Shown: positions 1 to 64,000 of the stretch, in pieces
Layout: each line of letters opens with the position of its first letter
Numbering within the stretch: position 1 is the first letter of the stretch
NCBI RefSeq assembly: GCF_002775205.1
Contig: NC_036453.1
Location: forward strand, 16,863,594-16,927,593
Length of the DNA stretch: 64,000 nt
Direction: 5' to 3'
Source: Xiphophorus maculatus
Lineage: Eukaryota; Chordata; Actinopteri; Cyprinodontiformes; Poeciliidae
Made by a program: the position numbers and the translations under genes
The notes under the pieces: model-generated
What the model saw: the letters and a program-made list of their open reading frames with translations, nothing else
What the model was told of the DNA's origin: nothing
Databases searched by the model: none

Positions 1-1797
1 ATCTACCATAGACAACTGCGTCTGATTGAGGTTTGCTCAAATGGGAGCACAAACACACAGATGTCTTTTTCCTTAACTCGCTTTTCTAACCCCTGCTGCT
101 TCTACACCCAACACACAAACACAGATTCACACAATGTTAATAGTAAATGGACTGCATTTAGTTGCAGCTCTTCCAGTCTTACTGACCACTCAGTGCTTTC
201 ACACTACCAGTCACATGACATTCACACGCAGACATGCAGAGGATCTGGGTCAGTTCAGCCCCTCACCAATATGTGCTTCCATTTTAAACATTCACATTTT
301 TGTCCATTTCACCCCCCTGTACTTCAAGCACTTTGTGTTAATATCATGTAGTTTTCATATTTGAATAGTTGTAATTAGTCACAGAAATTCTCCAATTTCA
401 CAATTTTATTAAACTGTATTTTTTCTCAAAACTTTGTTTTAAACCCTATTTACATTCATTGTGAATGTGAGGTTGTTTTTTTTTTTAAATACGACACCTT
501 ATGATGATACAGTTGCAGCTCAATTGACTCAATTTAAATGATCAGTTTTGTATATCCTTGGAGTTGGTCTGAAACGTCCTGCAACAGATGGCTTTAGGAT
601 GTTTTGTCTGGTGTGAATGTACAAAATAATTCAAACTAGAAAGGGCAAAGAGGCAAAATGAGGAGCATCCACCAGCAGATTGGTGGACAACATGACGTTC
701 AGTGTCCTGCCAATAAACTGCTGGACGCAGGACGGGTAAGTGGGATCAAACTCAGACTCGCTACTGACCGCACAGTTACCCTTCAAAGTTTTCTTGTTTA
801 GAAAAATTGTCTGAAATTTGTGCTTCACTTACACATTACCAATTAGAATAGTTTAAAACATTATTTTAACATTTCCTACCCAACTCTTTTGGGCACAAAG
901 TGGAGTCATCTGGTAGTATGATCTGTTACCACCATATCAACTGGTTTTAAGATTTGGAGCCATTTTCTAGGATCTGCTACCCTGCAGTATGGTAATTTGG
1001 TCATGTGACTCCACTAAACCGTTTCTACCAGCAGGAGACTCCTGACAGGTAATTTTATGTTTTGTCGTACCTATAAATCAACCCAGATTTTCTTAATTTG
1101 GGGAGATTGGCGTGGCTGAAATATTACAATATTTCATGTTTACATCCATCGCTGCCATGGTTTTTAATGACTTAGCAAGCTTATCATGCTTTGGTTTTAA
1201 GTGGATTTCTTATTTAATGGAAACACATCAATCAGGAAATTTAGTTTTTTCCACTTGGGCAGAATATTGAAAAGGTTTTGCCCACATTTCTGATAGAAAC
1301 GCAGCTATTGTCCCTTTTTACCTGCAGTAAGAAAGAGCTGACCAACAGACAACCCTGATCAGATCTGAATGCGCGCGGTTAACAATAGTCACCCCACTGT
1401 TGCCACCTTACTGACTTTGTTTATATATTTAGCAACTTTTCAGACAAAAAAATCGGTATCAGCAAGAATCGGCGGGTCAGGCTTTTTAAAGATTGGAAAA
1501 CTGGAGACCAAACTGTTTTAAGTACAGCCTAAAGATCAGTGTAGTCTTCAACCTGTAGTGGTGTATCCTGAGATCAGCAGGTACTTCTTACCAGATAAAC
1601 TGAAATATCGTCACAAACACTGTAATAAGATCATTTACTCCATTCTGTACATCGGTTAAATCCGGGTTTGTAGTTTCAGGTCTGTTGAACATTGTGTGGC
1701 TCTAAATGAAGCCAGTTCTTGTGATCTGAATCTTTATTGTTCAGATGGAGATTGAGACGTGTAACATTCCCACCTGTGTGCTTGTCTGATCTTTCAG
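1..1797. other. arhgap32 intron sequence, no exon recognised
   Basis: The stretch is AT-rich. I looked for the upstream exon that in mammalian ARHGAP32 encodes the segment just before the PX core and could not find it, so the start codon and 5' exons lie to the left of the window. No RNA gene or convincing mobile element was recognised. Confidence 0.6.
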
Positions 1798-4700
1798 CTG
1801 ACCCTGGGAGATGAGCAGTGTGAAGTGACACGAAACAGTTATGAGTCCAAAGAGCTGGTGTACTTGGTTCATATCTACTGCCAGGTAAGACTGCAGACCT
1901 AACACTAGCTGCGCTTCCATTGGATTGCACAATTTGACATTTCGAATAAATTCTCGGTCTTCGATAAAATGTTTTGCTGAAAACATTTTAGCGGTAAACT
2001 GTGAAGTAGTTTTACTTTGCAAAACTGCATCACACAAGTCGCATGATCAGCAACCGGATGTTGCCGCTGGTGCAAACCACAAAGAAGAAAACAACGACAG
2101 GAAGAAGTTGGAGGATTCTTTTTTTTTAAATGAACAAACTTATTTACTTGTGATTTTGATTGCATTTCTTAAATGGAAGCACAGAAATGGCTACGTAGTA
2201 ATTTTGACAGCAGAATATTGGCGATGTTTTGCACACACATCCTACTAATTCAGACATACGCTGCTGTTTATTCAGCTACTGATTGTCATCACATTCTGTT
2301 CAGGTATCATACGTCGTTCCTTATTTATTCAACTCCTTGCAGCCGTTGGAAAACCTGTAAATCTGCCCCAGTTCTATTTGGAAAAGAGGAAAAATCCTCC
2401 TGCATAAACATGGCCTTGAGTCGAGCACTCTGAGCCCTCAATAGAGGAAGTAGCGCAGAGACTGGTCGAGTGCCACAAACCCAAAAAAGGAGGAGTAAGC
2501 AGGAGCGCCGTCTGAAAGTGGAGCAGAAAAGCCCACAGAGTCCTCCCTGTGGCGTCTCTCCCTGCCAACATTTTTAAAACAGCACCAGAATCAGTCAACT
2601 GAGCTGGGTTCTGCAGCTCTAGTCCCACAAGTTCTGGCTTCACTTCAAATAGATCCTTCTTTAGCAAATCAAAGTGGAGGACATTTTCTACCTCGAGTTT
2701 TCCTCCCTGGGGGCTTGGAGTTCTTTGACAGGATCAAATGGAACAAATCTCTGAAATCCTGGTTTTGTTTTGAATAGAAATAGGTTAAACTAAATGGAGG
2801 GGACTGGAGGAAGGAACTCTGGGTTTGCACTTGCTCTGAGCCACTGCTAATGTTCTTTATTTGCGAAGACAATTCCTGAATCCCAGTACAAACTTCCACT
2901 GGAGAGCCTGAGCTGTTTGAGGTATGAAACCTCTGCAGCAGAAAAGGACTGAATGGTGACAACGGTGTGGCTCTGTGGAGAGCCTGCGTCATCTTCAGAT
3001 CCTTCTGTGGCCAACCAGATCCTCCAGTCTAGGTGTTTTAGATCTACAGGACCAAGTCCAACAGTTGTTTGACTAACTGTAGTAGAGGATGGATAGATAA
3101 ACTATACACAGAAGATCAGCTGTTGGCGCATATTAACATCAACTTCGTACTTTAATAAGTCATCCATTTGGCTACTTCCTGTATATTTTATAAAAATGGT
3201 TACCACTGCACAATGTAGATAAATTGTGTCTTCTCTGCAATATCAGTGTGAGCAGTATTGGTATCACAGGGTACTGCTTGGAATTTAAAAAAATTATTTC
3301 TGTTTATTTAGGTAATTGTTATAGCTAATGAAAACCCACTTTTTGTTCAGTAAAAGTTCAATATTTCATAGGATCGAGTTAAAAATGTTTTTTTACAAGC
3401 ATGTTAGTGGAAAATCAAGTGGAAGGAAAAAGTGTAGCGGCTAAAGGTGCACCAGCAACAACTATAACTGCAACCTTGACATGAGGTTGCAAAGTCGGTT
3501 CAAGAGTTTGGGGCAGAATAACAGCTGGAGTCAGGAGCCACTACACACACAGTGTGCAGCAATTTGAGACCAGAGGTCAAAGTTACAGTTATTGTGAACA
3601 GATTCTTTTTTATTTAGATCCTGAAACATAAAATATCGTTGAACCCGGGTTTTCCCTTGACTGTGTTTTTCCTGGCATCTTGTAATGGCAAGGATCATCG
3701 TCTTCATTAGCATAAGAACTGCAGGAGCAGTTAGCTCTGGAAGCAGCCAGTGGATCTGACTGCTGTGTGTGCACATGTGTGTGTGTGTGTTCTGTTCCTG
3801 AAGGGCCGGAGCTGGATTGTGAAGCGCAGCTATGAGGATTTCCGTGTTCTGGACAAACACCTGCATCTCTGCATCTACGACCGGCGCTTCTCCCAGTTGC
3901 CTGAGCTGCCCCGATTGGACAGTCTGACTGACCAGTCAGAGGTGAGCTCATCTGATCCATCTTTTTGTTTGGTGTTGTGATGTAGAAAAAGACAGGTGTT
4001 CAGGTTAGGAAATGAATGACTCGGAGCCCACTACCTCCAATTAAAATGAACCTTGAGGTGAAAGTTCAACTCTAACTCTTTTATACCTGCATACTCTCAC
4101 CAGTTCTTAATTTTTCTTCACGCATTTCAGCTCTACTTTGAGTCATATTAAAGCTTCATCATTCGCTGACAATTATCTTTTAAGATTTAATTCAGCTGTA
4201 AAAACTGCCAAAGCTGCTTTGTACTATTTAAGATAACATAAAGCAGAAATATAAAAAGGTATTTATGCTCAAAGAAAAATAATAGAAAGATATTAATAGC
4301 TGTTAATGTTCTGAATTAATCAAAATTGGGTTTTTTAGCATCACACATGATTTAATCTCGCAGGTTCGCCTTTCAATAGACGTCATGAAACAAAAAATTT
4401 AATTAACAAAGAGGCCCAAGGGGATTGGTCAATATTTAGCTGAGTTTCAGTGATTGGTCAGAGAAAAGGAAATACAGAAAACCTGTAGGTGGCTGGTCAG
4501 ATTTGCAGAAAAGTGAAAATTGCAAGTTTGCGCAAAATTTGCAAATGAGTGAATCTGCATTCATAGTTCGCAACTTCACAACCTTCTGGTTATAGACCTG
4601 TAGGACCAACAGTTTGCTGCAGATGTAACCTCTTATTGAGAGGAAGCACCTTCTCACCGAGCTGTTCACCCATTTCAGTTAAAGCGTTTATCACACAGTA

Positions 4701-4853
4701 GTGGTAGTTACCTAGGTGACAGGGACGGTGGAGTAATGGGCTGTTATCTTCCATCTCCAGTCGGTTTCCCAGATGTTGTTGGCGTACCTCTCCCGACTCT
4801 CGGCCATTGCTGACAACAAGATTAACTGTGGCCCCGCCCTCACATGGATGGAG
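1798..4853 (+). CDS. arhgap32: arhgap32 exons 1-3 of the window: PX domain
   Basis: The exons are 1798-1884 (29 codons), 3804-3941 (46 codons) and 4761-4853 (31 codons), all phase 0. They encode most of the phosphoinositide-binding PX domain. The core WIVKRSYEDFRVLDKHLHLC is followed by IYDRRFSQLPELPR, and the third exon ends in the conserved GPALTWME. Introns at 1885-3803 and 3942-4760 separate them; the first contains a Tc1-like fragment near 3304-3545 and a short GT microsatellite just before the second exon. Confidence 0.94.
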
Positions 4854-7800
4854 GTAACTCTGCTCTGTCTTAAAGGTTTACCTTAATATTGTTTCTGAAA
4901 TGTTGTTCTAGTCATGGCCAAAACCTTTCTGTTTTGGTTTGTGTGGTGTGAATCAAACACGGATTATACTCTTATTTATTCATTACAAAGAGAAAATTCG
5001 GTGTCCCTGTATATCGCTTTCATATAAAGGACAGTCCTTCGCCAACATGAAGGTGAGGAAGTCTTTGAAATCACATGGAAGGGCTCGACCTCTACGAACG
5101 TGCCACTTCATAAAATAGTTTTTATCATGAGAGGTTTAATTTGAAGAAAGTTTCAGGATGCATCAGGAAACACCAGGAGCCCCTTAATGTCTGTTTACAT
5201 CAGGGAAGATGGGCTGCAAATCTGTAAAAAGCACCAGAGGAAGTTAGTTATTCCAATAAATTTGCCTTCTGATTGTTTTGGAGTTCTGGAAAATTGTTTT
5301 ATCAACAGAAAAAAACAGATGGTGTAGTTTCCCTACAGGGAAATTCTACTTAATTCTGCCAGGAAAAAAAGAGTGGGATCAAAACATTGTTCAATAGCTA
5401 CTTTTTCCACAATTTCAAGCATAGGTGGGTGATCGAAGTATGTTGCAGCCTGATGCTGTTGCAGCCTGATGTTATGGGGTCTCATAACCTCATTGAGAAG
5501 CTGGGATCAGCTTTTAAAAAGTAGATGGAGAAACAGAAACCATGGTCACTATCTGTTAGGATTTGGCCCAGTAGTTGATATCCCTGATGATCTAATGAAC
5601 TGTAAATGTTAAAGTGAGCATAAATTTTAATTTTGGCAGGCCATAAAAATATATTTAAAAAATCGGTAACTGTTGAACCTAAAACAACAAAACCTTTGTC
5701 CATGACTTTTGTTTGACTTTGAAATGCCTTATTTTTATATACAGTGAAACTATAAAGCATGCACTCAGTACATTTTCCCAAAGCAGCCTTTTTACCCAAG
5801 TGGAACCTTACAATGGTCTGAGTGTGGAAACCTTACATTTCTCTGGAGTAGGGAGTTGATTTTATTTAACAAGATGAAATAAAACTTAAACATGATTGCT
5901 GCTTTTGTAAATATGTCCAAACTAAAAACTATGGAGACATTTCACTCCCCTTGTAGTGATCTATTAGTTGTGCATTGATGCTGTTAATGATATTTATTGT
6001 GTGCGTGCGTGTGTGTGTCCGTCTGTGGGTGTGCATGTTGACCAGGTGGATAATAAAGGGAATCATCTGCTGGTTCATGAAGAATCCTCCATCAACGTGC
6101 CGGCCATTGCTGCAGCTCACGTCATTAAGCGCTACATCGCTCAGGCCTCAGATGAGCTGTCGTTTGAGGTGATGATCATAATCATTAGTAAACCAACAGG
6201 GGTTTTTGTTGCTGTTTTTGTTACCTTTGTAGATAAGCATTTCCCGTTTTGTGTTTAAAAATGTATCTGAATGGGTGGTTGGTTGATGTTTAGTTGTTTA
6301 TGGTGCAGTGAATTGACTTTTGAGAAAAGTGGTAAAATTATTTTCTTCAAACTACTCCTTTTTATTCAAAAATTTTTGTTTGCCAGTATGCAGCATGCAT
6401 TACAAACTAAATGAATTAAATAAATAAGTAATAAATAAACAACAGTAACTGACAGCATTAGTAAACCAGTTCTACATCTGACCTCGTAGCTTCACATCCT
6501 CTTTGTTTGTCTGTCTTGGAGCTGTTCCTCTGGAAAAACCGAATAGTGTTCTGCTGATTTGATTAGATTGATTAAATATGTAAACAGACGACTTATCTTG
6601 AAGGTTCTGTTTATGTGGACCTCCAGAATTTCAAGAAGAAATACTTCCTGAATCCTTCAGGTTCCTGCAAAGGAATTTAGTAGCACATGAGAGCAGAGAG
6701 GGAAAGATGACAGCAAGCATTAATAGGAACTGAAAAGATGGTTATATCTTCACAGTGTTGATCCTCTTCTTGTCTGTTGCTCTGTGCAGGTTGGGGACAT
6801 CGTCTCTGTGATTGACATGCCCCCAAAAGAGGACACCACCTGGTGGAGGGGCAAGCATGGCTTTCAGGTACTCTCATACCACATGGCAGAAATCAAAAGA
6901 ATTCACGTTCACTTTCAGTCTGTGCCTCAGGCTTGAAAGCTTGAGGATTTTAGGAGACAAGAAAGAAGCATTGCGTTTCAAAGTAAAATTTTGATGAAAA
7001 AAAAAAAAAAAAGACAAAGCAAAGAAACAAATCTGCCTTGTGTGAGGCTTTGGAGAGATTACCGGTGCACCTGCTTCTCCTGTGACACTCGACGCATTAT
7101 TACAAAGCTCTTTGTTCAGATGTGAAACGCACCGTAACAGGTGTTATTCAGGCCTGACTTACATGAACAATGACCTGCTGCATTATTGACTGGTTAGTCA
7201 CACTTACAGTTTAACAAATCTAATGTAAACTGTGTTGCATGTTTTTGTGAACATAAGCCTGAAGAACTAAAAAGAAACTGTCTAGATCTTAGAAATCTTT
7301 GACTCGCACATATATCAGTTTGAGCACGTTTAGGTTCCCCAGAATATGAAAATATATACATAAATACATACAATATATACAGTACAGAACAAAAGTTTGG
7401 ACACGCCTTCTCATTGAATTCAATTAGAAAGTGTGTCCGAACTTTTGGTCTGTACTGTACATACATTGTATATATACACAGTATATAAGGATATGGACTC
7501 AATATTTTGAGGTACTATTCTGAAAATGTTAAAAATGACGATAAGAACAATTTCTTTGTTATTCTTCACTTTGTTTTTTGCTCTTTTTTGTCATATTCTT
7601 CTTTAGGACACTAGTCGCATAAAGAAAATGTGATTTGTATCACAAAACTGTACACAGTAACTGCATTTAATCATATTTTCACATTTATTGACATTCAATG
7701 ATGTTGTCATGGAACATGGATTTTAAACAATTGGAATTCATAGTGATGGCAATAAATCAAAATTTTTATGAAACAATGTTTAATCACGATAAATGATAAA

Positions 7801-10800
7801 CGATGCAATAAATCCCTACCCCTATTAATAATACATAAGAGCAGCATTCAAAATATTTTTTCTACCCTTCCTGCAGCTCACTGGTCAGAGCCGGTCAAGC
7901 TGAAATGTCTGTTGTTTTGATCATCTCTACTCTTATGTAAAAATGCATATTTAAAATATGGATCTAACGAAGTTTTTTTGAACTTCAGACCTGAATGAGG
8001 ATAGATGGTTGAAGGGAAGCAACTTCCCTGTCCCACCTATTAACAGTATGTCTTCTTTTGCACTGACTCATTATAACGTTGTATGTTTACCGTGTAACAC
8101 TCTGCACGCTAAACTTACAAACCTGCAGATTACCAGAGTAACGGCTGATGACTGAATGAGAACAGATTGAAACAGATGAGCTGCAGATGAAATGAGTTCT
8201 CGTGTTTCAAGTCCTCATGTTCTCTAACTAACTCCAGCTCTCTCTTTGCTTCCCTCCCTTCAGGTTGGCTTCTTTCCCAGCGAGTGTGTGGAGCTCATAA
8301 ACGATAAAGTGCCACAGTCCATGACCAACTCTGTGCCAAAACCAGGTACTGCCGCCGCTCTGCATCCATTCTGGACTGGGGGCTTCAGGGTGGGCTTGAG
8401 GTTTCCTTAATAATAATCGATCTCCATTGACAACATTATAGATCATAAACTTATCACATCAGACTGACTCAGATGTCGGAAATTTGTACAGATCGTTGTG
8501 TCGGGAACAAACGGACTCGCTGTCCTTGGCACCCCTCCCTCACCCTACCATCAGCTGCAGCTGTTTAGCATTAGATCGTCCTAGAATGGAAGAGAGCGCC
8601 ATCAAAATGCCAAACCCATTCATGATCAAAGCTCAGTGTGTTTTATAAATCTGCCTCCTACCTTCCAAATCCATGACTGTGACTCACTGTCACAACCATC
8701 CACTGGGCTTAATGGTGGGTGACTGAATCCAAACCACCACAGGCCCTCTAAGACGTGAGGGAATGATGAAATGGAAATGAAAACACTCCAAGTTTCCCAG
8801 CTAATGAGGATCTAGAAATATCATCAGAGGTTAACGGGCCTTTTAGAGGTTAGGTTATCTGGTTTTACTAACCACATCCATTGTAACTAAACCAGACTGC
8901 TGCTTTGCTTTTTAGCCGTCGCCGTGCACACCCACAGCTCCCCTCTGTCTCAAGTTGGGTTCCTGCTTGCCCACTTCTTGCTTTTAAATGTTTCAGGGCC
9001 TGTTTTGATTTTTGCATCTGTTTTGCCATAAAATAGTCACAGGTCAGTTGCATCATTTGCATACCTTAAACATTTCTTTCATTTTTCTGTTCTTTTTTTA
9101 TTTTTATTTGAGCCATAACCTTATGTCCTACATACAACAGAGTATTAGGCCCAGGCTAAGAAAAAAAATGATGAGAATGAAGTCATATTGCAAGAAATAA
9201 GTCATAATATTGGAACAAAAAAGCCTTATGAGAATTAAGTCATAATCTAATGGGAATAAAGTTATAGAAGTCGAAATAATATGAGAACAAAGTAATATTA
9301 CTAGAATAAGCTCATTATGAGAGTAAAGCCATAAGAATATGAGAAAAATGTCGTAATAATACAAGAAAAATATAATAATACAAAAAAAAATTTGTAATAA
9401 TGTTAGAAAAGAGTTGTAATACTGACAGAAAAGTCATGATACAAGAATAGTCATAACATTACCAGAAGAGTGTTGATAATGAGAAAAAGTTGTAATACGA
9501 GTAAAAACGTCATATTACCAGACTTGTCATAATTATACAAAAAAAAAGTCAAATAGGAGAATAAAGTCGTAATAATATAAAAAATAAAGTCGTGTAAACA
9601 GTATAAAGTCGTAATCATACAAGAAAAAAGTCATATGACTTATATAAAGTTGTAATATTTGAATGAAGTAGTAATTTTAGAAGTCCTGCACAAAAAATAA
9701 TTAAAGGTTAAAATAAGGAATGTTGAGCATCTTTAGTGTCGTTTTAGGACATAATCTTTTAACACGTCAGTATCAAATTATTAACAGTAGCAGAACCTTT
9801 TGAAACAACGGACCATTTCACACGAAGAACCACGAACCAGACGAACTGGTCACCTCAGTTCTTGAAGCTTTGCTCTCATTAAAACAACTTTTTTCTGGTA
9901 ATTTTATGAATCTCTTAGTCTTACCCTCCTACTCTGCTGTACCTAAATGAACAGCTTACTGCAGATTAAGTGTTAAAGCACCCTCTGGTGTGTTGAATGT
10001 TGCACTGTTTCCTCGGCGCTGCTTCACTGCGTTGTTTATAATGTTTGCTGGTTTGTTTTGAGCATGTCTTAATTCGCTGCCTTTGACTGTGACTCCTCTG
10101 CCTCAGCCTCCCCCTCCTCTGGCCTGCAGCCTGCTTCATGGAGTCTCTTCCCCCCCTGTGCGTGTTGGTATACACACCTCACCTGCCTCTCTGAATATTC
10201 ACCCTCACTCGCCTGCATATAAACACACAGTTGTTCAAAATGGCTTTATGTAAAAATGTAAATTAGATTCCAGTGCAGCTTCTTCACTTGTTAGATCCAG
10301 CTAGTTTTTCCTTCCTACACACGAAAACGTACACGGCTGGTTTGTTATCTGACTTAAAGTGCTTTTCTCCCTCTGATTCTCTCATGCCGCCATCATCCAA
10401 CCATGCATCCATCCATCCATTCATCCATCCAAATGTCTGTTGGTCCATCCGTCCATGGGATTGCATGCAGACTTGGAGATGGAGAGTGTAATGCCGGACA
10501 ATGCATGGGTGGCCGACCCGCTAAACCACTACAACCTAAGTTCAGGTAGACCAAACTCCCCTTCCAGTGTGTTGTCCCACCACTTCCTAACAGGAACACA
10601 CACACACACACAAAAGAACTAACTCCTTCCTCCTGAGTGATGTGTTTGCACTGTGTGTCTCTTAACATTCTTATTGGTTGCGGTACCTAAACTGGGTTTG
10701 GGCTCAACTCTTCACTTACGGGAAGGTTTTGTAGTCGTTTCATGTGTTTTATTTGAAGAGAACATGAAAATAAAGAGCAGCACACCCGCAACTTTGCCCT

Positions 10801-13800
10801 TTCTTTTCTTTTTCCCTGTGTTTTTTTTCTTTCTTTCTCTTTCATCACCAAATTACTCTGGATTGTGGGAAGAAGTTGAACATTTCTAAGCAGAAATGCG
10901 GAGTCTGTCTTGGATGAGGAGCAACTATTAGGACTCTTGAACTGTTTGTACAATGCACGGCTCGTGGTAGCGCTCAACTTTCTGTGATTCCTTCTGATGA
11001 AGAAATATCCTGACAGCCCAAGGAATGAAGAACTGAACTTGGTTTTGGTTTTCTTCTCTCAATCCTTTTACATCCTGAAAGTGTCCGTTTATCGTAGATC
11101 TTCCTAAGTGTGCAATCTTTGGCTTTTACACACCTGCTGATATAGCAGCCTCTGCTATATCTGCAGATCAGCTCTGCACTGGTGTGCAAAGTCCATGCAT
11201 AATATGATAAAAAAAAGTTTTTAATTCTTTGGTGTAACTCTTCAAAAGATGGGAGGAACATTTGTAAGCAGGGAACAGGACTGGAGTAAATAAGTGATGA
11301 GTGTGGATCTCAGAGAACCACACAGAGTTGCTGGTTGCGTGTGTGTGTGTGTGTGGTGGTGGGGGGTGATGAGGGCCATCTGTGTGTGTCTGATTGAAGG
11401 TGAAAGGCCGCTGCAGGAATGCCATGGTGCTAGCTCTCCACCAGTCTTGATTTATTTAATCCGTTCACAATGAAGGGCCCTGTAAACCCATCCAAGCGAC
11501 GTTAAGGCTTTGTCCTGCAGGAGTTGGAGTCTCTGTCTCCCTCTCCATGGCGACTGAAAGAGCACATTCCTGCAGGGAACCACATGCTACTGGAAAAATC
11601 TCCTCGCTTTGCCTGGACCCACTCTCCCCCGCCACCAACCAATGCTGGATGGAAACTGTTAGCGTGCAACCGTCTCAGTTAAAATCAAGACCATACAAGC
11701 TCAAGGCTGCTGATCCTTTACTCTGGATGCTTGGGTTGCTTTGCTCTGAAACCTGGGATTAGACTCTCCAGCCCCGAACAGTAGAAATAAAGCTTTTTCT
11801 CGTTTTGTTTTGTTTTACGTCAGTTCGAAACCAGAAAGTTGGGGAACTGTAGATGAAATAAATGTCCGTTAGACGTCTTTCCTCCTCACACAGAACAGTA
11901 GACCTGAAACAGACACAGAGCCGGCTCTCGTCTGCTCCCCTCTTCATCATGTGTGGGGACCAACAATCTGGGCAGCTGTGAGCATGTTGGAGCCAAGACA
12001 GCTGGTTATGTGAGGCAGAGAGGAAGGGGAACGGGGAGAGAATGTGCGAGACAGGGTTTGATTTGTCCTCCCGTTCCCAAGGATTATGGATCATTTCCTG
12101 CCGCTGTGAAACTATGCAAGCTGCTTTGTGTACTATGCTAAGCCTCAGGAAGGTTTGTTTGCAGGAACTTCATGATCAAAAACAACTTTTTGTTTGTTTC
12201 CACTTCTATTTTATTGCAGTTATATGCAAAACACAAACAAAGTTGTAAAACTGTGAATCAAATTTTTTTTAAATGCAAATCTGAATATTGATGAGTGGAC
12301 GGATTAGAGTGGTTTAGAGTTACAACTAATTAGTTAGAGGCATTAAACCTCTGACCTTATCCAGAAATCAGAGTCGGACCATTAAACATTAAGTTTGAGA
12401 AGTCCTGATGTAAACCATTCCTGCATGTCTTAGTTTATCATTTAATTTATTCGATCTAAAACACTCAGACACACATATAGTAATAATAATAGCTGTTACT
12501 ATACAGTCAAAACTTCAACTGCAAATTAAAGAAATTCAAAAGAAAGTCAAGTAAAAATAATTCACAAGTGTTGTATAAATCGCTTATACAGATCTACACT
12601 AAAGATGTTTGTTGCAAACAAGCCATTTCAACTCTTCATAGCTTTACAATAAGAAAAAATTAATAGAAAACACAGAATCAACAATTAAATCCAGACAACA
12701 GGAGAAAAAAAGATTCAAAAGTAGGTAAATCGCCATCAAGAAGGTTTCGATCAGATTTCAGGTATTAAAACTGAATGAGCTTTCACTCAGCATCTTAACT
12801 CATATTTCTTCATCCATAAACAATTTTTGAATCTTTTTAGGGAGCATATTATTTTTTTGTTTGGCATATTATTTGTGCAGACTTAAATTTTACTAGCTCA
12901 ACAAACTTTAATACTCCCCACTGGCTTAGCAAAGCATTGGTGTGTTTGTTATATAATATGTGATTTACTCTCCGTATGGCTTTTTTTTGTTGTTATTTTT
13001 GCAGAACATAAATAGGTTGGAAGTTATTTCCCCAAATCTTTACACAACATGACAAACAAGGTAGTACGGTCGACCTCTACGTCTGCCATTTGTTGGTTGA
13101 CCCTGTCCTGCTTTGTTTTGTGTTATTGTGAAGAATTATGATGCCTGGAGAAGGTTTAACTCAGTCATTCATGCGCAAACAGATTCCCTCATTATCACCA
13201 GCTTACACTGATCTGTGACAAAATGTAAAAGAAAGTAAGTAACATAAAATATGATTGTGGGGTATGAATATTCCTGCCACGATAACTTTAGGTTAAGTAA
13301 TTAACCCCGGTTCTCTGAAACATGAGTGAGGTATCTCACTATGGGACACGACCCCAGCGCCTGTCCCCCAGAAGCTCTATTACATTACGCCAGTCTTGAC
13401 TGGCCGGTAGAAGTGACGTCAGCTCCAGGAGGAGGAGCTTCCTCCTAGTATAAATGCCTGACGACACGCAAGCGATCTTCAGTCTTTTAAGCACACCTCT
13501 TCCTCGCTCCAGGCAAGGAGGGTGATCTGGTGAGATACCTCACTCATGTTTCAGAGAACCGGGGTTAATTACTTAACCTAAAGTTCTCTTTCAACATTCG
13601 TTTCGGTATCTCACTATGGGATGTGGCTACTCCCGTATTGCCAGATAAGCTTACTCGAAGACCAAAAGATGCATCCTGCAGTTATCCAAGTGTGGATCCC
13701 ACGCCCAAAACTGTGTGAGCCAGAGTTGGTGCCGTGACATCCAATCTATAGAACCTGGTGAAGGTGTGAGGAGTTGCCCAGCTGGCAGCATCACATATGT

Positions 13801-16800
13801 CCTCCAAAGGTATACCCTGAAACAGTGCCCAGGATGAGGCCATGCCACGAGTGGAATGAGCTCGTAGACCTGCAGGGGGTGCAAGGCCTTTACTCTGATA
13901 GGCCATAGCAATAGCTCCGACTACCCAATGGGAAAGGCGTTGCTTCGTTAGAGGTTTCCCTTTATGTGGTGAAGCCCATGACACAAACAGCTGCTCAGAT
14001 TTGCGAAAACCAGCCGTTTTCTTCACATAGATCTGAAGCGCTCGCACGGGGCAGAGCGTATGCAGTCTTTCATGCTCCTGAGAGGAGAACGGTGGAGGGC
14101 AAAAAGCCATCAACTCCAAAGGGCGGCATGGCAAGGCCGGGTTAAAAACCTTTGGTATATAAGCTGGATTGGTTTTCAGTAAAACCTTATGATTCTGCTC
14201 AGTAAACCGCATGCAGGAGGGGTTTACTGAAAAAGCTTGAATGTCGCTCACACGTTTGGTAGAAACCAATGCGACTAACAAGGCTGTCTTAAACGAGAGC
14301 ACTTTAAGCTCAGCCTGCTCCAAAGGTTCGAAAGGTACATGTGACAAGGCATCAAGTACCATCGGTAAATCCCATGAAGGAGTGAGGCTTTTAGACACCG
14401 GCCGGAGCCGTCGTGCACCCTTCATGAACTGGCACACCAGAGGATGTTGCCCCACTGTCTTGTCTCCAAAGCCTACATGACAAGCTGAAATAGCTGCCAA
14501 GTATACTTTGACAGTTGAAAAAGCCAAACCTTTATCCAGCAGTTCTTGTAGAAATGTCAGAATAACTGACACAGGGCTCTGTATTGCGCTAAACATGGTT
14601 TTACCGCACCAACCCTCAAATGCACGCCATTTTCCCTCATATGCGCTACGAGTCGAGACCGCTCTTGCGCTCTGAATCGTGTCAATGACGTTCTGGGGAA
14701 GCCCACTGGCTGCCAGATTCACCCTTTCACAAGCCAGGCCCATAGAGCTAGGCGTTCCGGATGAGGATGAAATAGTTCTCCACGTGCCTGTGTTAGGAGA
14801 TCCCTGCGGAGAGGGAGCTGCCACGGCTCGCCCTGCAGTGACTGGAAAATTTCTGCTACCCAGTGCTTCCCTGGCCAACGGGGAGCTACCAGGATGAGTG
14901 AATGTTTCCTCTCTCGCACCCTGGCGAGGGTAGGAATAATCAGTTCCAGTGGTGGAAAAGCGTACAGGAGAACCGGGGGCCACTCGTGTGCTAGAGCATC
15001 CAGGCCCAACGGAGCACCTTCCTCGGTCAGGGAGAAAAAACTCGGACATTGAGTGTTTTCCTCTGATGCAAAGAGGTCTACCTCCGCCTGACCATACCGC
15101 TGCCATATTTGGGTTACAACCCCGCTGTGGAGTCTCCACTCCTTGTAGCGGGGATTGCCTCTCGACAGCAGATCTGCACCCCTGTTCATCACCCCTGGCA
15201 CATGAGTGGCTCTCAGTGACAGAAGGCGTGAGCTGGTCCAGACTATCAGTCTGTGTGCTAGCATGTGTAAATGATGTGAGCGCAGGCCTCCCTGCCTGTT
15301 GATGTATGCAACCACCGTTGTATTGTCTGTTCTGACCAAAACATGGTGCCCTCTGATAGAGGGCAGAAAATGTCTCAGAGCTAGTAGAACAGCTTGGAGC
15401 TCCAGACAGTTTATGTGAGCTGTCCGTGTTTGTGAGCTCCAGACACCGTTTACCATCATGCCCTCGTGTGTGGCTCCCCAACCAATTAACGAGGCATCCG
15501 TAGTAACAACTTTCCGTGTTAGGATGGTTCCCATGGCAACGCCGGTGTTCAGGAAAGCGGTGTGTTTCCACGGACTCAGAGCGCGTGCGCATGTCCCAGA
15601 AACGATCACCTTCCGGTGGGCATGGCGTATTAGGCTCAAATTGAGCGATGCTACCCACCGTTGAAACGGTCGCATGTGCAGACGGCCGAACGTGATGACC
15701 GACAGTGCTGACGCCATCAGACCAAGCAGCCTGTGACACAGTCTGAATTTCACGAGTGCGCCTCTGCGAAAAACTGCCAGACAAGCCTGGAAGGCTTTCA
15801 GTCGTTCTGCTGAGAGGCGTGCTCTGAACTCCTCTGAATTCAGGGACATCCCGATGAAGGTTATTGTTTGTACTGGGGTTAGGATACTCTTCTCCCAGTT
15901 TATTGTGAAACCCAGAGCCGCCAGATGTGATATCAGCATCGTGGCGTGTGCCATAAGTTCCACCGGAGACTGAGCTGCAATCAGCCAGTCGTCTATATAC
16001 GTAGCCAGACGTATTCCCTTTTCCCTCAGAGGTGCGACTGCAGCCTCGGTGCATTTCACAAACACGCGTGGGCTCAGTGAGAGGCCAAAGGGAAGTACGA
16101 GATATTCGTACATCTTCCCCTGAAAGGCAAATCTGAGGTATTTTCTGTGAGGGGGGTATATAGGGATGTGAAAATATGCGTCTTTCAAGTCTACGGAGAT
16201 GAACCAATCTCCTCGACGCACAAACCGTATCAGAGCTGCGTGTGTCAGCATCCTGAACGTATACCGTCTCAGATATGCGTTCAGAGCTCGCAGATCTAAT
16301 ATCGGCCGCAGACCCCCGCCTTTTTTCGGTACGAGAAAATATCTGGAGTAAAAGCCGTCCCTGCTGTGCTCCTGCGGAACCAGCCGAATGGCGTTTTTGT
16401 TCTGCAGAGATATTATTTCCCCCTGCAAAATGCGTGCGTGTTCTCCCCGGGCATATGACTGTACTATACCTTTGAAACGGGGAGGAGCTGTTCCAAACTG
16501 GAGCCTGTATCCTCTGGATACAGTCTTTATCACCCAATTTGATGCCCCGCACGCTCGCCACAGCTGGACTTTTCTCGCTAATGGGCTGGGAAGTGCTTCT
16601 GTGAAAGCATTGTTCCGTGCCGGTTGAGCAAGCTGTAGCTGCTGTCGGTCTGCTGTCTCTTTCAGAGACAAAGCTGCCGAGTACGCCAAAGGTGGGGCAA
16701 GAGCTCCCCCTGTTGGCCCCATGTGCAGCCGCACGGCCACGTTCTGTCCTAATGTCATTTTCATTATATTTCTTTGTTTTGGCTGCGCCCTCGGTTCCTG

Positions 16801-19800
16801 ACCTGGATGCGCGCCTGGGAACAATTTTATTGAGTTTGTGGTGAAGGGAGATATTTGTGTTTTCAAACACTGGTGTGTGTTTGTGCACTGGTGTGTGCTT
16901 TCTGGCCACAGCTCTGGCTCCACTGAGCTCTGGCCATGTGTAAGCTTTCTCCTCTTCGTTCGGCTCTGAACTGCGAGCTCCAACGCTGGCTCTGCAGGCC
17001 GTTTGAATTGCCCTGAACGTGGCTTCACAAACTCGAACTGGGACAGAACGTTTTCCGGTGGCGGGGGAACAGGTGTCTGGCAGTGCCTGCTCTCCCACCC
17101 CGGGGCGAGCTGCCTAGGTAGCCCGCCTCTTTTTCTTCGCGCTAGCGGTGGCCGGAGGTTTGGTTCCCGAAGTCACCGGTGGCGTGAAGGGCTTTCTTCC
17201 CCAGGCACCCTTGAGCTCGATCTGCTTTCCCTGGCTTTGGTCCGCCGACTGCTGCTGAGGGTGGCGTTTAGGGATGCGGTAGCCCGGTCGGGTTGTCGCC
17301 TGAGCGAACGTTTGACGAGGTGCCGCAGAGAGAGGAGGCTGCGCTCTTCTGGGCAGACAGAGTTGCAGCGCTTCACCTTCTTTCTTTTTCTCCTCGCAGC
17401 GTTTTTGCATTGCTGCAACGGTGGGGCCGAATAAGCCCTTCGGGTCCACCGGCGTGTCGAGGAGTTGATTTTTCTCTCTTTGAGAGAGGCTGGACAGATT
17501 CAACCATCTGGCTCTTTCCTGAGTGACCATCAGAGCCATTGCTCGCCCTGAGGCCTGGACAGCGTTTCTGTGGAGACGGAGGCAGAGGTCTGTCACCACG
17601 CATAACTCGTCCCACAGATCTGCGGTTGCTGCACCCGCCATCTGCTCCTGCAGTTCTGCTTGATAAGCGAGGAGGAGAGAGGAGGCGTTCAGGGCTTTAA
17701 CCGATGCTGCCACTGCCTTGTAGCTTTTTTCGTTTAAAGCTGACTGAAACGAATCGGCCTTGAACGGGAGGGTTGGTCCTGCCGCTGTCATGGTCGATTT
17801 CTGTGAGGGGTGCAGGTGAAATGCTAGCTGAGGTTCAACAGGAGGCAGGCGGAAAAAACCGCTGTCCTCCACGCCGGTCCAGTCCAGCGCCGACCCTCCC
17901 AGAACGGGGTTTTTGGCGGTGAGCGGATTACTCCAGGACCGGGTTGCTTCCTCGAGGCACTCCGGGAAAACCGGCAGCAGCTGTCTGGTGGAAGATTTGG
18001 CTTTTGGAAGCCGTTTCCCCTCATACCGAGATGTGGTGGTCTCGGCCGGGGTTTCCGGCCATTCAATGCCCAGCTTTGCAGCTGCTCTTCTGCAGACGTC
18101 GTGGAGGTCCGATGCAGTCGGGTTTGGAGGGCCGCTGTAGCGGGTTTCACCAGTTTCCGTGGGCTTTGCAGCCAAAGGGATAGAGAACGTCTCGCCGTCC
18201 TGCTCGTAGTCGTCAGACCCGAGACTGACGGATTCCACCTCGGAGTCAGATTCTGCACCCGCAAAATCACTGAAAACCGGGAGGTCGGCTCCATCTTCCT
18301 CCAGATCAAGAAGTGGTGCGACAGCATCAAGCTGGTCACCCCAACTGGCTTGAGCTAAAGGGAGCTCTCCCTCATCGGTCGAGGCAAGAACCGGTGGAGG
18401 GGGATTGGATACCCCCAGCACAGGGTCCGCCTCCGACAAACTAGCTTGGCGTGCTAGCCTGCGTCGACGAGTTTTAATAGAGAGCCGTGCACAATGTTCA
18501 CACCCCGCTGGTGACGCTAACCCGTCCTGGGCATGTTGCGGCCCCAGACACGAAGCGCAGACAGAATGGGTATCTGCCCCAGCAATGAGGTTGCCACACG
18601 TGCAGGTTTTAGTCGGTAGTTTGGTCCTGTCCATTGCGGGTACGGGTCCAAGCTACGTGACTATCAGCTTCGATTAAAATCAAAGCCAAAGGTCGCAGCT
18701 AGTTTGGAGACTAGCTGCAGCTGCTGCTGTTTGGTGACAGACCAGCGGTAGAAAAACTCAGAACAACCAAGCACAGCTACCGAGAAGCGTTCGGCGACCG
18801 AGTTGTTAGCTCGCTCTGCGAACAGTTAAGCTAGCCCAATAGTTACCGTGCTAGCCGTCTGAGAGTTGCTTCTGGGAGCGAGAAGAGGTGTTAGACTGAA
18901 GATCGCTTGCGTGTCGTCAGGCATTTATACTAGGAGGAAGCTCCTCCTCCTGGAGCTGACGTCACTTCTACCGGCCAGTCAAGACTGGCGTAATGTAATA
19001 GAGCTTCTGGGGGACAGGCGCTGGGGTCGTGTCCCATAGTGAGATACCGAAACGAATGTTGAAAGAGAACAAATTTTGCTGGGCGATAAATTGTTCCAGA
19101 AGTTTTTGCGATAAAAGGTAATATTGTTGTTTTGAGACCATTGTTCAGTAATATAATGGTGATGGCAAAATAATCATAATAATATTATTATATTATAATA
19201 TATAATATTATTATAATAAAATAATAATTCAAGAACGCATTCTAAAAGATCTGTAAACTTTAAATTCTAATGAACATTTAACACTGGAACTGGAAGACAT
19301 TAAATATTCAAAATAAATAAAACAACTAAAATTAACTTTGAAGTCTGTGTAAACAAAACTGTCCTTCAAAATAAGAGCTAGTTGAGACCAAATCACCAAA
19401 CTTAAGACTTATCATCCAGTTTTGGTAGAATGAGAGAAAAAAGACATAAATGATAAATCACGCCAATGGAAACTATTGAGTTTGTTTGAATTTATCATGG
19501 GATTAATTGATTTATTGCTTATTGTGACAGGCCTAGGTATGAATACTTTTGCAAGCCACTCTGCTAACAAGTCAGGCGTTGTTACGAACAAGTGACTGTT
19601 GAACTATTGCTTGTTTCACAGTGGGTGAATCATTTCAATTACTGCAGCCATGTAAAAAAGAAACAAAGCATGCATCAGTTTTAAGGTTTTATATATCAGG
19701 TCATAAAGTGTTGACACAATTTATTACGTCATAATATGCTGTGTGGTTTCGTTCATTTCACTCACATTTTAGGACCTTATTAGGTAAGTTTTATGTTCTA

Positions 19801-22800
19801 AAATGTAAAACTTTAGCACTGAAGGAAGCTGTTCTTAATTTGTATCCTGACTACGTTACACTAGATTGACCCTGAGCCTTTACATGCTCTGCTGCTCGTT
19901 ATATAAACAACATTCTCACGGTTCCCCTGCAGTTGTAAAACATGCTGCTATGAATCCAGCAGGTAGGAATTCATATTTATGTTTTTAACAGCGTTGCCTC
20001 TGCTGCATCAAACTGAAACCATGTTTCCTGTCTGTTCCCTGGACTTCAATACATTAGCTATATGCAGGTTACTGCACTTAGCACACAGCACTTAAGGCGT
20101 TAAGGAAAATATTAGGACAGCTAGGACACATTAAGTATTAGATTCAGTCTGCAACTCTTACACCTTATGATAATATATACTTTTATTGTATTGCAGTTGA
20201 TACTTATTGCTGAGGTACTCATACTTTTTTCTTTAACTGCTAACAAGGCCACTGGTTAATTATTTAAAGACAATATAAAGCTAAATCTGAAGAAGTCATG
20301 AGACAAATGAGGCAGGTCAAAAAGAGACAAACTCCTAAACATCAACATAATGAAATGAAAACAATAATAATGATAATACAGACCTTTGGGCACTTAAATA
20401 ACTTAAAACAACATAATATGTAGGAGAAAGCATAAGATACAGAAACCCTTCAGCTGTGAGTTTGACAATGAGGAAAAACAAAAACAGACATCAACTCAGA
20501 CTGTTGAGGAAGAATCAGACTCTTGTGTTTGGGTCCAGTTTTCAAATCAAAACCATAGATGGGTTGGTAGCCGGTATGACGGTTTATCAAGGTTAGAAAA
20601 ATTTACAGGTTGAAAAGTGATCAGTTTTTATTGTTCAAAGTTATTTTAATGGAATCCCAAAGAAACATCTCATTTTTTTCCTGCTGTATGGAGAGTAGAT
20701 GCTGCTCTGCTTGTCCTCTAACTGTTGCTGCACACTTCCAGTCATCTGACTGAAGAAAGGCTAATACACTGTTTGGCTACTTTTTTTATATTTCTGTTGA
20801 CAGCAATTAGTATATAAGCTGTACTAATCTTCTATGATTTTCCTTAAGTCAGTATATCAATATCAAAGTAATTAAAAATTGTAAGTGAACATTGTAACTA
20901 ATCATTGTTAAATTATTTTTACAAGTCAAAATACTCTTGCTTTTCTGATTTAGGTATAGTGATTACGTTATGTTACACTTTTTAAAAAATGTTAGTGGAA
21001 ACACTGATACCATTAAGAAATATTGTTTTTACTCACGGTCGTTGTGAAAATCTTTTATGGCTATTAGTGACTTTTTAAAGCCAGGACTAGAGAACTTTAC
21101 TTTTAACCACATTCTTTGGAGTTGTGCTGTTTGGCTTCTCCCAGCAGCCGCTGAGAGTTAATGTCAGGCCACGGGAAACTACACCCACTCAACAAAGAAT
21201 TAACCACAAATCACAGGAACCTACCCTGCTGATGGTAAGCGTTTTATTCGAAACAAATAACACCTTAAATGTTGTCGCAACTGTTTTTAATTACAAGTAA
21301 ACCGCAGAGCAGAACAGTGCAGACACTGGGGGAGGTATTCACAGTGACATTTCTCATTAAGTTCAATGATGCCTTCAGTTGCACTTGTAAATATTTGCTG
21401 TAAGTGAATTCAGATGCGAGAAAGTGAACAAATAGAGCGTCGAGAAACGTTGTTGCAAAAATAAAGCTGGGGTCTGTTTGTGCTAAATGAGAATATCTCC
21501 TTTTAAAATATAATGGTTGATTTTAGGTTCTTTAAGTTGTAAATAAAACGGTTTTTTTTATATTCAATTTTTTTCTTCGTGTTACATTATATATGCTTAG
21601 TTTAAACGCCAGTTTTAAAGCAGCATTTTCCCGTACGTGGTGAGCCTTTTGAAAGTTTACTATTTCCGGGTGCCCTTGAACGTAGCATGCCTTGAAGCTT
21701 TTGAAGTCAGGGAGTGAACGAGTCTGCGGCGCGCTCTCTCTCCGACCTTTAAACCCTTCTTACCCTGCATTGGGGCAGCTCGCGCTACTCTGAGGAGGTC
21801 CAATTGGGATTTTATTCTGGCGCAGATTTAGCGGAACAAAAGCGAGTTGTGCTTTGGACTTGAGCTGCGTTCGTAGAAGCGTAAAGGAAAGCCCCGCGGT
21901 ATGGTGAAGAGGTAGGAAACAGCGTTTGGATTCTGACAAGTTAGGATTTTTTTTTTTATTTTTTTTTTTTACAATGGAACGTTGTGGATTCGTTTTGTAA
22001 GCATCTTGCGCTATTTTCCGAAGGGATTCATTGTTTAAAGAATATCCTTACTACCAAAACTTGTTCAGGTTATTTCATTAAATTTGTAAAATTGCTTGGT
22101 ATCTTGTATCGGTCATTGTCAGTCCTTCAGAAGGACATTTAAGATACTGCTGACTCACTTTTCCTGAATAAGCTTTTGTTCTTAGTTTAGGGGGGTATAA
22201 TAAAACCTGAGATAAGTCCCGATGAAAAGCACACAGCGCTTGTCGCTAAAATTTGAATGGTCAGACAGCACCTTGTAAGGAACATGCAGGAAATGGTTTG
22301 CAATTTAAATATCTCTTCCACCTTAATAAAGTTTATCGTTTGAAGCCTCTCTAAGTAAGGAGATGGCTTCCATTTATGTTTAGCCACAGTAATAAAATTA
22401 CAAGAGATAACAGGGCAGCCTTTGTTTTGCATTTGATTGTGCTGATGTTCCCTATAGTGTCCTGTTTTCTGTGTTTCTTGCCCAGTTATTCTTGTTCTCC
22501 TTTACTATGGAGGGTTGGAGTTAACATATGGAGCACAGACAGGCCCTCTGGAACAGTTGCCTCTTTCTGGTGTCATCTCTCCACAGGGAGATGAAAGCAT
22601 CAGACATTTAGCTGACCTCGTCATCAAACACTTTGAGCGTCTGTCTAAGCAGAGGTCACTGACAGTCATGACTGCCATTTTATTAGTAAGACGCTGCACT
22701 GCTCTTTACACACGTAGCAGTGTGCGGATGTCACCCTGTCAGCAGCTGTAAAGTTTAAACACTGCATGGCTTGCTGTTAATTCTGTCAATAAACATTATT

Positions 22801-25800
22801 TTTGCGCAGAGATGTACTGTTTTGTAATTTTCTAGAAGTTTTGTTGTATAGCTTTACTAAAAAAAAAAAGCCAACTTTGACTCGCAGTCATCCACAACTG
22901 TTTGGGAAAATAAACGTTTTTAATTTTTCTGTTGAAGGTATGCTTATGCTGCCAGAAACCATATAAGGTAGACTTCCGAATTCCAGTATTTCCTAGAGGC
23001 AACAGTGAGAAGAGTCTAAATTTCCTGTTCAGCAGTCTTAGATGTACTGGAAGACTCACAGACTTGCTGTCAGCGCATCAGATATTCCAGTTTGAAGTAG
23101 CAATGTACCAAAAAGAGAAAAAATTTGCTGCAGCTTCTTTGGAAGAAGTAGTTTTGAATCAAACCGAATATGAAGAAGCATGTTAGTTAACATTTTCTCA
23201 TTCACTTCCTGATCAGAAGTAATAAAGAAAACTTTGTCCTATTCCAGGCTCCGTCCATTTCACTGGTGTATTCCTAGTCGAGCCGGCCCAAGCCAATGAG
23301 AGTTGAGTGGCTTTGTAGGACCTCCACACGTCCAAGAGGCTTCCAAGAGCACCAAGCTTACATAAAAAAAATATACATGTACGTAGTCATAGAATAATAA
23401 AAATAAATACAAACTACATAAAAATGGAACATGATTTCCATATTATTTTCATAGTAGTTACATAAATAATAGGTTAAGATTTTCCTGCTGTTGAGATAAC
23501 AAACTGTGTTTATCAGCTGGTGTTAATTTCAAACAGTTGGAATAATGTGACACACCTAAATACCATTCTGCATTTCAAAGTCCAAATTTTTTTTTTTTTA
23601 AAGTTTGCTGCTCTTGTATGTTTAACATCAATAGCCATCATGACACTGGTATGACGTAAGCTAATTACCTATGACGTTAGCGATAGTTGGTATGCTACAC
23701 ACATCATCTTAGCAATATCTGGTGTTGCCATGCCTGTATGAGGGACCCCTAAATGAAAATCTGCTTAGGGCCCCAAAAAGCTTTGGACCGGCCCTGACCT
23801 CTACTCAGACTCTGCTGGCTTTGGTCTCGTCTCTGTTTTACAGCTGTTGAGTTGTCCTTTGGTCTGACTGCTGAAGACTTCCAAGTCGTATGACGTAGTG
23901 AAATTAGGTTAGGAAAGAACATTGTTTTCATTAAGTCTAGTTTCTTAAGAGATGCTGGTGATTCATCATAAATGCTGATTCAGCATGCAGTCAGCTAAGA
24001 GCTTTATGTGTAATCTGCTCAACTTCTTCAAGTTTTATAATCAGCGCCTTGTGTTTGGTTTTGTCCTGCCTCGGTTTAGGAAAGAAATCGGTTCAGGCTG
24101 CTGGCTTCCATGTCTCTTTCTGTAAATAAGCGAGTCCCCCCGGTACCTTCTGGAGTGTCACATTGCCAAAGTGATTTTATGATGTTTGCAAACAATAACC
24201 ACTCTGTTCCACCGGTTTGTAATAAACCTGTTTTAGCAGGAGAAAAAAATACTGTACTTTTCAAAGACAATTTGGATTGTTGGGAGCCTTCAAACTCTTA
24301 AAAGTCCATTTTAGTATGTTAAAGGTCGGTCACTGGACTGCCAGGAGGTTTTAGAAATCAGTTGAAATTTTCCTAAAACACTTCGCTCCAGCTGACTTTG
24401 AAGAATCTTCTCTTGGTGCATACACTCAACCCAGCAGAAATTCTCTGTGTATGAACACTGTGCATGCTGTAATTAATTGTTGCTCCCAGCCTTTCACCCT
24501 GCTGCTGTCTTGGACCTTTATGACTGTCATCCTCTGTGACAACAAGCAGATGGGAGTCTCAGTCCAGCTTCTGAGGCATGTCTGTCACTGAACTCATCTC
24601 CGTGTTGTCCTCTCAGTCAGTGACGCGTCAGTGGGAGCCCGTACAGTTGCACTATCAGCTTCTCCTCCTGCCATATGTGGCAATGTTTTTGTGCGTGTGC
24701 GTGCATGACCCTGCAGAGGCTGGCTAAAGAGTAGGAGCTGACTCTGCTGCTTTGCAACACAATCAGGAGTCCAGAGGTGTTTACAGATGTGACTTTTCTC
24801 ATTGTGAGAAGGGAAGAAATTATAAAGTTTTTGGTCAATAGTAATTACTTTAATAATTTCAAATATTCAATAATTGTGAAGATTTGCAATCATTTCAGGA
24901 ATTTTGTGTTTAAAAACATGTTTTTATTGTAATAATTGAGCATTTTCTTGTCAAGGCTGTGGGTTGTTATTTTCTTCCTGATTAATCACAGTCTTGACTG
25001 CAGTTCCCCCCCCCAAATTATAGACATATAGCAGATTTTATAAAGCTCAAAACTGATGATCCTAATTTTAGCTGTTTGCAGTGTCTTTTTCAGTACTATG
25101 TTGAACTGCTGAAGACTTCAACAAGACAAATCAGAAACAAACAGGAAATGTTTGTTTCTGATTTTGATCAATTCAAAATTGAAGGGCTTGCCAATAGAAT
25201 GTGGGTAAATAATACAATAGTTTCAGAAAAACCAGGCCAGAGTTTGCGGATGTTTTCTCTCCAAATCCACAGATCCAGTACAATCATTGAATAGAACAAG
25301 TATCTAAAAGAAAAGTCACTACTAATATATGTAATCTTTTACATCCTTTTTAACATGTTAAAAAGGAAAAAGCTCAGATTTACTGAACCAGAAATCTCTG
25401 CAGTTAAAGAATTTGACAAACATTTCAAAATGTAGAATGAAAATGATTTTAGCTTCTATATTAAGTTATCCTTAGTTTGCCATATGAAAAGGAGCAAAAC
25501 TCTGTTTTGTTTTATCTTCACATTGACATAGAAGGCTAAACTAATGTCATTTCAGTTCTATTAGGATTACCAACATTGCCATTTGCTAACTGGCAGAACA
25601 AAGAAACTGAGTTTTATTTTAAATTCAGAATTTCCTTACTATTCATTAGCATAGCCTTTCAAACGGCAAGACTTGGGTCAAATGTTGTGGCATTTAGTGA
25701 ATAGAATCCACTTTGGTAATCCTAACTGACCTGAAACAAGAGAAGTTTAGTCTGCAGACAGTGAAGAATTTAGCTTCGAATGTAACTTATCAGGTTTCAG

Positions 25801-28800
25801 CTAATCGTTGTTGCTGCCTGAGTAAACAGCTGGCACCTTCTTGTTCTCTTTGTGATTTCCACATACACCTCACTAATCCTCAAACTAGCAATAACCTCAT
25901 TAGCAGCTTCCACACACTGTTGTTTTCTGTAGTTTACAGGGAAGTTGAGCTATCAGATTCCAGTTTAAAAAAATGCAGATAACGCTTGTGTTCTTACGCT
26001 AACTTAAAGCTTCCAGACTAAGATTAAGAGTAAATGCAAACTTTACTTACACAAAGTCCTGTTTATCTGAACTCAGTGAAGCCCCACATCGCCTTGCAGC
26101 AGACAGCAAGAGGAACTCCCACAATAGTCGACTTTTACGTGATTAGATTCCTCTTTGAAATGACAGCACAAGCAATTACTCAGGTTTTCGGTACCACAGC
26201 AGTTTTTCTATTAAGACAGGAAATGGTGGCCAAAACTTATACAACAGTTTCAGAATTACTTAGAATGAACATGTAAATTAATATCTTCCAGAATCCAGAT
26301 GTAATGCTTTAAAAGAATAGTGGAATAACAAGACGGGGTGATATCTGATATGAATGTCCTCTCTGAAGCAGTGGCCGTGATAGAGAGCAGAAACGGAGCC
26401 GGTGGCAAGTTACGCTGTATAGAACGCTCAGCCCAAAATGACTGTAGTTCTGGGGTCAAACAAACAGAACCAGAGTTTGCTACTGTCCTCTTACTGGTGG
26501 CTAACTGGAAGATTTTGAAACTGTCTTGAGAAGTGGACTTCTTTTTTGTTTGCTTCTCCAATTGATGAACTTGATAGCCTTTCCCACATTTCTCCAGAGA
26601 CGAAGACCGAGCTCACGACGTTCCTCCAACGGGCTATCTGGTTTTCAGGAAGGTGTTCTGTGTTGAAGGGGCGAGGACGATGCTGCTGCTGAATGTGGAA
26701 GATTCCTTTGTTGTTGCCTGGGAGGCGGGATCCGAGACCGCACACGCATAAAGAGCGACTTAGCATGAGAATGGAAACTCAAACACACAATAGGGCAGCT
26801 TTGACCAGTTTGGGGTTTCATTCTCCTGCATGGATTAATGTGAGAGTCTGTGTACAGCCCACAGTAAACAAGTATTCTGATCACCCAACGTGTCTTTTTC
26901 TGTCTTCCTTCCTGTCTCAGTATCTAAGAAGCACGGGAAACTGATCACCTTCTTGCGCTCCTTCATGAAGTCCAGGCCCACCAAGCAAAAGCTAAAGCAG
27001 CGAGGGATCCTCCGGGAAAGGGTGTTTGGTTGTGACCTGGGAGAACACCTCCTCAACTCAGGACATGACGGTAATGCGTTTTTAATTGAACACTTCCAGC
27101 TTTTGCATTTAAATGAGTATATCTCTGCTTGGGTTAACACAGAGACACTGAGTGAATCAGCAGAGAGTATCCGTTCAGCTTTAAGCTAAGAGTTTGGGTT
27201 AAGGGAGGCTTAACTGCGCAAAAATGCTCCCCGGGCATGGAGATGTTTACTTGCAGTTAATATAATACACATCATCTAAGTACACATCGGCTTCCCCGTC
27301 TCTTTCTGCTTCAGGAGAATCAATATTTACATTCATTGGGCACAGACTGTTTTCCTCAGGTGAGCCGAGGAGCAAAATGGAGTCCAGACTCTACTCCCAT
27401 CATCAGAGCCTGGTTTAGGTTTACTTTAACCTAAATTTAGTTTGTTTTGTCTTTCCAAATTAGGGCTGAAACAATTCCTCAAATTAATTGTGACTAATTC
27501 ATTATTAAAATAATCATCAACTAATTTATTAATCAATTAATCGTTAACTGGAGTAGACTCAAAAAAGGCCATTTGCTAAAAAAGCAACACACTCACAGGA
27601 GTAATTAAGCCAAAACTGTACAAATATGTATTTACTTTGCATGTAAGATTAAAAACAAACTTTCTTTGTAAATATGTTCTACCAAAAACTCATCAGTTGG
27701 CATAGTTTTAGCCTCATCTGGTTCAAATTCTGTTAAATCATCTCATATTAAGCACCAATTATCAATTGGTTAATCTGAAACATAAACAGATCAGTCCTAC
27801 GCTGTGTTGATAAGTCCAGAAGAAAGAGCTGAGCTCTCACATGTTAGAAGTAATTATTTAGGAGCATGTTTGTGATTGTACTTCATTTTTGGCAGTAAAA
27901 TTTTGGGGGTTTTTTGTGTAAAAAGAAGGAATTGAATTATTTGTTTTGCATCTTTTAATGCATTTACCCTCCATGTTGCACCTAAACCTGCTGTAAAAGC
28001 TGTGCAAGAGTAACGCAGCCCAAAGACCACAAAAGGAGTCTAAAGTGTTTCTCAAACGTCCCAAATTCCAAAACAAGTCTTGATTCACCAGAACCTTTCC
28101 CAACAACCCACCGCACCCAGAAGAACCTGCTTCTGCTGCCCTACTGCCAAACACCTCAGAGCTGTTGTGTTTTTGATTTTCTATATTTTGTTGTTGTCAT
28201 CGTCTTTGGGCAAATGAGCTGAGTCCATCCAGTCTCTGAAGAAACTCTTCCTGGTTTCATGTTTGCTCTGCGGCTGTATGGAGTTAATCAGAACAGCTGC
28301 TCCCCTCAACATCTCATTCTGTCTTCCTCTGACTGGTGTGTGTTGGTGGGAGGTCTGGAAACTCTGCTGCACACATACACACTCTTACTTTGTCTTCTAT
28401 AAACAGTGAGCACATGTAAAAAATGTCTGTATGATTCATAGTAGCTGAAGCAGAACGGAGGAACTTTGTTAAAGGTATTTTTGTTCCCGGTATGCAGTCA
28501 CACACGCTTTAACGCTGTGTGTGTGTTGGATTGTCTCAGTCACAGGCGTCTTATCTTACCATGGAAACATGTAACATTACATTACATGAGGATATTTTTT
28601 ATTTAAAAAGTGCTCCCCCCTTTTCTTTTCAAAGTGCGTTACGTTAAGAGAGCCTGCAGACATTTTCCAGCAGCCTGACGATTCCCTACTCAACCTTCAA
28701 CTGCAGGGCTCTCTGTTCATGGAACTGTAGTGCTCAAATCAGACAAAACTGATTGGAAATAGATGACATGCTGGTCTTCTATTCTGTGTTGGCAGTACCC

Positions 28801-31800
28801 CAAGTCCTCAAGAGCTGCACAGAGTTCATCGAGAAGCACGGCGTGGTGGACGGCATTTACCGCCTCTCTGGGATTGCTTCAAATATCCAGAAATTGCGGT
28901 AAGGAGACATTTCCTGCTGAACGGAGTTTAAGCTCAAAAATTGTTGCCAAGACCTCCAGGCTGCTCCAGAAAAGTTGTCACTTTCTACTCGCTACATAGA
29001 CGGTAATGTAAAATCTGTCATGCTGATAGGAGGCAGAGTTTTATGTCATTAAGTTTCCAGGAGCATAGCTCTGTGTGCTACCGTGCAGAATGGATTCCTG
29101 CTTTAAGTTTGATGGCCCAGCTGCCAACTTTCAGTAAACTCACTTTATACTGGTTCGTTTCTTGGTGTTTCCTTCTTATTGGCGTCAACTCAAGAGTAAC
29201 GATTGGACTGTAAACATGTCTGAACAGTGGCAAGTTTGCATATTCTGTTCTTTTGTTTAGATTTTCATTTCTAATGTTTGTTATTGGACTGCTAAAAGCA
29301 TGAGTGGATCGCCTTTGATTTTGTTCATTTTGAGCAAATACTTGTGGTGTTTTTGTTTTAATTCATTGTCTCTTTTTCATTTCCTGATGCCATAAACCGG
29401 CACCCATAAGTGACAAGTAATTTTTCAGCTGTGAACTATTCACAGGACTTCTACACATGAAGGTCTGAAAGTTGTCATCATTTTCTGAGTCTGATTAAAA
29501 CATTCCTACACGTTTTGTCTGAATCGTTGAGGCTTAATCTGAATTTTCATTAAGCTTATTGGTAACATCAGTTTATGAAACCTATTTATTTTAGGACACC
29601 ATTTTTCCTCCCCAGAATTAGTTTTTTTCTTCTCTCTGCTTTAGGATTTAATCATTTTTATTTAAAAATTATTGAAATTATAAAGTAACATTTTAAGCAG
29701 AAAAATCATATTCTAAAATAACATGACCGACTGAGTGAAAAACCCATAATTAACATCCATGCACGGGGCTGTTTCATTGCTTTTTAGGAATGTAGAGCTT
29801 CCTAAATCACAGTATAGTTCTTAACCCAGAAACCCAGTTTTAAAGTTAACTAACAAAAATATCAAGCATGTACAAACTGTGCTTTAAGGAGCTGCACCCA
29901 ACAGATCTAAGTAGATAATTAAGCAGAGCTAATTTAGATAAAGAATGAACTACATTAATAAACAGTTATTTTTTTTACCACATTCCTGGATTGGAAGATG
30001 AACTTTGTATCGTGTCTTTTCAGGCTCTGTAGAACAACTAGATACATTTCTTTGCTTTCAAACATCCTGAATATTTTTGGAATTTAAATTGGAAAAGCAT
30101 GAAATTCTGAAATGGAAAGTGTGTTGCAGTTTTTTCTTTTGCAGATCCTCACAGACTCATAAATGATTCACAGTTGCATTTTTCTGTAGTATTAGCGTGT
30201 TGACTGTTGCTTTGTTCTTTCTGTCTTCTTCATCAGGCATGAGTTTGACTCGGAGCAGATACCTGACCTGACCAAAGATGTTTACATCCAGGACATCCAC
30301 TGCGTCGGCTCGCTGTGCAAGCTGTACTTCAGAGAGCTGCCCAACCCGCTGCTCACCTACCAGCTCTACGAGAAATTCTCTGTAAGCAAAACCCCCCGCA
30401 TAGATCACTTCTTCTTATGTGTGCTTAGAAAGTTATCACTTGGTGCAAAGTTTTCTTCCTCCAGGGTGTAACAGGACCGTCTTTGGCGCTTCCTCTTGTC
30501 AGACTAGCTGTTCTTGCTGTACAATTGTTTGTAATTTTTGTTTTTAAAAAAAAAAAGTGAAATTCTTCAAAAGTGATAACAATGTAAGTCACAGAAAACC
30601 CCAAAATATTAGCATTTCACCTGACACGCCCTGTCGTTAGAAATGCTGCCAGCCACACTTTGTGACTTGGAATAAAAACCTCCTCCAAGCACAACAGAGC
30701 CGTCCCTGAGGCCGAGGTAAATGTTTTCTGGTTGCCATGGCTGCACAGGGAAAGATGGGGGCTTCACTGGTTGCTAACTCCACTCAGGGGCTTTTATACC
30801 AGCAAAGAGTAACAATGTGTTTAATATTGCCCCCTCCTGCCATTCATCTGTGGCCTTGGTTTCATTGTGAAGGAGGCTGTATCAGCAGCAACGGACGAAG
30901 AGCGACTCATCAAAATTCATGATGTCATTCAGCAGCTTCCTCCACCTCATTACAGGTCAGTGTGGTAGCACACTGCCATCTGCTGGCAGTTTACGAAAGC
31001 TTGGTTAAAACTACATTGGACTTGTTCATGTTTGCTGATGTTAAAACTTAAAACACACTAAAAGGGATTAACTTAGCCCAGTACAGTTTATCCCTCCTGT
31101 TCTTTGTGTGACAAAAATGGAAGTTACTCAACATACTCCAAAGGATTTATGAACTTATTAGTCCCTAAATCTAGTAGGTACAGTGGTTAAGAAATGACTC
31201 TGCAAGGATCATTAGTTTTAACATTACCAGCTGACTCTCTGGCGATTATTATTGGATTTCCAGGACCCTGGAGTTCCTCATGAGACACCTGTCCCGCCTG
31301 GCAGCATTCAGCTACATCACCAACATGCACACAAAGAACCTGGCCATTGTCTGGGCGCCCAACCTGCTACGGTAAGGGTCATCATGTTCAATACCTTCTT
31401 CAGGGTTTTTAACATTGTGCTAAATACGTGACAGTCTAAAGTTTTTTTTCAGTCATTCTTCAGTTTTCAAGTCACCAAATTGTTTCTTTTTGAGGATAAT
31501 ATTTAGTAAGTGTTCATTCAGGAATCTTTTGGCTGCACATTCTGTAAAATAGAGGGGATGTGTGCTATATTTAACCATCTGTTGATTTTCTTTTCCATTG
31601 TGATACATGTAGACAGACAGTAGCAACTTACCACTAAACTGAGCTGTTTTGTGTTGCAGATCTTTAATTAAATGTTGCGGCATCAACAGCACAATCTCTT
31701 TTGATTGTGTATCCCGTGACATATTTGCAGAGTCAGCCAGGAGTTTCAACTAACAGTAATCAATCCAAACGAGACTCTAACAACACTACATCGGGTTTTA

Positions 31801-34800
31801 TTAGTTGAAGCGCTGTTTAAAACATTTAATCATTTTATTACAGAATACAGTAATTATGTATTGATCTGTGGACAGTGAAAAAAATGTTTTTTTTGTGTTT
31901 GTGTAAGTGGGCATAGTAAAAATCTGTTTATTTTGGCTCATTAAATGTACAGGATAAATATTGATTGGATTGTGTTTTAGACTGTATGTTGATCATTTTT
32001 AAAAGTGGTACGCAGCCCTAACAGTGGACATACATCTGTACATTCTTTACATTTTGCTTATGGTTACTTTATGAGGCATTATTGTCTTTTAAAAGGTAAT
32101 GCTCAGGCTTCTTTTACTGTAGTTCTTGATTAAAACAAGCCTATTCTGTACTGTTGATTCAGGTCAAAGCAGATTGAATCTGCCTGCTTCAGCGGCACAG
32201 CAGCCTTCATGGAAGTACGAATTCAGTCTGTAGTAGTGGAGTTCATCCTCAACCACGTTGATGTGCTCTTCAGCACCAAACTCAGCTCCCTGATCAGAGA
32301 GGGCACAGGTACACACAAACATCTCACTGCTGCATGTACTGCAGGCTCCATGTCTACATTACTGCCATTCATTTCCTGTAACTGCATCACCAGGACACAA
32401 CTCTCTATCTCGACCTAAATCCCTGCTGGTTTCATCACCTTCCACCAAACTTCTGAGCTTGGAGGAGGCCCAGGCCAGGACTCAGGCTCAGATCAACTCT
32501 CCTGTGACTGAAGACAGCAAGTACATCGAGGTGGGCGAGGGTCCAGCTGCCCTGCAGGGGAAGTTCCACACGGTCATCGAGTTTCCCACTGAGAGGTTTG
32601 TCATATCAGCGCTTCATGAAACAGTCATAATTTGGAATGAAGTTATTAAAAACCTGTACTCTGTCTCCCTCTGCTGGAAGCTTTTTGAGTATTTAACTCC
32701 CACATTTCCATCTGTATAATCAGATTGTTTAGTTTTTTACCTTTATTTAAAGGGGTTGTATTATGTAAAATTGACTTTTTTGAGCTTTATATCATGTTAT
32801 AATGTTAATTTCTAATCAAAAACATACCTGGAGTGTTTCCTTGATTCTGTCATGCCTGTTTGAGAAATCCTTTAATCCTTAACGGCAACCATTAGGCTGT
32901 GCAGAACGCCTGGGTGGACCGAGGGCCGCTTTCGAGTCACAGCTCCTTCTCAGACCTATAATTTCCAAGCTTCCGAGCTTTCACCTTACAGAGCCCTGCT
33001 CCCCTGCTAATTCCCCACCCAGCTCCTTCCGACTAGCCAAAAGCAATTAGCAAATACCTGGGGGAACTGCTCATCTGCTGAGCTCATTATACAAACTACT
33101 TCTCAGTGAAACACTGGTAAAAATGTTGTTCACGGATTAATGGAGGAGTGATGTTGTAATGACTTCCAGAAAGCGGAGTTTCAGAAAGAGCAAGCGTTGT
33201 TAAAGAGACATAGGCCTAATTTCAAGGCAAGTCAAATTTCTTTTACGTCATATATAAAAAGTATTTTATAACAACTGAAAGTAACACATTTACTTAATTG
33301 TGGTATAAAATGGCACTGTGTGTGTGGAAAATGCATAATCCCTCCCCTTTTAAAACAGCTCAGAATGGATTCTTTACAAATCTGTATGCAATATTTCAAG
33401 TAAATTTTGCACTATCATAATGTTTGGTAATGCTCTACAGGAAAAGACCACCTATCAAATCCAAAAAGTCTCCTGTGGGAAGCTGGCGCTCTTTCTTCAA
33501 CCTCGGCAAATCGTCTTCTCTATCCAAGCGTAAGCTGCAACGCAACCCCAGTGAACCCAGTGAGTTGAAAGCGATGGCCCTCCCCGGTGAGTCTGTATTG
33601 CTTTAACTAAACAGCAACTGTCTGTAGGAACCCAGAACTGTGCATTTAGAAACACTGTGTGATGTTTCAGGAGGCCGAGGCGACACGGCCACATTAAGGT
33701 CAGCTAAAAGCGAGGAGTCACTGAGTTCACTGCACAATGTTGAAGGTAATAATTTATTGGCCCTCTGGTGCATTTTGACTCAAAATCCTTGTGCTTGTCT
33801 AGAGATGCAGAAAAAATCGATTTTATACAGAATTACAATTCCTTATTGTGGGAATTCTGATTGAAAGTGCTCAAAAATCGATTTTAGTCTGCATAAATTT
33901 TATATTTTGAATAATTCTTTGATATAGTTTTAATTAAGAAAATCAAAGACAGGGAGCTAAACTAATACAATGCTGGTTGTGTTATTCATTCAATTCATAT
34001 TTATTTTAGTTTAAATATGAATAGGTGAAATTTGATACAGTATGGAACCTTAAAGAATTGTTTTAAATTAATTTTCTGTTTGTCCTTGTCGCTTCATAAT
34101 TTAAGCAGGATTTCTAGATTGTTTGAATCAAAAAATTGTTTCTGAATCAAATTATGACCCTAAAAATCGGAATCAAATCACGAGACACTGAAAGACTGGC
34201 ATCTCTAATGTTATCTCACTGTAACTTCTTGTCCTCCTCTAGGGGAGTCAAAGGTGTACCGTCCTCGCCGTCCTCGCTCCAGCAGCGACGCTCTATCGGC
34301 CTCCTTCAACGGAGAACTGCTGGACAGCCGACAGCAATGCAACTCCTACGATAACCTCGACGCCACGGAGGACAGCGACGGAGACGACGGGCCCATCTGC
34401 GTCCCCGCCCTGATCTCGCCGCCCCGCTCGGCGGGCGAAGATGTGGACCTGAGCCCACCAGACATCGGCATGGCCTCGTTAGACTTTGACCCCATGTCTT
34501 TTCAGTGCAGCGTGCCAGACACCACCTTTGCCTTCCCCTTGGGTGACTCGTCAACTGGCACCGAAGGCTCCACGTTAAAGAGAAGCCCCAAGAGCAATGG
34601 CTCCGACCTCATCACCGCCTCCTTCCCAGGCGGTGTGACCTCCCCGCTGTTGTCTGCAGACCGCAGCATGGCAGAGAAGGCAGAAAGCAAGAAGCTGACC
34701 ACATCTTACTCCTACACTGATAAGCCCATGCAGGCCGTATCACCTATTAAATGTGGGAAAGCCACCAGTTTGACCCCATTTGCTATGTTAGAGCTTTTCT

Positions 34801-37800
34801 CCCCAGAGATTCCTGACAGAAACGGAGCTGGACAGCCCATCTCTAAGCAACCTTTATCTCCTCCTCCAATGCCCAAGGAGTCTCCTCCTCTGATGGGCAG
34901 CGTGCTGCTTAGGGGGGCCGAGCCATCACTCACTGAAGCTTTCCAGAAGGAGCTGCACTCTAAGCTGGCGACCTTTGACACGTTGGACAGTAAGGACCTT
35001 GTAGGAGAGGAAGCAGTGGAGCAGGAACCAGTAACCACCAGCCAGGAGCATCAAGGTAAGAAGAAGAAAAAGGATCTCTGTAGTCTGATGCGTGCTTCTG
35101 TTTTTACCGTTTCATGATGTGTTCAGACCGAACGCAATTTGAGCGTCAGGGGCGTCAGTTTACGTGCAACTTCTATCTGGATGCTTGTCTAAGGTGCGCC
35201 GAGAAGTCTCATCTGACGCTGCACGTTTTGAGTGTTCGACGTTCATCCAATGCTGGAGTTACAAAATCTGAACTTTTGCAGCTGGATGCAATAAGACATA
35301 GTGGCCTGCAGTTAATGTCCTGCCAGGAGATGTAGGCAATAATGCGGGTCAGCAGGTCGTCAAACTGGGCTCGGGTGAGACAAAAAATAGTGCTGAAAGC
35401 GAGCAGCTAGGTCATGAAATTCACAACACCTCTGAATTATCTGGTGAAATTAAACATGGCACAGAGGCGGCCGACGACAACATTCTCCTGCTTTCTCTAA
35501 ATAAAGCCAAGACTCTCTCAATATTTCATCCGCCATTGTACAAAGAGACCAGGAGAGGGAAAAAAAGTTAAAAGTCTAGAGCCCCTCCCCAGCTTTGGTT
35601 CTAGAGCCAATTTGAGGCTCCACATCAAGCAGCCAACTTGAGGTGTTGGGCGCGTTTTTGACACGCGAAATACGTTCGGTCTGAACACAGTATTGGTGTT
35701 TTTTAGTGGTTTAACCTGAATCTCTCTCTACCTTATCAAAGCCCCATGCTCAACATCCCCCGCCTCTTTGTCTTGAACCTTCCTCCCTGCTGTCACCGTC
35801 ATACTCTGTTCTCTTGCTTCTTGATGATTCAGCTGCAAATTCCTTCTGTTCTTGTCTTCCTGGTAGGAGTCCCCACTCCAGACTCTTCAAAGGACCTCCC
35901 CCCTCGTTCCCTCAACTCTACTGCCCCCCCTCCTCCTCCACCCCCTAAAAATGCTGCCCGCATGTTGGCCCTGGCCCTGGCCGAATCGGCCCAGCAGGTC
36001 TCCGTTCAGTCTCAGCCCCAGTCCTCTGGGCCCCCCACGCTGGTGTCCTCTGTCCAACCGCAGGTCTCACACGTTCCAGAATCGTCCCGTTCACCAGCTC
36101 CACCAACCCACACTGCGTCTGAGGAAGGAGAGGGAGCAATAAGTTCTCCGCCACCATGCGTTACTTCTGCTGCTGTTATCACCAGCTCACACGATCGAAC
36201 CACTTCCAGCCAACCAACCAGCCTGCCGCCATCACAGTTCACCAGCACCACCACTAAGCCATCAGACAGTTCTGCTACAGCCCAGTCCAGAACTCAGCCA
36301 GAGATTGAATCCACCCCGCCAAGCACTCCGCTTTATATATGTGCCCAAGTTCCCACTTCAACCAGCCTGACCTCTCCAACTAGGAAGAGTCCTGAAAGAC
36401 AGCAACAGGTCACAAGACAGGCCCTCAGTCACAGCAGCTCGTCTGGTGCTGCTGCAGCCACGACCCCAAGATGCATCAGCAAAGATGAAAGAGTTCTACA
36501 GCAATCTGGTTCTGAGGTAAATGTTAGTTCCCCATGGAGATCAGAGCTCTATCACTCTGTCATGATCCCAAACTACAGCATATATGATAAACTTTGTTGC
36601 ATAATAGAGGCTTGCTGACCAAAAAATGTTTAAGGTAAATTTGATGTCAGATTGCCTAAACAATAACTGAAAATAGGCTGGCAATTGACAGATGTTTACA
36701 CTTGGTGTGTTCAAGGTACAGTGGATACTTTTAGCTGACTTAAGTTTATTTGCGTAGCGCATCTCAGAAGAAAATGAAGTTCAAAGTACCTTACATGGTA
36801 AAAGCATAACACAATAAACTGCTCAGACAAAATATCCAGTCAGCTTTTGTGTCCAAGTACAGCGGGAGCTTGAAGTGTTTGTACTCCAACAGCAAATAAG
36901 AAGGTAAGCCTCACATAGTGGACCCTGTTTTTGTGGTCTTAGCATGTCAGGGTCTGCTGAAGAGAAATAAATACTACAACAGGGAATACCTATTAAAAGT
37001 GATTATCCTCTCTCTTGCAAACTTCTCAGTTGAGCCATACATGTGGGACGTGCTAAGTATCTACCTTTTATAAATCAATGTTCTCAACAGAACATTCAAG
37101 GTGTCAATGCTTCTTACAAAATAAAATCTGAGAGGTATGGTATTCATTTCTGTTGAGCCCTCTCAGGTTTAATACTTTTGAGCCACCTTTCTCAACAATT
37201 ACAGCTGTAGAAAAATTTGCTTATCAGCTCTGCTAACGGTTGAAGTTCAGTCAAATTAGATAAAGAACATCTGTGTCCAGGGGTTTAGGTGCTATAATCT
37301 CAATTAAATTTACATTGACCGCTGCCGTCTAACATCTGGATATATGACTTAATCTATTTTGTTGTACCTCTGGCTGCATGTTTAGAATCATTATCATGCT
37401 GGAAAGTTAATCTCTACCCCAGTCCCAGTTCATTTGCAGACTCTTAACAGGTTTTTCTCCAGGATTGCTCTCTAGTTAGCTTATGCTATCACCAAGTGTG
37501 GTGACTGTGTGTGTCAAGACTTTTTCAAGGCACTGCAACACAGGACAGTACAGTATATAGATCAGGTTTGTTTGACTTTTCCCAACTGGAACAAATCCTA
37601 ACTTGTCTTTATTTTCTGTTGTTTGAATTGTCAGATGAAAGCTGAGGATTGTGCGTCAGCTAAAATCCTTCCCAAACCATCAGAGCAACCTCCTCCAACA
37701 GCTCAGAAACCCATTAGGCAGCCAGTCTCGCTTCCTCAGATCCAGCCTCAGACTCTGCTGCACAACCAAGTCCACACACAGCCTCGTCTTCCACCTCAGC

Positions 37801-39809
37801 CTCACTCAGCTTCCCAGACTCACACCCACACCCATCCCCAGGCCCACCCGTCTAAAGCCAGTGCCAGAATAGCACCCACCTCAGCGGAGCCTGTTGAGAA
37901 GCCGTGGGAAGCCATTAAACCCGTACAGCCGTGTAAAGAACCAGCCAAACACAATGACTCTTATGGACCCACTCCTCCTGTTCCCCCAGTTCGCACCTTG
38001 GAGAGCAAACTGGCCACTGCAGCACTTAGTCAGAGTGAAGCTTCCTATGAGATGTTCAGGGAAGGCCCTTCGGCTAGCCACCTGACAGAGGGTCTTTCCC
38101 ATCATCCTCTGTCTCCACGTAAACCCTCCTCTCACCAGCCAGCCTACATTTACCATGTTAAAGGAGAGCCCATCCTTATTGAAGCCCCAGGAGCGGCGTA
38201 CTACCACCAGAGGCCTGTTCCTCATCATTACCGCCCGGACAGTGTCACCCCACACTCCTACGTGTCCAAGTCTGAGCCTCAGATAACCTACAGTGCCCGA
38301 GCAGACAATAGGTACAGCACTTTAGGTCCCAGGTCCTACCACCACTCCATAAAGCTGAGAGGAACCCCCCGGGGTGTGCATGTCTCCCCAGGGCCGGATC
38401 ACCAGGGCTACAGCCATGACAGGACCCATGGCTATCCCACCATCCGCAGAGTCCACTCCTTCCACGTCCCGCCCACCATTCGCTCTGTCCCCATCCAGAG
38501 GACGGAAGTTCCACCGGAAGACGACATGTTCTTCCATCACCGGCCCGTTTATCAATGCAAGGTGTACCAGCAGCCTCCGCAGTCGTCATCCCAGACCGAC
38601 TACCACGTCACCCAGCTGCAGCCGTACTTTGAGAACGGCCGGGTGCAGTACCGCTACAGCCCATACTCTGGCTCTGTCCCGTTGGAGTCACCTTTCTATG
38701 ACATAGACCCTTACGGCACAATCCGAGTTAGGCACTTTCACTCCTACGGAGGTCGGGACGCCGGAGCTGCTGGAGGCCGGCCTGGTGGGAAGACGGCTGG
38801 TTACCACTACGTCTCCCGCCATGGACTGCCCCCTGGCAAAGAGCATGGCTTTGTCAGCAGAGACATGCCTCCTGGTCACGGGAGCAAGGAAGCTGCCGTG
38901 TTCCTGCCATGGGACCCGGAGGAGGCAGAGAAGCTTCGCATGCACTCGATCCGCAGGGAGAGCAGGGCCAGGATGAAGCTGAGAGGCCCTGTCCTCTCGC
39001 AGTACGACAACGTTGGTCTCTTTACACCAGCAGATATATCTGGGTATGAAACCTTGCACCTGCGTAGTAAGTCTGACCCTGGTAAAGCTGTGCTGCTTCC
39101 AGTGGAGAGCAAAGATGGACGCTACCTTCCCAGACACATGGTGTCTGACCCTGATGGGCTCGTCTACATGGAGACAGACAAGCATGTACTTGGCAGCGGA
39201 GTGGGAGACAAGTCAGACCTTTCTAAGCAAGCCGTTTCCAAGAAATGCCAGTCATCTCACTCTCTTCCTGCGTCTCACCAGTCAGACAGCAATCGGCATG
39301 AGCTCAAATACGAGAGCGGAGAAGACAAGCTGGGTGGCGACAGTGGCAGGTCCAAACACCGGCAGGAGCATCCCACCAACAGGCCCTTCCAGCCACGGTA
39401 CGAGTATCCTGATTCTGACCATCACCACCATGACAAGCTGAAGTCATCCGGTGGTTACCACGGTACTGACGAGCCTCCGCCCCGGGACCAACTGGCACGT
39501 TGCAAACCGGAGAGTTCCCACAGCGTCCGAGAAGAGCAGCACCTCAACCAGAGCAAAGCAGACCTGGACAGGGACTACAGCTACCAGAAACACAGCAACA
39601 AACCCACCCAGTCCCACTACGACAACCTGGATGATTACCACCCGGTACCTCAGCCTCAGGCCCCGGTCCAAAAACACGCAGGCTCCGGCTCCAGCTCATA
39701 CCCTGCCAACCCCAGCAGCAGGGCTTACTCCACGGCTCTGGGCCAGGGAGCCTTCATCCAGACTGAGCTAGGCCTGCAGAGGCCTGAGACAGAACTCCGT
39801 ACTGAATAA
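1798..39809 (+). CDS. arhgap32: Rho GTPase-activating protein 32 (PX-RICS / p250GAP), 5' end outside the window
   Basis: This gene encodes a GTPase-activating protein for Rho-family GTPases (Cdc42, Rac1, RhoA in mammals), acting at post-synaptic sites and in the early secretory pathway. Eighteen coding exons can be placed: 1798-1884, 3804-3941, 4761-4853, 6046-6168, 6790-6867, 8264-8345, 26921-27070, 28796-28898, 30237-30381, 30873-30955, 31264-31371, 32163-32308, 32394-32595, 33441-33586, 33671-33745, 34243-35055, 35867-36516 and 37635-39809. All have AG/GT borders, and the joined length (5,397 nt) is a multiple of three, giving 1,798 residues plus TAA. Order: PX, SH3, RhoGAP, long low-complexity tail. 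The last residues (ALGQGAF...PET) match the mammalian ARHGAP32 C terminus as I know it, which separates it from ARHGAP33. Teleosts can have a and b copies; I cannot say which this is. No disabling mutation was seen. Upstream exons are missing only because the window starts inside the gene. Confidence 0.95.
3304..3545 (+). mobile_element. Tc1-like transposon fragment (decayed)
   Basis: The stretch around 3319-3360 (GCTAATGAAAACCCA, then CAGTAAAAGTTCAATATT) resembles terminal sequence of a common teleost Tc1-like element. Positions 3415-3545 (AAGTGGAAGGAAAAAGTGT, GGTGCACCAGCAAC, CTGGAGTCAGGAGCCA) resemble its transposase-coding part. The same family is seen at 41740-42070. It is broken and cannot code. 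Confidence 0.6.
4854..6045. other. arhgap32 intron 3
   Basis: AT-rich intron with a short GT run (about 6000-6020) just before the next acceptor. I see no other feature in it. Confidence 0.6.
6046..8345 (+). CDS. arhgap32: arhgap32 exons 4-6 of the window: SH3 domain
   Basis: The exons are 6046-6168, 6790-6867 and 8264-8345. They begin with the PX-SH3 linker (VDNKGNHLLVHEES) and then encode the SH3 fold: AAHVIKRYIAQ, the acidic RT-loop DELSFE, VGDIVSVIDMPP, the tandem-tryptophan WWRGKHGFQ and VGFFPSECVELI. The third exon ends after one base of a codon (phase 1). It can therefore splice to exon 7 at 26921, giving the conserved PKPVSKKHGK, or to the candidate cassette exon at 10471. Confidence 0.94.
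7378..7459. mobile_element. 82-bp miniature inverted-repeat element, mariner/Tc1 type
   Basis: The two 27-bp ends are inverted repeats matching at 25 of 27 positions: TACAGTACAGAACAAAAGTT at the left against the complement of AACTTTTGGTCTGTACTGTA at the right. The outermost bases are TA, as expected for Tc1/mariner. The AAAAGTTTGGACAC core is a very common fish MITE motif. The centre is only about 28 bp, so it is non-autonomous. Confidence 0.85.
7560..7835 (-). repeat. dispersed AT-rich repeat (family with a second copy at 55355-55745)
   Basis: The segment contains GTATCACAAAACTGTACACAG and ATAAATGATAAACGATGCAA. Its complement matches the stretch near 55380-55610 (TTTATCATTTATCAT and TAAATGCAGTTACTGTGTGC), so the two copies are in opposite orientation. 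It looks like a non-autonomous DNA-transposon family of fish; no coding part is visible. Confidence 0.6.
9128..9690. repeat. degenerate tandem array with AAGTCATAAT-type unit
   Basis: A unit of about 20-25 bp of the form AGTCGTAATAATACAAGAAAAA recurs with many substitutions over about 560 bp. Copies of AGTCATAAT or AGTCGTAAT appear near 9180, 9237, 9567, 9610 and 9630. It is an AT-rich minisatellite in intron 6 of arhgap32; no function is suggested. Confidence 0.7.
10471..10545 (+). CDS. arhgap32: candidate 25-codon cassette exon of arhgap32
   Basis: A 75-nt open segment lies between an AG acceptor (TTGCATGCAG) and a donor (TTCAG|GTAGAC). It enters in phase 1 and leaves in phase 1, exactly the phase of the exon 6 to exon 7 junction, so inclusion would add 25 residues (starting DLEMESV, ending HYNLSS) between the SH3 and RhoGAP domains without changing the frame. 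The base composition is more GC-rich and codon-like than the surrounding intron. I do not know this segment from mammalian ARHGAP32, so the call rests on splice sites and phase. Confidence 0.45.
13330..13485 (+). repeat. left inverted terminal repeat of the DIRS element (156 bp)
   Basis: It is base-for-base the complement of 18893-19048. It contains the palindrome TGACGTCA at 13414-13421 and a TATAAA at 13449-13454, so it carries the same promoter elements as the right copy but points rightward into the 3' end of the coding region, antisense to the DIRS ORFs. Confidence 0.93.
13530..13621 (+). repeat. DIRS internal complementary region (ICR)
   Basis: Positions 13530-13585 are the exact complement of the left outer end (13284-13339), and 13583-13621 are the exact complement of the right outer end (19032-19070). 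The two halves overlap by GTT at 13583-13585. The segment thus stores the sequence of a circle joint between the element's two ends, the template that DIRS elements use to regenerate their non-identical termini. Confidence 0.93.
13682..14743 (-). CDS. DIRS tyrosine recombinase (about 353 aa from the proposed start)
   Basis: It inserts the circular DNA copy by site-specific recombination. The same frame is open from 17098 (1,138 codons), but recombinase-like sequence starts only after about residue 786 of that frame (MGLACERVN). I therefore propose the ATG at 14743, 25 nt before the end of the RT ORF. An N-terminal core-binding domain (STRSAYEGKWRAFEGWC) precedes the catalytic residues, numbered in the long frame: R949 (STKRVSDIQ), H1081-x-x-R1084 (HSTRG), W1107 and the nucleophile Y1117 (TRFYRLDV). 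All are present. The internal complementary region lies just downstream of its stop. Confidence 0.88.
   Translation of the reverse strand: MGLACERVNLAASGLPQNVIDTIQSARAVSTRSAYEGKWRAFEGWCGKTMFSAIQSPVSVILTFLQELLDKGLAFSTVKVYLAAISACHVGFGDKTVGQHPLVCQFMKGARRLRPVSKSLTPSWDLPMVLDALSHVPFEPLEQAELKVLSFKTALLVALVSTKRVSDIQAFSVNPSCMRFTEQNHKVLLKTNPAYIPKVFNPALPCRPLELMAFCPPPFSSQEHERLHTLCPVRALQIYVKKTAGFRKSEQLFVSWASPHKGKPLTKQRLSHWVVGAIAMAYQSKGLAPPAGLRAHSTRGMASSWALFQGIPLEDICDAASWATPHTFTRFYRLDVTAPTLAHTVLGVGSTLG
14719..17028 (-). CDS. DIRS reverse transcriptase-RNase H (769 aa)
   Basis: The polyprotein copies the element's RNA into DNA and degrades the RNA strand. The RT domain spans about residues 225-360: RYFLVPKKGGGLRPILDLR, then SVDLKDAYFHIPI with the first catalytic Asp, LVLPFGLSLSPRVF, and the active-site box YIDD at 344-347. 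RNase H follows with D511 (TTDASLIGWG), E543 (INCLELQAV) and D568 (VRTDNTTV). There is no integrase or protease, as expected for DIRS. The N-terminal 200 residues are unassigned. The ORF is intact and overlaps the recombinase frame by about 25 nt at its end, so the recombinase is probably made by reinitiation or frameshifting. Confidence 0.93.
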   Translation of the reverse strand: MKPRSGQFKRPAEPALELAVQSRTKRRKLTHGQSSVEPELWPESTHQCTNTHQCLKTQISPFTTNSIKLFPGAHPGQEPRAQPKQRNIMKMTLGQNVAVRLHMGPTGGALAPPLAYSAALSLKETADRQQLQLAQPARNNAFTEALPSPLARKVQLWRACGASNWVIKTVSRGYRLQFGTAPPRFKGIVQSYARGEHARILQGEIISLQNKNAIRLVPQEHSRDGFYSRYFLVPKKGGGLRPILDLRALNAYLRRYTFRMLTHAALIRFVRRGDWFISVDLKDAYFHIPIYPPHRKYLRFAFQGKMYEYLVLPFGLSLSPRVFVKCTEAAVAPLREKGIRLATYIDDWLIAAQSPVELMAHATMLISHLAALGFTINWEKSILTPVQTITFIGMSLNSEEFRARLSAERLKAFQACLAVFRRGALVKFRLCHRLLGLMASALSVITFGRLHMRPFQRWVASLNLSLIRHAHRKVIVSGTCARALSPWKHTAFLNTGVAMGTILTRKVVTTDASLIGWGATHEGMMVNGVWSSQTRTAHINCLELQAVLLALRHFLPSIRGHHVLVRTDNTTVVAYINRQGGLRSHHLHMLAHRLIVWTSSRLLSLRATHVPGVMNRGADLLSRGNPRYKEWRLHSGVVTQIWQRYGQAEVDLFASEENTQCPSFFSLTEEGAPLGLDALAHEWPPVLLYAFPPLELIIPTLARVRERKHSLILVAPRWPGKHWVAEIFQSLQGEPWQLPLRRDLLTQARGELFHPHPERLALWAWLVKG
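17114..18634 (-). CDS. DIRS ORF1, Gag-like protein (506 aa)
   Basis: This is the first ORF of the element in the direction of transcription, with its ATG about 260 nt downstream of the predicted start site. It should supply the nucleic-acid-binding particle protein. The N terminus has a Cys/His cluster (C11, C13, H23, C26, C29, H34, C45, C48) that could bind zinc. The next section is acidic and serine-rich, the middle is helical, and the C terminus is basic (KKKRRAT). Its position before RT-RNase H and its length suit a DIRS Gag; Gag sequences vary, so the assignment rests on position. The stop lies 13-16 nt before the Met that opens the recombinase frame. Confidence 0.85.
   Translation of the reverse strand: MDRTKLPTKTCTCGNLIAGADTHSVCASCLGPQHAQDGLASPAGCEHCARLSIKTRRRRLARQASLSEADPVLGVSNPPPPVLASTDEGELPLAQASWGDQLDAVAPLLDLEEDGADLPVFSDFAGAESDSEVESVSLGSDDYEQDGETFSIPLAAKPTETGETRYSGPPNPTASDLHDVCRRAAAKLGIEWPETPAETTTSRYEGKRLPKAKSSTRQLLPVFPECLEEATRSWSNPLTAKNPVLGGSALDWTGVEDSGFFRLPPVEPQLAFHLHPSQKSTMTAAGPTLPFKADSFQSALNEKSYKAVAASVKALNASSLLLAYQAELQEQMAGAATADLWDELCVVTDLCLRLHRNAVQASGRAMALMVTQERARWLNLSSLSQREKNQLLDTPVDPKGLFGPTVAAMQKRCEEKKKEGEALQLCLPRRAQPPLSAAPRQTFAQATTRPGYRIPKRHPQQQSADQSQGKQIELKGAWGRKPFTPPVTSGTKPPATASAKKKRRAT
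18893..19048 (-). repeat. right inverted terminal repeat of the DIRS element (156 bp)
   Basis: It is the exact inverted copy of 13330-13485 and lies upstream of the Gag-like ORF. Outside it are 22 unique terminal bases up to 19070, which differ from the 46 outer bases at the left end. That asymmetry is normal for DIRS elements, where the internal region stores both outer ends. Confidence 0.93.
18924..18964 (-). promoter_or_regulatory. promoter of the DIRS coding strand: CRE-type palindrome and TATA box
   Basis: Reading the minus strand, TGACGTCA (18957-18964, a perfect CREB/ATF-type site) is followed 27 bp downstream by TATAAA (18924-18929). Transcription would start near 18890-18900, and the Gag-like ATG is at 18634. 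The calls rest on consensus matching only. Confidence 0.6.
19546..21699. other. arhgap32 intron 6, middle part
   Basis: AT-rich intron. The first bases (CTTTTGCAAGCCACT) continue the Tc1-like remnant into which the hAT-like element inserted. I see no gene or further recognisable element. Confidence 0.55.
21700..21911 (+). promoter_or_regulatory. arhgap32: probable internal promoter and non-coding first exon for the short arhgap32 (RICS) isoform
   Basis: A GC/CpG-rich island interrupts AT-rich intron: CTGCGGCGCGCTCTCTCTCC near 21724, the palindromic CCAATTGG near 21801-21808, and a purine-rich tail ending GGTATGGTGAAGAG|GTAGG with a good donor at 21912. Mammalian ARHGAP32 makes a short isoform without PX and SH3 that starts at the Met of MKSRPTKQ. 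The same Met is at 26965 in exon 7, about 5 kb downstream, so this exon would splice there as 5' UTR. The exact start site cannot be read. Confidence 0.5.
21912..26920. other. arhgap32 intron 6, right part
   Basis: Mostly AT-rich intron. Around 23240-23800 there is dispersed-repeat-like sequence (GGGCCCCAAAAAGCTTTGG, GGACCGGCCCTG). Short ORFs at 22515-22751 and 22932-23186 show no family I recognise. No further exon of arhgap32 was found. Confidence 0.5.
26921..32308 (+). CDS. arhgap32: arhgap32 exons 7-12 of the window: RhoGAP domain
   Basis: The exons are 26921-27070, 28796-28898, 30237-30381, 30873-30955, 31264-31371 and 32163-32308. Exon 7 holds the linker KKHGKLITFLRSFMKSRPTK with the candidate start Met of the short isoform (26965), then the RhoGAP opening FGCDLGEHL. 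Exon 8 has GVVDGIYRLSG with the catalytic arginine finger encoded at 28861-28863. The later exons carry LCKLYFRELPNPLLTYQLY, the helix NLAIVWAPNLLR and the end of the fold (VVVEFILNHVDVLF). All phases agree (1-1, 1-0, 0-0, 0-2, 2-1 and so on through the joints). Every key RhoGAP residue I can check is present. Confidence 0.95.
27071..28795. other. arhgap32 intron 7
   Basis: Besides the miniature element at 27461-27799 it is unremarkable AT-rich intron. Confidence 0.55.
27461..27799. mobile_element. hAT-like miniature element in an arhgap32 intron
   Basis: The ends TAGGGCTGAAAC and the complement of CAGATCAGTCCTA resemble each other (TAGGGCTGA against TAGGACTGA). The interior is rich in ATTAAT/AATTGG as in the common teleost repeat of the 'AGGGCTG...CAGCCCT' type. 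It has no ORF and no clear target duplication. Confidence 0.6.
28899..30236. other. arhgap32 intron 8
   Basis: AT-rich intron; I see no repeat or gene in it. Confidence 0.55.
31372..32162. other. arhgap32 intron 11
   Basis: AT-rich intron; nothing recognised. The shorter introns at 30382-30872 and 30956-31263 are likewise plain. Confidence 0.55.
32394..33745 (+). CDS. arhgap32: arhgap32 exons 13-15 of the window: linker after RhoGAP
   Basis: The exons are 32394-32595, 33441-33586 and 33671-33745. They encode the conserved stretch LSRPKSLLVSSPSTKLLSLE, then EAQARTQAQINSP and ALQGKFHTVIEFP. Next come the basic KKSPVGSWRSFFNLGKSSS with KRKLQRNPSEPSE, and TLRSAKSEESLSSLHNVE. These match mammalian ARHGAP32 closely and are rich in Ser flanked by basic residues, as expected for phosphorylation and 14-3-3 sites. 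The intron at 32596-33440 contains a miniature element. Confidence 0.93.
32749..33350. mobile_element. hAT-like miniature element (about 600 bp)
   Basis: The ends are inverted: AAAGGGGTTGTATTATG at the left and CATAATCCCTCCCCTTT at the right, matching at most positions. The inner text (GACCGAGGGCC, CCCAGCTCCTTCCGAC) is of a type widespread in teleost introns. It has no ORF. Confidence 0.65.
33800..34207. mobile_element. miniature element with TAGAGATGC termini
   Basis: TAGAGATGC at 33800-33808 and its exact complement GCATCTCTA at 34199-34207 bound an AT-rich segment with repeated AAAAATCG and GAATCAAAT motifs. It has the form of a non-autonomous hAT element. No ORF, and no clear target duplication. 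Confidence 0.6.
34243..35055 (+). CDS. arhgap32: arhgap32 exon 16 of the window
   Basis: The 813-nt exon (phase 2 in, phase 1 out) opens with PRRPRSSSDALSASFNGELL and carries the conserved DVDLSPPDIGMASLDFDPMS followed by FQCS. It then runs through Ser/Pro-rich, probably disordered sequence with LLSADRS and SPPPMPKESPP. The first third follows mammalian ARHGAP32 closely and the rest is less conserved. Confidence 0.93.
35118..35689. mobile_element. non-autonomous DNA transposon with 17-bp perfect termini
   Basis: TGTGTTCAGACCGAACG at 35118-35134 is exactly inverted at 35673-35689. The 572-bp element is GC-richer than the intron, contains GCGTC/GACGC-type subterminal repeats and has no coding capacity. 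It fills most of the intron between exons 16 and 17. The class (PIF/Harbinger or hAT) cannot be settled because I see no clear target duplication. Confidence 0.75.
35867..36516 (+). CDS. arhgap32: arhgap32 exon 17 of the window: proline-rich segment
   Basis: The 650-nt exon (phase 2 in, phase 0 out) encodes the polyproline stretch APPPPPPPKNAARMLALALA followed by ESAQQ, nearly the same in mammalian ARHGAP32 and a likely SH3-binding site. A long Ser/Thr/Pro-rich disordered section follows. The reading frame stays open through the donor for about 100 bases, so the donor (TCTGAG|GTAAAT) and the phase of the next exon decide the end. Confidence 0.92.
36517..37634. repeat. arhgap32 intron 17 with a dispersed-repeat fragment
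   Basis: Positions about 36743-36835 (GTTTATTTGCGTAGCGCATC, then GAAGTTCAAAGTACCTTACA) match the common teleost repeat containing 'TTATATAGCACATTTC...TTCAAAGTGCTTTACA'. The rest is plain intron. Confidence 0.55.
37635..39809 (+). CDS. arhgap32: arhgap32 terminal coding exon (724 codons plus stop)
   Basis: The exon starts at ATGAAAGCTGAG after TTGTCAG (phase 0) and ends at TAA 39807-39809. The first part is Gln/Pro/His-rich. Conserved blocks then follow in mammalian order: YPTIRRVHSFHVPPTIRSVP, IQRTEVPPEDD, DYHVTQLQPYFENGRVQYRY, the SIRRESRARMKLRGPVLSQY box, LHLRSKSDPGK, YDNLDDYHPVPQ and the C-terminal AYSTALGQGAF. The YDN/YET-type tyrosines and the many Ser/Thr fit a scaffold tail that is phosphorylated and binds SH2/SH3 and post-synaptic partners. 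No frame damage. Confidence 0.95.
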   Translation: MKAEDCASAKILPKPSEQPPPTAQKPIRQPVSLPQIQPQTLLHNQVHTQPRLPPQPHSASQTHTHTHPQAHPSKASARIAPTSAEPVEKPWEAIKPVQPCKEPAKHNDSYGPTPPVPPVRTLESKLATAALSQSEASYEMFREGPSASHLTEGLSHHPLSPRKPSSHQPAYIYHVKGEPILIEAPGAAYYHQRPVPHHYRPDSVTPHSYVSKSEPQITYSARADNRYSTLGPRSYHHSIKLRGTPRGVHVSPGPDHQGYSHDRTHGYPTIRRVHSFHVPPTIRSVPIQRTEVPPEDDMFFHHRPVYQCKVYQQPPQSSSQTDYHVTQLQPYFENGRVQYRYSPYSGSVPLESPFYDIDPYGTIRVRHFHSYGGRDAGAAGGRPGGKTAGYHYVSRHGLPPGKEHGFVSRDMPPGHGSKEAAVFLPWDPEEAEKLRMHSIRRESRARMKLRGPVLSQYDNVGLFTPADISGYETLHLRSKSDPGKAVLLPVESKDGRYLPRHMVSDPDGLVYMETDKHVLGSGVGDKSDLSKQAVSKKCQSSHSLPASHQSDSNRHELKYESGEDKLGGDSGRSKHRQEHPTNRPFQPRYEYPDSDHHHHDKLKSSGGYHGTDEPPPRDQLARCKPESSHSVREEQHLNQSKADLDRDYSYQKHSNKPTQSHYDNLDDYHPVPQPQAPVQKHAGSGSSSYPANPSSRAYSTALGQGAFIQTELGLQRPETELRTE

Positions 39810-41180
39810 AGCTTTTGGGTGGGAAGGGGAAACAAACTGTTATGGGTGAGCAGACTCTGCAGGACAGTGGACTGCTAGAACCCTCATATTTTTGCTTTTT
39901 CTGTATTTTTTATGAATTGTAAAGAATATTGCAAGGCTTTTTACTGAGTCCTGAATGTACCTGAAATTATTGTCCATGAGGTCACAGTACTGTGACTGAC
40001 TGAGACTGTAGCCAATTATAAATGTATATAAGAAAGACGTAAGGTACTTTTAGCAGGAACCCCAAAAATGTAAAATATATACTATATATATAGATATATA
40101 AATATATGTTCTACAAATGAAATCACTAATAAAAGGGATTTTTAGTTGACTTTTTTAGGTGTGGAGCTGGGCATGAGAATCAACTGGAAATAAGATTTGC
40201 ATTTTAGTAATTCATGATCAGTTGTGTGTAGATCTCTTGTTGTGTTCTGTCTGGATGTTACAGCACAACGTAAAAGGACACCCTCCCCTCCCGGTACCAA
40301 CACAAGAAGATGGTTCTGTGTGTCCATGTTGGCTTTGATGAGTGGAAGATGTGACATGGAGCTACTTGGGTTGTCGCAGTGGTTATCAATGTCTTACTCT
40401 TTCTGTTACTGTGCCATTTTTTAAGGTAGCGTTACTCTAAACTGTTTTCAGTGGCTTTTTTTTGGGAATCTTTCAGTACTTGTGTGTTTTCTGTTGGAAG
40501 AGGGACCAAAGACTTGGCACAGTTGTTGCACATATGAGGTAAAGATGGGAAAGTGGATGAAAATTGTAGCTTCTGAAGTTTAAAATGGTGTTTGTTTGTT
40601 TTTATTCATTGTACTTTCAGGTACTAGACTAATTGATTAAAGCTGAAACAATGTCTTCTCATAGAACATGATGAAAATGTTGCTGCTGCTTTGTGGGAAA
40701 ACCAATTTGTTAATGAGCCTTAAAATTTTGTTCCTGGAGAATCGTACATTGTTTACTGATACTGTTAACGACAGAAATGATGTTCACCACTTTAAAGCAG
40801 GTTTAGTTTTAAGATATTTTAGTTGGTTTGAGATTTTAAATACTGAGGGAATGTTTTTCTTTTTACTTTTCTTCAAATAGTGTGTTGGTCCATGGTTTTC
40901 AGGCTAGAGATAGATGTATAGTACATCCATCCATTAGTCTAATACAAGGCCCTCTGGGCCAGCATAATGGATGGCATACAGTATAAACCCAATATGTTTA
41001 AATCCAGGTGTACTCTGTAACAGTTCAACTTCTATATTGCTTGCAGGTTTTGCCCCTCTTGCCTTATCTAAAGCCTCTACCCTCTCAGATGGGCTGTTAC
41101 AGTAAGGCACTGTGTACTTGAATGTGAAAAAACTCATTTCAAACTGGAGGAGCCTAAAGTCAGACATAAAATAAATAAAG
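39810..41180 (+). other. arhgap32: arhgap32 3' untranslated region with alternative poly(A) signals
   Basis: AATAAA occurs at the stop codon itself, at 40128-40133, and twice at 41170-41179. The last pair is followed by a T-rich stretch (GGGTTTTTTATTATGATG) and is a good candidate for the distal end. The region is T-rich with runs of TATA near 40080-40110. Confidence 0.6.
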
Positions 41181-41597
41181 GTGTTCAGGAATTGCTCAGC
41201 TTGATGGGTTTTTTATTATGATGTTTGTGTATTTTGTACTGCCATTCATTCAGAATGAGAGTTCTAGCAAAAGGACAAAAAGCTTCATCAATGGTTCTGT
41301 TGTTTTCCACTGTCTCCGGTTGGGTTGGGGAACTATTGGGTCCTGGTACCTGGTACCCAAGTGTGTAAAGAGGGGATGAACTCTTGGGGAGTTCATCTCA
41401 AGAATGAACTGGCGTTCATTATTGGGGATACCAAGATGTTTCCAGGCCAGATCAAATATGTACACGTACATCTGAAAAAATTTAGATTAAAAGTCAAATA
41501 GTACTTCCCAGTCATAAAAATATATTATCTAGAATCATGACAAATAGAGCAATATATTCTAATCGTTTCTTGTAATTTTACTGATTATGGCCTACAG

Positions 41598-41738
41598 ATC
41601 CGTCCATCCATCCATTTCCTTACACCCTTCTCCCATTGGGGTCAGGAGAGGTGCCAGTGCCTATCTCCAGAGGTCAACCGGCTAGAGGCAGGGCACACCT
41701 TGGACAGGTTACCAGTTTCTCGCAAGGCTTGCAGATAA
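41598..41738 (+). repeat. dispersed teleost repeat (CCATCCATCCATTTCC type)
   Basis: GTCCATCCATCCATTTCCTT, then CACCCTTCTCCCATTGGGG and GTGCCTATCTCCAGAGG, GGCAGGGCACACCTTGGACA: the same text recurs throughout percomorph genomes. No coding capacity. Confidence 0.7.
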
Positions 41739-41739
41739 A

Positions 41740-42070
41740 CAAAATTCAGTACCTCAGAAAAATAGAATACAGTTGAAACTCAAGGTATCACACCCCAATT
41801 AACTCAAAACACCTGCAAAGGTTTCCTGAACCATTAAACGGTGAGTCAACTACAATCATGAGGAAGACTTCTGACTGGACAGGTGTCCAGGAAACGGGTA
41901 TGGACACCCTTCACAAGCAGGGGAAGCCATAAAAAGTCACTGCTGTAGAAGCTGGTTTTTCACAGAGTTCTGCATCCAAGCATTATAGATATAAAATTGA
42001 GTGGAAGACGGAAGAAGTGTGATGGGAAAAATGCATCCTTGAACTGCAGCCTTGAGAGGATCGTCAATTA
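41740..42070 (+). mobile_element. Tc1-like transposon fragment (5' part)
   Basis: It contains terminal text (AAAATTCAGTACCTCAGAAA), the leader AACTCAAAACACCTGCAAAG, and the start of a transposase reading frame (AATCATGAGGAAGACTTCTG; GGTGTCCAGGAAACGGGTATGG). It ends in GCAGCCTTGAGAGGATCGTC, beyond which it decays. It is frame-broken and non-functional. The copy at 3304-3545 is related. Confidence 0.7.
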
Positions 42071-43100
42071 ATCAATCAAATTCCAGAAGAGTCACCGCAC
42101 GCACACCAATATGGGCTACACGTAGTAATGATCTGTGAATTAAAGGATCCTGTGATATGTCATAATTTGAGTTGACAAACAACGATGCAGTGAAAATATT
42201 TCCATACACATGTAACATTACAAAGTGCTGCAAATTAATCGGAACAGTTGTGTAATGCTAATCTGAGGCTGCATCAGAGTAACAGTTTCAAATCTAATTT
42301 TTAATGTAGATTTTGACATCTTCAGCATTTCGCACAGATCAACACCAGCCAGCAGTTTCATGAGGGTGGGGAGTTACAGAGCCTTGGGGTTCGCAGGAGA
42401 CTACTTAGTCAGATTTGCCTCTCTTTCTGGACCAGAAAACCCAGATTTATCTTGATTTCAGCGTTATGCTCAAAATTTGTACATATACTGCCATCTGAAA
42501 TAACCCCAAACTTCCCAGAATAAACCATCATGGCAATTTATGCCCGACTACTTCAGTAAAAACTCCAGAAAAATAGGTTAAAACAGGTTAACCTGGAAAT
42601 TCTGGCTTAAACCCTGGTTTTAGTTTTAACAGTCCCCGGAAGAGTAAGAACTGACAGCAACTTCACAAGTAAACCATATAAAAAAGAAAAAACAAAACCC
42701 TGGAGTTGAAGCCGAGTCATTATGAGCAGCTTGTTAATCTGTGCAAATGTTTATGATTATGAATCATTCAGCTGCTTTAAATACCAACGCGATAAATATG
42801 GTGGTATCCACTATTTCCTGTTCTGTTTTACACGGGGCTATTAAACCTTAAAGATGCCCTTCCCATTTTTTTTACTACAGAGCTCATTTTACTCCACCCT
42901 TCAATCAAAAGTTTACAATCTGCTTGTATATCGCCATACTGTTAATATTGTTGCTTTTTTAGGAGCCTTTTATGTACTTCGACACTTCCTGTTGTGACGA
43001 CGTTTGAAATTGTGAAAAACGTTAGTTATCAAAACACTATTAATTTATAAATTAAGCCTTCTCTATTGAATTGTGATTTTTTTTCCCCGCCACCCCCGAC
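42071..43100. other. intergenic region between arhgap32 and the H3.3 gene
   Basis: AT-rich; I see no gene or clear repeat in it. The GC content rises just before the H3.3 first exon. Confidence 0.5.
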
Positions 43101-43159
43101 CCTCTCCGCCACGCTTTAGGTGAAAAAGTTTCAGTGTTTACAAATGTTGGCATTGCATT

Positions 43160-43304
43160 GTGGGAGTAAAGATGATTGACACCGGCGCCATTTTGCTCCT
43201 GCTCGCTCCGCTTCCATTGTGTGAGAGATAGTAAATATCTGACACTGCCACACAACCACAACACACTGAAACGCTGCGAAGCGAAAGCCGACAATTCAGC
43301 CCCG
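43160..43304 (+). promoter_or_regulatory. H3.3 gene core promoter and non-coding exon 1
   Basis: GCATTGTGGGAGTAAAGATG, then ATTGACACCGGCGCCATTTTG lead into an untranslated segment rich in CACAACC/ACACACTGAAACGC. It ends at CAGCCCCG|GTATGT (43304). The donor joins the coding exon at 45497, which carries 16 nt of 5' UTR. There is no TATA box, as usual for replication-independent H3.3 genes. The exact start site is not readable. Confidence 0.6.
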
Positions 43305-45496
43305 GTATGTAAACGTTTCCACACACTTCTTAGACGTTAGAATATAAATCATTGTTTTGTGTTAGAATTGGACGGGCGAGTGTGTTTTTGGGGAGCTTAT
43401 AAAGCGTTTAAATTCGACGCCGAGGTGAGGCGGAAAGCAGCTGCCTCGATGCCCAGACTCGGAGAAAAACGGCTCGGTGCTTCCACCGCCGAGCTAGCTG
43501 CTCCACTTTCATCTTTCCTCTCTAAGATAGCGCCGCGCCCCCGACTCTGTTGATGTTCTGATACCTATATGTACATCCTGTAATTTGTTGGTAGTTTTAA
43601 TGCGCCCACGTTTGTAGTTTCGGTAGAAAATCATTGAAGTTTCCATCCTGTTCTTTGACTCTACGTTGGTAGGCTGGTTCGTTTCAGTCTGCGGCCATAA
43701 TCTTGCGGCAGGAGGCGGGGCTATAACTGTTCGTCCCGCCTTGAAACCATGCAGTCTGAAAGACTATTGGTCCACAAACACGGCTGCGCCTCGCCGGATT
43801 GGTGTATATTCTTGCATTCGCCCGTTTCAAATTGTGATTGGTTGTAGGGGTTTGGGTTTTTAGTGTTTTGATTGGTTGGGTACGATGTTTTTGGGTAACT
43901 GCCAAAAATCTGTGCACTGAAAGGAGAAACAAACAAAACAGCGGAATTGGAGGAAATAAAAACACCGATGAACATGATTTCACTCTGAGCTGTAGCTGCG
44001 TAGGTAAACGGGTATTTGGGGAAAAAACGAAACGCTTTACATTTAGGATCCAGCAGCGGTAAACAACCCAGAAAAAAACAATTCTGAAAAGTGTCTCACT
44101 GAGCTTTTGTTGCCGGCATCCTCTCACAAAGGTCCATCATTTGCAATTACTTCTTAGAGTCTTGAGAAGATGTAACAAAATGGCGTAACATAGAGAAGAA
44201 AAGCTATTTTCATCCAGCAAGATGATGATTGTAAAACATGTTTTAGCTATGTCTGCTGTGTGGTCTTTAAAAATAAAGAGGAAACTGGGCAACAGAGGGC
44301 AATATGAAAGACCTGTGGTCCATATGTTTGGGGAAAATGGAGGGGGGAAAAAATCGATACAGGATTTGAGGGATCTGTCTATATGGGGTTGTGTTGACAA
44401 AGTCCAGCCCAAAATGGCACCAACAAAGAAAAGGTGAGAAATGTCCTTCAATAAGCCTGGAGAATTTCCTGAATAAAGTTCTAACTAGACTTCAAGCTTT
44501 GTTCAAAAGTAAATTGTCACACCAGATGTTAAATTTGCTAAGGATTTAAATTGTGTACCTTGTTACCCCCTTATGGACTTGTGAAGCTAATTGACTTCAT
44601 ACGGCTTTCGTTATGAATACAACAGTGACGTGCGATGAGGTTCATAGCTGATGAGGCACTGACTTAATCATAATCATATTTACAAATATAGACACCCTGC
44701 ATGTTATTGTTTACATAAGGAAATTTCGCCCATGCGGACAAGCTGGAGGGCAAAAACACTATTCTTTTACATAATGTACAGGCATTATATACATAAACTA
44801 AATTATAAAACATCAGTTCATACATTAAATGTTTTTTAGCCATTTTATTGGCGGCGTACAGACAGGAGGAACATGCTCCCGTAGAATGGCAGTTAGCGAG
44901 AGGTTGCGCAATCCCAGGTGAGGCTCAGTTCGCTGCTGCCTCACCTGCTTCACTTCCAAGCATTTGAATAAGAAAATGCGAAAATTCAGCGATTTTGAAG
45001 AAAAAATAATCAGAATTGGTTAAGCTAAATGAAAAAATAGGTACTTTATAGTACAAACCACAGGGTAAAAATAGCAATATAAATTATTTTATCATTATAT
45101 TTTATTTTTCTATGATGACACCCTGCCTCCCCTGACCACACGTTACTGGAATACAACCAGGGAGTGTGTGAATACTACAAATGTATGGATGGACATCAAT
45201 GATTGCCCCTAACTATATGGTGAAATTTAATTTTTAACACTGATTTCAATCGAAAAGTCTGTTTCATTCCTTAGATGCCTTGTGGTGCTAATTAGCATCA
45301 TACTTAAACTTCCACTAGCTGTTGATGCGGTGTTTAAATTAATCATTTCTAATTAACTGAACAACTGATTAACAGCAAAAAAAAGTAATTTTTTTGGTAC
45401 AATTGGACACAAATTCAGGCATTAAGAGTTAACGATCTTGCTATAGAACAATATATACCATGGATGATAATTGATTGATTCCATTTTCCTCTGCAG
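43305..45496 (+). other. H3.3 intron 1
   Basis: A 2.2-kb intron whose first 700 bp are GC-rich. Four ATTGG motifs stand at 43766, 43798, 43837 and 43871, and a potential donor lies at 44001-44006 (GCGTAG|GTAAAC). The remainder is AT-rich and unremarkable. Confidence 0.55.
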
Positions 45497-45500
45497 GTGA

Positions 45501-47885
<2,385 letters not shown>

Positions 47886-48440
47886 TAGATGTTAAAACAA
47901 GCTTCACAGAGTGTGTGTGTTGTGTTCTTTACAGTATTTCACAAATGCGCCTTCATACAGGTAAAACATTGATGCTGATAGATCAGGGGTGTTCAGAGTG
48001 CAGCTTTGGGAGTAGTTTTGTGTGGCCCCTGAATAGTTTATTTGCAATTAAAATTAGATTTTCAATGACATGTCTTCAATAGAAAAAGTATGAAGCAGGT
48101 GTTAGTCTTTTATTAGCTACATTTTTCTTTTTGCTTTCATTTTAATGTCATACTAAGCATGGCCACAAACCTCTAGAAACTTTTTATTCATAAGCATAAC
48201 TTAATTAATCACGCTCAATAATTAAAACGGACTAAGGGTTTTCAAAGACGGTCCTCATTTTTGTTGCTGGGAAAAAACTCAAAATGATATTCTGACCAAC
48301 AAGTTCGGAAACTGTAAACCTTTGAGACTCCTTTGCAATTAAAACGCTTTTTAATTTGTTGCTGGTAAAAGGATTGACAATAATTTTTTTTTGCATTTTT
48401 AACTGGTAATTTATTTTTATATAGAGCCAATTCACAGCTA

Positions 48441-48750
48441 ATTTGCGAAACAAATCAGTTCAATCCAATCATCCAGACAGATTCGGTCATTTCCATGCAT
48501 TCCAACTGATCCTAGTGATCAAACAATGCGGTCAAGTTCAATTTATTTTTAAAACTGAGTCCAAGAGTTTTCTGTCAAAGGAAACCCAGCAGATTACATT
48601 TGAGTCATTGGAGAATTCGCTCCTTGATCTTCATGTGTTCTTTAGCTTAGTGTTGTTTAGTTTTCAGGAATCCCTCATACTGAGCATGCATGTAGCGACA
48701 GTGGAAAGGAAAAACTCCCCTTTAACAGGAAGAAGCCTCCAGCCTCTTCA
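48441..48750 (+). repeat. dispersed repeat with GGAAAAACTCCCCTTTAACAGG core, copy 1
   Basis: The text TTTTCTGTCAAAGGAAACCC, GAGCATGCATGTAGCGACAG and GGAAAAACTCCCCTTTAACA recurs at 58060-58262 in the same orientation. It is widespread in teleost genomes; its class is not settled. No ORF. Confidence 0.7.
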
Positions 48751-49053
48751 TGGCTAATGATGTGTCTGTCGCTGCCCCAAACGTCTGAGTGGCGGCCTTG
48801 TTATAGTTCAGTCTGCTTATGGAGATCACTTTACCTGGCTTGGATACCTCAACACTTCCTGTCTGAATGACATCCCACTGCTGTGTATCATCATGATGTA
48901 AAGCTAAAAAAATTTTATTTTACATAATACTTCCCCTTTAAAGGTAAGGAACGCTTGTAGAAACAATGCATCCAGACTTTGTCACAGTGTGTCCTGAAAC
49001 ATGTGCATAACAACTGTCATCCCAATAAAAATCTTGTCTTTATTGTTTCTCAG

Positions 49054-49156
49054 GGTTTATCTGATGGAAACGGCTCAGGAAGGTGATGATGGAGGTAAAC
49101 GGCTACAACTGAGGATAGATTTGGAAGCCAGAAGTGTGTTGATTCCCAAGGTGGAA
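49054..49156 (+). CDS. candidate exon of an unrecognised gene (low confidence)
   Basis: An open stretch follows TTGTTTCTCAG and ends before the good donor GTATGT at 49157. It reads VYLMETAQEGDDGGKRLQLR and continues IDLEARSVLIPKVE, leaving in phase 0. A second open segment at 51241-51342 could be its last exon. I do not recognise the protein and found no start exon. It may be chance or a relic. Confidence 0.2.
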
Positions 49157-49499
49157 GTATGTTTTGTAATATAAATGACCGTTTCTGATTTGTGCTGTTA
49201 CCATCCTCATCCTTCGCCTCTGATTGGGCAGGAATCACCATAGTTACCGCTCAGCAGGTGTTAGTCTGATTGGAGGCCTTCTAGCATCCATGATGGCTGT
49301 GGACATGGCTGATGTATGATGTTGTCATTGCGTAATTTTAAACAGGGTGTAAACAGGACACACATTACACTTTAGGTGATTTATTTATTTTTTTCAAATG
49401 CACCTCCTTTTTATTTCTACTCGTGTTTCATTTAGAGAGGAAACCTTCCCTCCGATGCTATTTAGGTTAAATTGAATTCCTAAAATCTAATGGAACAGG

Positions 49500-49790
49500 A
49501 ATTCTACTTCTATCTGTTGACGTTTTTCACATTTCTCACATTGCAGCCCTAAATGTTGATGTTTTATGTAACAGACCAGCACAAAGTAGAGCACGGCAGG
49601 GAAGTGTGAGAAAATGTTTACATAGCTTTACGTTTCTTTTGCCATTAAAAATCTGAAAAGGTGAACCTGCGAATCAGCCTCTGACTGGGTTTCTTCCAGG
49701 ATCACCATGTCTTCAGCTCCATCCAGCTTCCCTAAACTATTTCCACAGTACAGCGCTGCCACCACCATGTTTCAGGATGGGGTTAGTGCA
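49500..49790 (-). mobile_element. Tc1-like transposon remnant
   Basis: TTTATGTAACAGACCAGCAC followed by AAAGTAGAGCAC resembles terminal text of fish Tc1-like elements. CTGCCACCACCATGTTTCAG (49756-49775) is the complement of the transposase segment seen at 59745-59765 (AAACATGGTGGTGGCAGCAT). It is heavily decayed. Confidence 0.55.
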
Positions 49791-50751
49791 TTTAGAGGGA
49801 TTTGCCACATTTATTGTTTGGCATGTAAGTTAAAAAGTTATATTTTGATATGACCTGTCCTGAAGGTCTTTATTTATTGCTTTCTGTCTGACGCTCTTTC
49901 ATGAACTAAACGGTCTAAATGCAGCAGCATGCCAGTCTTTCATCATTTACGTTGGTAAAACCTTAAGGAAACCAAGCACAGAGCCTGGATATTGACACAC
50001 TGTGTGAAAAGATTCTATATTCTCATCTCCCTTCAGCGCTCCGTCTGGGATTTCTCCCATTGTGCTGGATTTCTCCAGTTGGATTTCAACCGGTCGAATA
50101 AGCAGACACAAGAAAATGTGAACGACGATGTCGAGTTTCTGCACCGTTTTAAGATTAGAACAGTGGCAGGTTTTTACCAGGCTAGCTTTAAATCAGACTA
50201 ATCACCTATTTTTGGTCAATTAGGGGTAGCAATTTTATTTTTCTTCCAGAAGAACCTGAATATCAGGAGAAGGTATTTTTAGATCATTTTTAATTTATAT
50301 GTGTGTGGCCTTGTGATTTTGATATCAAAATCAGAATCACTTTATTGCCATTCCATAAGAAAAAGTGATGTGTTTGTGTTACGTGCTAGTTTGATGACTA
50401 AGGTGTGAATTAATGGCATTTATCAGTTAAGATTAGGATTAGGGAAAATGTCTGGGTTAGGCATAACTTCAGTTCCTAAAATAAAAGGAAGTCAATACAA
50501 ATTCCTTTTCTGGGTAGAAATACAAACTTGCGTGTGTGACTTTAGCAATTGTTCGTTAAAATTGCTCAGTCAAAACTTTTCCCTTCACCTGCTGGTAAAA
50601 TACTCTCAACTCATAAGAATCTGACTCTGTGAAAGAATATGGAGACGTCTCTCGTAGCTGTTTTCCTTCACCGTCTGCATGTAACAAACAAATCACCTTC
50701 ATCAAGGTCTGCTGGGCGCGCTCCATCCCCCATCACATCTGCTCCTCCCTG

Positions 50752-50932
50752 GGATTACAGTGCAAATGTTTGTCTGAAACACCCAGTGCTGAGAGGGGAG
50801 ATTATGGCTGTACTGGCCTCTCCGAGAGGGGGAGGGGGGCTAACCAATCAGAACAGCCAGACGCAGGGATTAACCAATCGTGCCACAGAGAGGGAGGGCA
50901 GAGGGGATTAAGCAGAGCACAGAGTGGGATTA
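50752..50932. promoter_or_regulatory. cluster of Otx/Crx core sites 3' of the Otx gene
   Basis: GGATTA occurs at 50752, 50867, 50905 and 50927, with AGATTA at 50799, all on the + strand within 181 bp. Two CCAATC motifs (50844 and 50874) lie among them. GGATTA/TAATCC is the known site of K50 homeodomains such as Otx and Crx. The cluster lies about 1.6 kb beyond the Otx stop codon. Enhancer function is inferred. Confidence 0.4.
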
Positions 50933-51240
50933 GGTCAGAAAAGTGCTTTGAAATGTACTTTGTTAAACACTCACTTCTACCACGCATCAGATTTCTGATA
51001 GTTCAGCAGAACTACAAGAAGCTGCATTTCTCCATGTGTAAGAAATAAATTAATTTCTGCCCTAGTCCTGATCTTCCACAGTCCCATTCAAATCCGTTGA
51101 CTATTTTGTAAAATCTGGGAGATTAGCTTTAAATTTAAAAACACAAATCGATCCATGGCTATGGACTAAAACCATGTTTTGCACACACTACTCTAAAATC
51201 CGTCGGCATATTTGATGTCATCATAGCTCTGTTTATGCAG

Positions 51241-51342
51241 TATTCAGGTCACCGGCGGATTAACAACTTGTCCAAAGAGCTGCGGAGCATCGTGGAGGAC
51301 GGAGCAGGGGGAGAGACAGGGAACCTCAGAGAACCCCGATGA
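51241..51342 (+). CDS. candidate terminal exon of an unrecognised gene (low confidence)
   Basis: After GTTTATGCAG the frame reads YSGHRRINNLSKELRSIVED, then about 13 codons to TGA at 51340-51342. It enters in phase 0, compatible with the candidate exon ending at 49156. The codons look GC-rich and gene-like, but I do not recognise the protein and no start was found. Confidence 0.2.
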   Translation, partial: YSGHRRINNLSKELRSIVEDGAGGETGNLREPR

Positions 51343-52484
51343 AGACGGTCCGCATTTAACGCCGCCGCTGACCTTTCGCACATTTTCCACGGCGGAAAAG
51401 CCAAGAGTGCAGAATGGAAAAAGTTCAACAGAAGAGGTGGAGAGATAAAAGCGAGGGAGCCACGGGTGGAGGAGGTGGAAAAGGTTGAGGTGGGTGAGAG
51501 ACAGAGGGGAACAGGGCAATAATCCCAACTAATTCACTTAGGGCATTGCTGAAGGGAGGCTAAGAGGATTGGGACACTCCCAGAATCAGATCACCTAAAA
51601 TAACCAAGATGGAGCAGAGCGAGGTGGAGGCGTGCGGCGCCGAACCGCCAACCCGACGTCGTCTGAATACCGGACAGGACCACCTGCAGCTGACCCCCTG
51701 ACCTGAGAAAGAAGACTTCCAAACTGTACAACTCGCCTCAAGGAGCTTCAGCACACACACGTAAAGAATAAACCACTTTAATACATCAACACAGCTAAAA
51801 CAGGACATTTTTTAATCCTATGGAACAGACTGAAACACTACACACTAACACTGATAAACATAAATGCCCCAAAAATAAATAAGAGCAAACGACAGAGCTA
51901 AACGTAGCATAAAATAATGATAATGGTAACAATAAATAATTGAGAAAAACCTTAAAGGAGGTGCAGCCTACAGTTCCTTCATCACAATGTGAGTTTAAAA
52001 CACACAGCGAGTGTAATGTGTATGTGACCTTTAACCCTGCAAGCCTGTCAAAGGCTGTAGGTTTTATATGAGCATGAGGAGGACCGACCGTTGGACTCAA
52101 TTCAAAAACACTTAATTGATCCCAAAGGGAAATTAAATGCTGTAAATCACATTAATTCAAATTCTTCAGTTACTGCAGATGTTGATGGCTGTTGGCAGGA
52201 GAGATCTCCTGTAGCAGCCTGTGTTACAGTGACTTTGAAGAAGCCTCTGACTAAAGACACTCTGTTTTTCCCAGCAGGCCTTCCAGTTCTGTCTGTTCCT
52301 ACAACACTCACAGTCAGACGAAAAATATATATACAAACAGGCTAACAAACAGGAAACAGCAGAAACCTGCCCTCTCATGCTGGATGCTGGACTAAGTCAC
52401 ACACTTCCACACACCCAACACACACGCACGCACACGCCCACCCACTCACACACACACTCATGAAGGGACGCCCCTCCTCGCCTC
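51343..52484. other. region 3' of the Otx gene, including its probable 3' UTR
   Basis: A CA-rich stretch at 52395-52460 lies just beyond the Otx stop codon. Around 52102-52150 there is a fragment of the common repeat 'TTAATTGATCCCAAAGGGAAATT'. I did not find a clear poly(A) signal for the Otx gene. Confidence 0.45.
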
Positions 52485-54346
<1,862 letters not shown>

Positions 54347-54690
54347 CCTTCCGGCAGCTTTTTGAAGTCCTGTCGCTGACTTGGAGGTCGGACGCGCAGC
54401 GCGGCAGCTGTGGGAACTTCGGAGCGCAGCGGGACCAACCCGGTCGGCGCGTCTGCCGGGATCCGCGCGCGGAAGGACGCGGGGACGCGCAGGAGAAACG
54501 TGAACAGGGATTTCTGTTTTTCCTTTTTTCTTTTAAAGCGCTCTTTGAGCCGAGCGTGGACTCAGCAGCGGTGGGCGCAGAGCATCCGGACTGACAGGCA
54601 CCGCGCAGGTGAAGTGGCCCCCGGGATCCCTCTGCGCCTCGGACGCGTCGCGGCTCTGAGGTTCTTCTCCAGGACGCGCTGCTAATTAGA
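54347..54690 (-). promoter_or_regulatory. CpG-rich 5' region of the Otx gene
   Basis: About 340 bp immediately upstream of the ATG are CpG-rich (GCGCGCGGAAGGACGCGGGG near 54464, CCTCGGACGCGTCGCGGCTC near 54637). The boundary with AT-rich DNA is sharp at about 54780. It probably contains the 5' UTR and proximal promoter. Upstream non-coding exons are possible in Otx genes and were not resolved. Confidence 0.5.
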
Positions 54691-55354
54691 AGGAGCAAGT
54701 GACAGCAGCAGCAAACCCCTCCCACACTACGCGCACACAAGGTGGCACACAGGCTGCAGAACTGGATCAAGTGTTTTAAGTCCCGGACCCAGGAGTCAGA
54801 TTCAGACTTAGAGTTGATATGAATAATCGATTCACCCCTTCGATACAGAGCTGCAGGGTTAAATTTGCTGGCATATTTGTTAATAAAGTTCAAAAAGTCT
54901 ACAATTAGCATCATAAAATAGAAATTTTGATCTTTAATTTAATTCCCTTCATTCAGGAGTAGAAAAAAAAGTCTGTTGATATTTCTTTTACACTAATTTA
55001 TTAGTTTGTCTTTTTAAAATTGCTTCTAAAAACTTTTGATTAGCAAACTACAACTTCCTGTTTCTGTGGAACGTGACGTGATACTCATATTGACGCCATG
55101 AAGAGTGAACAGGACGGCCAGAGTGGTAAAATAAAATCTCCAAAACCTTTAGAGATCTGCAGCAAAGGGTGGCTCCTGGGGACCACCAGGTCTCCATAGC
55201 AACCAGGAAAACTTTTTCTAGAAGCTCAAACGTGTCAAACATTACAGGAGATGACAAAGTGCTGTCCTGTTCACAAAAGAGGGTTGTACAAAGTATTAAA
55301 AGGATTACAATAATTATAAAAATCCAGAGATTCTGCTAATAATGTTTTGCTCCT

Positions 55355-55745
55355 GATAAGGGTGAGCATTTATCGTATCGTTTATCATTTATCATTTATC
55401 ATGATATGCTTCTTGTCGTAATAAGAATAAGTTCCACAATAATTTCCAAATCACGTTTAGAAAATACTCCAAAACCGTCCATATTGTTGGCAATGTTATT
55501 TTTTTTTCACAGTTTTCTCCACTGGTTTGTTCAATGAGAGCATCAATACTTGATATCAAAAAATATTAAATGCAGTTACTGTGTGCAGTTTAGTGATACA
55601 AATCACACTTCTGGCTCGTGTCCTAAAGAACCGTATTTCAAATGGATATGTTTTTCAAGAACACTATTTGCTTTTGTTTGAATAAATAGTTCTTATGGTC
55701 ACATTTATCGCTATCACAATAGTACCATAAAATACTATGATAAAA
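55355..55745 (+). repeat. dispersed AT-rich repeat, second copy
   Basis: It begins GGGTGAGCATTTATCGTATC, then GTTTATCATTTATCATTTAT, and includes TAAATGCAGTTACTGTGTGC. It is the inverted counterpart of the copy at 7560-7835. Confidence 0.6.
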
Positions 55746-55876
55746 CGGTCGACATGAATAATTTTATACGTATATCTGCATAAATAACGATCCAGTAAAC
55801 CTTCACACACACACCTCACCACCAATATGGATCTCCAAAACAGCTGGACGTGCTAAATTTCCCCCCTCCACACGTT

Positions 55877-55886
55877 CACCCCCCCC

Positions 55887-55917
<31 letters not shown>

Positions 55918-55930
55918 ACCCACACACACC
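55877..55930. repeat. poly-C tract followed by a CA microsatellite
   Basis: About 25 consecutive C (55879-55903) are followed directly by (CA)n with CCCACACACACC. The complementary strand is a long G run. Confidence 0.9.
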
Positions 55931-56321
55931 CACTGCACCAAAGCGATAAAGCTCATTTGATTTATCATAATATGCTTTATCTGAAAACTAAGTATCTTAT
56001 CTCCAGATAAAGAGAGGAAAGACAGAGCAATCCGTTCAGTTGGTGGAGCAGGAAAGAGGCTGAAAGGACGACGGCAGCTCCAGGAAAACGGACGGGTTGG
56101 AGTGGAGAACGAACGGGAAGAACCGGAGAGAAAACCAGACGAGAAGAAAAAGATGCGGGGATGGGAGGAGATGTGGAAAAACTGGACAGGATGGCGAACA
56201 GCTGAAGAGTGAGAAAGTATGACATTCATGTAAGTTTACTGTGTGTGTGTGTGTGAGATCCATGTATGTGCACAAACCAGATGTGTGTGATACTGCATGT
56301 TGTGGAAATGATCGGACACCA

Positions 56322-56710
56322 AGTAAATACATTGGTATCAGTATCGGTACTGATACCGATACTGATACCGATACTTTCTGTTAAAGTTTGACTCATCATC
56401 AAAGTTCTGACCTCCAGGTGTGTTTTCTCTGAATTACTTTGTTCCAACTTACAATGTTTAGATAAAGTTTATAGGTATATACAAAAAAACTTTAGTAGCA
56501 TATTAAGATGATTTGTGTGCAATTTTTCAAAATAAAGAAAGTTCAAAATATTACTGTTTCAAAGCAAATCAAAGCTACAACAAAAATCGAGAGCGAGTTG
56601 AGAAACTAAAATACAAAAAAAAAAAAAAAAATCCAGATGGAATCTAAAACTATATCAGTCTTATCATGCTTGTATCGATCTGATACTGATATCGACTTGT
56701 TATAAATATT
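56322..56710. repeat. repeat rich in GATACC/GGTATC with a perfect hairpin
   Basis: GGTATCAGTATCGGTA (56334-56349) is exactly inverted at 56354-56369 around a 4-base loop. Further GTATCGATCTGATACTGATA text lies near 56671-56690. The form resembles a degenerate DNA-transposon repeat of fish. Confidence 0.6.
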
Positions 56711-57033
56711 ATTAATATTTTGGAAGGATCTGCCCTCCTCTAGCATGGACTGTTTTAAGCTTAAATTTCTTTAAAATGTGAGAACTGGTTAACCTCAGCC
56801 TACCACAATGTGCATTGTAAACACAAGGCCCAACAGTACCTGCAAACCTGTTGCAATGGGACTCAAAAAACTAAAACTATCTGACTCATTTCAGTGTGAA
56901 AAAAAAAGTTACCCTAAAGGTTTAAGAAACCCTGCGCGCTTTGACTATACCTATATGAGTGACTATATGAGTGAAATCTGCTTGATAGATCCTAACAGCA
57001 AACGGGGAAGCAGTCGAGAGGACAGAGTGGGTT

Positions 57034-57356
57034 TAATCCCTTCCCCCCCATGAAGCTGGGCTCAAACGGACTCAATCAGGGTGATGCGACCCAACATTTC
57101 AGTTTTTCAGACCAAACTGTGCGATCGGCACCGAGGGGCTGAAAACGTCCAGAACCGGGCTTCACCCGGAGAGGAGGGAGGGATGGAGGAAAAGCAGGTG
57201 AAGGGGCAGAGGCTGGTGGGGGTAGGGAGTGTGTGCGTGTGGGGGGAGGGGTGTGTGTGTGCGTGCGTGCGTGCGTGCGTGTGTGTGTGTGTGTGTAGGG
57301 AGGGGGGACTCTGGTCCTCGTCCCCACTGACACACTGCTGCAGTTAATCCAGATTA
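57034..57356. promoter_or_regulatory. Otx/Crx core sites upstream of the Otx gene
   Basis: TAATCC stands at 57034-57039. At 57345-57356 TAATCCAGATTA joins two K50 cores in opposite orientation, the spacing of a paired-class homeodomain dimer site. They lie about 2.7-3.0 kb upstream of the Otx start codon. Binding is inferred from consensus only. Confidence 0.4.
57219..57297. repeat. GT microsatellite
   Basis: Interrupted (GT)n/(GCGT)n of about 80 bp. A (CA)n run follows at 57429-57460, a (GAT)n run at 57621-57650 and a short (GGTCC)n at 57827-57846. Confidence 0.9.
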
Positions 57357-58059
57357 GAGCGTCTAAAACAGGTCGGCTAAATCTGCAGGCCAGCCAGCAA
57401 TACAGAGGCTGCTGTCAGCCCCAATCACTCACACACACACACACGCACACGCACACACACTGTAATAATCTCTTCTGTACAAGCCAGGTGCCACCCACTG
57501 CCTGCCAGTACCCCGACCCCTCCCCCCACCTCCCCATCCAGCCGCACCAGTCAGACCCGCTGCAGCAACCAGCGTTTAAACTAAGACAGAACTGAGAGTC
57601 AGTCCCAAAGTGAGATGAAGTGGATTATGATGATGATGATGATGATGAATATGTCCCATTGCATGTCTAATCTGATGAGTCATCAGAAATCTCCACATGA
57701 CCTGTAGATTTCCCTCCGTCAATAAATTTGCTTCCATGAGGGGAGAAGCTGCAGCGGCAGCCGACATCGACGCGTTCCCGTTGTCTGCAAACGGCTCTGG
57801 CCGAAGCGGACGGAGTCAACGTCCAGTCCGGTCCGGTCCGGTCCGGCCTGGCCCGCCTCAGAGGCAGGATGATCCTCACTACATCAGCCCGGTTCACCGA
57901 GCTGATCATTCAGGGCTCATCAGTCCAATTCACAACAAATGTTGTCTCAAGACAATGAGCAAAAAAAAGAAAAAAGAAATCATTTCTTTTTTTAAAAATG
58001 TCACACATTCTTTCCAATTGATTCTGAATCAGTGAAGTGATCTCAATTTGATATTCAAA

Positions 58060-58262
58060 TTACTTTAAAAAGTTTTCTGTCTACGGAAGCCCAGCGGGTT
58101 TTGTGGAGTCAGTGACTTTCAGCATTCACTCCTCCTGGATGAACACGTAGCGCCAGTCGCTTGCATCGTGTCAATAATTTTATAGCAGCTCCTCACACCA
58201 AGCATGCATGCAGCTACAGTGGAGAGGAAAAACTCCCCTTTAACAGGAAGAAATCTCCAGCA
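58060..58262 (+). repeat. dispersed repeat with GGAAAAACTCCCCTTTAACAGG core, copy 2
   Basis: It is the second copy of the family at 48441-48750: TTTTCTGTCTACGGAAGCCC, AGCATGCATGCAGCTACAGT and AACTCCCCTTTAACAGGAAG. It lies in the upstream region of the Otx gene. Confidence 0.7.
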
Positions 58263-59616
58263 GAACCAGAACCAGATGAGTTTTATTCTTTAGTTTATTA
58301 AAGCAAAACCAGAAAGCAGTACGAGAAACAAAATATGACAAGTTTATATAAGTTTGGGAGCGGTTCATTTTCTCCAACACATATGAACAAGGCTGAGGTC
58401 TGGAATCACTTCATTTAAATTACTCTGTTCTTTTCTGTTTAAGCCATGTTGTTTATTCAGAGTTCCCTTAAAACCCTAAATCGTCTCTATAGAGACTGAA
58501 AGGCGTTCAGTATCTGATGTATGCAAAGTCTACACGGCTCTAAAGCATGAATGTCAAACTCGTTTTCATTTTGGGTCACATCAAGATCAAGACCATAAGT
58601 TTGGTCGTGGCAGTATATTTTGATAAAACCCATTGACAAACAGTTAAAATATCAATAAATAGCTGCCACTGCATTCGATGACAACTTCTTAAAGTCAAAT
58701 CATTTTGAGCATATTTTCATGTTGATGTATTTTGGCAGCATAGAGATTAAAATCGACTTTGATTTGACTGACAATAATATTTAAGCACACAACTGTTATA
58801 TTAATGGTTCTGTTTATTCGTCCCTCTTGAGTCTAACGCAGGGGTCTGCAACTGTTACAATGCAGTTATAGCTCTGGAGAAATGCGTAGGAAATGTAGTC
58901 ATTTTTAAATAACCGCTATTTTATTTCTAATTTGAGGCTCAACTTTTTGATCCAATTTGAATAACAAACTAAATTTTACTGAATTGTTTGGGAACTGGGA
59001 CTGAGTTTACTTTTTTTTTTAAATTATTGTAAAGTGCTTTGAGTTGGTGCTGTATAAAGAAGCTGAACTGACTCACACAAAACTGCATGGCGGCACAGTT
59101 GTTGACACTTTTTAATTGCATGAGGGCATGGAGCTGGCATGTTATTCCCATCTGTGTTTCGGTTCCTCCCAACGTCCAAAAACCTGAAAATGCTTGGGTG
59201 TTCAAAAAATAAAAAAAAAATTTTTCAATACAAAAGTTGATGAAATTTTTGTTTGCACAACAGGAGCATCACGGCCAAAACGTTCCACCTTCGTTTGGGG
59301 GGAAAAAAGCTGCTTTTTAAAATCAGTTCACTTAGTCCTTTATATGGCAGCAACAGCATCGATTAGAGAATCTGTACGACAACCTGGAGCTGTGAGAAGA
59401 TCAGGTTGCAACCACAGAAGAAGTCAGCAGGTGAAGAGCAGATAGACTCTGCCAGGCGTAAACAAACAACACACTGATACAAAATAATATATTTAAGACA
59501 TTAAAAACACACTAGTACTTATTAAAAATCCAAACTGAGGAGGCCGAAGAAGAGACAACAATCCAGCAAAGCACAGAGAGCCGCCGAACTACTGACCTTG
59601 AGTGACTTACGGTGCC

Positions 59617-59830
59617 AAAAGTATTCACACCCCTTCATTTTTCACATCGTGTCAGATTATGTTCAGCGACAAACTTCAATATATTTTATTTCCATTGGGA
59701 CATAATTGTGACATAATTACGTAATGCATAATTATGAAGCAGTGAAACATGGTGGTGGCAGCATCATGCTGAGAAGAGACTTTTCCTCAACAGAGACGTT
59801 GCAGCTATAAATCTGGCTCTAGATGAAGCC
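59617..59830 (+). mobile_element. Tc1-like transposon remnant
   Basis: GTGCCAAAAGTATTCACACC begins a typical terminal sequence. GAAACATGGTGGTGGCAGCA (59744-59763) followed by TCATGCTGAG is the well-conserved transposase stretch around 'GGGGSIML'. The copy is truncated with no usable ORF. Confidence 0.65.
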
Positions 59831-60666
59831 TGCAGCTGTAACTGCATGAGAATCGAGTTGTTCAAAGGAAGAACTCGAGGAGGTTGAATGGAAATAACAT
59901 CTAAGTAAAACACAAAGAAAACTCGTTCAGCTGACTGTCAGATCAGGTTTTTAACACAATTTGTGGAAAGGAGAGATTTTTCTTTCATTTTGCTGATTTT
60001 CTGTTAAAATAGTGTTTTTTTTCTAGCCTACACCTAAACTCAGGTGTTTTTCCACCTGAGTTTGTCCTTTCAGTCTACTTGTCACGTGTCCCGGTTTTCT
60101 GACTCAGTCATATTTTCTGTTTTATTCTCCCTCCACTGCTTTCTTGTTAAATGCGTTTTATAAGACAGATTCTTCAGGAACTTCTCCTGGTCAGAGCTTT
60201 AGCTGCCCTGAACATATGGCGACCGTGCTAACACCGAGGCAGACGCTCTTCTTCAGACTGGTTGAGTTTTCCAAGGAACTCGCGATGCCATTCCTCAGTC
60301 CAGATCGATCACTCCAACATATGCAGCAGATTGAATCCAGTCCAGGTTCCTCAGTGGTGCATCTATCATCAAATCATTCCAACTGGTTTTCCATGAACAT
60401 CCGGTTCCTCTACTAACACTGTTTTTGATTCTCGCATTTCTTCTTTCATGTTTTTCTACCCTGAATATGTGCTTCCTGTTCTGTAAAGGTTGGTAAAACT
60501 ACTCACACCTGATACAGTCGTTCAACTAAGAACTGTGATGGATTCCTTGTATGATCCAAAGCACAATAAACTTCTTATGCAAGATATTCTTGTGTACCAG
60601 TGTATGTGTGTGTAATGACTCAGGGGCTGCACCGTGAGGTGAGGTGTGTCAGTATGGAGGATGACT

Positions 60667-60700
60667 GATTACAGCAGACAGTAATCCTGCAGATGGATTA
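60667..60700. promoter_or_regulatory. three clustered Otx/Crx core sites
   Basis: GATTA (60667-60671), TAATCC (60682-60687) and GGATTA (60695-60700) lie within 34 bp, about 6.3 kb upstream of the Otx start codon. This is a motif-based call. Confidence 0.4.
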
Positions 60701-61140
60701 GCAGGTGGAATTAGGAGAAGTGGGGGTGTAGCACACTGCCACCTTTGAACTGTAACAATATGGAGCAGCAGCTCACAGGGCCCGGCCTCCGTCTGCATCA
60801 CCCCCGGCCACACACGCACATGAGCGGGGTAACCCACAGCGACAGAGGCCCCCCCCCCGGAGACGGTACGCGGGTTCTGATGATGACATCACCCCAGGCT
60901 TCTACCGTGAGAAGGTGAAGTCTGACCAGTCCGCCCAACAAGTTCCCATGATTGAGTCTCGCAGAGATGGGAGTAAAAAGGAAAGAGAGAGAAAAACGTG
61001 TCCAATGGAGATGGAGAGAACTTTCCTAAAGTCTGACGTCAGACGCTGTTTCTTTGGTGTTTTTTTTATTTATTTAAATAAACTCCTTTTTCACTTCCTC
61101 GTGCGTTTAGAATTCAGTTCAATTCGAAAATACTTTATTG

Positions 61141-61172
61141 ATCAGCCTGAGAAAACGTCATCTCAGGCTGAT
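61141..61172. other. 12-bp perfect hairpin
   Basis: ATCAGCCTGAGA and its complement TCTCAGGCTGAT are separated by 8 bases. It directly follows the repeat-like text CAATTCGAAAATACTTTATTG, so it may be part of a decayed short element. Confidence 0.5.
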
Positions 61173-62019
61173 GTTTTCGTTGAGAGCAGCCCCAGAGCCC
61201 GGAGCTGCTGTCAGGATCCGGAAACATTGGGACCTTAGTCCAGAAGAGAAAGATCTCTACTTTCAAATTGTACGTTTTTTTATTTTAACTGGGCTGTTTT
61301 TGTTGTAAGGAATCTGGGAAAAGGATGAAAAACTAACTAATGTTTGTTTGTTGTACACCGGCTTTAAACAATCTCTCTGATGAAATCTATTGTTCAGTCA
61401 AAGTTCTCCACTCCTTGGCTTTTATGTTCCTCCTTTACTACGTCATAAAAAAAGATTCATTTATTTTTTTTTACAGTCATTAGCATCTACCTACATTTTC
61501 TACAGTTTTCAGATAAAAAAGTAAATAAATAAACGTATACATTGGCGCCTCGCCAGAAGTTATATGAAACTTAAAATTTGTTTGTGTGATGAATCATATT
61601 TAAGTTTGAAACTATATAATATTTCTTTTCTTTTTTCTTCATGTGAAACTCTTGTTGTGATTGTGTTTATTTCTATATGCTACATATAATTAAATAAGAT
61701 GTTGCTCATGACAAGGCTTGTATTAGGTTGATAAGTACAGAATAATAAACAATATTTCATGTTGGAGTGACGCTTCCTTTAACAAGTGAATATAGGTGAA
61801 AAGCTTAGACACTTTGTTCACTCTAAACATGTAAATATGTCTCCCGCATCAGCGAAATAAAGATGTTTTTAATCCGACCTTGTTTTCTTTCTTAATTTTG
61901 AAGGTGAATAGCGACGTTCACCTTCTTCTCTGGTCAATTAAACTTTAAGAGTAGGTCACTGATGACCTCTAGTGGACAAGCGTCAAATGACAGGATTCTA
62001 AGCAATGAAATGTGATTTA

Positions 62020-62448
62020 ATCAGGAAACCCGTCTGTCTGTCTGTCTGTCTATATATCTATATATATAGATGTAGATATGTAGACATGTACATAGATATC
62101 TATATCTATTTACATGTAGAGAGAGATCTATATATCTATATAGATATATATCTATACTATATATGTATAAATATATGAGAGATTTATATATGTATAGAGA
62201 GACATATCTCTCTACTCTCTATACATAGACATATATTTATCTATATATCTATATATATAATATACATATATCTACATATCTATCTATCGATCGATCGATA
62301 GATATAGATATCTATATACATGTCTACATATCTACATCTACTGTATATATCTACAACTCTCTACATATAGAGGGGTAGATTTATAGATATTTAGATTGAT
62401 ATCATATGTAGATATATATATAGATTTATATATATTTATAGACAGAGA

Positions 62449-62507
<59 letters not shown>

Positions 62508-62769
62508 TGTATATATATATGTAGAGAGAGAGAAATTTAGATATAGATATCTATCTTATCTATCTTTATCTGTTTATATAGATAAATTTAGATTTAGATA
62601 TTTATATCTTGCCCATATATATGAGAGAGATATCTATATCCATGTCTACATATCAACATCTATATATCTACATCTCTCCCTATAAATATAGAGAGGGGTA
62701 GATTTATAGATATTTAGATTGATATCCTATGTAGATATATATAGATTTATATATATTTATAGACAGAGA

Positions 62770-62817
<48 letters not shown>

Positions 62818-63012
62818 TATAGTATAGATATATATCTATACTATATATATGTATATATGAGAGAGAGATTTATATATGTTTAGAGAGACATATCTCTCTA
62901 CTCTTTATACAGAGACATGTATATCTATATATATATAGATATATCTACATATGTAGATATCTATATATCTATATCTATCTATATATATATCTATATATCT
63001 ATATCTATCTAT

Positions 63013-63096
<84 letters not shown>

Positions 63097-63153
63097 ATCT
63101 ATCTTTATCTATTTATATAGATAAATTTAGATTTAGATATTTATATCTTGCCC
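62020..63153. repeat. TA/GATA-rich satellite-like block with higher-order duplications
   Basis: It starts with (GTCT)n and continues as (TA)n, (GATA)n and (GA)n. Unique-looking words recur: TAGATTTATAGATATTTAGA at 62385 and 62699; GAGAGACATATCTCTCTACT at 62198 and 62882; AAATTTAGATTTAGATATTT at 62583 and 63123. The order is A-B-C-B-A-C, so larger segments were duplicated on top of the simple repeats. Confidence 0.85.
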
Positions 63154-63548
63154 AGAAAGATAAATAGTTTTTAACATTTTTCCCAATTTGTATAGGTTTA
63201 GACTTCTAATAGGCTCTTTCTGTTACACATTGTTTACATTTTTTTCCCCAAATCTCGCTTTAATTAATAAATGTGGTTGTCTTATTTTCTGTTTAGAATT
63301 AGAAATAAAATCTTACATTGGATGAACATGAGTACTGATGTTGTTGAACGTGGGGGAAGCCGGAGCACCCGGAGTGAACCCACACCTACACGGGGAGACG
63401 TTTCCCACCGTGCAGTCCTGGCTTTTTAATATTAAAATGTCCAATTAATAACAACAGTAGCTCTTTTTTCAATTACCGCCAATCACCCAACCCACACGTG
63501 GCCCCACCTCCCTTTCAAATCTAATATACTAGAGACGTAAAGTGATGT
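63154..63548. other. non-coding sequence between the satellite block and the terminal ORF
   Basis: AT-rich in the first half. GC-richer near 63350-63410 and with CACACGTGGCC (an E-box CACGTG) near 63494. I see no gene. Confidence 0.5.
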
Positions 63549-63989
63549 CTATGCTGGATGGACTTTACATCTGTCTTTGAATTTGCGCAGAGATGTTGGA
63601 GATAAAGCCTTTTTGAGACGCTTCCACAGTGAAATCTTTTTTCTGGGGCTCTCTTCTTGTTCAGCGATATCGTTCTGCTGAGCTGACTCTTCTGCTACTT
63701 GAGTGTCTAATTCCTGAGATGTTGTTTGGATTACATCTTCTTTTACTGTAACCTTTATCTGTGGATTGGATGTCCTCTGTGTTTCCATTAGACCACTCTC
63801 CCCTTCTGTGGAAACTATGGGAACCTTACCTGTTACATCTCCTGAAACCTTGCCAGGTTTTGTCTGTATTTGCTCAAAAGCCGTCTGGGGGATCTCTGGT
63901 ATTATTTCAAAATCAATTTTTGGTGTCTTAATGTTTTGGACTGTCTCTGTTGGTTTTATAATGGTTTCCAGTTCAGTTTTTGTTGCCAT
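63549..63989 (-). CDS. unrecognised 146-codon ORF, possibly the last exon of a gene extending right
   Basis: I do not recognise this protein. The N-terminal two thirds are Thr/Glu/Gln/Ile-rich and probably disordered, with loosely repeated TKP/IxTPK-type words. The C terminus turns strongly basic and amphipathic (SPRKKISLWKRLKKALSPTS, then LRKFKDR) before ending KVHPA. The ATG is only 11 bases from the window edge, and AAAACAG just upstream could be a splice acceptor, so the true protein may be longer. The codon use and length make it more likely than chance to be coding, but no family supports it. It is not explained by the neighbouring genes. Confidence 0.45.
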   Translation of the reverse strand: MATKTELETIIKPTETVQNIKTPKIDFEIIPEIPQTAFEQIQTKPGKVSGDVTGKVPIVSTEGESGLMETQRTSNPQIKVTVKEDVIQTTSQELDTQVAEESAQQNDIAEQEESPRKKISLWKRLKKALSPTSLRKFKDRCKVHPA

Positions 63990-64000
63990 CTTTCTGTTTT

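Follow-up and report, generated by a model that had tools for sequence, protein, structure and literature searches.

Based on the sequence of an arhgap32 intron in Xiphophorus maculatus that carries an apparently intact DIRS retrotransposon, the question arises of how a recombinase whose reading frame overlies pol and runs open for hundreds of codons ahead of its first methionine is produced and packaged. The window, meaning the whole 64,000-nucleotide stretch that was analysed (contig NC_036453.1, positions 16,863,594 to 16,927,593), holds the element on its minus strand at 13284-19070 (5,787 bp), with limits set by repeat anatomy and GTT at both ends of the coding strand. In coding sense, the 5' terminus (18893-19070) is composed of a conserved inverted terminal repeat (ITR) of 156 bp (18893-19048) and a 22-bp outer part (19049-19070), and the 3' terminus (13284-13485) of the partner ITR (13330-13485) and a 46-bp outer part or extension (13284-13329), all on the minus strand. 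The two ITRs agree at 156/156 positions, and identity ends exactly there in both directions. The internal complementary region (ICR; 13530-13621, minus strand) is the exact complement of both outer ends, over 56 of 56 nt for the left or 3' end (13284-13339) and 39 of 39 nt for the right or 5' end (19032-19070), and its two halves share the circular junction AAC (13583-13585, minus strand; GTT on the plus strand). Inverted terminal repeats with an ICR and a 3-bp junction, a DIRS1-like feature, are thus present, and a first-pass annotation that had described a complete DIRS with these boundaries, repeats and ICR matches is borne out. Since AAC stands at both element ends, a single AAC is predicted in the empty site, as for DIRS1-like insertion at the junction trinucleotide. 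A motif scan found TATAAA in the 5' ITR (18924-18929, minus strand) and in the 3' ITR (13449-13454, plus strand); with the former, sense RNA would be expected to begin at about 18898-18904, close to where the ITR ends on its inner side, and the plus-strand motif may be an antisense promoter that transcribes in the same direction as arhgap32. Both ITRs of DIRS-1 are described as promoters that drive expression in both directions in passages of PMC5633606 and PMC4482531. No Rfam family was found in the window.

Frames were taken from stop to stop on the minus strand. The gag frame (17114-18652; 512 aa, Met at residue 7) has homologous Gag stretches in relatives and matches no Pfam family above cut-off. 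The pol frame (14719-17172; 817 aa, Met at residue 137), which lies +1 relative to gag, encodes RT (PF00078, E 1.5e-25), RNase H (PF13456, E 1.9e-4) and, after RNase H, a candidate Dam-like methyltransferase (PF05869, E 0.0059, below the cut-off of that family); the methyltransferase region contains many invariant residues in 14 aligned rows, and PF05869 is carried as a precomputed match by two relatives, P0340 and P0344. These rows are the window copy and 13 relatives chosen from 120 listed, and RT D328, D394 and D395 (YIDD) as well as RNase H D559, E591, D616 and D667 are invariant in 14/14. The tyrosine recombinase (YR) frame (13682-17113; 1143 aa, first Met at residue 354) comprises 790 stop-free codons (14744-17113), all inside pol, followed by the recombinase domain (13682-14743; residues 791-1143), for which a Cre-like fold is modelled. 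Neither pol nor YR has an AUG near its frame start. In alignments of the window copy with 27 chosen relatives, YR R954, K988, W1112 and Y1122 occur in 28/28 rows and H1086 and R1089 in 27/28 (alignment A3, one gap), and all six residues occur in 28/28 rows of alignment A2; a sequence search with the YR frame at E up to 1 gave no PDB relative. The earlier statement that all three ORFs are open and retain the catalytic residues of RT, RNase H and recombinase therefore holds.

The element is, with near certainty, a DIRS1-like retrotransposon, as it carries a tyrosine recombinase in place of a DDE integrase and shows the long pol/YR overlap of this group, a "considerable overlap" present in half of the 28 elements described in the part of PMC3266345 concerned. 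PAT/Ngaro elements were rejected because split direct repeats are missing and the long repeats are inverted; the six short direct-repeat families measure 16-27 nt, and the only exact one, of 17 bp, is part of the ITR/ICR. A Ty3/gypsy LTR retrotransposon was likewise rejected, since direct LTRs are missing and a search at E up to 1 gave neither a protease nor an integrase family. The copy is thus one more intact fish DIRS of known type. In Table 3 of PMC3266345, GaDIRS1 and GaDIRS2 (Gasterosteus) and TnDIRS1a (Tetraodon) share the GTT start, the AAC circular junction and the long ORF overlap seen here; GaDIRS1 and GaDIRS2 also end in GTT like the window element, whereas TnDIRS1a ends in GAT. 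The sizes listed there for the three (ITR 144-148 bp, ICR 36-46 and 56-57, total 5,322-5,931 bp) are near those of the window element (156 bp, 39 and 56, 5,787 bp), a likeness of published measures rather than of sequence, in different hosts. By sequence, pol is 82% identical over 84% of its length to Cyprinodon tularosa LOC119787801, 81% over 83% to LOC119794765 of the same species and 80% over 82% to Girardinichthys multiradiatus LOC124857922, all three of which probably represent different families. DIRS-1 of Dictyostelium, compared by its description in portions of PMC5633606 and PMC4482531, has ITRs, an ICR and overlapping ORFs as here.

The genomic setting was established by tblastn with P0121-P0123, which placed arhgap32 exons on the plus strand upstream (10470-10544) and downstream (26917-27069) of the element. 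These exons encode residues 328-352 and 352-402 of P0121 and are contiguous in the protein, so that the element lies within a 16.4-kb arhgap32 intron, antisense to the gene. Matches of the RhoGAP exons to structure 3iug (RICS/ARHGAP32) agree with the intron location proposed at first pass. For the long C-terminal exon, identity reaches 95% with the Poecilia reticulata protein, 86% with that of Anableps and 84% with that of Fundulus, as would be expected of a poeciliid host.

The insertion is probably recent. Across 224 site pairs (156 of the ITR, plus the 22 and 46 of the ends against the ICR), no difference was found, which puts a 95% upper bound of 1.3% on divergence. If rates between 1e-8 and 5e-9 per site per year are assumed, this bound corresponds to an age of less than roughly 0.7-1.3 million years. 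The first-pass annotation had also called the insertion recent, and youth does appear probable from the open frames and from the exact agreement of the ICR with the outer ends; taken by itself, the identity of the repeats says less about age than it implied, because the relevant part of PMC3266345 describes the "conserved ITR" of DIRS1-like elements as strictly complementary. That description, which extends to other elements too, also leaves some room for an old, fixed insertion whose repeats were homogenised by gene conversion and only look young, but such a history is most improbable given that the ICR also equals both outer ends exactly, which itself adds to the evidence of youth, and that three long frames are unbroken. 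If sense RNA starts within the 5' ITR but very near its inner edge, most of that ITR would have to be rebuilt from another part of the element or its copies in each cycle, and ITR identity could then serve as a clock; the DIRS-1 sense RNA is described otherwise, as missing a short portion of the left repeat and the greater part of the right (PMC5633606, in the passage concerned). The copy may be active, and intact-looking vertebrate DIRS copies are known from Xenopus DIRS-37_XT (PMC9210276, as excerpted). Searches for the empty site with the joined flanks found no second copy in the window, a 26-base pattern had 0 matches in viral contigs, and a 19-base pattern had a single match among genome contigs, in a bacterial MAG (L001), which was put down to chance; two pol scans of viral contigs for DNA of relatives yielded none that was confirmed.

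The feature of the element that we regard as most informative, and which the first-pass annotation did not contain, is that the overlap is free of stops from before any AUG and in frame with Gag. The YR frame is the direct same-frame continuation of gag past one UAG (17114-17116, minus strand), and it runs over pol to the end of pol. Across the 797 codons shared with pol it contains 0 stops, against 25.0 ± 3.9 (minimum 10) in 2,000 permutations that shuffled the synonymous codons of pol and preserved its protein and codon usage. For the whole of pol, the same shifted frame has 1 stop, the gag UAG itself, against 25.7 ± 4.0 (minimum 12 in 5,000), and the first 353 codons of the YR frame, before its first Met, have 0 against 12.1 ± 2.9, none of 5,000 permutations being stop-free there. 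Controls in the same relative frame gave 20 stops in gag (23.0 expected), 22 in the YR domain (19.2 expected), and 38 (40.2 expected) and 13 (12.8 expected) in arhgap32 exons; the sole control with a mild deficit was the YR domain in the other relative frame (12 vs 16.8, P 0.04). These counts indicate that the overlap is kept open, starting before any AUG, and 353 stop-free codons ahead of the first Met suggest that ribosomes enter the frame upstream of its AUGs.

An untranslated frame left open as a by-product of codon or dinucleotide usage in pol would be in line with a general reduction of T-A steps at codon boundaries, and such steps do fall below shuffled values alike in pol (16 vs 35.5), gag (11 vs 19.5) and the last exon of arhgap32 (20 vs 35.8). 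However, with the boundary dinucleotide given, stop-making codons of pol are used after T in 0/15 and 0/36 cases, compared with 97/178 and 51/187 after other bases (P 1.6e-5 and 3.3e-5), a deficit found in none of gag, the YR domain and the arhgap32 exon; moreover, stops are in excess in the remaining shifted sense frame of pol (63 vs 55.1 expected), and the controls are normal in the YR frame. At the amino-acid level, the overlap is 25-47% identical to 13 relatives, 12 of them at 25-32%, and simulations with random codons gave means of 22-33% (computed for 14 proteins whose pol identity is 56-83%, with stops allowed and with pol and overlap taken from different proteins). Identity is thus at or slightly above the simulation for 12/13 relatives, which is also what a by-product would give; P0241, at 47%, exceeds every simulation (maximum 38%) and may be too close for codons to be saturated. 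The lack of a clear amino-acid constraint would equally be expected of a tether that needs only openness, and the 790-residue stretch is probably disordered, with model pLDDT block means of 25-42 (very low confidence), values that a shallow alignment can also give. Taken together, the overlap frame is very probably translated, and a mere by-product of pol usage is highly unlikely.

How the frame is entered was approached through relatives, a set of 236 retrieved proteins with 120 ARHGAP32 proteins left out. A YR domain occurs in 125 of the 236, and 22 of these carry a Gag stretch, 13 together with pol stretches (mixed frames) and 9 without. In P0313 (a cluster of 221), P0314, P0315 and P0317, Gag, overlap frame and YR follow in the order and single frame of the window element with no pol stretch; this family differs in having no stop between Gag and YR and a YR domain only 48% identical, and the start of P0315 resembles Gag read out of frame. 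Copies of the P0313 family agree across the Gag-YR junction and differ elsewhere in deletions or shifts, so the junction is read as real DNA rather than as predicted splicing, and P0313-P0317 appear to be uninterrupted DNA frames. Readthrough of the gag stop, with the uninterrupted frame of the sister family as its counterpart, may thus deliver the fish DIRS recombinase as the C-terminus of Gag, a proposal to which we give a little less than an even chance, and we hold to the same tentative degree that YR in this element could be produced joined to the C-terminus of Gag by the overprinted linker. RNA from the UAG onward folds better than shuffled sequences (z -3.06, 2/200 as good, after four lengths had been inspected), which weakly favours readthrough. 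That Gag and YR were once continuous, as in P0313, P0314, P0315 and P0317, and that the UAG is a disabling mutation in a copy then not fully intact, is improbable, since parts of PMC3266345 and PMC9210276 describe gag as an ORF of its own in DIRS elements and no other break is seen in the window copy.

Translation of the YR frame through another entry, such as near-cognate reinitiation after the gag stop, initiation inside the overlap at Met354 or a shift of frame out of pol, is in our view a real though minority prospect. Among YR proteins, 33/125 have at least 450 overlap-frame residues and no pol stretch (Carassius, Megalobrama, Salarias, Misgurnus, Garra, Nothobranchius, Sphaeramia and Danio are among the names); every one of the 33 has an initial Met in its retrieved form, and 30 lack a Gag stretch; being database proteins, they are biased towards open frames. 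In P0258, P0273, P0274 and P0349 the sequence starts at the equivalent of residue 354, which is Met in 17/27 chosen relatives. Nevertheless, a start at Met354 leaves the preceding 353 Met-less, stop-free codons unexplained, and a frame change from pol accounts for openness only downstream of the change. In the window copy, Met791 coincides with the first residue of the recombinase domain, so a free enzyme could be started there; residue 791 is Met in 7/27 chosen relatives in alignment A3 and 5/27 in A2. Neither a Met791 start nor a spliced mRNA was retained as the only route to YR, because neither would need 790 open codons.

The best overall explanation, given with good confidence, is a complete, probably recent DIRS1-like element with a life cycle modelled on DIRS-1 and on the anatomy above and, more tentatively, with a recombinase that may be linked to Gag. 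Sense RNA would start in the 5' ITR and lack parts of the ITRs; RT would copy it, with the ICR and repeats restoring the missing ends; the circle would close on AAC; and the recombinase would integrate it at a host AAC with no target duplication. In its zero frame, the RNA would read Gag, UAG, a probably disordered linker of 790 residues and recombinase, and some ribosomes would pass or bypass the UAG to leave the recombinase attached to Gag. The pol frame may be reached by a +1 change, perhaps at the A-rich run AAGAAAAAG in the gag/pol overlap (17129-17137, minus strand). Readthrough between Gag and YR in DIRS elements was not met in the titles or opening abstract text found, a search that probably missed papers in subscription journals and from which absence from print is not claimed. 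If the proposal is true, the disordered tether would ensure that Gag particles contain the recombinase along with the cDNA that is to be integrated. The pol/YR overlap stands in print without an assigned function in the part of PMC3266345 that describes it, and the present reading offers a testable answer as to how the DIRS recombinase may be produced and packaged.

Within the window, a core-histone gene exon, which by eye resembles H3, was detected on the plus strand at 46268–46855 (PF00125, E = 4.2e-20), and an Otx/Crx-type homeobox gene was located on the minus strand at 52485–53623 (PF03529, E = 3.6e-30; homeodomain, E = 4e-13), parts of which are separated by a 149-bp GA microsatellite (53137–53285). 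A degenerate TA-rich array of approximately 1 kb occupies positions 62051–63067.

The right flank of the DIRS element, beyond its 5' terminus in the coding sense, is AT-rich at 19071–19230; a search within the 64-kb window found no second copy of this stretch, the appearance of which gives the impression of an older interspersed repeat. In the 3' ITR, the conserved inverted terminal repeat at the 3' terminus of the element, a motif scan identified TATAAA at 13449–13454, oriented in the sense direction of the host gene arhgap32. This motif could initiate transcripts that extend toward the arhgap32 exons from 26917 onward.
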